From IMG/VR virus record IMGVR_UViG_3300009509_000027, positions 1 to 50,707 of that record: a stretch of 50,707 bases of DNA. One strand, given 5' to 3'. The stretch comes from a virus. The notes below the pieces were generated by a model. It was not told where the DNA came from and did no database searches. It saw only the letters and a program-made list of their open reading frames with translations. The translations under genes and the position numbers were made by a program. This document shows, one piece after another, positions 1 through 50,707 of this stretch (position 1 is its first letter; each line of letters begins with the position of its first letter).

Positions 1-468
1 ATCTTCTCCGTGATAGAAGCTCTCAGGCGTGACGTCCGCAGGCGTTAGGCCGACGTTCAGCTTGCCATAGACATTGTGCATTTTCTCGAACGCTTCGGCC
101 TTATCAATCTGAGCAGTGAAGCACTTGTCGCCAATATGATTTTGCTTGATGACGGTGTAGCCGACCGCCTGGAGCACGTTCGCTATACAATCGCCCACCA
201 GTGTGCTCCGAAGATGCCCCACATGCAGCTCTTTTGCCGCGTTCGGGCTGGAGTAGTCAACAACGACCGTCCCAGACTTCTTGGCGTATTGCATTTTAAT
301 CAGTAGTTCCGATAAAATGAATTCGTCCGATAAGTAGATGTTGGTGAATTGACCGCTTTGCTCATAGATCAGGCCGGGCACACACTCAGGACCGCCCAGG
401 GTCTGATAATCAGCAAAGTTGCTGTCCATCACTTTTGTGCCGGTCAGTTGTGTTAGTTTTGCTTTCAT
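1..468 (-). CDS. argS: Arginyl-tRNA synthetase-like protein, N-terminal part (3' end outside window)
   Basis: The frame is open from an ATG at 468 to the window edge (156 codons seen). Residues around 75-115 carry the class I aminoacyl-tRNA synthetase HIGH motif in its ArgRS form: a VDYSSPN stretch, then [13 protein letters not shown], then a KQNHIGD segment. ArgRS charges tRNA-Arg with arginine using ATP. The stretch before HIGH is short, about 75 residues against 120 or more in E. coli ArgRS, so the usual N-terminal tRNA-binding domain looks reduced. The segment after NHIGD departs from the usual WGTQFG. A GAGGAG ribosome site lies at 478-483 and a promoter at 491-518. Family assignment is strong; whether the enzyme is complete and active cannot be seen because KMSK and the anticodon-binding domain lie beyond the window. 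Confidence 0.85.
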
Positions 469-490
469 TGTCTCATTCTCCTCTACTTAA

Positions 491-518
491 AATATACAAC
501 ACTTTTGAGGAGATGCAA
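491..518 (-). promoter_or_regulatory. Promoter for the ArgRS-like gene
   Basis: The -35 TTGCAT is at 513-518 and the -10 TATATT at 491-496, with a 16-bp spacer. The same TTGC(A/T)-type -35 followed by a TATACT-like -10 recurs at 2118, 4805 and 5559, so this looks like a family of early-region promoters. The leader before the ATG at 468 is very short. Confidence 0.6.
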
Positions 519-526
519 ATAAAATT

Positions 527-1363
527 TTACCAAGGGCCGTCTATTTCTTTGTCCCAGCAATATGCACAACCGGCGAAGCCATCTCCTGTTTTGCCACCAC
601 AATTGGAGCACTCCATTGGAAAGAGTTTCTTAACTATTCGCTTTACCCAAGCCAAGGCCCCGCGTTTCTGGATCTCCCAATCGAACGCGGATATATCGTC
701 GCCGATTAGTGGTTGTAGGGTCAGTAGTGGTCCGCAGATTTTACGGACAACATGAGCAGCACCCTTGAATGTCACGACCTCACCCACCTTGACAGGTGAC
801 TTCCACTTTTCGCCGATGACATACTCATCGTGGATTTTGTAGATGCCGGGACAGGCCAGCAGCCGTCGTTCGATTTTCTCGAAGTCCAGTTTGGCCGCCA
901 TTTCTTGTAGTCGGATATTCAGATCGTCCGGCCAGTGTCCCTCGGTCCAGGTCCGCAGCTTTCGACGAAAAGACTCTACACCCATACCATAGCTTTCCGC
1001 CAGCTTCCAAGTTCGGTTCAAAAAAATGTGCCGCTCATCGGTGTCCCCGCCGTACATGGAAACGATCTGCTTTATGCGTTCGACCTTATCGGGTGACACA
1101 ACAAACTCATCGGCACATCGGACTGGATCGTTTGGTGAGCTGTAGGCAGACTTCGGATATCCGCCGTTGTCAAACTTATCACCGTGTGCCGTAAATGTTG
1201 GCCCTTTACTTTTTAACAGGTTCGTCAGCGGACCAATCCGAACGCCGTGTTCAAAGTCGTTCAGCGTTCTATCTTTGCAGCCGTCGCATTCAGCCTCAGC
1301 CTTATGCAGCAGGCACCAGGGCGTTGTGTGCCCGTGTGTTCCGTATAAGTATTTACAATTCAT
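527..1363 (-). CDS. Hypothetical protein with C-terminal zinc ribbon
   Basis: This is a 278-aa protein of unknown function. The ATG at 1363 is preferred because an AAAGG ribosome site lies just upstream; the frame extends further only through a TTG. Cysteines are clustered near the N-terminus (CLLH, CDGC) and at the C-terminus (CSNCGG followed by CAYC), consistent with zinc-binding knuckles. The middle is rich in charged and aromatic residues. It is the last gene before the ArgRS-like gene. No family is recognised. Confidence 0.75.
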   Translation of the reverse strand: MNCKYLYGTHGHTTPWCLLHKAEAECDGCKDRTLNDFEHGVRIGPLTNLLKSKGPTFTAHGDKFDNGGYPKSAYSSPNDPVRCADEFVVSPDKVERIKQIVSMYGGDTDERHIFLNRTWKLAESYGMGVESFRRKLRTWTEGHWPDDLNIRLQEMAAKLDFEKIERRLLACPGIYKIHDEYVIGEKWKSPVKVGEVVTFKGAAHVVRKICGPLLTLQPLIGDDISAFDWEIQKRGALAWVKRIVKKLFPMECSNCGGKTGDGFAGCAYCWDKEIDGPW

Positions 1364-1382
1364 GTCACTACCTTTCAATAAG

Positions 1383-1516
1383 ATCCTGGAAACGGCCTCA
1401 CTTTAAACTCCTCAGATTCGACGGCACAACTTGACTAAGGTCTTCGGCTATAACGTGTTCGTGTCAATATCGGCAGAGGCCGTCTGCGATACACCGCTCT
1501 GCGTCCAGTCCAGGAT
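1383..1516 (-). other. Intergenic stretch with long-range complementary arms (possible structured RNA)
   Basis: There is no convincing gene in about 135 bases. On the minus strand, 1509-1516 pairs perfectly over 8 bp with 1383-1390, and 1476-1483 pairs perfectly over 8 bp with 1392-1399, so the two helices stack at the downstream end. A local hairpin (GCAGA...TCTGC) competes with the inner helix. This may be a structured leader or small RNA; chance cannot be ruled out. Confidence 0.35.
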
Positions 1517-1520
1517 TATG

Positions 1521-1652
1521 TTAGTAAAATAACCATGCTCCAAAAGAAAAACCAAGAAGCGTTCCACAAACGATAATTGTCGTTGCTGCCAGCAATAACG
1601 TGAGTGCTTTTGGTAAAGTCTCTCTTAATGGTTTTGGTTCTTCATATGGCAT
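1521..1652 (-). CDS. Tiny membrane protein (43 aa)
   Basis: The ORF starts at an ATG inside the last codons of the upstream zinc-ribbon gene (11-nt overlap) and ends with TAA at 1521. The product has a short charged N-terminus (MPYEEPKPLRETLPKA) and then one hydrophobic helix of about 22 residues (LTLLLAATTIIVCGTLLGFS), so it is probably a single-span inner-membrane peptide. The overlap suggests coupled translation. Function unknown; small phage membrane peptides often act in lysis or exclusion, but nothing here proves that. Confidence 0.55.
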   Translation of the reverse strand: MPYEEPKPLRETLPKALTLLLAATTIIVCGTLLGFSFGAWLFY

Positions 1653-2019
1653 CTTGTGCGTCCCTCAACAATTCTGTGCCCAACTCCAGATCTGCCGCCT
1701 GTGCATTAATCAGCAGCTCATAGCCCAGCTCCAGATCAACAACTCCGGTTCCGAGTCCGTTCACGTCGGACGGCTTCGCCAACATTGCCGTCATCCTGAC
1801 TTTTTCCTCATTTTCCCAGCATTCTGGGCAGAAGGGCCGTACTGTGGATTTTTTGTCTATGTCGAGGTGGCCACATCTACCACATGACCATACGCACGGC
1901 ACGACCGGCTCGCCTTCGGTATACCCACACAGTGGGCAGTACAGCTTTGCGTCGCTGTTCGCTATTCTCTCGCCGATGATTTTGTGGCAGCGGCCACAAC
2001 GGTTTTTGTCTTGGCTCAT
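1642..2019 (-). CDS. Small zinc-ribbon protein
   Basis: This is a 125-aa protein. The ATG at 2019 is chosen because a GAGGAG site sits just upstream and covers the two earlier in-frame ATGs. The first 75 residues contain three CxxC-type pairs (CGRCHK, CPLCGY, CGRCGH) plus CPEC, enough for two zinc ribbons. The C-terminal half is acidic and carries two similar stretches (DLELGYELL and DLELGTELL). It could bind nucleic acid or protein; no family is recognised. It has its own promoter and a structured leader. Confidence 0.7.
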   Translation of the reverse strand: MSQDKNRCGRCHKIIGERIANSDAKLYCPLCGYTEGEPVVPCVWSCGRCGHLDIDKKSTVRPFCPECWENEEKVRMTAMLAKPSDVNGLGTGVVDLELGYELLINAQAADLELGTELLRDAQDAI

Positions 2020-2040
2020 TCTCATTCTCCTCATAATTTA

Positions 2041-2104
2041 GCTGGCGGCAAGCCCCAGATTAACCTAATCAACGTCGGGCCGACTTACGGACTTGCCCGC
2101 CAGC
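2041..2104 (-). promoter_or_regulatory. Structured 5' leader (three-way junction) of the zinc-ribbon gene
   Basis: Between the promoter and the ribosome site, the transcript can form a closing helix of about 12 bp (2092-2104 with 2041-2052, one bulged base). This encloses two hairpins with 3-nt loops: 2074-2084 (GTCG/CGAC) and 2058-2070 (GATTA/TAATC). The shape resembles a cis-regulatory RNA or mRNA-stabilising leader. A similar layout precedes the capsid gene. Confidence 0.5.
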
Positions 2105-2117
2105 CTCATCTATGTAA

Positions 2118-2145
2118 AGTATACCACATTCTCGGAGAATAGCAA
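2118..2145 (-). promoter_or_regulatory. Promoter upstream of zinc-ribbon gene
   Basis: The -10 TATACT is at 2118-2123 and the -35-like TTGCTA at 2140-2145, with a 16-bp spacer. The context GTGGTATACTTTAC is shared almost exactly with the promoter at 5559-5587. Confidence 0.6.
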
Positions 2146-2164
2146 ACAGAAAAATAAAATTCTA

Positions 2165-2383
2165 TTATCGGACCTCGGTCAGGTGAATTGTCACTACCTT
2201 GTGCTCGTGGAATTCCGATGTCACCAGCCCACACTTTTTGAGATTGTTCCAGCAGGTCTCCAGGCTGTGCGATGTTTTGAAAAGCCAAAAGCCATTGGGA
2301 CCACAAGGCAACCATATCTTGCCCGTGGTCCCGTGGCGAAGTGCATACATTTTGTCAGCAGGCAATATCACTCGGTGCAGCAC
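2165..2383 (-). CDS. Small hypothetical protein
   Basis: This is a 72-aa product from a GTG at 2383 that overlaps the end of the dUTPase-like gene by 16 nt; a GGAG lies about 9 nt upstream. An internal ATG at 2350 would give 61 aa. The sequence is compact, with aromatic and basic residues (KIWLPCGPNGFWLFKT), and ends in a predicted beta segment. No family is recognised. The coupled position supports it being real. Confidence 0.5.
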   Translation of the reverse strand: MLHRVILPADKMYALRHGTTGKIWLPCGPNGFWLFKTSHSLETCWNNLKKCGLVTSEFHEHKVVTIHLTEVR

Positions 2384-3324
2384 TCCATCGACTCCGGCTT
2401 GACGTCGCGGTCAACCCACTCTGGATATTGTGCTTCGCAATCGCCGTAGATCATTTGCGTCGGCGATGTTGGGTCAACCAGCGAGACCGCTTTTTCTCGA
2501 CGCTCCAGATCTTTCAGAAGATGATCGAAAGTTTGATCTAACATCATTGGATCTGCTTTGACATAGTACCAGTAGCAAGCCCGGATTAGATGTCGTTTCA
2601 TACACTCAATCTTGCTCATTGTCACCACCTTTCTTTTGACACCACACTTTACACAATTTGGGTCAGGTTGCGGCTGCGGCTTGTCTTCGAGACTCGGATC
2701 GTCAGGGGACAAATAATGACCCATACTAATGCAATCACAAAAGTCTTCTCCATGAGAATCGTTATCCATTTGATTCTTTGCCCACTCCAGGTAATAGACC
2801 TGAATATCTTCTGGCAGATCTTCCAGGCTTCCGGCGTTTGGCCAACCATAGCTCAGCGGATTATCATCCGGGAGTTCCTTGAATAGCTTCCATGCAAGAT
2901 CCTTTTGCTCTATACTGTAGCCGTTTACTTGCCGCTTAATGTTTTTCGCCAGCTTATCACGATACATCTGCTCGATCATAAGAGTTGACATTCCGAGTAT
3001 CTGAGCCAGTGAGATCCAGAAGTGAAGGATGTCGATCACTTCATTTCGAGCAGCAACAACATCCTTGACCTTGTACCGCTGCCCTTTCTGGGCTTCGGTG
3101 CACCAATGCTTCCAATAGGTGCAGTTTCGCAGCTCCTCAATCTCATTGCTCATCGCTTTGAGTATGTCGTCAATCCACTGACCGGCCAGTACCAAAGCAT
3201 CATCATCAAGCGTCGGTAGATCTGAAAACTTTTCAACGAAGTAAGCCCAGTTGAGTCCGACGTGTTCGTTAAGAAGCTCTTGCAATTTGAAAAAGCCGTT
3301 AAGATCCACTATCACTATCTCCAA
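2368..3324 (-). CDS. dUTPase of the all-alpha (dimeric) type with a C-terminal extension
   Basis: 318 aa. Residues 1-150 match the dimeric, all-alpha dUTPase family (MazG-like NTP pyrophosphatase fold). They include a helix with acidic metal ligands in NEIEELRNCTYWKHW, a second in ARNEVIDILHFWISLAQ, and the YRDKLAKNIKRQVNGYS motif. The reaction is dUTP to dUMP and pyrophosphate, which keeps uracil out of phage DNA and supplies dTMP synthesis. The last 165 residues are extra to the family. They contain an acidic, proline-rich linker and Cys pairs (CVKCG, ECC), so this may be a fusion. It is co-transcribed with small accessory genes. Confidence 0.75.
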   Translation of the reverse strand: MEIVIVDLNGFFKLQELLNEHVGLNWAYFVEKFSDLPTLDDDALVLAGQWIDDILKAMSNEIEELRNCTYWKHWCTEAQKGQRYKVKDVVAARNEVIDILHFWISLAQILGMSTLMIEQMYRDKLAKNIKRQVNGYSIEQKDLAWKLFKELPDDNPLSYGWPNAGSLEDLPEDIQVYYLEWAKNQMDNDSHGEDFCDCISMGHYLSPDDPSLEDKPQPQPDPNCVKCGVKRKVVTMSKIECMKRHLIRACYWYYVKADPMMLDQTFDHLLKDLERREKAVSLVDPTSPTQMIYGDCEAQYPEWVDRDVKPESMECCTE

Positions 3325-3574
3325 AAACTTTTGTCAACATGATTTTTCGGGCAAGCTCGATATGCCACTTGCGACTATCATGGCCGAGGATCAAAGCCAC
3401 TGGAGCGATCACCATCATTGCAATTTCACAGACCAGCAACACGGACACCAGAATGAGGAACACAACGCAGACGACTATGTCTGAGATCGGGGCTATAACT
3501 TGCCACATCACCTGACGACAAAATGCGTCGGTGCAGAGCAATAGGAATATGGCGAAAGCCAAAATTATCCACAT
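3299..3574 (-). CDS. Two-span membrane protein
   Basis: 91 aa from the ATG at 3574, which has an AGGAG site. Two long hydrophobic stretches (about residues 2-17 and 28-62) predict a small integral membrane protein with a basic C-terminal tail. It overlaps the dUTPase-like gene start by 26 nt. Function unknown. Confidence 0.65.
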   Translation of the reverse strand: MWIILAFAIFLLLCTDAFCRQVMWQVIAPISDIVVCVVFLILVSVLLVCEIAMMVIAPVALILGHDSRKWHIELARKIMLTKVFGDSDSGS

Positions 3575-3999
3575 ATCGATTCTCCTGAATGAAGTATCAT
3601 TGTTCGATAGAGCATTCTGCATTTTTCGCAATGGCAGACTTTCCACTCCGACATTTCACTGCCGATCTTTTCGAGCTGTTCGTTTTCTGTTGCCCAGCAG
3701 AGGAAGTCTGCCAGGGCCGCAGCTTGTTCAGAGAAGTATCGGTAGGTGTAGTGACTATGCCTGTGACAGCACCACGAGTCATGCCTTGCCAGGGTGATAG
3801 ATCCGACCCATGATGTCACTATATCAGTGACATCAAGCTCTTTTGCAAGGTTTGTAACAACTCTATACAGTGATAGCAGGGCTGCGTCGTGATCTACAAA
3901 CTCCTCTAATACCATCATATCTTGTTCACAACCGGCCAGCTCATTTTCACCGGCGTACAGTGTGAAGTCGATATGGTATATCGGAAATTTTCCGCCCAT
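3565..3999 (-). CDS. Hypothetical protein
   Basis: 144 aa. The start ATG at 3999 overlaps the stop of the previous gene (TGATG), indicating coupled translation. The protein is acidic, with a histidine/cysteine-rich middle (SWCCHRHSH) and a C-terminal CHCEKC knuckle, so it may bind zinc. No family is recognised. Confidence 0.65.
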   Translation of the reverse strand: MGGKFPIYHIDFTLYAGENELAGCEQDMMVLEEFVDHDAALLSLYRVVTNLAKELDVTDIVTSWVGSITLARHDSWCCHRHSHYTYRYFSEQAAALADFLCWATENEQLEKIGSEMSEWKVCHCEKCRMLYRTMILHSGESICG

Positions 4000-4199
4000 C
4001 AGACCTCTTCCCAGTCCACAATCTCTCCACCTTCAACGACTTCGTCCAGATAATCTTTCAGGTCCGCTGTTTCGTGATCCTGACCGGGGATATCGACAGT
4101 CTGCTGAACGGTGACCCGGATTGTTACTCGGTGAAACTTGCCGCGTGCTTCGGCCAAGGCTTCGTCACGTTCGGCCTCACGATCATCATTGATACACAT
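3999..4199 (-). CDS. Small acidic hypothetical protein
   Basis: 66 aa. The start at 4199 has an AGAGGAG site; the open frame extends back through the tRNA gene, but that part is not coding. The sequence is charged (DDREAERDEALAEARG, then a beta-like RVTIRVTVQQTVDI), ending in an acidic tail. It lies 30 nt downstream of tRNA gene 1, so both are probably on one transcript that must be processed. Confidence 0.6.
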   Translation of the reverse strand: MCINDDREAERDEALAEARGKFHRVTIRVTVQQTVDIPGQDHETADLKDYLDEVVEGGEIVDWEEV

Positions 4200-4228
4200 T
4201 TTGTCTCTCCTCTGAGTTATAATAACAG

Positions 4229-4369
4229 CGAGGGTGGATGGATTCGAACCACCGATCCCGATGTCACGCGGCTCTTGTCGGTTGCACTCCGCCAAGATCG
4301 GCCCACGTCTGTGCCGTGCCAAGTTGTGCAAAGAACACCGGAGCTTTAGGCCACTAAGCTTACACCCAC
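4229..4369 (-). tRNA. tRNA gene 1, anticodon loop interrupted by about 67-nt insert (possibly tRNA-Arg UCU)
   Basis: Acceptor strands 4363-4369 and 4230-4236 pair over 6 of 7 positions. The D arm has palindromic stem bases around AGTGG, and the T arm at 4237-4253 has the canonical TTCGAAT loop. Anticodon-stem halves are 4337-4341 (CCGGT) and 4258-4262 (ATCGG), but 74 nt, not 7, lie between them (4263-4336), giving 141 nt in all against a normal 74. If splicing keeps the 5' piece GTTCT, U33 precedes UCU, which reads AGA/AGG Arg codons; the splice points are inferred. CCA is not encoded. The insert is homologous to that in tRNA gene 2. Confidence 0.75.
4263..4336 (-). other. Insert in tRNA 1 anticodon loop (candidate small intron)
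   Basis: This is 74 nt including the 7 expected loop bases. It holds a hairpin at 4273-4297 with one internal G.A and the 7-nt loop AGTGCAA. The GTGCAA of that loop is exactly complementary to TTGCAC at 4326-4331, suggesting a 6-bp pseudoknot. It is far shorter than known group I introns, and no archaeal bulge-helix-bulge is evident at the usual site. Confidence 0.6.
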
Positions 4370-4594
4370 GTGAATATCAATTTATTAAATAGCTTCAATT
4401 ATAGTATAATACAAAATCGGCCAGGATACAAGCGGAAAATCAGATTTTTTTCATTTTGTGTTATAGGACGTTTGTCGCACTTCCGATGCTGCCCCGTTAT
4501 TTCTCCAGCCTTTCGGCTTTGTAGGCGTGGACAGTCTTTAGATGACGCCTCGTTATTCGGTCAGGTATGATAATATATTGACCTACAATAACGC
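4370..4594 (-). other. Non-coding spacer between the two tRNA genes
   Basis: No gene is seen. On the minus strand, immediately after tRNA gene 2, a two-part stem forms (CGTTATT with AATAACG, then GGTCA with TGACC) between about 4552 and 4594, but no U-run follows. Further hairpins follow (GGCGT/ACGCC, and AGCC-GAAA-GGCT). The motif AATAACGRGGC occurs twice. The left part contains the promoter of tRNA gene 1. It could be a processed 3' tail or a separate structured RNA. Confidence 0.4.
4403..4431 (-). promoter_or_regulatory. Promoter for tRNA gene 1 and downstream genes
   Basis: The -35 TTGTAT is at 4426-4431 and the -10 TATACT at 4403-4408, with a 17-bp spacer. Its position about 34 nt upstream of the tRNA 5' end is sensible. 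Confidence 0.55.
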
Positions 4595-4762
4595 TGAGGG
4601 CGGTGGGATTCGGACCCACGATCTTCGTCGGCTCGCGGTCTTGGGTAGTTGCACTCTACTTAAGTCCGGCCCGGTGCTGTACTGTGCCCTGCTGTGCACG
4701 ACCAGGGTGCAACACGGCACGGGAGAAGACGACGCTGCTTTAGGCCACTAAGCTACGCCCCC
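4595..4762 (-). tRNA. tRNA gene 2, anticodon loop interrupted by about 94-nt insert
   Basis: Acceptor strands 4756-4762 (GGGGGCG) and 4596-4602 (CGCCCTC) pair fully with one G.T; discriminator A is at 4595. The D arm is GCTT...AAGC around AGTGG, and the T arm at 4603-4619 has the loop TCCGAAT. Anticodon-stem halves are 4731-4735 (GCGTC) and 4625-4629 (GACGA, one mismatch), separated by 101 nt. In this register the 5' loop piece gives U33 and CUU (Lys). An alternative register gives CU-UCU (Arg) but needs extra bases after the D arm, so identity is open. Total length is 168 nt; no CCA is encoded. Confidence 0.7.
4630..4730 (-). other. Insert in tRNA 2 anticodon loop (candidate small intron)
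   Basis: The 3' two-thirds aligns along its length with the insert of tRNA gene 1 (shared GGGCCG, GAGTGCAAC, CAAGA and CCGCG blocks), with about 27 extra nt at the 5' side. The hairpin at 4637-4667 has the same AGTGCAA loop on a stem whose closing pairs differ from gene 1 but remain paired (GTAG/CTAC against CGG/CCG). TTGCAC at 4707-4712 could pair with the loop. Confidence 0.6.
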
Positions 4763-4804
4763 ATTAAGTTTTTCACTTCTCAAAGAGCTTTCCTCTCTAT
4801 CTAA

Positions 4805-4832
4805 AGTATACTACAGATTCGAGAGGATGCAA
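4805..4832 (-). promoter_or_regulatory. Promoter for tRNA gene 2
   Basis: The -35 TTGCAT is at 4827-4832 and the -10 TATACT at 4805-4810, with a 16-bp spacer. It lies about 43 nt upstream of the tRNA and overlaps the end of the previous gene's trailer. Confidence 0.6.
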
Positions 4833-4840
4833 ATGGAAAA

Positions 4841-5143
4841 TCAATTTTCTTTTTCGTCTTCGGCCAGATCCACCATGTAAGGAAGGCACTTGCTCACGGT
4901 GCCGCCGTCCCAGGTGACTTCCAGGCCGCAGGCCACTCCTCGCTCCGGCACTTCCTCAAGTATGCTGGTGACAGTGCCGCGTTGCTCAGACTGTGCGTCG
5001 AATTCTGCCTGGAGCACTGCCTTGCGGCTTGCAATGCCGCAGGATAGAACGCGGTCATGCAGGCTGCGAAGACTACGCCAGCTTCGCTTTACTCTCTTGC
5101 CCTGGAAACGTTCGGCAAGATCTTTTTCATATTGCTTTGACAT
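4841..5143 (-). CDS. Hypothetical protein
   Basis: 100 aa; AAGGA precedes the ATG at 5143. The N-terminal half is basic and helical (AERFQGKRVKRSWRSLRSL); the C-terminal part is beta-rich and acidic. It starts 2 nt after the stop of the preceding gene, so the two form a pair. No family is recognised. Confidence 0.6.
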   Translation of the reverse strand: MSKQYEKDLAERFQGKRVKRSWRSLRSLHDRVLSCGIASRKAVLQAEFDAQSEQRGTVTSILEEVPERGVACGLEVTWDGGTVSKCLPYMVDLAEDEKEN

Positions 5144-5145
5144 AT

Positions 5146-5517
5146 TTATCCTTTCAGTCGGATCTGAATTCGCTTCTCGTGCTTTTCCATCGGTTCGGGG
5201 TAGTAGTGGCCCCAGTACCAGTCTTCGATAGTGTCCAGGGTGCCGTAGGCGTGGCCCTTGTTGATCTTGCCGTATGCCTTGATCCCGAAAATCTCGCCGG
5301 TCTCGCGGACTACCATCAGCTTGCCACTGCGACCGACGTCGATCTTATCGTACTTGTTGCCGATCCTTATCCAGGTGCGGGCGTTGTCGATGTTCGCTTC
5401 ACAAGCCACGTTGCGGGCATGGAGCTGTTCGACCTGCTGGGCTTCCAGCTTCTCGGCCAGGGCCAAAAGCTTTGCTCCATAATCGCCGTTGATATTGCCT
5501 TCTACGAATGATGCCAT
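5146..5517 (-). CDS. Hypothetical protein
   Basis: 123 aa; the ATG at 5517 is chosen for its GAGGAG site over two upstream in-frame starts. The N-terminal third is helical (KLLALAEKLEAQQVEQLHA), followed by a small beta domain with a KYDKIDVG strand and a tyrosine/tryptophan-rich stretch (DWYWGHYYPEP). It may be a small DNA- or protein-binding protein; no family is recognised. It is driven by the promoter at 5559-5587. Confidence 0.65.
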   Translation of the reverse strand: MASFVEGNINGDYGAKLLALAEKLEAQQVEQLHARNVACEANIDNARTWIRIGNKYDKIDVGRSGKLMVVRETGEIFGIKAYGKINKGHAYGTLDTIEDWYWGHYYPEPMEKHEKRIQIRLKG

Positions 5518-5558
5518 TTTGAATCTCCTCATTTTCTTAGTGTCTCTCATCTAAGTAA

Positions 5559-5587
5559 AGTATACCACATAATCTTTCTTAGTGCAA
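5559..5587 (-). promoter_or_regulatory. Promoter
   Basis: The -35 TTGCAC is at 5582-5587 and the -10 TATACT at 5559-5564, with a 17-bp spacer. It lies directly behind the terminator at 5603-5631, so a new transcription unit begins here. Confidence 0.65.
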
Positions 5588-5602
5588 GTAAAAAATTAAA
5601 AA

Positions 5603-5631
5603 CTACCAGGGAGTCCGAAGACTCCCGGTAG
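5603..5631 (-). terminator. Rho-independent terminator with UUCG loop
   Basis: A 12-bp stem with one bulge (5603-5615 with 5620-5631) and a TTCG tetraloop on the minus strand is followed by TTTTTAATTTTTT. It ends the protease transcript. Related UUCG hairpins occur at 14661 and 43657. Confidence 0.9.
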
Positions 5632-5659
5632 CTGGAGGAGAGGGATGAGAGTGAGGTTT

Positions 5660-6346
5660 TTATCGGAACCGACGAAGTATCTCGTCGTCTATTCTATCAA
5701 CTGGCGTAGCGAAGCCCAGGTAATTTCCGCCGTAGTGTCGGGCGAACGTTATGCCCACAAGTTTGTTATTCCTTATTACAGGTCCGCCGCTGTAGCCGTG
5801 CCAACAAAAGCCGTCGTATACAAATTCATTGTTGTGACGTTCGTGTGCTACTCGTGCAAACGTCACCATCAGCCGCTTATCTGCTTTTGAGTTGAGTGGA
5901 TTTCCTATGCAGACTAACCCATCTCCAAGCTGCAATGGCCGGGTGTCTATTTGCATGAATAGACCATATGGTTTGTCAATTATCACTAAAGCGATATCGT
6001 CGTTTTTGTCTCTGATTATCTCTTTAGACTTGAAGGTAAAACCATCGACGGTCGTCACTGTTATGTCACCAACTAAACCTTCGACAACATGCTTCGCGGT
6101 CAATAGGGCTGTCGGCGATACAAAGACACCCGATCCACCAGACAATATCGCGGAGCAGGATCTAAGCTCATCTAATTTGCAACCCACCGACAACTCACCT
6201 TCGACCCGCCGTAGCCGTGCGTGATTTAACATCAACCCACCCGCGTGTGCGAACGTTCGCTGCTTCAATGTCCCGCAGTCACCTTCCTGGACATATGTCA
6301 TAAACGTAAGACATCCAAGTAGTAACACAACCAGCAAATCCTTCAT
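5660..6346 (-). CDS. Secreted trypsin-like serine protease
   Basis: 228 aa with a cleavable-type signal (MKDLLVVLLLGCLTFMTYV). The catalytic triad of the chymotrypsin/HtrA fold is visible: His86 in LLTAKHVV, Asp116 or Asp117 in KNDDIALV, and Ser186 in GYSGGPV. No PDZ domain follows, so it is a single-domain V8/trypsin type. Such a protease is unusual in a phage. Its role could be processing a cell-envelope or virion protein, or modifying the host surface; it lacks features of a capsid maturation protease and lies far from the head genes. It has its own ribosome site (GAGGAAGG) and is followed by a strong terminator. Confidence 0.85.
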   Translation of the reverse strand: MKDLLVVLLLGCLTFMTYVQEGDCGTLKQRTFAHAGGLMLNHARLRRVEGELSVGCKLDELRSCSAILSGGSGVFVSPTALLTAKHVVEGLVGDITVTTVDGFTFKSKEIIRDKNDDIALVIIDKPYGLFMQIDTRPLQLGDGLVCIGNPLNSKADKRLMVTFARVAHERHNNEFVYDGFCWHGYSGGPVIRNNKLVGITFARHYGGNYLGFATPVDRIDDEILRRFR

Positions 6347-6365
6347 GGCGATTCCTTCCTCAGCT

Positions 6366-6647
6366 TCACTTCTTTGCGAGGCGAAATCTTGGGCACTCCC
6401 AAACAGGTGCCACCAAGTTTAAAGCCACGCAGGTTTCATAAAGTGTCTGAGCAATCGGACAATTGGTTTCCAGCCCTGGGTGAAGCCGATCACATTTCCA
6501 GCACAGGCAGTATTCCGATTGCTTTCCTTTCAAGTCAGAGCGAACCCATACGTATGCTCCGTGATGTTTGTATTGTTTATAGCGATGGACATGATTAAGA
6601 ATGTTCTTGATCGTGCCCGGCGTTAGGTGTTCCGAGATGTATCCCAT
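6366..6647 (-). CDS. Hypothetical Cys-rich protein
   Basis: 93 aa with a GGAG site. Residues 5-13 (SEHLTPGTI) are encoded by a 29-bp sequence also present in the lipoprotein gene. The rest has CLCWKC, CPIAQ, CVAL and WECPRF cysteines, suggesting a zinc or iron-sulfur site. It lies between a terminator and the protease gene. Confidence 0.65.
   Translation of the reverse strand: MGYISEHLTPGTIKNILNHVHRYKQYKHHGAYVWVRSDLKGKQSEYCLCWKCDRLHPGLETNCPIAQTLYETCVALNLVAPVWECPRFRLAKK
6607..6635. repeat. 29-bp direct repeat, copy 1
   Basis: Identical over 29 bases to 7259-7287 and in the same reading frame in both genes (codes for SEHLTPGTI). It looks like a recent duplication or recombination scar. Confidence 0.85.
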
Positions 6648-6671
6648 TTGCTTTCTCCAGAAAAAAGTTAA

Positions 6672-6704
6672 GGGCCGCAGTGGCTACACGCCCGGCTGCG
6701 GCCC
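6672..6704 (-). terminator. Rho-independent terminator after lipoprotein gene
   Basis: A 9-bp GC-rich stem (6672-6680 with 6696-6704) is followed on the minus strand by TTAACTTTTTT. Confidence 0.85.
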
Positions 6705-6711
6705 GACGTTG

Positions 6712-7356
6712 TTAGATCACCGCTTTTGCTTCTTTCACTGCCTGCCTTGCTTCGGGCGACTGACTATCTTTCAATATCTCAATTATTGCCGCCTGTTTTT
6801 CGGGTTCGCCTTCCGCGTCGATCACGTTCTGGATGCTTTTCACTATAGAGACCAGATTGCGATCTTTGTCGGTCAACTCGCCCTTGACTTCGGTCATAGC
6901 TTTTTGTAGATCGGCTTCGGTGTAGTCTTGTGGTCGTTTTCTCATTAAGCCCAGATATCCACCAGCACCTACGCCGAGTAGTGACAATCCTAAAGCGATT
7001 GCTCCAGTCGTCGGATTCCATAGAAACTCCTCGCGGTCTTCTGCCAGCTTTGTATCTTTCACAAGGAAGCCTCTCAAGATGTCTTCTTCGAGCTTTTTCT
7101 GTTCAGCCAATTGTCTTAATTCCTGATTTGTCAAAGCGACGGCTGCTTCAAAGTCTTGGTTTAGTTTTCGTAGCTCCGCGAGACTTGGGAAAAGGAAGCC
7201 TCTATAATCTTCCGCCTTTCCTGTCCCCGCTTCTTCATTGAATTTCACGACCTTCTCGTTGATCGTGCCCGGCGTTAGGTGTTCCGATACAGTGCCAATG
7301 CAGCCACTGCCAATCAGAACAACCGCCAGTAAAATATACGCGATTGCTTTTTTCAT
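6712..7356 (-). CDS. Lipoprotein with internal transmembrane segment (possible unimolecular spanin)
   Basis: 214 aa. Residues 1-19 form a lipoprotein signal ending in LIGSGC (Cys19). Residues about 55-110 are helical and probably coiled coil; residues 117-137 are hydrophobic and glycine-rich, followed by MRKR; the last 75 residues are helical and charged. A lipid anchor plus a membrane span would bridge outer and inner membranes, as in unimolecular spanins of Gram-negative phages, but those usually end soon after the span, so this is only a suggestion. The 29-bp repeat codes for the start of the mature protein. Confidence 0.7.
   Translation of the reverse strand: MKKAIAYILLAVVLIGSGCIGTVSEHLTPGTINEKVVKFNEEAGTGKAEDYRGFLFPSLAELRKLNQDFEAAVALTNQELRQLAEQKKLEEDILRGFLVKDTKLAEDREEFLWNPTTGAIALGLSLLGVGAGGYLGLMRKRPQDYTEADLQKAMTEVKGELTDKDRNLVSIVKSIQNVIDAEGEPEKQAAIIEILKDSQSPEARQAVKEAKAVI
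7259..7287. repeat. 29-bp direct repeat, copy 2
   Basis: Identical to 6607-6635; codes for SEHLTPGTI just after the lipobox. Confidence 0.85.
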
Positions 7357-7823
7357 TCGTCCGGTCTCCTAAGAACACCATCTACAATTGATTCGAGAGC
7401 CGCGATATATCCGGCCTTACACTTCAAATATCTTTTGTGGCAATACAGCCGCACATCCAGATCCGGTATGTTGTTGATGACGGCGGTCGTTGCTGCGAAC
7501 CGCATATCCAGAGCATCTTCTTCCTTGCGAAGTCGAGCGTATGCGATTAGGTTGCTGTTCTCATAATAGAGGATGTCTTCGATCTTTCCCAGGACGGTCA
7601 ACTCACTCTTGGGCACTTCACACATGAGGACCGACCCACTCTTGAGATTGATTGTCACTTCCTGCAATTCAGGTGGTGTCTGTCCGTTATCTGCCCAAGA
7701 GTAGTCCAGGCCCGTTATCTCAGGCAGGGATATATTTGCAATCGACTGAGCGAATTCATCAGGATTAGTTGACCATGCTGTGATCGACTGACCTGATTTG
7801 AAAGTCACTTTAATCGGTATCAT
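7353..7823 (-). CDS. Hypothetical protein
   Basis: 156 aa; it overlaps its neighbours by 14 nt upstream and 4 nt downstream (ATGA). The N-terminal part is beta-rich (IPIKVTFKSG, VTINLKSG) and the C-terminal part helical with three cysteines. No family is recognised. It is part of the 8028-6712 operon. Confidence 0.65.
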   Translation of the reverse strand: MIPIKVTFKSGQSITAWSTNPDEFAQSIANISLPEITGLDYSWADNGQTPPELQEVTINLKSGSVLMCEVPKSELTVLGKIEDILYYENSNLIAYARLRKEEDALDMRFAATTAVINNIPDLDVRLYCHKRYLKCKAGYIAALESIVDGVLRRPDE

Positions 7824-8028
7824 CTAAACATTCTCCGAGTTCAGGAAATAAGACCTCGACGTCCTGGGTGCCATAGATCTCAGAGAACACTTGTTCTAAG
7901 ATCCTGCGATTATAGTCGATGTCCGCCCCGCTGTCTTGTCCCTCAACGGCACACTTGATGATATACTCACTTTCGATGCGAGTCATCGCGGTGCCCTTTA
8001 CGAACACGATAGCAGTTGTGATATTCAT
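7810..8028 (-). CDS. Small acidic hypothetical protein
   Basis: 72 aa, strongly acidic at the C-terminus (ELGECLDDTD). The ATG at 8028 has a GAGGA site and is the first gene after the promoter at 8038-8066. Function unknown. Confidence 0.6.
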   Translation of the reverse strand: MNITTAIVFVKGTAMTRIESEYIIKCAVEGQDSGADIDYNRRILEQVFSEIYGTQDVEVLFPELGECLDDTD

Positions 8029-8037
8029 AATATCCTC

Positions 8038-8066
8038 ACTATATCAAATTTACTCAGGTTTGTCAA
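8038..8066 (-). promoter_or_regulatory. Sigma70-type promoter
   Basis: The consensus -35 TTGACA is at 8061-8066 and the -10 TATAGT at 8038-8043, with a 17-bp spacer. It lies within the end of the preceding gene and drives the 8028-6712 operon with a leader of only a few bases before the ribosome site. Confidence 0.75.
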
Positions 8067-8277
8067 TCATTTTTAGGATGATTTTGAATGATTTTTTAGG
8101 CAGTTCTTGGCAATATCCGAGCCAAAACTGGTTGCAGGCCGGATTTATACATTTCCGCACAACCGCCCCGTGCTTATTTTCTACAAGGCCGAAGGCAGAA
8201 GGTTTGACTTTTTGTGGTGTGCCCAGGAAGCTTTCACACGTCCTACATCTTATTCTGTCGTCTCCTGGTATTGCCAT
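8050..8277 (-). CDS. Small zinc-finger protein
   Basis: 75 aa with CRTC near the N-terminus and CINPAC about 25 residues later, a four-cysteine zinc-binding pattern, then a basic C-terminus (LPKKSFKIILKM). It follows the primase-helicase gene by 8 nt and may assist DNA transactions. No family is recognised. Confidence 0.65.
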   Translation of the reverse strand: MAIPGDDRIRCRTCESFLGTPQKVKPSAFGLVENKHGAVVRKCINPACNQFWLGYCQELPKKSFKIILKMIDKPE

Positions 8278-8285
8278 GATATCTC

Positions 8286-10646
8286 CTAAAACGGCGGCGG
8301 TTCATCTGTAACTGCGTCCTGCCATTTTGTCTTTGATCCCTGGACATTATCCCAGCACTTTCTGCATTCTGTCAATGTCCCTATCCTATAGCACTTTGGA
8401 TTTGTATTGAAATTCAGCCCAGTATCATAGGGTGCTTTTGGGTCTGGGCTGACTCGCCGGGTTGTTGTTTGTGGCAACCCCACTGGCATAACCCGACTTA
8501 GAAATCGACCGAGCCGCGTCATAGAAATTCTGTTCATATAGTTGCCCGCGTAACGCTTGACAAATCTCTCCAGGTCAAACAGCAATTCTTCTTTACAGAT
8601 CATTGTTTCCCAGTCTTCATGTCTCGCCAGGACACGACCTTCATGGAGTTTGTCATACCACCAAGCTTGTTCGGGACTCAAATTGAGCTGCTTTTGCTCA
8701 GCGAGTGCCTCTGTGTTTGGTGGAGTCCGCAGGTCTATATTCGAGATATCGAGTGACATCAGGTAGTGGAGTAAAGCCTCATACCCACCGTTCTCAAGTT
8801 GAGCCATGATGTCGCCGAAGTATTGAGAATCACGTCGATGTGCTTCGCCCATATCCAGTACGAAGAAACGACGGTCATCCATTGCCACTGGCACGACCCA
8901 GTCGCTGTTCGAGGCCATGATTAGGTGGATGTAGTTAGGTTGTGCTTCTGAGTCTATTCCTTTTTTCTCTATTACAATATGCTCCTCGGTGATTAGAGCT
9001 TTGAGGATGCCTTCGCTTTTCTTATCGCCTGCGTAGAATGCTTCATCGGCAAACAACACAACGCAGTCACGTAAATGAGCGTTGAACGAACCAACAAGGT
9101 GCTTTGAGTTACTGATATGTAAGAAGTGTTGGCCGAATAGTTTGCCGACTGCTTTAGCAAAGAACGATTTTCCTGTACCTTGTTTTCCTCGCATCACTAC
9201 AGCGGTCCCGGCAGGTTGTCCAGGATTCTGAACGGCAGCGGCAAGCCACGCCATGAGATACTCATAATACTCAGTGACACCGCAGCAAACATTGTTCAGC
9301 AAGTGATCGAGGAACAAGTCACATGCTCCTGGGATCGCTTCGTAGTTGAAGCCACGCCACAGATTGAATGCACCGTCAACCTCTTGGGCGGGCACGAAGA
9401 TCATCTGATCGAATTGTCTTCTACTCTTATGTTGAAGCCACCATTTTCCGAGAGGCATGAATACGTCGGCACCATTCTTGTCCTCACCAACTTTCACTTT
9501 GCGGTGCATATATCGATTTGAAAAGTCTTGGAAGGTCTGCAATTCTATTTTAGGTCTGCCGAACGAGTGGTCGAATTCTTCTGCAATCACGCGGCACTTG
9601 CCGCCGATGCTGGAGATCACAGCGTGCTTTTCATTCAGCTCACGGAGAGCTGGATCTACCGCGTTTTCTTTGGCTCGTTCTATTTGCCGCAAGGCGTAGG
9701 CTTCTGCTCTTGATCCGAGCTGCACGACCGATTCAGCAACGCCGAAGTCTTTGTCGGTGATGATCGAGAAGATAGTCTCATCATTAATACCAGCACGTAC
9801 TAATTCGCAGCACACACAGAACAAAGCTTCGCTGCGTGACTTGAACCGGTGAGGTTCATCAGGGTCACGCCCCTGGGCAATTAGCACTTTGACCCAATCT
9901 TTCACATTCTCGCCCAGCTCGGAGAGATCCTCTATCCGCCGAACATTGGCCGTATCCACTTTGGGCGTTAGGTCAGATCGACCGCCAGAAAATCCAGCGG
10001 AAGCTGACGACTGGACCTTCTGAGCCGCAGTGAATTGGCTGATCGGATATGATATCTTTGTATCAAGGTGGACCGTTTCAGCCAATACTTCTTTGCGGCC
10101 CTTCTTACGCTTCTTAGCGTTTGGCCGGTTCATCGTTCCAGGCAATCTCATAATCCGGTCGATGTTATGGCAGTTGTCTCCGCCCAGGAGTAGCTCAAGC
10201 TGCATGTTGTAGCGTTTCGCTGATTCGGCTTTGGCAATGTCACCGTCTATGGTGATTGGTTCTTCGAGCCGCCAGAAAGCTTGATACCCACCGCCAGAGA
10301 ATATGACACAAGTAGGCGTAGGTTTGAATGTTCGGATTTTGTCGAGGATTCTTTTTTGTTCAAGCTCCAGGTTCTCACCGGCACGCGGGTCCACATCAAC
10401 ATGTAGATACTCAACTGACTGGATATCTTCACGAGAAGCCTTCTTACTAACAGCTTCTCGGCAAGGATTGACAGAGAAGTATATATTATGATATTCACCG
10501 TTCTTGACAAGCCAGTCTTCCAGTTTGTCTTCGAGCTCGCCCGGGAATGTCACGGTGTTAAGCTTTCCACCGTCTACCGGAATTGCTGTGAGCGTCCAGG
10601 GGCCGCCCGGCCTAAACTCTTTTAAGAAGTCAAGAGATAGTGACAT
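8286..10646 (-). CDS. Primase-helicase (AEP-type primase plus SF3-like/DUF5906 ATPase)
   Basis: 786 aa. The N-terminal 200 residues have archaeo-eukaryotic primase signs: acidic pair in LHVDVDP (Asp84, Asp86), the GGGYQAFWRL strand, and NIDRIMRLPGT. The C-terminal part has an ATPase with Walker A GKQGTGKS (about residue 486), acidic FADEAF, a MASNSDW sensor and a DDRRFF arginine motif, as in phage DUF5906/VirE-type helicases. It would prime and unwind DNA at the phage fork. The length fits bifunctional primase-polymerase/helicase proteins. It overlaps the nuclease gene by 17 nt, within the replication operon. Confidence 0.85.
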   Translation of the reverse strand: MSLSLDFLKEFRPGGPWTLTAIPVDGGKLNTVTFPGELEDKLEDWLVKNGEYHNIYFSVNPCREAVSKKASREDIQSVEYLHVDVDPRAGENLELEQKRILDKIRTFKPTPTCVIFSGGGYQAFWRLEEPITIDGDIAKAESAKRYNMQLELLLGGDNCHNIDRIMRLPGTMNRPNAKKRKKGRKEVLAETVHLDTKISYPISQFTAAQKVQSSASAGFSGGRSDLTPKVDTANVRRIEDLSELGENVKDWVKVLIAQGRDPDEPHRFKSRSEALFCVCCELVRAGINDETIFSIITDKDFGVAESVVQLGSRAEAYALRQIERAKENAVDPALRELNEKHAVISSIGGKCRVIAEEFDHSFGRPKIELQTFQDFSNRYMHRKVKVGEDKNGADVFMPLGKWWLQHKSRRQFDQMIFVPAQEVDGAFNLWRGFNYEAIPGACDLFLDHLLNNVCCGVTEYYEYLMAWLAAAVQNPGQPAGTAVVMRGKQGTGKSFFAKAVGKLFGQHFLHISNSKHLVGSFNAHLRDCVVLFADEAFYAGDKKSEGILKALITEEHIVIEKKGIDSEAQPNYIHLIMASNSDWVVPVAMDDRRFFVLDMGEAHRRDSQYFGDIMAQLENGGYEALLHYLMSLDISNIDLRTPPNTEALAEQKQLNLSPEQAWWYDKLHEGRVLARHEDWETMICKEELLFDLERFVKRYAGNYMNRISMTRLGRFLSRVMPVGLPQTTTRRVSPDPKAPYDTGLNFNTNPKCYRIGTLTECRKCWDNVQGSKTKWQDAVTDEPPPF

Positions 10647-11058
10647 AGTTTATTACGTCCTGTATGTTTTTGGTAATTAGGCCAGCTAATTCAAGCAGTT
10701 CAGCTTTATTGTTTCCTTCTTTTCCAACATATAGAGCCGCTGCTTCTCCGTCGAAAACAAGCCATTCTCGTGTTCGTGATACATAAAGAATTAACCAACC
10801 GATCCCCCACCAAATTTCCTTTTTTTGGCACGACGTATATCGTCGTAATAACCACACACGTTGTTGCTGTGTGAAGTGCGGGATGCGTACAGTTGTCTCA
10901 GCCTTTTTCGGCCAATCTTCCAGGTACTTGCACTCAATCCAACCATCAATGAATTGAATGTCAGGTGTCCCCGGATAGGCCGGATTCTCGACGCTTGTTG
11001 CATCGAGTCCGACCTTATTCAGGGCTTTCACCAAAAGTTGTCGTTGCTGTTGTTCCAT
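10630..11058 (-). CDS. VRR-NUC family nuclease
   Basis: 142 aa. The PD-(D/E)XK signature is clear: TPDIQFIDGWIECKYL, with Asp and Glu-x-Lys catalytic residues, preceded by an N-terminal helix and PAYPGTPD. VRR-NUC proteins in phages act on branched DNA or serve as replication nucleases. It starts 1 nt after the ASCH-like gene and overlaps the primase. Confidence 0.8.
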   Translation of the reverse strand: MEQQQRQLLVKALNKVGLDATSVENPAYPGTPDIQFIDGWIECKYLEDWPKKAETTVRIPHFTQQQRVWLLRRYTSCQKKEIWWGIGWLILYVSRTREWLVFDGEAAALYVGKEGNNKAELLELAGLITKNIQDVINYVTIS

Positions 11059-11059
11059 C

Positions 11060-11440
11060 CTAACCAGGAGTCTCCTCTAAAACTTCATAGAACACGAGTG
11101 TCACTAACTCGTGGACGAGAAAGCCATCATAGACTTTCTTCATTGTCTCGAAGAGACCTTTGAAGGTTTGACAAGCCGGGTCATGCTCCAGCTTGAGTAC
11201 GTGAGGATAATTCGTCAGGTCTGCGAATTTCATCACCTTCACGTCGAAAATCTCTGCGTATACTTCGCAGCCTTCGACTACTTCTGCTCCAGTTTCCGCG
11301 ACAATGACATTGTCACCGGCCTTTAGGTCCGACCACTTTAGCCCCTGTCGCACAGTGAGGTTGATAGCTCGATTGCCGTGTCCCGGTATCTCTACCGGCA
11401 CAGTGTTGTGAATGTTGTTTTTGAACAATAGTGTTCTCAT
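11060..11440 (-). CDS. ASCH/PUA-like domain protein
   Basis: 126 aa beta-barrel-like protein. Features fitting the ASCH fold are GLKWSDLKAGDNVIV, the strand VYAEIFDVKVMKFADL, and a terminal LVTLVFYEVLEE strand. ASCH/PUA proteins bind RNA or modified nucleotides; the substrate here is unknown. It sits between polymerase and nuclease with a 4-nt overlap. The assignment is by fold pattern only. Confidence 0.55.
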   Translation of the reverse strand: MRTLLFKNNIHNTVPVEIPGHGNRAINLTVRQGLKWSDLKAGDNVIVAETGAEVVEGCEVYAEIFDVKVMKFADLTNYPHVLKLEHDPACQTFKGLFETMKKVYDGFLVHELVTLVFYEVLEETPG

Positions 11441-13377
11441 TCCATACTGTCTCCCCAGTTGGCCCCGATTTCCACGTCTACCTTAGACGGTACTACCAGC
11501 GGCACACAGTTTGTCATAATCTCAGCCATATCCTTTGCTGTTTTCTCATCATATATAGTTATATCAATTTCGTCGTGAATTTGCAACTGAAATTTGAAAT
11601 TTTCTTTATCCAGAAGCACCATTGCCAATTTTGTTTGATCTGCTGCGGACCCCTGGATCAGGTTGTTGAGTGCCTTCCGCTCCATGTTAAGACCTGGGGG
11701 ATAGTGGATATGCCGACCGAGCAATGTCCGAATATAACGACGATTCCAGGCGACTCGCTCAACCCTTTCCTTAATGTCACTCAAGAATGGAACCTTGCGA
11801 TTGAATTCTTCCAGGAAGGCCCGGCCTTCGGGTCCGGCCACTTCTCGCTCAGCTCCACGTATGTGAATTTTTTCTGTTGCAAAGCCACAAGCCCGGCACA
11901 TTTTTGCTTGTCCCATGCCATAAGTCAGGCCAAGAAAAACAGCTTTTGCCCGCTTACGAAGCTTTGCAAACTTCACCGGGTCATCGTCTTTCTTAATACC
12001 GAACGCCATTTCGGTTGTCATATCATGCCAGTCGTAACCAGCGAAAAACTTGTCGATGGCCGCTTGCGTCCCTCGGCACCCGGCGATATGTGCAAAATGA
12101 ACAAACAGCCGAGGCTCTTGTTGTGAGTAGTCACAAGCAGCCCACCTTCCACCTTCGTCCGGCAGATAGATCGAACGCCACATTTTACCCAGTACTGGGT
12201 GACGTGATGGCTGCTGTTGAAGGTTTGGGTCACAAGATGAGAGACGCCCAGGACCAGCACCTTTGACCTCGTCACTGTCATCGTCCTGACGCCGGAGCTG
12301 ATTGAACGTACAATGAATTCTACCGTTGACAGCATGATCCCTGATCGACTTCACGAACGTGTTGCGAACCTTGTTATATGCACGAACTTCGAGTATCGAA
12401 TTGACCACAGGGTGATCGGCGTTAGGTAGTAAGAATTCCTTCTTGACTGATGGCTGTCCCTCTGGGAATTGGCCGGATGGTTCGGTCTGACCATAGGGAA
12501 TTTGTGCTACGTCACAAGCCTTGATTACTAACTTCGTTTTGTTGATCTCATCGACTTGAATTCTTACGCCGGTCTTATCATAGATCACCTTGAGAAATTC
12601 TTGTTCTTTTTCAATGGTAAACTTTTCAACCTTAGCAAGCTGATCGAAGTCGATGCGAATTCCCCGGCGTCTCATCTTCACAAGAACAGGTGTAACTTGA
12701 CACTCAAGATCGTAGATCTTCCAGAGATCGACATCGTCAATGATCTTCTCTTGCTTCCGTAGGATCTTCAATGGTAACTCGGAGTCATAAGCACCGTAGG
12801 CACCGACGTAACGCCCAGGGAGTTGCCAGAGATCCTTCTTAGGATCAAGGTCGTATGCTGTTGCGGCGTCACGTAGCATCGTTTCATTCTTACCTGGAAA
12901 TCCATATTTTTCAGCTAAGGTCTCCAGACTGTAAGAGAATTGATTCTCATCTATCAGTGGCTCAGCCACCTGGATATCCTTGAAGCCAGCTTGACGAAAG
13001 ACTATACCTTCTTCTGCCAACCAGTCAAGATCGTAGCCTATGTTTGCTCCGCAAATTGTGCCTTTGTAGGTCTTGGCCCGATCCTTCAAGTATTGAATAA
13101 TCTTCGTCGCATCCATGTTGTCACCACCCTTGTGGCGTATCGGTAGATAGAAGCCTGGGCCATCTTCAATTGCAAAGCTGATACCAACAATGTAGCTGTC
13201 ACTACGTCGAACTCCCGGGCCGAGCTTCTTTAGATCTACATCCTTAGTCTCAACATCAATACCTACGCGGCCAGCCCCTTCCCATGTTGTAGGAAGATCG
13301 CTCATAGCCGGTGGACGCCAATCACTTTTCGGCTTGAACAGCGGCATTTGACCTTCGTAGTTTCGACCTCTACCCAT
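11437..13377 (-). CDS. Family A DNA polymerase with 3'-5' exonuclease
   Basis: 646 aa. Proofreading motifs: GIDVETK (Asp41, Glu43), CGANIGYDLDW, and YGAYDSEL. Polymerase motifs: A CDYSQQEPR (about 415), B KRAKAVFLGLTYG, and C QIHDEID. The position equal to E. coli Phe762 is Leu. There is no 5' nuclease domain, as usual in phages. It is the replicative polymerase of this phage, encoded with helicase, primase and SSB. Motif A departs from the common DYSQIELR by Gln-Glu-Pro-Arg. Confidence 0.95.
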   Translation of the reverse strand: MGRGRNYEGQMPLFKPKSDWRPPAMSDLPTTWEGAGRVGIDVETKDVDLKKLGPGVRRSDSYIVGISFAIEDGPGFYLPIRHKGGDNMDATKIIQYLKDRAKTYKGTICGANIGYDLDWLAEEGIVFRQAGFKDIQVAEPLIDENQFSYSLETLAEKYGFPGKNETMLRDAATAYDLDPKKDLWQLPGRYVGAYGAYDSELPLKILRKQEKIIDDVDLWKIYDLECQVTPVLVKMRRRGIRIDFDQLAKVEKFTIEKEQEFLKVIYDKTGVRIQVDEINKTKLVIKACDVAQIPYGQTEPSGQFPEGQPSVKKEFLLPNADHPVVNSILEVRAYNKVRNTFVKSIRDHAVNGRIHCTFNQLRRQDDDSDEVKGAGPGRLSSCDPNLQQQPSRHPVLGKMWRSIYLPDEGGRWAACDYSQQEPRLFVHFAHIAGCRGTQAAIDKFFAGYDWHDMTTEMAFGIKKDDDPVKFAKLRKRAKAVFLGLTYGMGQAKMCRACGFATEKIHIRGAEREVAGPEGRAFLEEFNRKVPFLSDIKERVERVAWNRRYIRTLLGRHIHYPPGLNMERKALNNLIQGSAADQTKLAMVLLDKENFKFQLQIHDEIDITIYDEKTAKDMAEIMTNCVPLVVPSKVDVEIGANWGDSME

Positions 13378-13471
13378 CGTATTTGTCCAGGTTCGCTTGC
13401 CTCACTCCAGGAAGATAACCATAGCGATTACAACGACTTACAGTCAGTTTTTTCTTCGGATCTATTTTCAC
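13370..13471 (-). CDS. Tiny basic protein (33 aa) bridging helicase and polymerase genes
   Basis: The GTG at 13471 overlaps the helicase stop (GTGA), and the TAG at 13370-13372 overlaps the first codons of the polymerase gene. The product is basic (MKIDPKKKLTVSRCNRYGYL...), ending DKYDG. The exact double overlap suggests translational coupling and a real gene; function unknown. Confidence 0.5.
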   Translation of the reverse strand: MKIDPKKKLTVSRCNRYGYLPGVRQANLDKYDG

Positions 13472-14637
13472 CGCACGACAACCCTCACTTCCTGGGCTGC
13501 TCGCGTCACGGCAGTATACATCCACTTATGGGCGTCACGCCCAAAGGAACCGCTTTCATCGAAGATCAGAACACGATCCCACTGTGAGCCTTGTGACTTA
13601 TGGACTGTCAGAGCGTAGCCGTAGTCAAATTCCTGAGCTTCTTTTCTAATCCACCAGGGCAGCGGCCTATCGTCTTGATCCATGAAGTAATGGCGATGAG
13701 CTTCGACCGCCAGGAAGCCAGAGTCTGTTTCTGGATCTTTGATAATGAGATCGAGAAATTCATCGCCAGTGTCATAGCATGATTCGACTTCCCAGATTCC
13801 GCCGTTAAGTAAGCCCACTTCGTGATCGTTTCGTAAGCAGACGAGCCTGTCACCTGTCACTGGGATATTGCTATAGCGTTTGAGAAGTCCACGTATTTTG
13901 TGATTTATGGCTTTCCGAGTTTTGTTTCGTCCCACGAGGATTTGATCGTACTCCAGGGCTTCTTCTGGAGTGACACTTCCCCAGGGGGTGACCATTCCAC
14001 CGTCAGGCTGTAGATACTCACGTTGTCGAACACGTGTTGCAAGTCCGATGATAGGATTGTCTTTTGCCTGACGGTGGATTTCGGTCAGCATGAAGTCGGG
14101 CTGAGCTTTGATGAAATACCCAGTGCCGTACACGGGCGGCAATTGTGCTGGATCGCCCAGTACAAGGATCTTCGTTCCGAAGCTCATCAGGTCTTTCGCC
14201 ATTTGCTCGTTCACCATAGAACACTCATCGACCACGACAAGGTCGGCAGTTTGAACAGGGCTGTCTGGATTGAGAACGAAGTTTGGAGAGTTGAGTTTCT
14301 TGTGCTCGAATTCGATCTGCTTCTCCAATTTTTCGATCTGCTCGTTATCGTCGGTGTTTGACAGTTCCAGCTCTAACTCCATCAACTTTGCCCGGCTTCG
14401 TTCCTTCGGGCAGTAAATCAACTGATGTATGGTGAATGCTTCGCAGCCCTTTTGCCGCAGGACATATGCGGCTTTGCCGGTGAACGCACAGAAAAGGGTA
14501 GACCCTGCGGCGACGTATTTCGCCAGGGTAGTTTTACCTGTACCGGCATAGCCGAACAACCTGAATAGTTGCTGGTCGGATTTCATCCACCGGCTAATGG
14601 CGTCCACAGCCTCTTGTTGTTGGTACGATAGACTCAT
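13468..14637 (-). CDS. SF1 helicase, RecD2/Dda-like
   Basis: 389 aa. Walker A GYAGTGKT (residues 29-36), motif Ia FTGKAAYVL, Walker B VVVDECSM, motif III LGDPAQLPP, and C-terminal ALTVHKSQGSQWD (motif V) and YTAVTRA (motif VI). This is the order of 5'-3' DNA helicases of the Dda/RecD2 group. It probably helps replication start or recombination. AGGTGAC precedes the ATG, right behind a terminator. Confidence 0.9.
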   Translation of the reverse strand: MSLSYQQQEAVDAISRWMKSDQQLFRLFGYAGTGKTTLAKYVAAGSTLFCAFTGKAAYVLRQKGCEAFTIHQLIYCPKERSRAKLMELELELSNTDDNEQIEKLEKQIEFEHKKLNSPNFVLNPDSPVQTADLVVVDECSMVNEQMAKDLMSFGTKILVLGDPAQLPPVYGTGYFIKAQPDFMLTEIHRQAKDNPIIGLATRVRQREYLQPDGGMVTPWGSVTPEEALEYDQILVGRNKTRKAINHKIRGLLKRYSNIPVTGDRLVCLRNDHEVGLLNGGIWEVESCYDTGDEFLDLIIKDPETDSGFLAVEAHRHYFMDQDDRPLPWWIRKEAQEFDYGYALTVHKSQGSQWDRVLIFDESGSFGRDAHKWMYTAVTRAAQEVRVVVR

Positions 14638-14660
14638 GTCACCTGCTCATAGTAAGCGAA

Positions 14661-14686
14661 TGAGCCGGGGCCGAAGCCCCGGCTCA
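14661..14686 (-). terminator. Hairpin terminator with UUCG loop
   Basis: A perfect 11-bp stem (14661-14671 with 14676-14686) with a TTCG loop. The following T-rich run is weak, so it may be a partial terminator or an mRNA 3' end stabiliser for the SSB gene. Confidence 0.7.
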
Positions 14687-14710
14687 CTGCCAGAGGAGAG
14701 TGAGAGATTC

Positions 14711-15541
14711 TCAGAACGGGACGTTTTCGTCGCTTCCGTCGCTTCCGTTGCCCGCGTTGGCCCCACCATGATCGACCTTCGCCTTACCCTCGGAGATCTG
14801 ATCCTTGAATTCCTTGCCCGCCAGGACAAAGATGTGGTCCGGGGGCAGGAGAGAATCGACCGCTGAGCCGTTGGCAAAGCTTATCTTGAAATTGTGGTAG
14901 GTGCCCTTGTTGTTCTTCTCAGAGACCGTGTTGATCTTGAGCAAGAATGCGAACAGAGGCGGATGGCCCTTGACTTGACGCATTGGCGTCATAATGGATT
15001 TGTATGCCTTGATCTTCGTGCTGCTGAACGAGATCATACAGGGGGTGATGATCTCCTCTCCGTCTACGATAAGGCCGTAGACGTAGAAGGTTTCGACCAG
15101 ATCGTGAGGATGGCCGTCGTCCACCGCGATAGTGTACTTACCAAACTCTTTGGATGCAGCCTTCGCATCCTTGACGATCTGACTGTCAGTCTCGTGGATA
15201 GCAACGAAGCCACCACCATCGAGTTGACGATTTTTCCATTCAACAAATAAGTGTTGAGTGTAGCAGGGCACAAACGTGACACCTTCCTTGCCGTCGAACA
15301 GCTCCTGCGAGGCTGTGTTGAGAAGATTGCCAGCTTTGGCACCCTCGATGTACTCCGCCTCGGTCTCCTGGACCTGCGGGGACATTGCCTGGACGATTGA
15401 CAGAAACGGAATCGTAAAGTCATCTTGACCCGTGTTGTCCCAGCCGTCACCAGCCATGTCCCCATAGTCATAGCGACCGGCGAGAGCAATTTGGCCTTCG
15501 TTCTTGACTGCCAAATCAGTTTTGTCTTTCTTGTTTGCCAT
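14711..15541 (-). CDS. Single-stranded DNA-binding protein with SSB-like tail
   Basis: 276 aa. A beta-rich core with many aromatic residues is followed by a Gly/Asn-rich linker and the acidic, hydrophobic-ended tail DENVPF. Such a tail is the protein-docking end of bacterial SSB (DDDIPF) and of phage SSBs. It lies with helicase and polymerase genes and is separated from them by a hairpin, which may let it be made in excess. The core family is not certain. Confidence 0.7.
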   Translation of the reverse strand: MANKKDKTDLAVKNEGQIALAGRYDYGDMAGDGWDNTGQDDFTIPFLSIVQAMSPQVQETEAEYIEGAKAGNLLNTASQELFDGKEGVTFVPCYTQHLFVEWKNRQLDGGGFVAIHETDSQIVKDAKAASKEFGKYTIAVDDGHPHDLVETFYVYGLIVDGEEIITPCMISFSSTKIKAYKSIMTPMRQVKGHPPLFAFLLKINTVSEKNNKGTYHNFKISFANGSAVDSLLPPDHIFVLAGKEFKDQISEGKAKVDHGGANAGNGSDGSDENVPF

Positions 15542-15579
15542 GTTCTTTGCTCCTCATAAAAATAGATAGGTACGTACCG

Positions 15580-16140
15580 CTACTTGCTTGAGATCTCGAC
15601 AACATCTACACAATGTACGCCGAAAATGTCCAGAGGTAATTCCTCTCCATCCTGTAACCGTCGCTTGACAAACGCCTTCACTGTTGAGGCATGGACATCC
15701 AACTCTACGCGGTTATTCGGCCAACCTTTTCCGATCAGCCGGAGAAGTGCTTTAACTTTTTCTTCTTTGGTCTTGTCGAAGTCGATAATGACACAACGCT
15801 TGACCATTCCGCCTTGACCATTCTCATCAAGCCAAGCGATTGCTTTGGGCTTGCGATCCTTCGAGATGCTTGTGAAGACTTTATTCCTGAGCCTCAATGG
15901 TAGACCGCTGCGTGTTTTCAATTCAGACATACCTACTTCATTGAACAACTCAGGCAGTTGTTCCTCAGCGATCTGTCTGTGATTCTCTCTGAGCTTTTTC
16001 AATTTCAGTTCCTGCTCAGCGATTTGCTTATCAAGACTGTGCATTTCATCAGCAAGCTTTGAAATCTTACCAAGCACATCCTCTTGATTTGTGGCTGCGT
16101 CTTCCTCGAACGCTGAATAATCGTATGGTACTTTGCTCAT
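15580..16140 (-). CDS. Coiled-coil replication-region protein
   Basis: 186 aa. The ATG at 16140 is chosen; the earlier ATG at 16155 overlaps the GAGGAG ribosome site. Residues about 25-60 form a coiled coil (KISKLADEMHSLDKQIAEQE), followed by a compact alpha/beta domain with basic patches. Its place between SNF2 helicase and SSB suggests a DNA-metabolism role. No named family is recognised. Confidence 0.65.
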   Translation of the reverse strand: MSKVPYDYSAFEEDAATNQEDVLGKISKLADEMHSLDKQIAEQELKLKKLRENHRQIAEEQLPELFNEVGMSELKTRSGLPLRLRNKVFTSISKDRKPKAIAWLDENGQGGMVKRCVIIDFDKTKEEKVKALLRLIGKGWPNNRVELDVHASTVKAFVKRRLQDGEELPLDIFGVHCVDVVEISSK

Positions 16141-16173
16141 CTTTTGTCTCCTCAACTCTCATTATATATGTGA

Positions 16174-16202
16174 ATTATACTACATTTTAATAAGCAAGTC
16201 AA
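16174..16202 (-). promoter_or_regulatory. Strong sigma70-type promoter
   Basis: The -35 TTGACT is at 16197-16202 and the -10 TATAAT at 16174-16179, with a 17-bp spacer in an AT-rich gap. It probably drives the main replication operon leftward. Confidence 0.8.
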
Positions 16203-16219
16203 CTTAAAAATTGAAAAAA

Positions 16220-17686
16220 TTATGTGTTTGCATTATAGGACTCAAGCCACTTTCTGATCCTACCGTCAATCACCTTCGAAGCGTTGTCAAACTTGAACCG
16301 CAGAGCGTCTATGATATCGACATCTTTCGTACCGTCAGCCACAATATCAATGTAGTGCACACGATCTTCTTGCCCAGCTCGGTGATTGCGATCTTCGCTT
16401 TGGTGACGCTCTTTCATCTTGTAGCTGTTGCTATAATAGATTGTCGTCTTCGCTTCATTCAGTGTATGTCCCTCACCCATGCTCTCAGGTGTTGCTACTA
16501 TGAATTGTGTTTTGTCAATTGGATCTTTCTTGAAGCGTAGTTTGTTGTCTTCGCGTTCGTCTTCGTCAATGGACCCATCCCATCGGACGGCAGTGTCACC
16601 AAGCATGTCACAGATAAGATTTATGTCTTCGATGAACCTTGCCCAGATGATTGTTTTGTGCGGAAGATCCTGTGTGATCTCGCCGAGTGCTTGCAGCCTG
16701 GGGTTTTTGTCTTCGATCATAACACACTCATTCTCATTGCCGGTCGGCAAATAACCACAAGCAATTTGCTGTAGCCGGAGAAGCCGGGTGATCGCCAGCG
16801 GCGTGAAGATCATTTCACCTTCGAGGCATGTAAAAAATTCGTCTTCGATCTCTTTGTAGAGTGCCCATTGCTTCGGCGTCATTTCAAAACCTGAGTATGA
16901 GTATAGCTTTGGTGGTAGATCGAGCACGTCTTCCTTCAAGACACGTGAGGAAATTGACTCAACTAACTGAGTAAGTATTTCCAAATTCTTATAGCCGACG
17001 CATACGTCGTACTCTCGGTCCTGCTTTCCGTTATAGCCTTTCTCCCAAACACCGAAGAAGGTTTTGAAACACTGGAAGCTACCAAGACCATACGGCGTAT
17101 CACTCCAAAACTTCTTATTCAGAAATCTGAATTGAGTATAGACATCGAACGGCGTGTTTGTGATCGGTGTACCACAGAGCGTTCGCTTGTACTCCGCGTA
17201 GTCGGCGGAAGCCAGGATCGTTCGAGTGATCTTCGCCGAAGGTGTCTTGAACCTGTTTGACTCATCGCCGACGTAAAGACACTTCCGCTTCGTCAAAAAC
17301 GCTTTCGCCAGCTTCTTTCCGCTGTCCGTCTTGATCCCTGGGTATGACATCGCCAAGATCGGAAGGTGTCCAGAGCCAGCGTTCAACACTGCGGAGCATT
17401 CGGCCTGATGCTTCTTCGTCTTTGATCGCGTAGTTTTGAAAGCAACCGCAGCATGGGGTAGGTCGAAGTGGTCCGGGATCTCGTAGTTTACCCAGTTGGT
17501 GTGAAGCCCAGGTGGGGCAACGACGAATAGGCCGTCAATCTTGCCTGCCTTGTATAACTCCTCAGCCGTTGCCAGGGCGAGCCATGTCTTGCCCGTGCCT
17601 TGTTCCCAGTGGATAGCTCTGACGGGGTCGTGAGCGTGTAGCTCCAATTCTTCTTTTTGCTTGATATGCAGTGGAGTAGTTTTCAT
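16220..17686 (-). CDS. SNF2-family DNA helicase/translocase
   Basis: 488 aa. Walker A EQGTGKT (28-34), motif Ia VVAPPGLHTNW, motif II VGDES (141-142), motif III RTLCGTPITN, motif V TPESMGEGHTLN, motif VI SEDRNHRAGQ. This order identifies an SNF2-like double-stranded DNA translocase, common in phage replication modules and thought to aid replication or recombination. The ATG overlaps the preceding gene by 4 nt. Confidence 0.9.
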   Translation of the reverse strand: MKTTPLHIKQKEELELHAHDPVRAIHWEQGTGKTWLALATAEELYKAGKIDGLFVVAPPGLHTNWVNYEIPDHFDLPHAAVAFKTTRSKTKKHQAECSAVLNAGSGHLPILAMSYPGIKTDSGKKLAKAFLTKRKCLYVGDESNRFKTPSAKITRTILASADYAEYKRTLCGTPITNTPFDVYTQFRFLNKKFWSDTPYGLGSFQCFKTFFGVWEKGYNGKQDREYDVCVGYKNLEILTQLVESISSRVLKEDVLDLPPKLYSYSGFEMTPKQWALYKEIEDEFFTCLEGEMIFTPLAITRLLRLQQIACGYLPTGNENECVMIEDKNPRLQALGEITQDLPHKTIIWARFIEDINLICDMLGDTAVRWDGSIDEDEREDNKLRFKKDPIDKTQFIVATPESMGEGHTLNEAKTTIYYSNSYKMKERHQSEDRNHRAGQEDRVHYIDIVADGTKDVDIIDALRFKFDNASKVIDGRIRKWLESYNANT

Positions 17687-17949
17687 GCGTACACCTTTGC
17701 ATTTAAGATTGTCTGCACTGCTCCATCTTCCTCGATTATGAAGATGTAATTGCCCAGCTCTTTGAAATTAAAGTCCAGGGCAAATACACCGTCTTCGAGC
17801 TTATATAGGTTCAATGATTTGACATCACTGTGCGTCTCTGAGTGGCGAGGGCCATAGACCCGTGCCACTACCAGTGTGGGTTTCAGGTCTATGGCTGTAT
17901 AAACTAACTTATCTGGCCCCGGTTTGTACGTGTTGCGGAGAAACCTCAT
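17683..17949 (-). CDS. Hypothetical protein with small beta domain
   Basis: 88 aa. Alternating beta segments (LVYTAIDLKPTLVVARVYG, NYIFIIEEDG) suggest a small sandwich. It overlaps the previous gene by 1 nt and the helicase gene by 4 nt. Proteins of this kind, paired with the next-upstream gene, are common in phages near tail genes. Function unknown. Confidence 0.65.
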   Translation of the reverse strand: MRFLRNTYKPGPDKLVYTAIDLKPTLVVARVYGPRHSETHSDVKSLNLYKLEDGVFALDFNFKELGNYIFIIEEDGAVQTILNAKVYA

Positions 17950-18335
17950 TATCCAAAGTGTCCCCCACCACCGATTGTGGCTGTGTTCGCCAGGATCTGA
18001 GCCAACACAAGATCCTGTGCGTCGATCTTATCGCTAATAACAACAATACCGCCGCCGAGCGACTCGACTGAGTGACTGCCGATGATGAATTGTTTCGTGA
18101 TGTCCATACCGGTGTCATCAAGAAACTGAACCCGCCACGTACCCGCAACGTCCGGCACAAATGTACCTATGACGATTTTCGTAGAGCCAACCTGCGTGAG
18201 GCCAGCACCAATCGTCAGGGTAGCTTCGACGGCGTTTAACTCATTATAAACAATTGCAGTCGGGTTGTCACTCGCAGGATCGCCGCTTATCCTGGAGCTA
18301 AAGGGTACAGTGTTACCAACTTTCCACTTTTCCAT
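17949..18335 (-). CDS. Hypothetical phage protein (beta-sandwich)
   Basis: 128 aa; the ATG at 18335 has an AGGAG site, so the longer upstream frame is discarded. The centre reads like a beta-sandwich with GTWRVQFLDDTG, and the C-terminus is Gly-rich (TATIGGGGHFG). It may be a small accessory structural protein paired with the 88-aa protein. No named family. Confidence 0.65.
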   Translation of the reverse strand: MEKWKVGNTVPFSSRISGDPASDNPTAIVYNELNAVEATLTIGAGLTQVGSTKIVIGTFVPDVAGTWRVQFLDDTGMDITKQFIIGSHSVESLGGGIVVISDKIDAQDLVLAQILANTATIGGGGHFG

Positions 18336-18337
18336 TT

Positions 18338-18619
18338 CTAAGCTCCTTTCAAGGAATAATAGAGTAACAAGATAAGCCAAACCGTGTTCGTCAACGTGAT
18401 GAAATATGAAGCCACGAGACTCCATCGCTGCTGGATTGATTTATAGTAGTACAGGTTCCAATAGCCCCACAGAGTAAAGAAAGCAACTGTCACGGGGCTG
18501 ACTCCTGCAACGGATTGATCGTGGATTATGCGGGTGATGTGCAGTAGAGTAAAGAATCCACCGCTCAGCTCGAACCCGCTGTTAATCCGGTCACTTTTCT
18601 TCTGGGTCGATTGGGCCAC
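18338..18619 (-). CDS. Phage membrane protein with three hydrophobic segments
   Basis: 93 aa if started at the GTG at 18619, which has GAGG five bases upstream; an ATG at 18757 would require a 167-nt overlap with the next gene. The sequence has the motif AFFTLWGYWNLYYY and two further hydrophobic stretches, a pattern familiar from small phage inner-membrane proteins near tail genes. Function unknown; holin-like activity is possible. Confidence 0.6.
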   Translation of the reverse strand: MAQSTQKKSDRINSGFELSGGFFTLLHITRIIHDQSVAGVSPVTVAFFTLWGYWNLYYYKSIQQRWSLVASYFITLTNTVWLILLLYYSLKGA

Positions 18620-18785
18620 GCCATCCTCGCTTTCGTGCACTTGCCCAGGCTGATTTGATCCGGGCGTTGTATTGACGCGGAGTGATGACGCCCAGGGAGC
18701 GATCTGCCCTGAGATCTCGCACTTCCCAGGGGAGACCGCTTGGCCTGTAAGCGTCACCTTTTCCGCCTGACCCTTGTCGTCTCAT
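18591..18785 (-). CDS. Small basic hypothetical protein
   Basis: 64 aa. Its ATG overlaps the stop of the phosphoesterase gene (ATGA), so it is coupled. Sequence is arginine-rich, with ITPRQYNARIKSAWASARKR in the middle and an acidic end. It overlaps the following gene by 29 nt. Function unknown. Confidence 0.6.
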   Translation of the reverse strand: MRRQGSGGKGDAYRPSGLPWEVRDLRADRSLGVITPRQYNARIKSAWASARKRGWRGPIDPEEK

Positions 18786-20392
18786 GCTCTGTACTTTCCT
18801 TTCCAGACGGTTATAATTGTACGCTTGCCATTTGGGTATGTCACCACGTGTGAGTGTGACCAGCTTGACGGTCCTCTTGTGTACCAGACGTCAGACTTAA
18901 TGTCACAAGAGACACCTGCCACATAGAGGCCGTCGTAGATTCCGGCCTTGTGTAAGTGACCGATGTTGGCTTTGCGTCCCATTTTACTTAGGTTAGACGG
19001 ATTGCCTCTTGCTCCGTCAGGCCCGAGAGAGCCGTGCATACCGCACTCAATCTTGGCGTCTGTAATCAGCATACTTTCATCTTCGCGTAGGAAGGTTGCC
19101 ACATGTTCTTCCAGGCCGGTTATCCGGCAGGCATACTCTAAGGCATGAAAGTTTCGTGCGTAGGGGTCACTCTCCATAGCTTCGTAGAATGCTACGTTGA
19201 GCTTCAACCAAATCAGAGCGTTCTTCGGGTCATCCAACCCTTCGCGGCTGTCCAGCCAGCGTTCAATCCAGGGCCGGTCGTGATTAGCATCCACGACGTA
19301 GGTCTCACAGAAATTACGATACATGTCACGCAGATGATTGTTGCATTCTGCGAATTCCTTCTTGAGGTCATTCCACGCTCCAGAGCGAGCGAAGTTGCGA
19401 AACCTCTGATGTAGTGACTTCTTAGAGTGATGGTTCGTTATCGAGCCAGCCATTAGGTCGTGGATGAATTGATATTTTGGTTTCAGCTCATCCAACATAA
19501 GCTGCGAACATTTGTTTACACTCTTGTCCAAAAGCATTAAGGCATGAGTGTCACCCCAGGTGATAGCTTCGATTCGGTCGTTCTCGTACACAACGCCACC
19601 TTCAACCACTACATCAAGGTCGTATATTGTGCCGTCGTTTGTGGCGTTCAACTGCCGCAGCCACCAGTTGCCGCCACTATCCACTTCGACAAGCACGGCA
19701 CCGTAGCAGTGGTGGAATTCGGCCTTGAGTCCCTCACGCTTCTGTATGTAGTTGCGTTGAGTGACAGTCCCGGTTGTGTAGTTGAATTTCGTGTTTTCTT
19801 TTCGTCCGGTTGGAATAGACTCCATCGCCATCTTGACTTGTGGAAAGATAGCACTGGACCGGCCCGTGTAAGACTCGAAGCCAGTCAGCGGACGAACCGC
19901 CGTGGGAAGAATGTTCATCTCGCCGCACCAGTATAGGTTGTTGGCGATAAGGTGACGTTTGTCCGCAATGTACGGCACAACTTTTCGGTCGTACCAGAGT
20001 GTAGTCTGTTTGCTTTTGGCCTTGCCACGCTTGACTGACAGTTTGCCGAAGGCGTTCTGATTGTAGGTGAATGTCCCCACCATGAGCTGAGCCTCGTAGT
20101 ATTCGGCCAGGGCCAATAAGCTGTGCCACACAGGAGTGTGGACATACGTGTTGTTCTGAGCTGAGGTCAGAATATACCGCTTGATTTGACCAGCTTTGGG
20201 CCGCGAACACACTACCGCCTTAATTCCGTGGACACTTCCATCGGCAATCTTCTTGGTCCGGTCAATCCCCGCCTTCTTCAAGTGGTGATAGATACTACCC
20301 CGGCCAATGCCTAAGCTCTTGGCCGTCTTTCCAATGTTGCCGCCGTTGTCTTGATAGACCTTAACCACTTGCTCCACTGTTACTTTAGACAT
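18782..20392 (-). CDS. HTH-calcineurin-like phosphoesterase fusion
   Basis: 536 aa. The ATG at 20392 has AGGAG. Residues 1-40 contain a Fis/invertase-type helix-turn-helix (NIGKTAKSLGIGRGSIYHHL). Metal-binding motifs of calcineurin-like phosphoesterases follow in order: WGDTHA, DANHDRPW, then a histidine segment ECGMHGS and IGHLHK. This suggests an Mre11-like nuclease or phosphodiesterase that binds DNA; it resembles proteins called DNA transfer protein A1-like in some phages, but I cannot confirm homology. It overlaps neighbours by 4-8 nt. Confidence 0.65.
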   Translation of the reverse strand: MSKVTVEQVVKVYQDNGGNIGKTAKSLGIGRGSIYHHLKKAGIDRTKKIADGSVHGIKAVVCSRPKAGQIKRYILTSAQNNTYVHTPVWHSLLALAEYYEAQLMVGTFTYNQNAFGKLSVKRGKAKSKQTTLWYDRKVVPYIADKRHLIANNLYWCGEMNILPTAVRPLTGFESYTGRSSAIFPQVKMAMESIPTGRKENTKFNYTTGTVTQRNYIQKREGLKAEFHHCYGAVLVEVDSGGNWWLRQLNATNDGTIYDLDVVVEGGVVYENDRIEAITWGDTHALMLLDKSVNKCSQLMLDELKPKYQFIHDLMAGSITNHHSKKSLHQRFRNFARSGAWNDLKKEFAECNNHLRDMYRNFCETYVVDANHDRPWIERWLDSREGLDDPKNALIWLKLNVAFYEAMESDPYARNFHALEYACRITGLEEHVATFLREDESMLITDAKIECGMHGSLGPDGARGNPSNLSKMGRKANIGHLHKAGIYDGLYVAGVSCDIKSDVWYTRGPSSWSHSHVVTYPNGKRTIITVWKGKYRA

Positions 20393-20999
20393 GCTGCTCC
20401 TTTCGATGTTTCGCTGGATGACAGGAAATATCAATCCATCTATCCAACATTTTTGCAATATACTCCACTGTGGTTCCATCATAGAAAACGTGGTCATTCT
20501 GGTTCCAGGGCCGAGGGACCAGGATTGCCGACCCACCGGCTTTGATGAATCGCTCGACGTTTGATTGACTGTCATCTATGAGCAGATGATTAAAGTCACC
20601 TGCAAATTCTTCTTTCGGCACATGAGTCGGCACCAACCGATACCGCAGCTCCGGCATATTGCATAGCACCCACTGGGCTTTGCCGGAGTACGACTCATCA
20701 TTGTTCATCGGTCGTGTCAACATCATGGTTTCGTTTGGGCGAAATCGCTCCCAGACTACTTTGAGAATCTCTCGACCGTCAATAGTCCAGGGAAGGTTTG
20801 CCCAGAATTCGTAGGTGCAAAATTTGCTGACTTCGAGCCAGCTTGTGCCCAGGGAAGGGAAGATGTCCATGACGTGACCCCAGGTCCACGAGTGGCAGAT
20901 GTCGCCTACAAATGGATAGCCCAGGACGCGAAGAATCGGATTGACGAAATCTGAGAAGACTCCGTCACAATCCAAAAAGATTGTATGTTCATACTTCAT
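20385..20999 (-). CDS. HAD-family 5'(3')-deoxyribonucleotidase-like phosphatase
   Basis: 204 aa; the ATG at 20999 has AGGAG. HAD motif I is FLDCDGVFSDF (Asp10, Asp12), motif II is probably MMLTRP, and motif IV is LLIDDSQSN. These place it with NT5C-type nucleotidases, which remove phosphate from deoxyribonucleoside monophosphates and help rebalance nucleotide pools. It is next to a nucleotide pyrophosphohydrolase-like gene, supporting this role. Confidence 0.75.
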   Translation of the reverse strand: MKYEHTIFLDCDGVFSDFVNPILRVLGYPFVGDICHSWTWGHVMDIFPSLGTSWLEVSKFCTYEFWANLPWTIDGREILKVVWERFRPNETMMLTRPMNNDESYSGKAQWVLCNMPELRYRLVPTHVPKEEFAGDFNHLLIDDSQSNVERFIKAGGSAILVPRPWNQNDHVFYDGTTVEYIAKMLDRWIDISCHPAKHRKEQHV

Positions 21000-21015
21000 T
21001 CTCACACTCCTACAA

Positions 21016-21780
21016 TTAAGACTGTATGCAGCCGGGCACACGAAGCGGGCGGTCATCAATCCAGTTACCCATGACCTGACAATCGAGCAGCACTTGCATA
21101 CTCGACAATGCTTTCGTCAGGTGTGATAGACCACTATCCTTGTCCACCTGGGTTCCTTCAATGAAGTCACCAAGATGTCGGATTGCTGCATCATAGTAAA
21201 CGGTTGCTCGAACACCAACAGCTCGGTAGTTGTGTCGGCCATACTTGCGGCCACCTTCCATCATGCCAAGGGATGCTTCGAGGATAACTCGCCAGGGCAG
21301 AGTGTGAAAAGGAATGTCGGCGTCAATGGTGACGGGCACCTGGAAGCCGATTGTGCCTGCGGGTAGCTGCGTGTAAGGCTCTACGCACTTCGGCAGCTTT
21401 TCTATGATTTGTTCTGCAAATACGTTCAGCTCTTTGACGTGAAGACCTTCGGTCCCGACGCGATCATCCACCAACCTACCCTCAAGCTCAGCGTGACGCA
21501 ACACAACTCCGTGAGCCATTGCACGAGCTAACATTGGAGTACTGTCGTCGTCTCCGATTCCTTCCCAGAACATCATCAGGTTCGCTATGGCTGCATTGAA
21601 GTGTTCGCTCGCATGGATATTGCCGTCGCGACAATCTTCAAGACCTTCATCCTGCATTGCCAAAGCAACCAGTGCGACCGAGTGACTGCTGAGGCAGCTC
21701 ATCGGCACCTTCTTTATACCGATAGCGTCTTTGGGGTTTGTCGGCTTCACGACACTTGCTTTTTTCTTTTTTGCTTTCAT
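21016..21780 (-). CDS. dATP/dGTP diphosphohydrolase-like protein, two-copy domain
   Basis: 254 aa. The start TNPKDAIGIKKVPM and the C-terminal half (GGRKYGRHNYRAVGVRATVY, then AAIRHL and SGLSHL, ending WIDDRP) match the phage dATP/dGTP diphosphohydrolase N-terminal (DUF5664-like) family. The N-terminal half aligns with the C-terminal half (HFNAAIANL, AMAHGVVLRHAE, LVDDR), so the domain is duplicated and the first copy has lost the KYGRHNW-type segment. Expected role: dNTP pool control. GAGAGG precedes the ATG. Confidence 0.7.
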   Translation of the reverse strand: MKAKKKKASVVKPTNPKDAIGIKKVPMSCLSSHSVALVALAMQDEGLEDCRDGNIHASEHFNAAIANLMMFWEGIGDDDSTPMLARAMAHGVVLRHAELEGRLVDDRVGTEGLHVKELNVFAEQIIEKLPKCVEPYTQLPAGTIGFQVPVTIDADIPFHTLPWRVILEASLGMMEGGRKYGRHNYRAVGVRATVYYDAAIRHLGDFIEGTQVDKDSGLSHLTKALSSMQVLLDCQVMGNWIDDRPLRVPGCIQS

Positions 21781-21869
21781 TCACGTTCCTCTCAGAGAGT
21801 ATAGAATATGTCCGCAACGATTGTGGTCTGTGGTGCCAACACTTTGGCTTTCACTCTCCTGATTGTCTG

Positions 21870-22106
21870 TTATTTACCAATTGCCTTTCCTATGGCCAGC
21901 AGGACTCCCCCGGCGACTGCTATTGTAATCAGACCTATCATGGTCATCACGGCTTTTGTTCCACAGGTTTGTGTCAAATGACGAAGAGAACGCAAGAAGT
22001 GCATATCTTCTTGAGCAGAGATTGGGTCCGATAAATCAAAGCCAAGTTTCGTCAGGGTGCACTCCACAGTTTGCTCAATCATCTGTTTTTCTTTATCATC
22101 CATCAT
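21870..22106 (-). CDS. Small one-span membrane protein, possible holin
   Basis: 78 aa. The N-terminal half is charged and helical (DPISAQEDMHFLRSLRHL), followed by a hydrophobic segment at residues 51-74 (AVMTMIGLITIAVAGGVLLA) and a short basic end. This matches a common small phage family encoded next to tail-tip genes, sometimes called holin-like. It is the first gene after the promoter at 22148. Confidence 0.6.
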   Translation of the reverse strand: MMDDKEKQMIEQTVECTLTKLGFDLSDPISAQEDMHFLRSLRHLTQTCGTKAVMTMIGLITIAVAGGVLLAIGKAIGK

Positions 22107-22147
22107 TCAACACCTTACCTTTGTTCCTTCATTTCAATATATTATAA

Positions 22148-22176
22148 AGTATACACTTTTAGACACCTTTTGTCAA
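22148..22176 (-). promoter_or_regulatory. Strong sigma70-type promoter
   Basis: The consensus -35 TTGACA is at 22171-22176 and the -10 TATACT at 22148-22153, with a 17-bp spacer. It begins the transcription unit that follows the tail module. Confidence 0.8.
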
Positions 22177-22184
22177 GTGTAATT

Positions 22185-24971
22185 TTATACAAAAGTCAAA
22201 ATTGCGAAGCCATCTTCACTACTGCTCGGACTGTCGATTTCCAGCAAAACTTCCTCTGGATCTGTCGTTGTGGAGTCCAGGTGCCGGACCTCAATATCAT
22301 CTCCAGCGGTTACGCCTGTCAGGTTGCCGCTATAGTTTCCAGCCACAATAACTTGCTGCCATGACCCGCCGTTTATTCTGGCTTCGACATCCCCAGAGAG
22401 TGTGGTGTCGATAGTGAAGCCGTATGTGCCGGTGTCCGGCACGTCTTCCCAAACGTACGGACTTGTGGTCGAAGGCGGACACACACCAAGCCACACATCG
22501 TCATCATAGGTCGAAGACTGCACTGACGCAGTGTGGAAGATCTCCTGCATCGCTTCATAATCCACTGAGCTATATGTGTGCTTTGTGTCAAGTGACATTG
22601 TCAGCGACGTTGGCAAGCCGTCCAGGTAACGTAAGATCTTCTCAAAAGTCATCGTCACTGAGGCCGATCCGTCGTTCCAATCACCGGCATATTTCAATGT
22701 TTCACCGTCCCAGATTTTCAACCTATACTTCGTATTATTATTCGCAGGGAAGTCACCGTTGATCGTACTTGCGTCAGTTGAGTGTTGTGAATATTCGTTG
22801 AAAATTCGATAGTCACGTCGATTAAATGTCGCCGCCACATCGGAAGTGATATTAACAGAGGTAGGATATTGTACTGTATTCCACTTCATAAATGTAGGCG
22901 GATAAGGTCTACGTGGCCGGTAATCCAACTTCAATTGTACCACACTAATACCAACATCGTCCGGATCAATCCCATCACCATTCTCATCGTAAGGCACATA
23001 TTTTAGATCCAGGTGATAATCATTGGTGAATAGAAAGTTCGGCAAATCATCTTTAGTAGCCAAGAACCACACACGAAGACCAGTTGCGTGTTCCGCTTGG
23101 GCAGTATCACAGAGTCCACGAAGACACCCAGTCATGCGTATCCACCCACCTTGCCACGAAACATTTTGAGCTGCGATGATCTCATCTTCTATCATAAAGA
23201 GACTAATTAGGCTTTCTCCAATTCCCTTATCAGGATCTGCGGGCCAATGAAGTCCAAGTCTGTGCATGACGGCGGCACTTGCGGCGTCTGGCAACAGCAC
23301 ATCTATTTGAGTTTGATCTTGGTCAATGTTGCCCGCGAGGATTGCCCGATCCAGTATTGATCTGGAATCCCAAACCGAGTAGTAATCACCTGACGGGGGA
23401 AAAGAGGCAGATTCTCGGTAATGAAGCTCGAAACCGGCCTCACCTTTACCCTGATTTATCGCTCCGACCCAAATACGCCCCTCTGACGTATCTACCTGCC
23501 GCCGCTGGATCGCATACGGCAGCTCAAACGCCTTCTGATCGTCGGCAGCAAATGGAACAATATCTGTACCCGGAGCCGCCCACTGAGTCACGTCTGGATC
23601 TGCAAATGAGGCGTCGCCCCAAGAGAAGATATCCTGCACAGCGTCCACGATGATTTCAGAATTTTCCATATTACCATAGTCAATCTTTATCACCCTGAAC
23701 GCCATGTCCTCAACCACAAAACCTTCAAATTCATAAGTCAAAAGAATGACTTCGCCAATATAAGAATCCCAAAATGTTCTATCACCCTTGAACCGAGTTT
23801 TCGCAAACGGAAAACTCTGTGCTCGTAGCTCTCTCCAGGCCAATCTATTCGCCAAAGCATCATTTCGTACACCGATGTAGGAGAATATCGCAGGCATCCT
23901 TTGTCCCTGTATCTGCATATTGGCCGCGTCATGTGCTTGGGCATATCCCTCAGCGTAATCATTACTTCTACGACTATACGCAATTCTCACCGAATTTATT
24001 GTTCCTTCCCACGTTCCGCGTGAAAGCTCAATCATTTCAGATATATTGGAAACATCTGCTGTTTTAAGACCTTCCGTAGAATATCCGCCCCGGATCAATC
24101 CGCATTTCCACTTTCCGGTCGTTGGATCAATTCTGAAATGACCATCAATTTGTCTTTCTATTTCCTTTATCAACTCCTGAATGTTATTCTGCTTTGCAAG
24201 CAAAAAAGACATTCCGTTTCCTTCCTGGAACAGTGTTTGAGCCGCATCTTCCCAATCGGATATATCTATCTCAGATGAAGAATATCCAAACCCCTGCTCA
24301 GGATCAGTGAAAAGTTCAAAAGCAATTTCCATTGGATTACTATCATAGCCTGCATTCACCGCTGAATATGTTCCACCAGTAAGCCCAGTGGGGATGCGTT
24401 GTATCTCAAAGGACCAGGGTTGAATCGTTGTGTTGGTGCCGACCCATCCACCTTTAAATACACCGTAGCAGAGGCCCCGGTACGCTGGGCAGGGGTCTTG
24501 GTGCTCCTCTAAGTATTCATCCTGAATCTGAGTAGTGGTGCCGGTGTAGAAATGAAATTTACCCCGGACACCTTTATATATATCTATCTCTCCATCGGAC
24601 GATTGTGTCCCTTCCCAAACTTTAACTTCTCCAATGTAAATAGCTTTTAAGACCGCGGGGCCTTGACAAATACCCATTTGGAAGCCAATGTAGTAATCAT
24701 GTCCTGTGATTATTGTTTTCTTATGAAATAGACTTACATCTATACGTTCTTTGATCGGTATGGCTCGAAGATCTCCGTACCAAATAACGTTTGGACCTTT
24801 AACAAGATTTGTTCCATAATTTAGTGGTATGACTCTGCCCTCTGTGGCCGTAGGGAAGTTGAAATCATCCAACGAGGCGGGCCGAGCATCTTCAATGTCT
24901 GGGTCCGGTGTTAAGAGCTGACTAAGTACAAATGTACCAACCCACAACGCTAATGTGAGAAAAAATCCCAT
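22185..24971 (-). CDS. Tail-tip/baseplate hub protein (J or GTA gp15-like)
   Basis: 928 aa. It starts with a hydrophobic stretch (FFLTLALWVGTFVLSQLL) and RVIPLNYGT, and has GPAVLKAIYIGEVKVWEG and a helical hub section (NIQELIKEIERQIDGHFRID), all typical of the large hub protein at the tip of long non-contractile tails. The C-terminal third is fibronectin/Ig-like beta sandwich and may contact the receptor. It starts 1 nt into the stop of the preceding hub gene. Confidence 0.8.
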   Translation of the reverse strand: MGFFLTLALWVGTFVLSQLLTPDPDIEDARPASLDDFNFPTATEGRVIPLNYGTNLVKGPNVIWYGDLRAIPIKERIDVSLFHKKTIITGHDYYIGFQMGICQGPAVLKAIYIGEVKVWEGTQSSDGEIDIYKGVRGKFHFYTGTTTQIQDEYLEEHQDPCPAYRGLCYGVFKGGWVGTNTTIQPWSFEIQRIPTGLTGGTYSAVNAGYDSNPMEIAFELFTDPEQGFGYSSSEIDISDWEDAAQTLFQEGNGMSFLLAKQNNIQELIKEIERQIDGHFRIDPTTGKWKCGLIRGGYSTEGLKTADVSNISEMIELSRGTWEGTINSVRIAYSRRSNDYAEGYAQAHDAANMQIQGQRMPAIFSYIGVRNDALANRLAWRELRAQSFPFAKTRFKGDRTFWDSYIGEVILLTYEFEGFVVEDMAFRVIKIDYGNMENSEIIVDAVQDIFSWGDASFADPDVTQWAAPGTDIVPFAADDQKAFELPYAIQRRQVDTSEGRIWVGAINQGKGEAGFELHYRESASFPPSGDYYSVWDSRSILDRAILAGNIDQDQTQIDVLLPDAASAAVMHRLGLHWPADPDKGIGESLISLFMIEDEIIAAQNVSWQGGWIRMTGCLRGLCDTAQAEHATGLRVWFLATKDDLPNFLFTNDYHLDLKYVPYDENGDGIDPDDVGISVVQLKLDYRPRRPYPPTFMKWNTVQYPTSVNITSDVAATFNRRDYRIFNEYSQHSTDASTINGDFPANNNTKYRLKIWDGETLKYAGDWNDGSASVTMTFEKILRYLDGLPTSLTMSLDTKHTYSSVDYEAMQEIFHTASVQSSTYDDDVWLGVCPPSTTSPYVWEDVPDTGTYGFTIDTTLSGDVEARINGGSWQQVIVAGNYSGNLTGVTAGDDIEVRHLDSTTTDPEEVLLEIDSPSSSEDGFAILTFV

Positions 24972-25771
24972 TATCTAATCCCCGACCAAAAGATATTTTT
25001 TGTAGGCACGTAGGGACACCCGCCGAAGTTTATATCGTTGCTGAACTTTGAAGCACATGTAGATACACTTCGATCACAGCCCGCATACACAGTCAGATCT
25101 TCTCCCAGAACATCAGCGTGGAACGGCAATATCAGGATGAGATCATTACCGTCTTGTTCTAATATAAGTCTATAATCAAGTCCGCCAAACTCCGCATATC
25201 CGCTGGTTGACCAACCATCGCCTTTTGCACTCTCTAAGCCACCGATGGTGACTATATTTCCAGATACACTCAATACAGTACCTATGTAAGAATGAGATCC
25301 TGCGGAGAGCTGACACTTTGTGTCAAACAATACATTATTGCACATGCTCTGATAGGTTCGTTCTGGGATCAGTTTGCTAAGTGCTCTATTCAGCGGGACT
25401 ACAGAAAGCGTGGCACTTGATGCGTTTCTACTAAACGCCACCGCCTGAACTACTCCCTTATAGCACACCCTAACACTGGACGGATCGGCCCTATGAAATT
25501 CTTGGATGGTGAGGGATGCAACCTTTCCAGGAACCACATTTCGGTAGATTAAAGGAAACTCGTGACTTCCAGGTAAGACAACTTCCAAATATTCTTGTCC
25601 TGTGGCAATATTGCCCCTTGAGACCTGGGTGCGATAGTAAACGTCTCCGCCAGATGTAATGGTAGTCTCTACAGATGTGTGCATCCGATAGATCAAACTT
25701 CCAACCGTTAGGGTATAGAGTTCTACCTTGCTTCCAGTAGCAGCAGATTCTTCATAAATCTCAAAACTCAT
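24971..25771 (-). CDS. Tail-tip hub protein, DUF2163/BR0599-like
   Basis: 266 aa. The C-terminal cysteine motif with CASKFSNDINFGGCPYVPT, plus CDRS and CNNVLFDTKCQL, is the signature of the DUF2163/phage BR0599 family found in tail tips of phages and gene transfer agents. Its place between a distal tail protein and the hub fits that order. The ATG overlaps the upstream stop by 4 nt. Confidence 0.8.
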   Translation of the reverse strand: MSFEIYEESAATGSKVELYTLTVGSLIYRMHTSVETTITSGGDVYYRTQVSRGNIATGQEYLEVVLPGSHEFPLIYRNVVPGKVASLTIQEFHRADPSSVRVCYKGVVQAVAFSRNASSATLSVVPLNRALSKLIPERTYQSMCNNVLFDTKCQLSAGSHSYIGTVLSVSGNIVTIGGLESAKGDGWSTSGYAEFGGLDYRLILEQDGNDLILILPFHADVLGEDLTVYAGCDRSVSTCASKFSNDINFGGCPYVPTKNIFWSGIR

Positions 25772-27696
25772 GGGCCATCAATCTCCTTTAACGGCACAAT
25801 ACATTCAGCCTGACCTAAAGCATTATAGTGTATTATCGTGATGTCGTCAACATCTAATCTGACTTTTTCAAGAAATTCTATACGCTCAATTTCATCCGGC
25901 GTTCTTGTGGACGGCCACGAAGCGTCAAGCGTCAACTGCTCCTCGGACTCGCTCAGGATCGAACTGTCCTGTATCGTTCGAGTTAGAATTGTTTCATCCG
26001 TAAAATGGACACGAATTACGGACTTGGGCCACCTATTTTGGGCGTTAGTGGTGTAGCCGATGTGCTGTATATTCATCGTGTACGTACCAACCTGCAAATC
26101 TTGGGTAACGGTGAGATCTTTCCAAAACGTTGGGATGTAGAAACCCACCTGTCGGCCCTTGAGATAGTGCAATAGTTGTCTTAGCTCCCACAGCTCTTGT
26201 CGGCTATTCGTTTTCCAGCCCTTCTTGCTGAATCTCTTAGCATGATCCCAGGCTGTATGTTGTGATCTAAGCCCAGTGAGGTTGTCGATGACGAAGACTT
26301 TGGTCTGGATCGCTTCGGCAAGCTGTCCGCCTTCTATGAGGTTTGCTCCACTCATAAATGGCTCACTGTTATATTGCGGCCAGTCAGAGTCATCAGCAAT
26401 ATCATTCACTTCTGGATCCACATGTATTCGCAGATTGAAATATTGCTGATTATATGCGTATTTTAATGAAGCAGACGCCGCCTCGATATAGGCGGTGAGT
26501 AGCGGCATTACCTGCGTCTTTGAGGCATAATTGTGGCTGATCTCAGACTCAAACGTTAGTGACGTGGCCGTCATTGACTCAATTTTCAAAGCGTCATACG
26601 TATATTCATCTTGTATCAGCACTGCGTATCCACCCACATAGAAGTTGGCGTAATTAGTCGTGTTGACATTGATTGTGTTCACACCAGCGGAGTGTGCTCC
26701 ATCAAGAAAAGCAGGCTCATGCCACGCGGGATACGCCACCACTTTTGCGTGCCTGTCGAATAACAACATTTCTATGAATTGTTGGCCCTCTTTATATGTG
26801 ACCTCGAACATACCGCGAGGATACTGTCTATTCGCGATTCTTTGTTCCGACCCATCTACTTTTTCAATGATCTTTGTGTCGAACAGTAAATGTTCGCGAA
26901 GCGGAGCCTCTGGTCGATATGGGAACAGAATAATACGAGAACCAGTAATCCAAATTGTATATTCTTCCCCGGTGGATAGGTGTAGTGTATATGCTGCGTT
27001 GATCGCCAAATCGCCGACAGTCTTTACAGTTAACGCGAAGAGTAAACTTTTCTGCGACTCAATATCAAACGGCGTTGTTGGCACACCAGAAACTTCGATG
27101 CCAATGCCGAGATTATTAGTGATCGAAGACACTGTAATCTTGTTGTCTCGATCTGCATTGTAGAGGTCACAGTCTATCACTTGCTCAGATACCAAATTGC
27201 CCAACTCCTGCACAAGCCTGGGGAGAAGGTGAGCACGTTCATACCAGGATTGTTCATGGGTGTCGATTATCCCGGCCCCGGCGAAATTATCCCCACCTGC
27301 CCCGGATGCTTCAACTGTCTCTAAATCTCCCGCATTGTACTGTCCTGGCATGATTGGCTTAGGTGCTGACCAAACATCGGCAGAGCCTTGATTGCAGTCC
27401 GCATCCCATCCAGGAGTGATGATTTGATCCGGCTCATTGAAGATGTGTCCAACGTTATCGGCGTAAGATACACCATACCCACTGATGACGACGCTGCTGA
27501 GCGACTCAATGTTTATTCCAGTCAATGTCACGTCGATGTCCATGCTGGCAATATCGAGCGTGCCTGTGCTCTCGATGATTTTAATCACATCCCCGAATTC
27601 TGGTGGATTAGTTTGGTCCGCACCGATATTTTGCCGCCAATCGGATCTATTGACACTACTATCTTGGTATGCACCTATATTCTGATTATACGCCAT
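25768..27696 (-). CDS. Distal tail/tail-tip protein
   Basis: 642 aa. Beta-rich throughout, with a C-terminal part ELRQLLHYLKGRQVGFYIPT known from phage tail proteins near the tip, and an ending that feeds into the next gene (PLKEIDGP overlapping ATGA). By position (before the DUF2163-like protein) it may join tube to hub. No catalytic motif is seen. Confidence 0.6.
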   Translation of the reverse strand: MAYNQNIGAYQDSSVNRSDWRQNIGADQTNPPEFGDVIKIIESTGTLDIASMDIDVTLTGINIESLSSVVISGYGVSYADNVGHIFNEPDQIITPGWDADCNQGSADVWSAPKPIMPGQYNAGDLETVEASGAGGDNFAGAGIIDTHEQSWYERAHLLPRLVQELGNLVSEQVIDCDLYNADRDNKITVSSITNNLGIGIEVSGVPTTPFDIESQKSLLFALTVKTVGDLAINAAYTLHLSTGEEYTIWITGSRIILFPYRPEAPLREHLLFDTKIIEKVDGSEQRIANRQYPRGMFEVTYKEGQQFIEMLLFDRHAKVVAYPAWHEPAFLDGAHSAGVNTINVNTTNYANFYVGGYAVLIQDEYTYDALKIESMTATSLTFESEISHNYASKTQVMPLLTAYIEAASASLKYAYNQQYFNLRIHVDPEVNDIADDSDWPQYNSEPFMSGANLIEGGQLAEAIQTKVFVIDNLTGLRSQHTAWDHAKRFSKKGWKTNSRQELWELRQLLHYLKGRQVGFYIPTFWKDLTVTQDLQVGTYTMNIQHIGYTTNAQNRWPKSVIRVHFTDETILTRTIQDSSILSESEEQLTLDASWPSTRTPDEIERIEFLEKVRLDVDDITIIHYNALGQAECIVPLKEIDGP

Positions 27697-28956
27697 TTAG
27701 AGACCTACTGCTGGACCCAACTTGATCCCTGCGTCGAAGCATGGACTTGTGGCATCCAAAGTAAAATCAGCGTTCGCTGGATCTGACAATAATGGATTAG
27801 AGGAAATGCTGTTTGGCCCGGCAACGACTCCACCAGACCGATCCGTTGTGTTTCCATGAAGACAATTGTTATCCTCATAATTATACTGACCTGAACTGAT
27901 TCCAGTCGTACAATCTTTAATTATCGTATTGATGAGTGTGTTGTATTGTGATGTAAACTGTACTCCTGTTCCGCAGCTATAAATAGTGCACTCTCTAATC
28001 ATACTTCTCTGATATAGAGAAATACCCTCGTTAGTGATTGTGTCAATAACACAGTTTGACACGATTTGCTTTTCGTCCGAAGATCCAGTGTTGTCAATGC
28101 CGTAGGCGGAGTCGTGAATATAGCAGAAATGAATATTAGTCCCAGACTGATTGATAGACTGAATTGCGTATCCACTGGAGCAGACAACTTCGCATTGAAT
28201 TATTTTAACATCCCCAATACCAATCCGAACAGCATAGGCGTTAGTGTAGCCGGATCGAGTGATCTTACAGTTTCTGACAATGTCCCCAAGACCAGTAACG
28301 TACAATGAGTTTGAATTATTGCCAGTGTAAGTCTTGTCTATCCTGATATTCGCAAGTACACCTACGGCACCTGTGTACCACAGATATCCTGCGGTATTGC
28401 CAAAATCCAAGAAAGGCCGGGCTGTCCCTTCTGGACTATCGTCGCGAGTTGTGTTATAGCCTAATAGTTGATTATACCCTGCGGCAATATTCAAAGCACT
28501 TCCGCCCTGAATGACTGTATCATAAGTTCCGGCTTTTATGTAGCTGATATTATAATTGCTTTTGTTAGTTGTATTAAAAAACAAATTCCAATCAGTATAG
28601 TTAGGTTGCCAAGCACCGCCAACATTCCCAGTACCACCACTTGCACTGACACCACAACTTCGATCAATTGTGATATTATTCGCATCCGTATAGCCTACAA
28701 TCTGATACCAACCGGTCGTGAATCCCGTGCCGCTGATATACATGCAATTGCCTTCCATTGCTGCCGTGAACCCACCGGTCGCAGAATAGATTCCTGTGCC
28801 AGCCCCGTTTGAAGCAATATCAGTTAAGGAGAGCTGGGCCGCATCTTGTTGGCTGTAGTCAACAGATGTGCCTGGGTTAAGATCCTTAAATCCACCGCCG
28901 TTAGTAGCTGCCCCGGCCACGCGAAGCTCCCAAACTGTATCTACTGCAATTGACAT
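27697..28956 (-). CDS. Right-handed beta-helix tail appendage protein
   Basis: 419 aa. Successive short strands with recurring VSNCVIDTI, IRECTIYSCGTG and LINTIIKDCTTG segments form a parallel beta-helix of the pectate-lyase/NosD kind. Such proteins are often tail spikes or fibre parts that bind or cut surface sugars; active-site residues cannot be identified by eye. Confidence 0.75.
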   Translation of the reverse strand: MSIAVDTVWELRVAGAATNGGGFKDLNPGTSVDYSQQDAAQLSLTDIASNGAGTGIYSATGGFTAAMEGNCMYISGTGFTTGWYQIVGYTDANNITIDRSCGVSASGGTGNVGGAWQPNYTDWNLFFNTTNKSNYNISYIKAGTYDTVIQGGSALNIAAGYNQLLGYNTTRDDSPEGTARPFLDFGNTAGYLWYTGAVGVLANIRIDKTYTGNNSNSLYVTGLGDIVRNCKITRSGYTNAYAVRIGIGDVKIIQCEVVCSSGYAIQSINQSGTNIHFCYIHDSAYGIDNTGSSDEKQIVSNCVIDTITNEGISLYQRSMIRECTIYSCGTGVQFTSQYNTLINTIIKDCTTGISSGQYNYEDNNCLHGNTTDRSGGVVAGPNSISSNPLLSDPANADFTLDATSPCFDAGIKLGPAVGL

Positions 28957-28968
28957 AGCTTCTCCGTA

Positions 28969-29355
28969 TCAATCAAGTTTTACTTGGAATTCTGTAGCGT
29001 CAATGCTAATTTGCACACCGGTAATAACCTCAATATCTTCCAGACCTAAGTCGGAGAGCTTAACACTACCCAAGAAATTGCCGCCTGAACTTGCATCAAA
29101 GATTCCTATGTACGAGCACGTTCCTTGATTTCCTGTGGCTTGTGGCCAAGTAATCGCACTGTCATTCTCAACATACTGATCGTCCTGACCCACTGCGGTC
29201 AATGTCCAAGATCCAAATGCAACGCGGGCATAGCCACCACCAGATAACTCTGTGAACGTAGCCTCACTCGCCGCTGATCCATATCCGCAATACACTGTTT
29301 TATTTGTGAATAATAGATTGAGCAAATAATTTTCGCAATAGTTTGAAAAGCTCAT
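28969..29355 (-). CDS. Small tail fibre-like protein
   Basis: 128 aa. It shares a layout with the protein at 41610-42005: an N-terminal helix (NYCENYLLNLLF), then GGYARVAFGSWT, then WPQATGNQGTCSYIGIFDAS and SGGN. These repeats of a common phage tail/decoration fold indicate paralogy. It overlaps the upstream gene by 1 nt. Confidence 0.65.
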   Translation of the reverse strand: MSFSNYCENYLLNLLFTNKTVYCGYGSAASEATFTELSGGGYARVAFGSWTLTAVGQDDQYVENDSAITWPQATGNQGTCSYIGIFDASSGGNFLGSVKLSDLGLEDIEVITGVQISIDATEFQVKLD

Positions 29356-30386
29356 TATGTCACCTTCTTATAGATGATTCCTGCGTTTTCACTTTCTTGA
29401 TTGATTCCGCCAATATTGGATTTACGCACCATCGGAAATGCAATCCAAGTATCAGCTCCAACAGTTATCTCCTGTGCTGGGTCGATTCCATGAAGATGAA
29501 TGTGGCCGACGTTGGGGAGTCTTCCAAGATAATAAAAACCATCAGCTCCACCATCCGCACGGGCGTAAAACAAATCTATTGGGGCGATGGGTACATAGCC
29601 ATTTGCAAGATCTGGAAGGTACGCTAAAAACTGGGCCACTGATGGCCCCATTCTAAATCCACCACTTATTCGCACTCTTGGATTTGAACCACGATCATTA
29701 TACAGATACGCATCGTCCGTGTTGTAGTTTACACAGACTCCCCACTTGCTTGACGCATCTTGCCCGGGGAGTCCCTCACAATGAAGCGTAGCCCCGGCGT
29801 TGTCTGAGTATGTCTTATACGTCGTCAGATTGTGAGATAGCCAACCATCCAACAAAATTGTATGCCCATTAAACGTTGGTACCGCGTACATCGCATATGA
29901 GATGCCGGGGTTCCAAAGATGTCCTGCCGCCCAAGCTCCCCCGGTCCATGTTGCAACTTTGTCAATTTTCCCAAATCCAAAATGCCGAAATAATCCTGCG
30001 GAGAATTCCAAGACGACAAGGATATTATACGGATCGGTGTAGGCGAAGAAGTGATACGCGGTAAACGGTCCGTTTCCTATCTCTGACACTTGTCGTCCTC
30101 GATCTGGAAACGAGTCGAAATCACTATTCCCATTTCCGCTGTCGTTGTCTTGATCCCAAGGCTCCTCATCGTGAGCTGCTTCATAATTGAGTGCTTGAAA
30201 TATTCCAATATAGCCTGACGTAGCCCAACAAAATGATACATAAAGATTGTCCACTGATCGACTAAGTGACAAATGCCGATTCGTTCCGTTGTAATAATCC
30301 TGAGTAAACCCATTCGCCTGGGCGAATGTTGTTAATTTACTCATCAAATCAGTGATGTCAGTTGCTGTTCCTGTCTGATAAGCCAT
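29355..30386 (-). CDS. Tail appendage protein
   Basis: 343 aa from the ATG at 30386 with GGAG. The N-terminus (TGTATDITDLMSKLTTFA) resembles that of the next-upstream 587-aa protein, suggesting a shared docking segment. The rest is beta-rich, with many Tyr, Trp and Gly residues and no known catalytic motif. Probably a virion surface or receptor-contact protein. Confidence 0.6.
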   Translation of the reverse strand: MAYQTGTATDITDLMSKLTTFAQANGFTQDYYNGTNRHLSLSRSVDNLYVSFCWATSGYIGIFQALNYEAAHDEEPWDQDNDSGNGNSDFDSFPDRGRQVSEIGNGPFTAYHFFAYTDPYNILVVLEFSAGLFRHFGFGKIDKVATWTGGAWAAGHLWNPGISYAMYAVPTFNGHTILLDGWLSHNLTTYKTYSDNAGATLHCEGLPGQDASSKWGVCVNYNTDDAYLYNDRGSNPRVRISGGFRMGPSVAQFLAYLPDLANGYVPIAPIDLFYARADGGADGFYYLGRLPNVGHIHLHGIDPAQEITVGADTWIAFPMVRKSNIGGINQESENAGIIYKKVT

Positions 30387-30388
30387 GC

Positions 30389-32152
30389 TCAATACTCCTT
30401 CAAGGCAAAGAAGTAATTTCTGTTTGATTTATTACAATTCTGAAAGACTGTATAAACTGAGCCATTGACAAATATTCTATCTTCGGCAGTGACATCAACA
30501 TCGGGGTTGAAGCAAAAAACACCACGCATCGTACCATACATCTTTCTACTTGCATTGGACGCTATAATACACGGGATCAGGATATATTCATCATTGATAC
30601 GCTTCAAGGCCAACTGCGATGTGATGGTGACTTTTTCTGTGAAGAAATCTCTCCAGTTTAAGTTCTGATCTTCGTACCAACCATTGTCACCACCTGGGGG
30701 CTCTGTATTGTCCGTGTGGCCACATGGGGTAACACCAGTGTAGCCATCGTCATAGTATGGAACGCCAGTAGAGAGATACCAATTGACGATTTGCAATAGC
30801 GAACCATTTGGATCTCGCAACCAACCAGGACCCCCGTAAGTGACACTAATCGTATACACGCCTGGATTGTTCATCCCAGCAAAATCATGGCCCCCATATG
30901 TATATGGCGACTTCCGAGCCATGCAGCCCATGATGAGTTGCGGATAATCATACTCACCACCCGTCATAAAGGGATCAATTGCTCCAACATACATATTTGG
31001 ATATACCGAAGCAACCTTAAAGCTACTAACAATTCGCTCATCTTGGACGGACATCCAATAGTAGACTGTTGCAGGACTTCCACCGCCCGATAGCGGAATG
31101 TATGTGGCTTCATTGTTTGAGATGGCACAAGAGGCTCCAGGCTGTTGTTCCCAGGGTGTAGACAACGAATTGAAGCCGGTGAAACCAACCGCCTGAATTA
31201 GATATGCCGTCTCTGGGCTTGTTTCCATGAAGCACTTGAAGCCAAGATATTGATCGCTGTTTGTGTTGTGAATGATGAGATACTTTCGTTCATCAGAGCA
31301 CAATGTCCAAGTCATCGTCAATGTCAGACCAGTCCCAGTGCCGCCAGAAGTTGAGGCTGGATTGCCTGGAGTAGTGCTGTACTCTCCAACAGTATTAACC
31401 GCAACTGACGTCGGAACTCCACCAGATACTCCGGTTATTTTCACAGTGGCAACGATTGTGGATGTGCCCCCCAAGACAGTGACAATATCATTAAGCGTGT
31501 AACCACTTCCGGCAACGCTTATAGCAGTGTTCGTCGCCTCATAGGCGGCATAATCTGCTTTGATTTCCCAGGCGGTATCGGTATACGTCAAATCAAACTT
31601 CGCCCCCGTACCTGATCCACTTGAAGTATTCTGACTTACCGGGTTACTTGCCTGTGCGGTGTATACGCCAGCGTCGCTTATATGCACACCGGTAATAATT
31701 CCGGTGCCTGCGGTCCAAGACATGTTCAACGTGCAGCCGGTGCCGGAACCACTCGATGTTGTACTTACCGGGTTTCCTGGAGTAGATGAATAAACACCTG
31801 GATTATTGATTTGGACGCCAGTGACAGCTCCACCAGATTCTGATGTCACTTCGCATATACATTGCACTGTATATGTGCCCCCAGAAAGATAAAGCAGATC
31901 TCCTACACTATAGTTAGACCCACCGGCACTCACCGCCACGCCACTCGCGTAGTCCCCCGAACTTATACCTCGAACCTCGATCTCAGGCTCATGGTATTTT
32001 GTTCCACCAGCAAGCGTAATCGTGTCACCAACAGCATAGCCGGTCCCACCATCATAAATCGAAACATCCGAAATGTGGTCATCTTTTACCAGATTTTTGA
32101 GAACGTCCAACAGATCCTGGTAGTCAGTTGCGGTTCCTTTAAACCAAGCCAT
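30389..32152 (-). CDS. Tail fibre-like protein with internal repeats
   Basis: 587 aa. The N-terminal docking-like segment is FKGTATDYQDLLDVLKNL. Residues about 35-280 hold imperfect repeats built on GTGYAVGDTITLAGGT and TSSGSGTGCTLNMSWT-like units, a beta-rich fold frequent in phage fibres. The C-terminal half is aromatic-rich and resembles the 343-aa neighbour. It directly follows the tape measure gene. Confidence 0.65.
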   Translation of the reverse strand: MAWFKGTATDYQDLLDVLKNLVKDDHISDVSIYDGGTGYAVGDTITLAGGTKYHEPEIEVRGISSGDYASGVAVSAGGSNYSVGDLLYLSGGTYTVQCICEVTSESGGAVTGVQINNPGVYSSTPGNPVSTTSSGSGTGCTLNMSWTAGTGIITGVHISDAGVYTAQASNPVSQNTSSGSGTGAKFDLTYTDTAWEIKADYAAYEATNTAISVAGSGYTLNDIVTVLGGTSTIVATVKITGVSGGVPTSVAVNTVGEYSTTPGNPASTSGGTGTGLTLTMTWTLCSDERKYLIIHNTNSDQYLGFKCFMETSPETAYLIQAVGFTGFNSLSTPWEQQPGASCAISNNEATYIPLSGGGSPATVYYWMSVQDERIVSSFKVASVYPNMYVGAIDPFMTGGEYDYPQLIMGCMARKSPYTYGGHDFAGMNNPGVYTISVTYGGPGWLRDPNGSLLQIVNWYLSTGVPYYDDGYTGVTPCGHTDNTEPPGGDNGWYEDQNLNWRDFFTEKVTITSQLALKRINDEYILIPCIIASNASRKMYGTMRGVFCFNPDVDVTAEDRIFVNGSVYTVFQNCNKSNRNYFFALKEY

Positions 32153-34600
32153 TTAGCTTCTCCCCTGATAGACTCTCATCTTATTCTGAATAAGTCTATC
32201 TCCATCTGAACTGTTTAGATAAGACGCAGCGGCTGCTTTAGCATCTTCCTCAGAACTAACATTGATTATGACAAATGGACTTTGTTCAGCTTTTGCTGTC
32301 TCTACTTTTGGTGTGATACGCCCAGGCTGGGCTGGTGTGAAGATCTCAGGTCTTCGCTCACCTACGATGTATGAGCTACCTGGAGACGTGTACCCACCCA
32401 TCTGTCTTGTAGGAGTTGTTCCGCCACCGCCAAGCATTGATAATACGCCACCACCACCTTCGCCATCAGAGGCAAAGGCTTTCATAAACTCTGACATCAC
32501 TTGTCGAGTAAGCAATCTGGTCAAATCAGCCAGTATAGAATCCACAAGACGTTTAACATTCATTTTGCCCGTCGTGACTAATTCGACTATAGCGTCTTCC
32601 ATCCTACTGAACGCATTGACGATAGTTTTCTCAGCCACAGTTGCAAAGTTGGTCATTTCCAGGGATAGCTTCATAAAACCTCGTTTGAAACCATCCACCA
32701 CTCCGGTAGCTGTCTCCATCGACTTCACTTTCAACTCAACCAACTTTCTATTGACTTGGTCGATTGATATATTCAAATTATCGGTGCCGGGCTGTTTCTT
32801 GGAGAACGCATTCCACATTTCGCGGAGCTGATTCATTTTATTTGTCAGCTCCTCTGCATTACCGGACATTTCTTTCAGCAATTCACTCTGAATTGGGGTT
32901 GGAGACCACTTTGCTACGGGCTGCTCTATCGTCCCACCTTCACGAGAGGCCGCTATTTCTTTCGCACGATTGAACATATCAGTTACTCCACCCTCGATGA
33001 AATCAGACATGCCAAATCCACGCATGAACGCTTGACCAAGTGTTTCACCTGCGGCTTCAATTTTGAATTTCGCCCCAGCCAGTGAATCTTCACTTGCTGC
33101 ACGCTCCAGATTTTGACTGAATAAATCACTGATGTTTCCAAAGCCCTGGGCGGCTGCATTCTTGAGTGATAGTTCCGCCTGATCCGCAAAGCGTGCCGCC
33201 TCATCTATGTTCCCAGCAAACATTTGTTTCATCGCAGCCGACATTGAGATCATTGCCGTCTTCATATTAAGACCGAAGATCTTGAATGCGTCACCAATAG
33301 CTTTGAATACGGCAACAATGACATCCTTCACAGTCTCAACACCTGACAGAACACCATTCCAGGCCATCTTCGCATATGACGGAATGTCCATGAACACTTT
33401 TTTAACAACTTGTCCCCAACCAACAAAATGACCCAGAATCCAGTCGAATGCTCTGGCAACATCTTTCATAATATCTTCTAACATTATTTCGTTTTGTTGT
33501 GTGATATCTTTTGCATTAAACAAATCAGCAATGCCTTCCCTCAATGTCTTATAAGTCACTTTGGCTCTTTCGCCGAGAGCTTTGAATGTATCCGCAAGTG
33601 TAGCTGACGAGTCGCTTGCTATCTTGATCTTGTCGGCGTAAACAACCATTGCGACAGCTCCGAGAGCAAAGACTGATTTCAGTGCGTGTGCTTTTAGCAA
33701 CGACAAATTGAACAGCTTCATTTGAGCAACTATACCGATCAGATTCTTCAAAAACACCGTACCGAGGAAAATACCAACGACACCAAGAACTCGTCCAAAG
33801 TTTTCCATATTATCAGACAACCACAAAAATGTATTTGATATCTTCATGGTTATCTTGTATAGTTGATCCATATCACCAACAAATTTTGTTAAAGCTCCTC
33901 GAATAACAGTTATACCCTGGTCGATTGTTGGTAATCGTTTTAAGAATCTGGTACGCAAACTTTCTTCGGCTTTATTGAATGCTGCTATGATTTCTCTGGA
34001 TGTGATTCTGCCCTGGAAACCAAGCTCACGAAGCTCTCCACGAGTAACACCAAAATGTTCTGCCAAAACATCGGTAACGATAGGAAGTTGTTCAAGCACA
34101 GCACGAAGCTCATCACCACGAAGTGCGTTAGATGCCAATGCCTGAGAGAACTGAACCATACCCCACTGGGCTTCGCGGGCGGTCACCCCGGATAGGATAA
34201 TTGCGTGGTTTAGCTGTGTAGCAAATCTCACTACGTCCTGCATACCTAAACCCATTTGGCGAGTGTTAATTGCAACACGAGCATACATATCAACATTTGC
34301 TTCAAGTGATGTACGAGTTTCTCGACTCATTTTCCAAACAGCTTCCATTGCCGCCCTCAACTCAAGTTGACCGGAGGTGACAACACGAAGTCGGTTCAGC
34401 ATATTAGCATAAGCGTCCGCGAGCATGATCGTGTCTTTAATTACTTTCGCGGACACTAACCCACCGAGCACTGCTTTGAGCTTGTTCATTTGATTCGTAG
34501 TGGCGTCACCGGCAGCACCAAGATCGGCGATATTCTTCTTGACGACGCGAGCACCATCTTCACGAATTTCTATGAGTAGTAATTCTTTTTTATCAGCCAC
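32153..34600 (-). CDS. Tail tape measure protein
   Basis: 815 aa from a GTG start. Residues about 45-205 are a tape-measure N-terminal domain (QLELRAAMEAVWKMSRETRT, ALRGDELRAVLEQLP, TSREIIAAFNKAEESL). Hydrophobic helices follow at about 260-340, then long helices. The C-terminus is Gly-rich, then RQMGGYTSPGSSYIVGERRP, the usual ending. Length suggests a tail of roughly 120 nm by the usual rule of about 0.15 nm per residue (inference). Confidence 0.9.
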   Translation of the reverse strand: MADKKELLLIEIREDGARVVKKNIADLGAAGDATTNQMNKLKAVLGGLVSAKVIKDTIMLADAYANMLNRLRVVTSGQLELRAAMEAVWKMSRETRTSLEANVDMYARVAINTRQMGLGMQDVVRFATQLNHAIILSGVTAREAQWGMVQFSQALASNALRGDELRAVLEQLPIVTDVLAEHFGVTRGELRELGFQGRITSREIIAAFNKAEESLRTRFLKRLPTIDQGITVIRGALTKFVGDMDQLYKITMKISNTFLWLSDNMENFGRVLGVVGIFLGTVFLKNLIGIVAQMKLFNLSLLKAHALKSVFALGAVAMVVYADKIKIASDSSATLADTFKALGERAKVTYKTLREGIADLFNAKDITQQNEIMLEDIMKDVARAFDWILGHFVGWGQVVKKVFMDIPSYAKMAWNGVLSGVETVKDVIVAVFKAIGDAFKIFGLNMKTAMISMSAAMKQMFAGNIDEAARFADQAELSLKNAAAQGFGNISDLFSQNLERAASEDSLAGAKFKIEAAGETLGQAFMRGFGMSDFIEGGVTDMFNRAKEIAASREGGTIEQPVAKWSPTPIQSELLKEMSGNAEELTNKMNQLREMWNAFSKKQPGTDNLNISIDQVNRKLVELKVKSMETATGVVDGFKRGFMKLSLEMTNFATVAEKTIVNAFSRMEDAIVELVTTGKMNVKRLVDSILADLTRLLTRQVMSEFMKAFASDGEGGGGVLSMLGGGGTTPTRQMGGYTSPGSSYIVGERRPEIFTPAQPGRITPKVETAKAEQSPFVIINVSSEEDAKAAAASYLNSSDGDRLIQNKMRVYQGRS

Positions 34601-35072
34601 GTAACAGCCTTCCCTTTCTCAGGATGTCACGAGCGGCGGCAATTCCGAAAATAGTCATGCCAGCTCGTGCCTGAGCAGATGTTCCGTCATCCAAATCCGT
34701 TATATACGGTACTGGGTTCATAATGTAGATATTGCCTTTACCTACCTTCCAGTTTTTAATAATGTTTGTAGCGTTAATCAAAGCTTTGGCAGATGCGACA
34801 TTTCTATTTGTCTCCCGGTCGGGTGTGTCAGGTGGATCAATCTCTTTCGAGCTGAGTTTGTTTAGACCCACTCGCCAGTTGATCCGGGCACGACCTGTTT
34901 TTACCGGAGTCCGCAGTACGACTTCATTCGTCGCCGCCATTGCAGCTTCACGAATAGTCTTTGAGACGTTCTCCGTCAACACGTCTCCAATTCTTTCTAA
35001 TCGACTACCAAAGCTTCGTGCCATGCTCATATTATACTTGATAACGCCTGCGAAATCAAGCAGATTTTTCAT
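34593..35072 (-). CDS. HK97 gp10-like minor tail/neck protein
   Basis: 159 aa from the ATG at 35072; an upstream TTG adds four residues. RTPVKTGRARINWRVGLN and the end FGIAAARDILRKGRLLRG match the gp10-like family, in which a TP-x-xTG-x-LR segment follows an amphipathic helix. In most phages this gene lies nearer the head-tail joint; here it follows the tail chaperones. Confidence 0.7.
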   Translation of the reverse strand: MKNLLDFAGVIKYNMSMARSFGSRLERIGDVLTENVSKTIREAAMAATNEVVLRTPVKTGRARINWRVGLNKLSSKEIDPPDTPDRETNRNVASAKALINATNIIKNWKVGKGNIYIMNPVPYITDLDDGTSAQARAGMTIFGIAAARDILRKGRLLRG

Positions 35073-35397
35073 TTTTTCGGGCAATATGCTTTAAAAATGC
35101 TTCATCCATCATTCTGATATGATATCGAAGATCCTCAGATTCTTCGTCGGTTAGGCCCAAGAAGTCGGCGTGCTCCTGAATGCACCACCAGGGGATCGGC
35201 CCAGGCCCCCATCCTTGCTGACGGCACGTATTCAGCTCTATGAAGGCGTCAAAATATAGCTCCAGACCCGTGAGTAGGTCTGGAGCGTTCTGAATGCGTT
35301 CAGGGAGCGGTCGCTTTCTGCGATAACAATCTGCGATCATTCGCTGTTCTACCTGCCCCAACTCAAGCCAGTAGAGCAGGCAGTCGATCAGTTTTTT
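35056..35397 (-). CDS. Tail assembly chaperone extension (frameshift part, gpT-like)
   Basis: The frame has no good independent start (only a TTG at 35361 without a ribosome site) and joins the upstream gene by -1 frameshift, adding 111 residues (KKL..., then WLELGQVEQRMIADC, ending RKNEKSA). The tail is helical and charged. The fusion of about 255 aa would act with the shorter form to coat the tape measure during tail assembly, as gpG and gpGT do in lambda. Confidence 0.8.
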   Translation of the reverse strand, partial: KKLIDCLLYWLELGQVEQRMIADCYRRKRPLPERIQNAPDLLTGLELYFDAFIELNTCRQQGWGPGPIPWWCIQEHADFLGLTDEESEDLRYHIRMMDEAFLKHIARKNEKSA

Positions 35398-35822
35398 GAA
35401 TCGGCCTCTAAGATCTCAGCTCTGAATATCGCGATATTGTCTGCGGTCCTTTGGATATCCTGGAACAAATTCGGCTGCTCCTGCAAAAGAGCTTCGGCAT
35501 TCTCCCGGCTAAATGGTAGCTCAGTATCAGCATCAGCATCATCGTGAGTTATGAGATCTTTTGTGAGGCCCTTCCAACCCAATATGATTGTCGCTGCGTA
35601 TGCTTTGATAAACAAATGAATTAGTGTTTCTTCGGATATTGCCTCGGCCTGAATTGCTCGACGGTGAGGTTTCGCGAGTCGAGTCATCATCTTCGCAAAT
35701 TTCTTGTTTGCTCCGCCAGCTCGTGCAATTCTTACTTCAACGCCAGGGGCATACTCAATGACAACACCCTCAGTTTCAACTGAGGCGTCAGTCTCGAACA
35801 TTTTCCGCAACGGATTGCTCAT
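35388..35822 (-). CDS. Tail assembly chaperone (gpG-like)
   Basis: 144 aa, between the tail tube and tape measure genes as expected. N-terminus NPLRKMFETDASVETEGVVI, then a helical region. It ends DSKN followed by TGA, with the slippery heptamer A AAA AAC in the last two codons. The terminator at 35848-35871 precedes it. Confidence 0.85.
   Translation of the reverse strand: MSNPLRKMFETDASVETEGVVIEYAPGVEVRIARAGGANKKFAKMMTRLAKPHRRAIQAEAISEETLIHLFIKAYAATIILGWKGLTKDLITHDDADADTELPFSRENAEALLQEQPNLFQDIQRTADNIAIFRAEILEADSKN
35391..35397 (-). promoter_or_regulatory. Programmed -1 ribosomal frameshift site
   Basis: A AAA AAC in the zero frame (TCA AAA AAC TGA), directly before the stop. Slipping back by one gives CTG ATC and continues 111 codons. 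Position and heptamer match the tail-chaperone frameshift conserved in long-tailed phages. Confidence 0.85.
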
Positions 35823-35847
35823 CTTCTGTTCTCCAAAATAAAGGTTA

Positions 35848-35871
35848 AGGCCCTGGGACGTCCCAGGGCCT
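35848..35871 (-). terminator. Palindromic terminator after tail tube gene
   Basis: A perfect 24-bp palindrome, followed on the minus strand by TTAACCTTTATTTT. It probably limits expression of genes after the abundant tube protein. Confidence 0.8.
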
Positions 35872-35884
35872 ATTTCGCTTTGTA

Positions 35885-37420
35885 TTACGCCGCAGCGTCA
35901 GGCAGGTAGTCGTAGAACGATATCAACAGCGTGTGATCGTAGCCAGAAATTGCTCCGGTTCCGATTGCCGCTTCCTTCGACAGTGGTATTCTAACCGCCT
36001 CATTCTGGGTAACATCGAGTCTTCCGTCACCCAGGGCGAGCAGCGGAATATCGACGGTGATGCCAGCGTTCTCTTTGACAAGGTGCATGTCGAGGGTGAC
36101 GTCGCTGTTGTCTCGGACGGCGGCGATTGAAGCAACATCTTGGAAGTAGGCCGTTAAGTTACCAGTCACTTCAAAGTTGCCGTGACTTGCATCGAATCCG
36201 CCGAGCACGCCAACAGCCTTGTCCGGGGAAACGTTGTTGTTGATCGCAATGTTCAACTCCTCAGCATATGCGAACAGTGGCGTCGGATTTTCATCCGTAT
36301 CACTGACGATAGCTAAGTTGATGAGCGGTACATTGGACGACGTATTGAACGCCGACTCCTCACCCAGCGAAATCCGTGTACCAGACTTCGGGCCAGTCGT
36401 ACCGTCACGATACTCAACATCCATTGCGACGAACGCAAGATCGACCATTGCTTTGTCGGCGGTCGGGATGTTCAATGACAACTCATTGGGCACAGCACCG
36501 ATGAGATACTCACTCTGAATTTCAGCGGGGGACGCATCATCAGGAGCACCAAGCTGACGCTCAATATTGTAGGTCCGACGAACAATGTCGGTGCCGGTTT
36601 CATTCTTGAGGACACGACCAAAGAAAATTTGGATCGTTTTGCCGGTGCCAGTGTCCGCCGCCATGTCTTCTTGACACTTGTCGATGACGATAGCGTTGGT
36701 GCTAATCGAACGTACACGGGCGAAACCCATCCCGGACGTGTCAAATTGTGTAGCCGCAGCGTCACCACCAATGTAGATGAATTCGCCGGGGACAAGACCC
36801 AGCTCGGTGAGGTCTTTCGTGGTGGTGGTCAACTGCGGAAGCGAGCCGGTCATATTGACCACCAAATCACCGGACGTGAATTGATGACCAATTGTCACGA
36901 GCTTTGCACCCGCAGGCGGCGAAGCCTCGTCCACGAGATCCTGGCTCACAGTCAGTGACGCAGCCGCAGCCGAAACCACGTTCTTGAGGCCGTTGTTGGC
37001 CGCGTTGGTGAAGCCGGAAGCCAGCACGAGATCGTTTGCGTAGAACGCATCCAACCCACTCGCTGCCTCATAGTCTTCGCCCGTGCCGTCAACATTGGTG
37101 ATCTCACCTGCTCCGCCGAATTCTACCTTCGGTCGAAGATCTGCGAAGAAGAATCCCTGCAAAAGATCCTGGAGACCAGCCTGCACGAGGTCGTGATTAA
37201 CCGAGCCCGCGGCGTCAAGGTCAACAGTCTGACCTTTACGTAGCTGTCTGTCGGTTCGGAAAGGGTTGCGGGAGACTTTACTGATCGACCCACCGAAGTC
37301 GGAGAAGCTGTTCACGTCAAGAGGACGCCATACGGGAGTACCCGGCAGCGTCTTAATCGTCTGTTCCTCAGCATACGCTGTCTCCACAACATTTGAATTG
37401 ATTTTGTTTACCGCTGCCAT
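35885..37420 (-). CDS. Major tail (tube) protein
   Basis: 511 aa. The N-terminus (ETAYAEEQTIKTLPGTPVWR, then NSFSDFGGSISKVSRNPF) and central IQSEYLIGAVPNELSLNIPT resemble large tail tube proteins. Beta-rich with a later Ig-like section. Its place between tail terminator and chaperone genes, plus the strong terminator after it, fits the abundant tube subunit. Confidence 0.75.
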   Translation of the reverse strand: MAAVNKINSNVVETAYAEEQTIKTLPGTPVWRPLDVNSFSDFGGSISKVSRNPFRTDRQLRKGQTVDLDAAGSVNHDLVQAGLQDLLQGFFFADLRPKVEFGGAGEITNVDGTGEDYEAASGLDAFYANDLVLASGFTNAANNGLKNVVSAAAASLTVSQDLVDEASPPAGAKLVTIGHQFTSGDLVVNMTGSLPQLTTTTKDLTELGLVPGEFIYIGGDAAATQFDTSGMGFARVRSISTNAIVIDKCQEDMAADTGTGKTIQIFFGRVLKNETGTDIVRRTYNIERQLGAPDDASPAEIQSEYLIGAVPNELSLNIPTADKAMVDLAFVAMDVEYRDGTTGPKSGTRISLGEESAFNTSSNVPLINLAIVSDTDENPTPLFAYAEELNIAINNNVSPDKAVGVLGGFDASHGNFEVTGNLTAYFQDVASIAAVRDNSDVTLDMHLVKENAGITVDIPLLALGDGRLDVTQNEAVRIPLSKEAAIGTGAISGYDHTLLISFYDYLPDAAA

Positions 37421-37432
37421 TTAACACACTCC

Positions 37433-37852
37433 TTATTGAATCAAGTCGTACTCGAATTCAGCGATTACGTCTACTCTATACCAATTACCATCATCACCAA
37501 CTTCGTTAGCTGTTACTTCTGAAATCCAGATGTCACCATCTGGAAACTTTCGAAGTTGCTCTGCGAACGCCGCAGAGTAGATGTCACTTTTTGTCAAACC
37601 ATCTTCTCGTGGAGTATGAATATCCACAAAGATAAAGCCATACTGAGTATGCTTTCCCGTGCCGTCCATGCGACCAAGAGAAGCTCGCGTACCTGTTCTA
37701 TGCCTCACCTGAATTCGCACCCACGACGTGTCACCGTCTTCCGGGGGCTGTATCTGAGTGTCATCGTAAATTGCATAGAGAGATTGTGCGTCCACTACGG
37801 TCTTGAGCGGACTCAGAATCCTATCTCGTGCATCTGTACGCGACGCTATCAT
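37433..37852 (-). CDS. Tail terminator/completion protein
   Basis: 139 aa. ARDRILSPLKTVVDA, then SWVRIQVRHRTGTRASLG and a long beta hairpin ending RVDVIAEFEYDLIQ: the layout of tail terminator (gpU-like) proteins that cap the tail tube and join it to the head. Located directly before the tube gene. Confidence 0.65.
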   Translation of the reverse strand: MIASRTDARDRILSPLKTVVDAQSLYAIYDDTQIQPPEDGDTSWVRIQVRHRTGTRASLGRMDGTGKHTQYGFIFVDIHTPREDGLTKSDIYSAAFAEQLRKFPDGDIWISEVTANEVGDDGNWYRVDVIAEFEYDLIQ

Positions 37853-37862
37853 ACCCTATATT

Positions 37863-40800
37863 TTACTGTTTTACCTTCAAAATGTAAAGTAAAATATCCG
37901 TTTCTTCGGTAATTTTTTTGAAACTTTCGACGTACCAGTCCGATCCGTCGATAGTATCAACGATTTTGGTGCCTTTGTGGATCTCTATATTGCTCGCAGG
38001 GGCCACAAGTAGCCTTTGTTCTTGGCGTCTTACGTGATCTCCAGAGAGCTTGTTGGCCTCATGGCCAACAAAGATCCCTTTGGCAGAAACGGGGGTTCCG
38101 GGAGTATTCCCACGCCAGGGTTCAGCCGGGTCAATCGGATCACCTGGAACAGTGATCCACATAGCCCTGCCATCCTCATTTATCATTTCTGCAATCCACA
38201 TCCAATCATCCGGTAAATCAATTTCGGCTTCCGTCACACCTGCCCCGGTGAGGACGCCTGTTAGTGTTGACACTCCCGACACTATGCCGGTGAGCTGTTT
38301 CAATACAAGTATATTTCCATCAACTGAACCAGCAGCCTGAATGATGCCGGTCAAATTCTTGAGCACATCAAGCCCAGGAGAGGAAATTGCCGATTGTGAA
38401 ATGATCGAGCCACTCAAAAATGCGAAGGTCGTTATATCGGCGGCAACTGCTGATTGAGCTGCACAAGATCCAGTAATCAATTTCTTAACAGAAAGTTGAC
38501 CGCTTACATTTGACTGAGCGTCAATCGTTCCAGTGATTTCTTTTTCTACTTCAATGTCACCAGATACTGTAGATGTAGCATCACAGGTTCCATCTATCGG
38601 AAGAACGCCAACAGAAAGGTCGCCATCAACAGTTGTTTGAGCATCTATTGTGCCAGTGATTTCTTTCTTTACTGAAAGCGATCCAGTGATAGTTGACTGA
38701 GCGTCACAGGCTCCAGTGATTTCTTTCTTTACTGAAAGCGATCCAGTGATAGTTGACTGAGCGTCACAGGTTCCAGTGATTTCTTTTTCTACTTCAATGT
38801 CACCTAACACTGACGATTGAGCGTCAATTGTACCGGTCAATGATATATAAATATTCAAATCACCGTCAACAGTTGACTGAGCGTCACAGGTTCCGGTTAA
38901 TGGAATAGTTCCACTTTGAATAGTAAGATCACCTTCGACAGTTGACTGAGCGTCACAAGTTCCAGTGAATTCTTTCGTCACAGATAAATCAGCATCAATA
39001 GTTGATTGAGCATCGCAAGTTCCGGTGAATTCTTTTATGACTGAAAGATCAGCATCGACAGTAGCTGCCGCGTCAATCGTTCCGGTGAATTCTTTTGTGA
39101 CTGAAAGATCAGCATCGACAGTTGAGGTAGCATCACATGTTCCAGTCAGTTTTATTTTAACAGAGATATCTCCAGATACTGCTGATTGAGCATCACAAGT
39201 TCCGAGGATTAGTTTTTCTACGGATAGATCTGCGTCTACTGTTGAGGCTGCATCAATAATACCAGTGAGAAGTTTTTCAACTTCAATATCGCCCGACACC
39301 ACTGACGTAGCATCAATAGCACCAGTTACCTCTTTCGCAACCTCAATATCACCAGAGGCTATCGAAGTTGCATCACAGGTTCCTGTGATTTTAATCTTCA
39401 CAGATAAATCAGCATCAGCACCAGATTGAGCGTCAATTGTACCTGTCAATGGCACATAAATATTCAAATCACCATCGACAGTTGACTGAGCGTCACAGGC
39501 TCCAGTGATTTCTTTTTCTACTTCAATGTCACCAGATACTGTAGATGTAGCATCACAGGTTCCAGTAAGTGCTATAGGACCGGCAGCAGGCTCAAATGCC
39601 ACCATCGCATAGGCCTCATACCACCACATGTCCTTGATACTATCTTGACACATCATGCCTATTTCTTGATCGTCAAATTCCGATTGTGACCAAGCAGAGG
39701 CGTCATCGTCCCAAGAGATAGTCTGATATTGAGTAATCCAGGTCGGTGCTTTTGGGTCATCTAATTCGACAGTTGAGCTACGACCAGAAGTATCTCGACC
39801 ATACATATAATACGCCGCTGTACCACCACCATCAGTTTCATAATAGAATATAAAATTAACGGCATGGATTGTATCAGAGCTGCCGATGTCGGCGAGATTC
39901 CCGGAACCACAATTATCTAAATCAACGCTGAAATAATGTGCTGTAGAGTTTGCTTCTTCCCAGGCACCCTGATCTGTATTTGGCGGAATTTCTGCCAAAT
40001 TAGCATAAGAAGGATTATTCCCGGTGTCACTTCCCCCAATTCGTTGCTGCCATTTTCCAGAACCAAAATCTTGATCTGTACCGTTGGCAGTTGGCCGAGC
40101 AGCTAATGTGCGAATATCTCCAATATCATCCGTTGAAGTTGTACCATCACAAGCATAATCGTCAAAATATAACTCTGCTGTGTCTGAGGTTAAAACTCCA
40201 AGATTACTTTCTATATGATCCACTCCAGACTGTGTCTGAGAATGCTCTTCAATCCCATCAATATATACTTTTACATTACCAGAACCATCGGCAGATATAG
40301 AAATACGATACCAAACACCAATAGACAATTGATTAGTTCCATCCGCTTTCTTTGTGGGAGTTGCTCCATAATAAAGGTCAATATATCTACTTGAATCAAG
40401 ATACAAAGACCATTGATCTGTATCTGCTATCCCAAATATTCGACAACCAGAAGAAGGAGTTTCAGCTATTAATAAATAGAACGTGGCTCTTTGTCTATCA
40501 GTACCGGAATCTTTAACAACATAATCACTGGAACCAGAAGAATCACAGGTCATGCAATAATTACCAGTATATTCTCTCCTCTCTACAATTTTAATAGTTA
40601 AATCATAAGCTGTTAAAGCAGTCCAAGATGAACCCCCGTTATCGGAATGCTCTAAATTTCCATTAGGAATATCACCGGAAATGTTATCCGCATACCCTTG
40701 ATATCCTGTCCCACTTCCAGAAGTTGGTGAACGCAAAACGATAGCATATCGAGTGCCATTAGAAACACGAACACGTCCCTTAGAAAAATAAAACGTATGC

Positions 40801-41147
40801 CAAGCAAAACTTGTACTAATATCAGCTTGTGAAAAAGTCTCAGAATAAATATCCGACCCATCGGGATGATTGGAACCATCAACTCCTTGTATTGCAATTT
40901 CCAAATCCCCAGAAGGATCATAGAGCTTTTTCATATACACACTAACAGAACCAACACAAAAATCAGAAGTTGGGGTAAAAGTTTGTGCAGTAAGATTGTC
41001 TATATCGACCACTACACTACTACCCGTATAATTCTGATCCAATTCCTGAATCAAAACAGGAGTGTATGAAAAGGATGGAGATCCTCCCAAAGAATCCCAA
41101 ACAAGTGCACTACTGGCTTCAAAACCATCATGGAAGGTTAATGCCAT
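37863..41147 (-). CDS. Lectin/20-aa-repeat protein with head-closure-like C-terminus
   Basis: 1,094 aa. Residues 1-360 are beta-sandwich, with a concanavalin/LamG-like section (ATFYLLIAETPSSGCRIFG, WYRISISADGSGNVKVYIDG). Residues about 526-967 are 22 tandem units of about 20 aa on the pattern LTGTCDAQSTVDGDLSVTKE. The last 120 residues (AKGIFVGHEANKLSGDHVRR, ILLYILKVKQ) resemble a head-closure (neck) protein, which fits the gene order just before the tail terminator. It would place a large decorated arm at the neck. The N-terminal coding part is more AT-rich than its neighbours, suggesting transfer. Confidence 0.65.
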   Translation of the reverse strand: MALTFHDGFEASSALVWDSLGGSPSFSYTPVLIQELDQNYTGSSVVVDIDNLTAQTFTPTSDFCVGSVSVYMKKLYDPSGDLEIAIQGVDGSNHPDGSDIYSETFSQADISTSFAWHTFYFSKGRVRVSNGTRYAIVLRSPTSGSGTGYQGYADNISGDIPNGNLEHSDNGGSSWTALTAYDLTIKIVERREYTGNYCMTCDSSGSSDYVVKDSGTDRQRATFYLLIAETPSSGCRIFGIADTDQWSLYLDSSRYIDLYYGATPTKKADGTNQLSIGVWYRISISADGSGNVKVYIDGIEEHSQTQSGVDHIESNLGVLTSDTAELYFDDYACDGTTSTDDIGDIRTLAARPTANGTDQDFGSGKWQQRIGGSDTGNNPSYANLAEIPPNTDQGAWEEANSTAHYFSVDLDNCGSGNLADIGSSDTIHAVNFIFYYETDGGGTAAYYMYGRDTSGRSSTVELDDPKAPTWITQYQTISWDDDASAWSQSEFDDQEIGMMCQDSIKDMWWYEAYAMVAFEPAAGPIALTGTCDATSTVSGDIEVEKEITGACDAQSTVDGDLNIYVPLTGTIDAQSGADADLSVKIKITGTCDATSIASGDIEVAKEVTGAIDATSVVSGDIEVEKLLTGIIDAASTVDADLSVEKLILGTCDAQSAVSGDISVKIKLTGTCDATSTVDADLSVTKEFTGTIDAAATVDADLSVIKEFTGTCDAQSTIDADLSVTKEFTGTCDAQSTVEGDLTIQSGTIPLTGTCDAQSTVDGDLNIYISLTGTIDAQSSVLGDIEVEKEITGTCDAQSTITGSLSVKKEITGACDAQSTITGSLSVKKEITGTIDAQTTVDGDLSVGVLPIDGTCDATSTVSGDIEVEKEITGTIDAQSNVSGQLSVKKLITGSCAAQSAVAADITTFAFLSGSIISQSAISSPGLDVLKNLTGIIQAAGSVDGNILVLKQLTGIVSGVSTLTGVLTGAGVTEAEIDLPDDWMWIAEMINEDGRAMWITVPGDPIDPAEPWRGNTPGTPVSAKGIFVGHEANKLSGDHVRRQEQRLLVAPASNIEIHKGTKIVDTIDGSDWYVESFKKITEETDILLYILKVKQ
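38245..39570 (-). repeat. Tandem 60-bp coding repeats (22 units)
   Basis: Units of about 20 codons, from near identity (adjacent units around 38655-38775) to weak similarity at the left end. Each has Gly at 3, Asp/Ala near 6-7 and Ser at 9, suggesting one beta-strand turn per unit. Such arrays can change length by recombination. Confidence 0.85.
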
Positions 41148-41148
41148 C

Positions 41149-41535
41149 TTATAACCACCATTCCCCAACGATAGGACCAATTTCACGATTTTGACATCGA
41201 ATTGTAAAACTTAATGGAGCATCATTAAATATATGAACAGCAATCCACATAGTAATTTCTACTACAGTGTCACCATCTATCCATCGCCAAGATGGAAGAT
41301 TACCTGGATCAGTATTGACTGTATGATCCTCTGGATAGTCTGTAATAGGAAATGTATATGCAAATGGTGGTTGTATTTGAAGCCACTCATTAAATTTAGC
41401 TTCCTTCTTCGCGAGATTTCCAGAAACACCAGCAAGACGTCCCTGGATATTAAGAGCTGACTCTGAAAATACAACGCCACTCGTCATAAGAATATATATG
41501 CCGTCTTGCTTGTTTATCTCTCTAATCGGTGGCAT
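41149..41535 (-). CDS. Hypothetical structural protein
   Basis: 128 aa; the ATG at 41535 has GAGGT, and the earlier frame passes through a terminator hairpin, so it is excluded. Sequence includes NIQGRLAGVSGNLAKKEAKF and beta strands with several Trp residues. Position among connector genes suggests a head-tail role; no family recognised. Confidence 0.6.
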   Translation of the reverse strand: MPPIREINKQDGIYILMTSGVVFSESALNIQGRLAGVSGNLAKKEAKFNEWLQIQPPFAYTFPITDYPEDHTVNTDPGNLPSWRWIDGDTVVEITMWIAVHIFNDAPLSFTIRCQNREIGPIVGEWWL

Positions 41536-41558
41536 GACTACCTCGCAGATAAGAAAAT

Positions 41559-41582
41559 GGCTCCCGATATACGCCGGGAGCC
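41559..41582 (-). terminator. Hairpin terminator
   Basis: An 8-bp stem (41559-41566 with 41575-41582), followed on the minus strand by ATTTTCTT. It ends the unit of the fibre-like gene at 41610. Confidence 0.7.
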
Positions 41583-41609
41583 TTAATTTCAAAACATCTG
41601 TCCCAGCGA

Positions 41610-42005
41610 TTAGTCGAGTGTTACATCAAGATCGCCAACCGCAAATTCTGGCGTATTGCCAGCCACGATTGCTTGGGGAGTGCCCAGAGAGCCGTGAGCG
41701 AGCATGTTGCCGCCTGAACTTGCGTCGAACAATGCAAAGTGACTTACTGTGCCCCACGAGCCTGTAGCTTGGGGGAAAGTTAATGCGTTGGCATTCGAGA
41801 TCGCCCCACCAGACGAAACCGTCCAATCGCCTGCGGCAGTCGTCACGCGAGTATAGCCGTTGCCAGAAGGCTCAGCTAATCCACCGCCAGTGTCAGTCGG
41901 ATCTGCTGTGCTAAGGCCAACATAAATTGTCGGAGCTGTATAAGCTCCCTTGTTGAAGATATGATCCAGAATCTCATCTTCCCAATAATCTGCAAAACTT
42001 CCCAT
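41610..42005 (-). CDS. Small tail fibre-like/decoration protein
   Basis: 131 aa, paralogous to the protein at 28969-29355: N-terminal helix (ADYWEDEILDHIFNKG), YVGLSTADPT, GYTRVTT, TFPQATGSWGTVSHFALFDA and SGGN. The GLS-x-x-DPT motif is common in phage virion proteins. Its place in the connector region is unusual for a fibre protein, so it may decorate the head or neck. Confidence 0.7.
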   Translation of the reverse strand: MGSFADYWEDEILDHIFNKGAYTAPTIYVGLSTADPTDTGGGLAEPSGNGYTRVTTAAGDWTVSSGGAISNANALTFPQATGSWGTVSHFALFDASSGGNMLAHGSLGTPQAIVAGNTPEFAVGDLDVTLD

Positions 42006-42008
42006 AGT

Positions 42009-42530
42009 TTAACTCCTTCCCAAAGTTCGTCTTTGAGACATTAAAAGTTTCGTTGCTTTCATCTTCCCATCGGCCAAAGGATACTTCAACCATGCGATCT
42101 TGCTACCCGCAGCAAAAAACTCAACTTCTCGTTCGATCACATCGGCTTTTCTTCGATACCTCTTGACGTTCTGCCCAGAGGTGTCGATGTTTGACACCGG
42201 GTACAGTGAGCCGGAAAGTGCTGGCATCGCATACTCAGCACAAGCTTCTTTCAGCTCGTCTGGGTAGCCGTAAACTTCCCAACCAGTTTGTAGATCGTAG
42301 ACACCAGATCGCGGGCATTCAGTGGACTGATCCGCGTCCTGCCGACTGCCCGCGAACGTCCATCTGGCGTCTATGTAATCCGTTGCCCTGACAATCGCCT
42401 GTTCGATTTCCGTATCTGTGGCGGTGTACCCATTACCTCGGTCATCGTGATAATCTTTGAACTCCTGCACAGAAATGTACGCGGTAGCATCACCGGTAGG
42501 AGTATCAGGATCTTGTACTACGAAAGCCAC
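42009..42530 (-). CDS. Head-tail connector, DnaT-like adaptor family
   Basis: 173 aa. AYISVQEFKDYHDDRGNGYT, IEQAIVRATDYIDARW and LKEACAEYAMPAL show the helical bundle seen in the DnaT-like connector family. Such proteins sit beneath the portal. It overlaps the upstream gene by 13 nt. Confidence 0.75.
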   Translation of the reverse strand: MAFVVQDPDTPTGDATAYISVQEFKDYHDDRGNGYTATDTEIEQAIVRATDYIDARWTFAGSRQDADQSTECPRSGVYDLQTGWEVYGYPDELKEACAEYAMPALSGSLYPVSNIDTSGQNVKRYRRKADVIEREVEFFAAGSKIAWLKYPLADGKMKATKLLMSQRRTLGRS

Positions 42531-42997
42531 TTCTCAATGACCTCACAAATTTCTGCTTTGGTGATAGTTGGGTCTTCCATGAGTGCTGCCACATCTTTTA
42601 CTTTTGGATGTGGATTTGTGTCCTGTTCGACCCACATTTCCTTGTCGATACAATTGACAGCGGAGATGATTGCGGCCTGCCTGTCACTTGGTTTTTCAAC
42701 ACCATCCTCAGCGTCAACTTCCTGTTGATCGGTCATAACCACTGAGTCATCTTCCCGGATAGCGTAATTGCCGCTTGATTTTGGCTCCACCACTTCTTGC
42801 ACCGGCGTATCCAGGCCGGAGATCTGGACTTGATAGCTTCGCTGAAAGTATCGAATCAACCCACCGAGCTGAGCCGGGGGGAGAGCAACTTCGCAAATTC
42901 CATCTACGAATTGCCGCCGATTCAACACAATCGTCTTGCCTTTAAGTCCGCCTGTCAGGGTCATTCGGATTGTCTGCAACTGCATTGTGTTCTCCAA
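42518..42997 (-). CDS. Hypothetical head-region protein
   Basis: 159 aa. N-terminal beta domain (RMTLTGGLKGKTIVLNRRQF), an acidic middle with Val-Glu repeats, and a helical C-terminal end (TKAEICEVIEKWL). It lies between capsid and connector genes. No family is recognised. Confidence 0.65.
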   Translation of the reverse strand: MENTMQLQTIRMTLTGGLKGKTIVLNRRQFVDGICEVALPPAQLGGLIRYFQRSYQVQISGLDTPVQEVVEPKSSGNYAIREDDSVVMTDQQEVDAEDGVEKPSDRQAAIISAVNCIDKEMWVEQDTNPHPKVKDVAALMEDPTITKAEICEVIEKWLS

Positions 42998-43007
42998 ATA
43001 AAAAGAT

Positions 43008-43033
43008 ATGTCCGAGAGATGTCACTCGGACAT
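43008..43033 (-). terminator. Rho-independent terminator
   Basis: A 9-bp stem (43008-43016 with 43025-43033), followed on the minus strand by ATCTTTTTATTT. Confidence 0.8.
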
Positions 43034-43050
43034 TATCCTCATCGGTTTTG

Positions 43051-43614
43051 TTATCTGGTGGTGACTTCGTACTTCACTTCCGGCATACTGATGTCGATCA
43101 TCACAACCGCAAGAGCACTGCCCGCTGATCCTTCGTGGGTAATTGTTCCGAACAACGAAGCCAGCTCAATTGTCGGATCAACCCAGTCTGTCGGTGGAAG
43201 TAATGCAACCTCTACCGTATGATCGCCAATGCCGTCAGCGGCACCGGCAATCGTAAGATTGGGTGTTGCATACGCAGCATTGTCAATTGTGGTCGTCGCG
43301 TTTAATGCCGTCACGAGCAAAGCCGCAATAGCATCAAAATCGGCACTGGCAGCACCAGTGACAGTCACTTGCTCAACGACGTCGCCACTGGTATCTTTAA
43401 TCGTAATACGAGCACGCCAACCCTCAAGATCGGCTCCTTCGGTGATCTCCGTGACAGTTGCTTCGCCCCAAGGACCGTCAGAGGGTAAATTCATCGCGGC
43501 TTTAAGAACTTGCTTAGCGTCACTGGCGGAATTGGCAACAACAACCGCCGAATTGATACCATTCCGAATATTTTTTCCAGTCAGAGAGGCCAATACCACA
43601 TGATAAAGAGACAT
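43051..43614 (-). CDS. Head decoration-like protein
   Basis: 187 aa with AGGAG. It has a repeated beta-alpha pattern with Ala/Val-rich strands (INSAVVVANSASDAKQVLKA, ADFDAIAALLVTALNA) and follows the capsid gene behind a terminator. Position and composition suggest a capsid accessory or decoration protein; no family recognised. Confidence 0.6.
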   Translation of the reverse strand: MSLYHVVLASLTGKNIRNGINSAVVVANSASDAKQVLKAAMNLPSDGPWGEATVTEITEGADLEGWRARITIKDTSGDVVEQVTVTGAASADFDAIAALLVTALNATTTIDNAAYATPNLTIAGAADGIGDHTVEVALLPPTDWVDPTIELASLFGTITHEGSAGSALAVVMIDISMPEVKYEVTTR

Positions 43615-43656
43615 AGAAAACTCCTTCTTTGTTCAAAGGTTATAAAAATCATATGA

Positions 43657-43674
43657 GGGAGTCCGAAGACTCCC
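43657..43674 (-). terminator. Hairpin terminator with UUCG loop after capsid gene
   Basis: A 7-bp stem GGGAGTC/GACTCCC with TTCG loop, followed by ATATGATTTTTATAA. The stem-loop matches the core of the terminator at 5603. Confidence 0.8.
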
Positions 43675-43684
43675 CCATTCGAGC

Positions 43685-44602
43685 TTAGTCGAGGATGCCG
43701 TCAGCACCGGCCAGGGCCAGCTCACTAAACAAAGCCAAGCCACAATACCACTTTACGCGGTAGATGTGCTCGTCTTTGTCTTCGCTTTCGCCAACGTCAA
43801 CGACGTGCAGACCATAGGCATTGCGGGCCGTCAAGCCGAGCAGGCCAGTCTTCATGTCGCCGTCATCGAAGCAACCGGCGAAGATCGTGGTGCAGTCGGT
43901 CCCAGAACCCTTCGTCTGATTGATCGGAATATAGTCGTTCCGAAGAATCGGGACAGTGGAGTAAGCTGGAACGTTCTTGCCGCTGGGCAGTTCATAAACT
44001 TCCTGCATCGTGACACCACCGAGTGCCCTGAGCAGAACCTTGTACGACCGAATGGTCCGGGCGTGCATGACGATAAAGTCCACGTCGCCGTCTTTGGCAA
44101 CCACGAGGTCGAGCATTTCGTCCAAGATGGTAAAGCTCAGATCCGAGCCGTTGTCACCAGTCGTGGCGTACTGACCAGCCGCACAAAGGGCCAACATCCC
44201 CTCGAACGAATTGCTGGTGCCGTCGCCATTGATAAGCTGATCTTGGTAATCGCGACCAGCCGATTTTGCCTTCGACGCAATCTGAATACCAGCTTGGTCG
44301 TTGACGGCGGAGCGAGTTGCCTGAATCAAACCATCAACCTCAGCATCGCCGAGGATTTTGGTCAGCGAACTTGTCACCTGGGTGAAAGTCGCAGCAGCCT
44401 TCGCGGTGATTGTGGTGCCAACCGTTGCTCTCTGAATGTCGCCAAGAGCGTTCTCGCGGTTGTAGGCCAGAGCATTGCCGTCGATACCTTCAAACGGCAG
44501 CAACTGGAACATGTGGTTCACGGTGATGATGGACTCGATAAGACCCGCCACAAGCGTGTCCTGAGCCAGTTTCGCGGACTCAGCAAGAGTAACAGATGCC
44601 AT
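43685..44602 (-). CDS. Major capsid protein
   Basis: 305 aa, HK97-fold type. Features: an N-terminal helix, AYNRENALGDIQRATVGTTI, long spine-like helix (DGLIQATRSAVNDQAGIQIA), DYQDQLINGDGTSNSFEG, and C-terminal RVKWYCGLALFSELALAG. It has its own promoter and structured leader, and is flanked by terminators, which suits the most abundant virion protein. Confidence 0.85.
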   Translation of the reverse strand: MASVTLAESAKLAQDTLVAGLIESIITVNHMFQLLPFEGIDGNALAYNRENALGDIQRATVGTTITAKAAATFTQVTSSLTKILGDAEVDGLIQATRSAVNDQAGIQIASKAKSAGRDYQDQLINGDGTSNSFEGMLALCAAGQYATTGDNGSDLSFTILDEMLDLVVAKDGDVDFIVMHARTIRSYKVLLRALGGVTMQEVYELPSGKNVPAYSTVPILRNDYIPINQTKGSGTDCTTIFAGCFDDGDMKTGLLGLTARNAYGLHVVDVGESEDKDEHIYRVKWYCGLALFSELALAGADGILD

Positions 44603-44641
44603 TTTTCGTCTCCTTTTTCGGGTTACTTTTCATCTTCAATC

Positions 44642-44694
44642 AGCACATTTGAAGACCGTCGCGGTCCCGGTAAGAGTCGCTCTTGCCAAGTGCT
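44642..44694 (-). promoter_or_regulatory. Structured leader of the capsid gene (three-way junction)
   Basis: Closing helix AGCAC/GTGCT (44690-44694 with 44642-44646) encloses two 5-bp hairpins with identical CGA triloops: 44672-44684 and 44654-44666. It may protect or regulate capsid mRNA. Confidence 0.5.
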
Positions 44695-44712
44695 ATTCAC
44701 TTTTCAATCAGT

Positions 44713-44741
44713 ATTATAACATTATCGGACCCGAAGATCAA
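44713..44741 (-). promoter_or_regulatory. Strong promoter for the capsid gene
   Basis: The -35 TTGATC is at 44736-44741 and the -10 TATAAT at 44713-44718, with a 17-bp spacer. It is embedded in a 10-bp inverted repeat (44724-44733 with 44750-44759) that could be an operator or the terminator of the scaffold gene. Confidence 0.75.
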
Positions 44742-44771
44742 GAGAAATCCGGGTCCGATTGAAAATTTTTC

Positions 44772-45581
44772 TTATTTTTTCTGGTTTAGCCCAGCGGTGA
44801 TCTTCTGGGCCGGGGTCATCTTCGCCGTTGCGTCGGCCCTACGGACGCCTACCGGCACGCGGACAGTTTGTGACCCGCCGCCCGTAGAAGCTTGTTTTGA
44901 GGGGAAAAGCTGCTTGTAGTCGGCCTGCTCTGACATTTCTGCCAGCAGCTCGTCCGGCTGCATCAGCTCACCGGCACGTTCAGCCAGCTTTGAATAGCGA
45001 GCCTCGCCGTCGCTCCCGAGCACAACCACGCGGATCGTGTCGTCAATTTGCTTGACAGCCATCTGCTTCCGTGCGAACGGAGCAACCAAGACCGGATTGA
45101 GGCCGGGCCATGTCTGAGCTGCCTGGGTTACAGACTGATCGAGCATGTAGTTGTGGAGCGTCTCATCTTTCGCGGCGATCTCTGCATCCTTGTCGGTGGT
45201 CAGCTTCTGGATCGCAGCAGTGTGCTCTTTTTGGATCTGCGAAATCCGCTCGGACACACTTTTCTGATTGTGATCCTTCTGCTCGGTCAACTCAGTGATC
45301 TTATTCTCAACACCGGCAGCAATCTCCTCGACTGTCGTGCCGTAAGCACTCAAAGCCGAAAGATCGATAGTGCTATTCCTTTTGGCCGATTCAACATCGG
45401 CTCTTGCCGCAGTCAGTGACCTGTTAAGCCCAGAGATTGCGGCGACTGCGGCGGTGGTGACGGCATCAGTCTTGAGATTGAATCCATCCTCGCCTTCGGC
45501 TTGCTCGTAGAAGGCTCGGAAGTTTTCCGGCACGCCGTCAAGCGTTGCCACTGTCCTGTTTTTGGTAAAATCAAACTTCAT
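44772..45581 (-). CDS. Scaffolding protein
   Basis: 269 aa. Central coiled coil of charged heptads (about residues 85-145: AAGVENKITELTEQKDHNQK, KEHTAAIQKLTTDKDAEIAA), a later small domain, and a basic C-terminus (MTPAQKITAGLNQKK) of the kind that binds capsid protein. Position between portal and capsid genes supports this. It overlaps the portal stop by 11 nt. Confidence 0.75.
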   Translation of the reverse strand: MKFDFTKNRTVATLDGVPENFRAFYEQAEGEDGFNLKTDAVTTAAVAAISGLNRSLTAARADVESAKRNSTIDLSALSAYGTTVEEIAAGVENKITELTEQKDHNQKSVSERISQIQKEHTAAIQKLTTDKDAEIAAKDETLHNYMLDQSVTQAAQTWPGLNPVLVAPFARKQMAVKQIDDTIRVVVLGSDGEARYSKLAERAGELMQPDELLAEMSEQADYKQLFPSKQASTGGGSQTVRVPVGVRRADATAKMTPAQKITAGLNQKK

Positions 45582-46992
45582 CTTCTTGCTCCTTATCAGG
45601 GTTACGGGCTGTGTTCGAGAAATTTACGAATTCCTCGGACAGTACACCACGACGTTGTAATTCTTTCAGATAGCCTTTTGTGTCGATGCCGCCAGATTGC
45701 CACGTGTTGTAGAGTGTCTGCAATTCCATCGCTTCGGGTGATGTGAATTCGGTCGGAACGGCTGCTCTACCTGCATGATCTTTGTTCATCCAAACAGACA
45801 TCATCCACAACGCATAATTCATCGCATCATTGAAACGATACACAACATCTTGAAGCGGTGACGTTGCTTCGGTCGTGTCAAGATTCCTTGCCGAAGCAGA
45901 TTCACGGTCGGGACGATCCTTTGTGAATTCAGCTCCATAAGATTGCATCCTCTTTTCAAGATCTGCAAGATCTTTGCTTCCGGCTTCAATGGCAGCACCT
46001 TTGTGCTCGACATAATAAAACTTTGCCTGGGGATCGGGAGTGTATAACCACTCTTTAGGACCGATCACAAGATGACCTTCTTCGTCATCACCACCAGAGC
46101 AAGCGAGCATGGGGAACCGAGCAACGGTTAGGATCGAAATTTGATCCGACATAGACTGCCAGTGACGTATATTTAGGTCAGCAAGATCATCCAGTGGAGA
46201 TCTTCCGATCATAAATGCTTGACGATCAGCGTAGAATGTCACGAGTGGAATAAAGTCGATATCCATCCACCACGTTTCCACAACGACCCAGTTTTCTTTT
46301 TCATTCTGCTGGTGAATGTCAACTCGCACCTTCTGAACAAAATTAGGCTCCCCATCAGAGCCGATGTTCACCATATCCAGCTCAAGGACTCGAATTTGTG
46401 TGGTGATGACTTCTTCCCATCCATCGAGTGTCACCACATCTTCTTGAATACGAATATGCGTCAACACTTCCTTACCGTTCACCCGGTCAGCGATTGCAAA
46501 GATTAACTGCTCAGGGAATACGTGAACAAGATAAGGGCGAATGTTCTGAGCCTCATCATCAGCAAGCGTGCGAATATAATCTGCTATTTCAACACGAGGA
46601 AACTCGACAAGCACATGACTGAAAGCTTTCGCAACACCTTGACGGAACCAGTGACGTGCAAAGACATCCATATTGTTTCCATTAAGGTCGACATCGTCCA
46701 TCAATGGTTTTAGATGAGCTGAGAAATCATCTGTGTATGTGATCTTTGAACCGAACGGTCTACCTACCCACGTCCGAAGCGTGAGATCAGTCATGTTGAA
46801 TAGCACATTGCTACCAATCCGGTCGTCGTAATTGATCTGCGACTCGTGCTCATGCTTGGGTGCCATATCTTCACCTGCTTTTCGCATAGCCTCAGTGCCA
46901 TTGAGTAGAGTTTCCATCTTCCACCAGCGATTCTCCATCGCTTGATAGGCCAAGCTTGTGGTTTCTACTGTCGCTTCCTTTGATTTAGCCAT
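45571..46992 (-). CDS. Portal protein
   Basis: 473 aa. DDRIGSNVLFNMTDLTLRTW near the start, a central DLADLNIRHWQSMSDQISIL helix and AIEAGSKDLADLEKRMQSYG fit the DUF4055-type portal proteins of long-tailed phages. The portal forms the dodecameric ring for DNA packaging. It is 1 nt downstream of terL. Confidence 0.8.
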   Translation of the reverse strand: MAKSKEATVETTSLAYQAMENRWWKMETLLNGTEAMRKAGEDMAPKHEHESQINYDDRIGSNVLFNMTDLTLRTWVGRPFGSKITYTDDFSAHLKPLMDDVDLNGNNMDVFARHWFRQGVAKAFSHVLVEFPRVEIADYIRTLADDEAQNIRPYLVHVFPEQLIFAIADRVNGKEVLTHIRIQEDVVTLDGWEEVITTQIRVLELDMVNIGSDGEPNFVQKVRVDIHQQNEKENWVVVETWWMDIDFIPLVTFYADRQAFMIGRSPLDDLADLNIRHWQSMSDQISILTVARFPMLACSGGDDEEGHLVIGPKEWLYTPDPQAKFYYVEHKGAAIEAGSKDLADLEKRMQSYGAEFTKDRPDRESASARNLDTTEATSPLQDVVYRFNDAMNYALWMMSVWMNKDHAGRAAVPTEFTSPEAMELQTLYNTWQSGGIDTKGYLKELQRRGVLSEEFVNFSNTARNPDKEQEDEV

Positions 46993-46993
46993 G

Positions 46994-49528
46994 TCACCAC
47001 TTCCTTTGAATAATAGAACGCCGCGTCCATCTTAGTCGATATCTCCACATGTCACCACAGTGATCTTCTGTTTCTGTATTGACATCATCGAGATTCTTAT
47101 CGTCACGTGACAAACAAGGAACCGTTCTTCTGTTATGTGTACATCGTTCACACACAAAAATCCCTGGAGCTTCTCGCGGACCTTCGGTTGCCGGTATTGC
47201 TCCCTGGAGTCGTGTTCTTATTTGCTGCCAGCCCTGAATGCGAGATCCAGCCGACTTATCAACTGTGTCCCAATAAACACCTTCTTTTTTCATATCACCT
47301 GCTACGGTCTTTACACCATCATACTTTGAGAAGATCTGATTATCAGCCGGTCCTCGTTTGATCCTACCACGAAGACCCATTTCACCTTCCTTCTCTCGTA
47401 TTCGCTGGGCGATCTGACCAGCAGTCATATTCAATCCCCTATTATCCTCATTGCCCATGCCGTATAATTCATCAAACAAGAATAGATCACCTTTAACTTG
47501 ACCATATTCTTTACCGAAAACTTGGATCGGCGTACCATTTGACTCAGCCCACCACCCAACAGCGAACGGCTTAGATTGACCATGATCGTATGCTCTATTC
47601 ATAAACCAGCCTGATTTCCTAAGTAGGAAATATGGGATATTTGGGATAACGTGGATTTTTTCATCCCAAAGATCATCGAACATCCCACCTGACGTGATGT
47701 CCCATGATCCTTCGATCCATGCAGCCAACTCCGCAGGATTACGGGCGGCAGCTCGAAGTGTGTTGATATAACTTGGATCTGCCAAGAGTAGGATCTTATT
47801 TTCTGCCAGCGAACTGCGAATAGCAACACGAGGCTTTTCACGCTCATCTTCTCTGATATTAGTGCGTAGATCTTTAATAACTTCCCCAATCAACATTCCA
47901 GGTGCCATCGGCAGTCTAAATCGTTTCTTGACCCAGTTATGCCCAGGACCGTAGGGGTTCGTTGTGGCACGAATACGACAGAGCCTCGCTACGGCCGGAT
48001 GTGTGGACCGACATAGCGAGAACAGCGGTGTATAACATTCTGAGTTAGGCCACGTTGTCAATTCTTCAAATCCTATCCACGGATATGAATTACCAGATAC
48101 CCACACACACCCGTTTTGTCGAATCACGAACATGTGGTGCTTTTTAAGACCGATGCAGTAGACCTTACCACTATAGTGTTCACGTCTCATTTGAGTCTTT
48201 TTTGATATTGGCTTACCTAATTTCTGTCGCACATCTGTTCGCAGATGAATGTCACGCCTACTGCTTCCACGACATGCGACAGTGTAAGATAAACCTTCAC
48301 GGTCGTTACGCTGCCTTGAGGAGATATTCACCTTGAGGCCGAGCTTAACCGCTATCTCCGCCATATCGTCTGCAAGCCACTTCGATGTCGTAAAGTAATA
48401 AGCATTATCCTTCTGCCATGAGCCATCACCAGCCATCGCAGCATTGAAGAACAATTTAAGCTGTCTGATATTCATGTTCTTAATGATTTGTGGTATAAAC
48501 TTATCGCGGCACTTGCCTAATGGTCTCAAATAGCTCGACCAATCTACACTGTTAAACACAAATCCACCGGCATTCAGTGTGTAATCAATGCCCATCCTTA
48601 ATAGAATGTCAGCAATCAAACCACGATTTGCATTCTTTGTTTGGGCAATCTGCACTTGTGAATTGGCATCAGGACAACAGCCTTCGGATAAAAACCAACC
48701 CATAAATTCTGCAAAATCATCGCCGGTTACGGTGAGCGGTTGATTCTTACATCTGGACTCATAGTTTTTCGGTCTCGCTACTTGTGGAATGTGGACTTTA
48801 TCGACATGCTTCCCACCTGGGTAGGTCACGTTGGCTGCTACTATTGTCTCAAAGCCCAGGGTGTTGTATTCGGTCGGCGTAAGTTTGCCGTTCTTCTGTA
48901 CGACGGCTACCTTATGGTTTGGTGTGAACTCCATGAACGAGCCACGGCCTTCGTGAACAACCAAATCGCCGTCGTAATCATCTTCGGTCTTGGTAGCCAC
49001 CGGCATTGGAATTAGATTTCTATTTTCATCCACAGCGTACACAATATCACCAACATTGACTTCCTTTATGTCCTGCCAACCCATCGGCGTCAGGATTTCT
49101 CCTTCTTTCACACAGTGACCATGATAATTCCAATACTCGTTTGGTCGAATGATGTGTCTAAATTTGAGTGACTCACCAGTCGGCCACGTCCAGGTCTTCG
49201 CTTGTTTATTGTAATCCGCTTTTGGCCATATCTTCTTGAACCATTTCAGAGACTTACCAATAACATCATCAAGCTCTGGAAAGGTCCGACGAAACAAAAT
49301 ACCTTTCCACTCTTCGCCGAAGCTACGACCAACATTCTGGGCAAAATCCATCAGCAGCACATCAGTCTTACCGCCGCCTCGGTTGCCACCTAAGAGACAC
49401 TCAAAGATAGGACATCGCAAGAATGCCTCTTGACTCCCAGGTTGCGGAAACCAGATCGCGGGTACGCCGTCGATATATGCGGTTAGTACACCTGCATCAT
49501 TTAGTCGCCATTCAACCTTTTGACTCAT
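46994..49528 (-). CDS. terL: Terminase large subunit interrupted by an intein
   Basis: 844 aa precursor, 502 aa after splicing. N-extein ATPase: Walker A GGNRGGGKT (47-55). The intein (residues 139-480) sits between NYHGH and SYPWIGFEEL, directly before Walker B. The C-extein carries coupling and nuclease regions, with AYDHGQSKPFAVGWWAESNG as the first acidic nuclease strand. TerL drives DNA into the head and cuts concatemers. Without splicing, the ATPase motifs would be split by 342 residues, so splicing should be needed for function. Confidence 0.9.
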   Translation of the reverse strand: MSQKVEWRLNDAGVLTAYIDGVPAIWFPQPGSQEAFLRCPIFECLLGGNRGGGKTDVLLMDFAQNVGRSFGEEWKGILFRRTFPELDDVIGKSLKWFKKIWPKADYNKQAKTWTWPTGESLKFRHIIRPNEYWNYHGHCVKEGEILTPMGWQDIKEVNVGDIVYAVDENRNLIPMPVATKTEDDYDGDLVVHEGRGSFMEFTPNHKVAVVQKNGKLTPTEYNTLGFETIVAANVTYPGGKHVDKVHIPQVARPKNYESRCKNQPLTVTGDDFAEFMGWFLSEGCCPDANSQVQIAQTKNANRGLIADILLRMGIDYTLNAGGFVFNSVDWSSYLRPLGKCRDKFIPQIIKNMNIRQLKLFFNAAMAGDGSWQKDNAYYFTTSKWLADDMAEIAVKLGLKVNISSRQRNDREGLSYTVACRGSSRRDIHLRTDVRQKLGKPISKKTQMRREHYSGKVYCIGLKKHHMFVIRQNGCVWVSGNSYPWIGFEELTTWPNSECYTPLFSLCRSTHPAVARLCRIRATTNPYGPGHNWVKKRFRLPMAPGMLIGEVIKDLRTNIREDEREKPRVAIRSSLAENKILLLADPSYINTLRAAARNPAELAAWIEGSWDITSGGMFDDLWDEKIHVIPNIPYFLLRKSGWFMNRAYDHGQSKPFAVGWWAESNGTPIQVFGKEYGQVKGDLFLFDELYGMGNEDNRGLNMTAGQIAQRIREKEGEMGLRGRIKRGPADNQIFSKYDGVKTVAGDMKKEGVYWDTVDKSAGSRIQGWQQIRTRLQGAIPATEGPREAPGIFVCERCTHNRRTVPCLSRDDKNLDDVNTETEDHCGDMWRYRLRWTRRSIIQRKW
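48089..49114 (-). mobile_element. Intein with LAGLIDADG homing endonuclease in terL
   Basis: 342 aa. Cys1 (CVKEGEILTPMGWQDI), block B with FTPNHK, block F KVYCIGLKKHHMFVI, and terminal Asn before Ser+1. Penultimate residue is Gly rather than the usual His. Endonuclease motifs FAEFMGWFLSEG (134-145) and LFFNAAMAGDGSW (221-233) keep acidic residues, so homing may be active. Confidence 0.95.
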
Positions 49529-49791
49529 ATTGTTATCTTGTGCAAGTGACGATATAAATCACAACTGTCGATGTCACTCGTGGTATAACAACGTTGCGTA
49601 CAATGTTTCGTTCCGGCTTTTCGCCACCCACATGAGCCACAATTCAAGCCTATCGGCTTCTCGATAAACTTAGCAACAGCAGCCGCACAAACTCGTGGGC
49701 TTATATTATCACCAAATTTTCTATTTACTTCTTCCGCCAATGATCCTGCCGCAGCAACGGCGAGGTCTTTGCGGAAACCACACTCAGCCAT
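49525..49791 (-). CDS. Cys-rich small protein between terminase genes
   Basis: 88 aa from the ATG at 49791 (8-nt overlap with terS); an ATG at 49866 with a better GGGAG site would give 113 aa and an 83-nt overlap. Cysteines LNCGSCGWRK, HCTQRC and DSCDLY suggest a zinc knuckle. It overlaps the terL start by 4 nt. Function unknown. Confidence 0.6.
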   Translation of the reverse strand: MAECGFRKDLAVAAAGSLAEEVNRKFGDNISPRVCAAAVAKFIEKPIGLNCGSCGWRKAGTKHCTQRCYTTSDIDSCDLYRHLHKITI

Positions 49792-50320
49792 CATTTTGCT
49801 GTTCGGCTTCAACTGACTCCGAACATACACTGTCAATCCGGCTTTGGTCAGTTCGCATTCTACCATACTCTTTCTCCCAATCATCAGGATCAAGTGATGT
49901 TTGAACAACGAGAACGCCAGCCTTGACGTTCGCGTCAACGGATACATGTTCCCGGTACTTCGGATTTGTGGCCTTTGCGAGCAAGATGAGGAGTTGGTCA
50001 CTATAGTGACGTTCAGTTGCAATTCGCTCTCCCCTATAATAGACACCGCGTGACACTCCATTGATCGCTCGTTCATGGACGGCGGCGTCAACGAGCTCCG
50101 CGTAACCTTGCAATGCAAACGTCTCACGCTCTTTTAGATCCGAGTCATTGTTCATGCGGTACACCATACGACCAGGATCTACGCCCGCCATAATTGCAGA
50201 GTATCTCTTTCGACCGGATGTCTCCAGATAAGCAAGGTACAGCTCTATCTGAGCCTCACTTATCTCAGGCAACGCCGGTAATTTAGCGTTCTCATCAATT
50301 TTAACGGGCACACGGCTCAT
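49784..50320 (-). CDS. terS: Terminase small subunit
   Basis: 178 aa. N-terminal helix-turn-helix region (EAQIELYLAYLETSGRKRYS, AIMAGVDPGRMVYRM), then a central helix and the GVYYRGERIATERHYSDQLL block, common in small terminases that recognise packaging DNA. C-terminus acidic. The promoter -10 lies only 11-16 bases upstream of this ATG, so the mRNA leader is near zero; longer in-frame starts lie inside the promoter. Confidence 0.75.
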   Translation of the reverse strand: MSRVPVKIDENAKLPALPEISEAQIELYLAYLETSGRKRYSAIMAGVDPGRMVYRMNNDSDLKERETFALQGYAELVDAAVHERAINGVSRGVYYRGERIATERHYSDQLLILLAKATNPKYREHVSVDANVKAGVLVVQTSLDPDDWEKEYGRMRTDQSRIDSVCSESVEAEQQNDG

Positions 50321-50330
50321 TATGCCACTC

Positions 50331-50359
50331 ATTATAGGACATATTAGGCCAAAAGTCAA
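50331..50359 (-). promoter_or_regulatory. Strong promoter for terminase and head genes
   Basis: The -35 TTGACT is at 50354-50359 and the -10 TATAAT at 50331-50336, with a 17-bp spacer. Expected start near 50324, four bases before the terS ATG. Confidence 0.8.
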
Positions 50360-50370
50360 GCGAAAATCCG

Positions 50371-50707
50371 TTACAATCCTTGAATTTCTACTTTTCCCCG
50401 GACTGTTTTGGTCTCGATCCTACCTCTGGGCGTTTTTTCGTAAAACCAGACTATACCCAAGTGGGTATCTGCGGTGTGTGCCGTGAGGATATGTTCACCA
50501 TCACAGAATATTTTCAGGTTCTTGTTCTCATGGATCATAGGATCGTATCCCGGATCGCCTTTTTGTGTTGAAATCCGAACAACATTGCCATGATCGTCGC
50601 GGACCGGGCCGGGTTTAACCTTCGCTGGAGCTGCTACTGCTTTGCTTCTGCCACAAATTTTGTCCGGATCGTCCACCTTCACTACAACTGTGTTGTTTTT
50701 CTGGCCC
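50371..50707 (-). CDS. Hypothetical protein, 5' end outside window
   Basis: The frame is open to the window edge (at least 111 codons); a GTG at 50682 is only an internal candidate start. Visible part: basic, Pro/Ala-rich segment (SKAVAAPAKVKPGPVRDDHG), then beta strands with DGEHILTAHTADTH and a short end IETKTVRGKVEIQG. Function unknown. It ends just before the terminase promoter. Confidence 0.6.
   Translation of the reverse strand, partial: GQKNNTVVVKVDDPDKICGRSKAVAAPAKVKPGPVRDDHGNVVRISTQKGDPGYDPMIHENKNLKIFCDGEHILTAHTADTHLGIVWFYEKTPRGRIETKTVRGKVEIQGL

Follow-up and report, generated by a model that had tools for sequence, protein, structure and literature searches.

Insert-bearing tRNA-like RNAs in a noncoding array of Yua-like phages, tentatively read as tRNA mimics

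Described systems and their likeness to the locus

Bacterial tRNA genes have been described as structurally uniform, with group I and group II introns as the only notable exception (PMC4033280). We analyzed a phage locus that holds two tRNA-like genes, A and B, each with a long insert in the anticodon arm. Bacterial group I tRNA introns are likewise inserted in the anticodon loop, but their catalytic core takes up about 100 nt, set among about ten helices (PMC4033280), whereas the inserts here measure about 70-100 nt. The preliminary description of this DNA, made from the sequence alone, had rightly put them far below group I introns in length, and none of the intron families in Rfam matched. 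Neither the group I catalytic core (P3-P8) nor another Rfam intron or ribozyme gave a match at E-values up to 1, and a group I intron or other such Rfam family was rejected on this ground. Protein-spliced tRNA introns of archaea and eukaryotes are also short (<100 nt) and located in the anticodon loop, and RtcB seals the archaeal ones. Unlike these, the present inserts belong to a bacterial phage, follow a sigma70-like promoter and a boxA-like leader, and have an anticodon helix of unfixed length and no bulge-helix-bulge (3-nt bulge, 4-bp helix, 3-nt bulge), an absence noted earlier that agrees with the predicted folds as judged by eye.

The Y RNA YrlA (RF02553) and the rsr-yrlBA-rtcBA operon share with this locus a tRNA-like module, an anticodon stem leading into a long non-decoding arm, and proximity to RtcB. 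The tRNA module of YrlA is permuted, with the T arm before the D arm and a closed acceptor, in contrast to the RNAs of the window, which follow the normal tRNA order with open acceptor ends. The phages also differ from this operon in having no Ro/TROVE protein: PF05731 was absent from the 13 records searched, among them the window and every close relative, and a Ro/Y RNA system was rejected for this reason. RF02553 itself had no match in the window and reached 20.9 bits in the relative L046, far below its cut-off of 69. We accordingly use the operon as an analogy, not as a family assignment. YrlA has been proposed to act as a competitor of an anticodon nuclease (PMC7790460).

Phage tRNA arrays, e.g. 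that of the contig L172 (18 tRNAs), are likewise clusters of stable RNAs with tRNA units, and in L172 a boxA-like GTTCTTTGAAAA stands before several of them; unlike in the window array, most L172 units are ordinary tRNAs called by ARAGORN. This contig is an unrelated AT-rich phage in which the boxA-like TTCTTTGAAAATTTA or CTCTTTGACAATTTA is repeated before units (L172:7337-12137), with possible tRNA-like units bearing odd arms near positions 8000-8200. In rRNA operons, boxA leaders recruit NusB/NusE to the transcripts. The order of such operons, in which a promoter, a boxA element (NusB/NusE antitermination) and untranslated structured RNA follow one another, recurs in the phage arrays, but these hold no rRNA and their boxA is identified by similarity only. 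A precedent for the RNAs described below was found neither in Rfam, nor in 50,697 phage records, nor in the open-licence literature searched, and INPHARED yielded no similar array.

tRNA-like RNAs A and B and their array

The window is the whole stretch of 50,707 nt that was analyzed (IMG/VR record IMGVR_UViG_3300009509_000027). It represents a Yua-like siphovirus, the nearest matches to its portal and primase being Bordetella phage CN1, Pseudomonas phage YuA and siphoviruses related to them (~48-52% identity). As a clue to the host, genomes were scanned for prophages, and only distant primases were retrieved. All window features below lie on the minus strand and are given from promoter to downstream gene, except that A and B are described together.

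Gene A (4229..4369) and gene B (4595..4762) each combine acceptor, D and T arms with an insert between the anticodon-stem halves, of 74 nt in A (4263..4336) and branched, of 99-101 nt, in B (4631..4729), and the predicted full-length RNAs measure 141 and 168 nt respectively. The Rfam tRNA model covers both over their full length, with the three arms at tRNA spacing and scores of 38.6 bits for B and 28.8 bits for A, the latter just under the gathering threshold of 29. ARAGORN run on the window called neither gene, and an Rfam search of the whole window at the gathering threshold gave no matches. In the Rfam tRNA alignment the stem halves are 74 and 101 nt apart, the same spacing as first reported, instead of 7, and a 5-bp anticodon stem closing a 7-nt loop is absent from both genes. 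The three arms had been described as normal in size and pairing; the full-length alignment bears this out except in the acceptors, where A has a U2-U71 mismatch and B a G-U pair. D- and T-arm signatures are well kept in A and B. The free MFE fold of B is a cloverleaf whose anticodon arm carries two hairpins, and the arm of A folds into an outer helix of ~8 pairs with two hairpins; free energies by themselves are unremarkable (z ~ -0.4 for both). Permuted or long-variable-arm tRNAs were considered and rejected, since B has no rightly placed 5-bp stem with a 7-nt loop and A has only 3 bp. An anticodon inside the insert hairpin (loop AGUGCAA, UGC) was rejected too, this loop having no U33 and being absent in most other phages.

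Local alignment of the two inserts scored 49, the highest score among 2000 dinucleotide shuffles being 37, and the four blocks listed in the preliminary description (GGGCCG, GAGTGCAAC, CAAGA and CCGCG) were all found in both. On these comparisons the A and B inserts are homologous, which upholds its claim that they descend from one element. In the second insert hairpin the loop AGUGCAA is kept while the stem GCGG/CCG is replaced by GTAG/CTAC, a change compensated at two pairs. Pairing of TTGCAC with the loop GTGCAA in a pseudoknot is a possibility; of this pairing, only UGCAC/GUGCA is backed by the aligned positions, and no covariation accompanies it. In some copies, inspection by eye suggested that the two insert hairpins may form kissing loops. 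Patterns built on the inserts and searched in IMG/VR returned only chance matches or normal tRNAs.

Upstream of B, the promoter scanner identified a sigma70-like promoter (4805..4833; TTTGCA, 17 nt, TATACT), and the same architecture (TTGCAT/TATACT-type) precedes the arrays of the relatives L028, L046, L055/L058, L056 and L057. Downstream of TATACT, the leader contains the element GCTCTTTGAGAA (4777..4788). Between promoter and structured RNA, five phages have GCTCTTTGANAA and L046 has the variant ATCTTTGACAA. In 2.64 Mb (both strands counted; 1.3 Mb of relatives), GCTCTTTGANAA occurs 6 times, against ~0.6 expected from its 11 fixed bases, and all 6 occurrences head these arrays, 3' of TATACT. 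The published gamma-proteobacterial boxA consensus is GYTCTTTAANA (PMC5725501). GCTCTTTGANAA is one base off this consensus, and we call the leader element boxA-like by this similarity. Before the 16S genes of 299 genomes, the boxA variant had no match at an assumed spacing of 90-120 nt, a result that carries no weight either way. A hairpin, AGTGGTTGG...CCAACCACT, lies directly 5' of the boxA-like element in one relative (L058:16230-16310) and recalls the boxB-boxA order of rRNA leaders.

Between B and A lies a conserved structured RNA, termed motif2 (4489..4585), with a hairpin AGGCGT/ACGCCT and a small hairpin; it has no Rfam match. Its sequence (AGGCGTCAWCTARARWCTGTCCACGCCTACAA...GGGGCAG) is nearly invariant in the window, L028 (15283-15377), L046 (838-991, minus) and L057 (16904-17000), except for one hairpin that is short in the window, L028 and L057 and greatly extended in L046. 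Its loop CTGTCC could form a pseudoknot with GGGCAG. Upstream of A, we read a weak promoter-like site from the sequence (4403..4431; TTGTAT, 17 nt, TATACT, then GCTATTTAATAAATT), which scores below the threshold of the promoter scanner. Downstream of the array, a 66-aa gene (3999..4199) serves as a syntenic marker, L027, L028 and L046 each having an orthologue in the corresponding position.

Arrays and insert-bearing copies in related phages

A primase search of IMG/VR retrieved relatives at 94% (L027), 81% (L028), 74% (L046/L054), 73% (L055/L058), 72% (L056 and L057) and 58% (L059) identity. These are metagenome contigs; L055 and L058 are identical to each other at the array locus, and the independent phages number five or six. 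The window, L028, L046, L055/58, L056 and L057 have a noncoding array at the same place, mostly 5' of the small conserved gene. In L027 the array is cleanly missing between the two flanking genes (L027:15823-15850), and none was found in the portion of the L059 record examined.

The composition of the arrays varies. A plain GC-rich hairpin directly follows the leader in L028 and L056, and L028 combines an array and RtcB with no insert-bearing tRNA-like RNA. The L056 array contains an ordinary tRNA-Ile(GAT) and tRNA-Gln(TTG), which makes tRNA maturation of array units plausible. At L056:16730-17350 we counted at least 6 units (a long GC hairpin, an insert-bearing tRNA-like RNA, two other structured RNAs and these two tRNAs), separated by similar spacers of the ATTATACC type. 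A further tRNA-like gene in L046 (759-830, minus; Rfam 45 bits) has a GC-palindromic anticodon arm, GCCGG-CGA-CCGGC, and was not called by ARAGORN.

Overall, five phages yielded seven tRNA-like RNAs whose anticodon arm holds 54-102 nt, all at one syntenic locus: A and B from the window, a pair from L046 and single copies from L055/58, L056 and L057 (5 of the 6 arrays). A geometric scanner run over 2.64 Mb placed A, B, L046_1 and L056_2 among its top five matches (scores 43-46); the fifth, L100, scored 43 and is probably a chance match in coding sequence, and a reversed-sequence control reached 39. The remaining copies were found by eye and by folding. The unconstrained MFE structure is a cloverleaf for B, L046_1, L046_3 and L057_1, and for L056_2 and L058_1 the cloverleaf is near-optimal once the acceptor and T arm are forced, although the z-scores of the MFE do not reach significance for A, B, L046_1 or L046_3.

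Over the seven copies, 47/49 acceptor and 34/34 anticodon-stem positions form standard pairs, with 2-5 pair types per position; the pairing registers were set by hand, so that these counts lean towards the model and are supportive rather than a formal test. At that strength, they suggest that compensatory changes have kept the helices of the tRNA body. The T stem of L058_1 is poor (3/5 pairs), Rfam tRNA scores are low for most copies, and the D- and T-loop signatures have drifted in most of them, several being non-canonical: the T-loop TTCRA is kept in one of the seven insert-bearing copies, as against 3/3 of the ordinary genes, tRNA or tRNA-like, in these arrays. Alignment found no sequence homology among inserts of different phages, and the anticodon helix varies from 4 to ~9 or more pairs. 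The inserts usually form two hairpins on this extended helix, a shape that carries little weight because ~40% of shuffled inserts give it too.

RtcB and the weighing of explanations

An intact gene for the RNA ligase RtcB lies 1-3 kb downstream of the array, on the same strand, in L028, L055/58, L056 and L057, and the L028 protein matches solved RtcB structures (1.7e-35). RtcB is also intact in L059, which shows no array, is reduced to a C-terminal relic in L046, and has no copy in the window, in L027 or in 17 other relatives. Since it is common among phages generally (650 records), its association with the array is no more than suggestive, and since it is absent from the window phage and a relic in L046, it is not needed alongside the array. 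An apparent ATP-dependent ligase start follows RtcB in L059 (RtcB at 16302-17470, ligase from 17650), and a ligase-like ORF with a weak PF01068 match directly follows the L056 array. This RtcB synteny in relatives, together with the promoter, the boxA-like leader and motif2 between A and B, is context that the preliminary description had not noted.

Two readings of the genes had been offered at first, namely tRNAs split by a small intron and tRNA-like RNAs of a new type. Comparative evidence favors the second; the first is disfavored, there being no common splice boundary. In archaea and metazoans, RtcB is the ligase that acts in tRNA splicing. An undescribed class of small introns, removed by self-cleavage or by an unknown endonuclease and followed by sealing of the exons by phage or host RtcB into working tRNAs, would account for the position of the inserts where tRNA introns sit, for the RtcB genes downstream in most relatives, and for the U found at position 33 (canonical numbering) in A, B and L046_1. 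Yet position 33 is C or G in 4/7 copies, A and B have a pyrimidine at position 37, and across the copies neither a conserved boundary nor a plausible anticodon loop can be drawn, the anticodon helices having 4 to ~9 or more pairs and not a fixed 5. The missing bulge-helix-bulge, the absence of Rfam intron or ribozyme matches, the degraded elbow signatures (T-loop lost in 6/7 but kept in ordinary neighbors) and the lack of intact RtcB in the window and L046 also count against splicing, which we regard as improbable. With an RtcB gene close by in most relatives, it keeps a small chance, of the order of one in ten; that these would be short (~50-100 nt) branched bacterial tRNA introns, sealed by RtcB and spliced with a protein or ribozyme outside groups I and II, appears slightly less probable still. 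Decoding without splicing, by translation tRNAs with an odd anticodon arm, is highly improbable: the L056 array does contain two canonical tRNAs and A and B keep their D- and T-arm signatures well, but no anticodon loop of 7 nt lies at the distance required, and the decoding centre could scarcely accommodate an arm of 62-113 nt.

The loss of the cluster in L027, the low Rfam scores of most copies and the several non-canonical D- and T-loops are what decaying tRNA pseudogenes with random insertions would leave behind. This origin is nonetheless quite improbable given the compensatory acceptor and anticodon-stem changes across the seven copies, a promoter and boxA conserved in six phages, and an insertion site that is the same every time. 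More weight, though still as a rather unlikely alternative, goes to regulatory RNAs scaffolded on a tRNA, in which the body would serve only to stabilize and process the RNA while the variable arm bound a target (mRNA, protein or DNA) outside tRNA biology. Retained bodies, combined with inserts unrelated in sequence from one phage to the next, fit this arrangement, which resembles the engineered tRNA scaffold for RNA production (PMC3753655), but fast turnover of the arm would be expected of decoys too, and the RtcB synteny suggests a role related to tRNA.

We consider it probable that A and B belong to a class of RNAs in which a tRNA body serves release and stabilization by host enzymes and the anticodon arm has been replaced by a non-decoding one. 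The full explanation, that they are phage tRNA-like noncoding RNAs and not intron-split translation tRNAs, acting as mimics and most likely as decoys, is put forward tentatively, at a little less than an even chance. Under this explanation the short array would be transcribed from the sigma70-like promoter with its boxA-like leader, and rRNA-style antitermination by NusB/NusE would let transcription pass the array's structure. Host tRNA-processing enzymes would then cut out the units, as they would the ordinary tRNAs beside them, the tRNA body allowing their release and stabilization, and the long helix with hairpins in place of the anticodon arm would preclude decoding. The products would be tRNA mimics, for which the likeliest role is that of competitive decoys for a host tRNA-targeting factor, e.g. 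an anticodon nuclease, while RtcB, in most relatives, could reseal cut tRNAs. Taken by itself, this decoy function against a host factor is doubtful, if conceivable.

If the explanation is true, a phage lineage has repeatedly built long branched arms at the anticodon position of tRNA-like RNAs, behind an rRNA-like leader and near an RNA-repair ligase, and these would represent phage noncoding RNAs of a new kind. They would also provide a naturally occurring parallel to the tRNA scaffold of biotechnology, and would offer a direct test of the proposal that tRNA mimics are decoys for tRNA-cutting defences.
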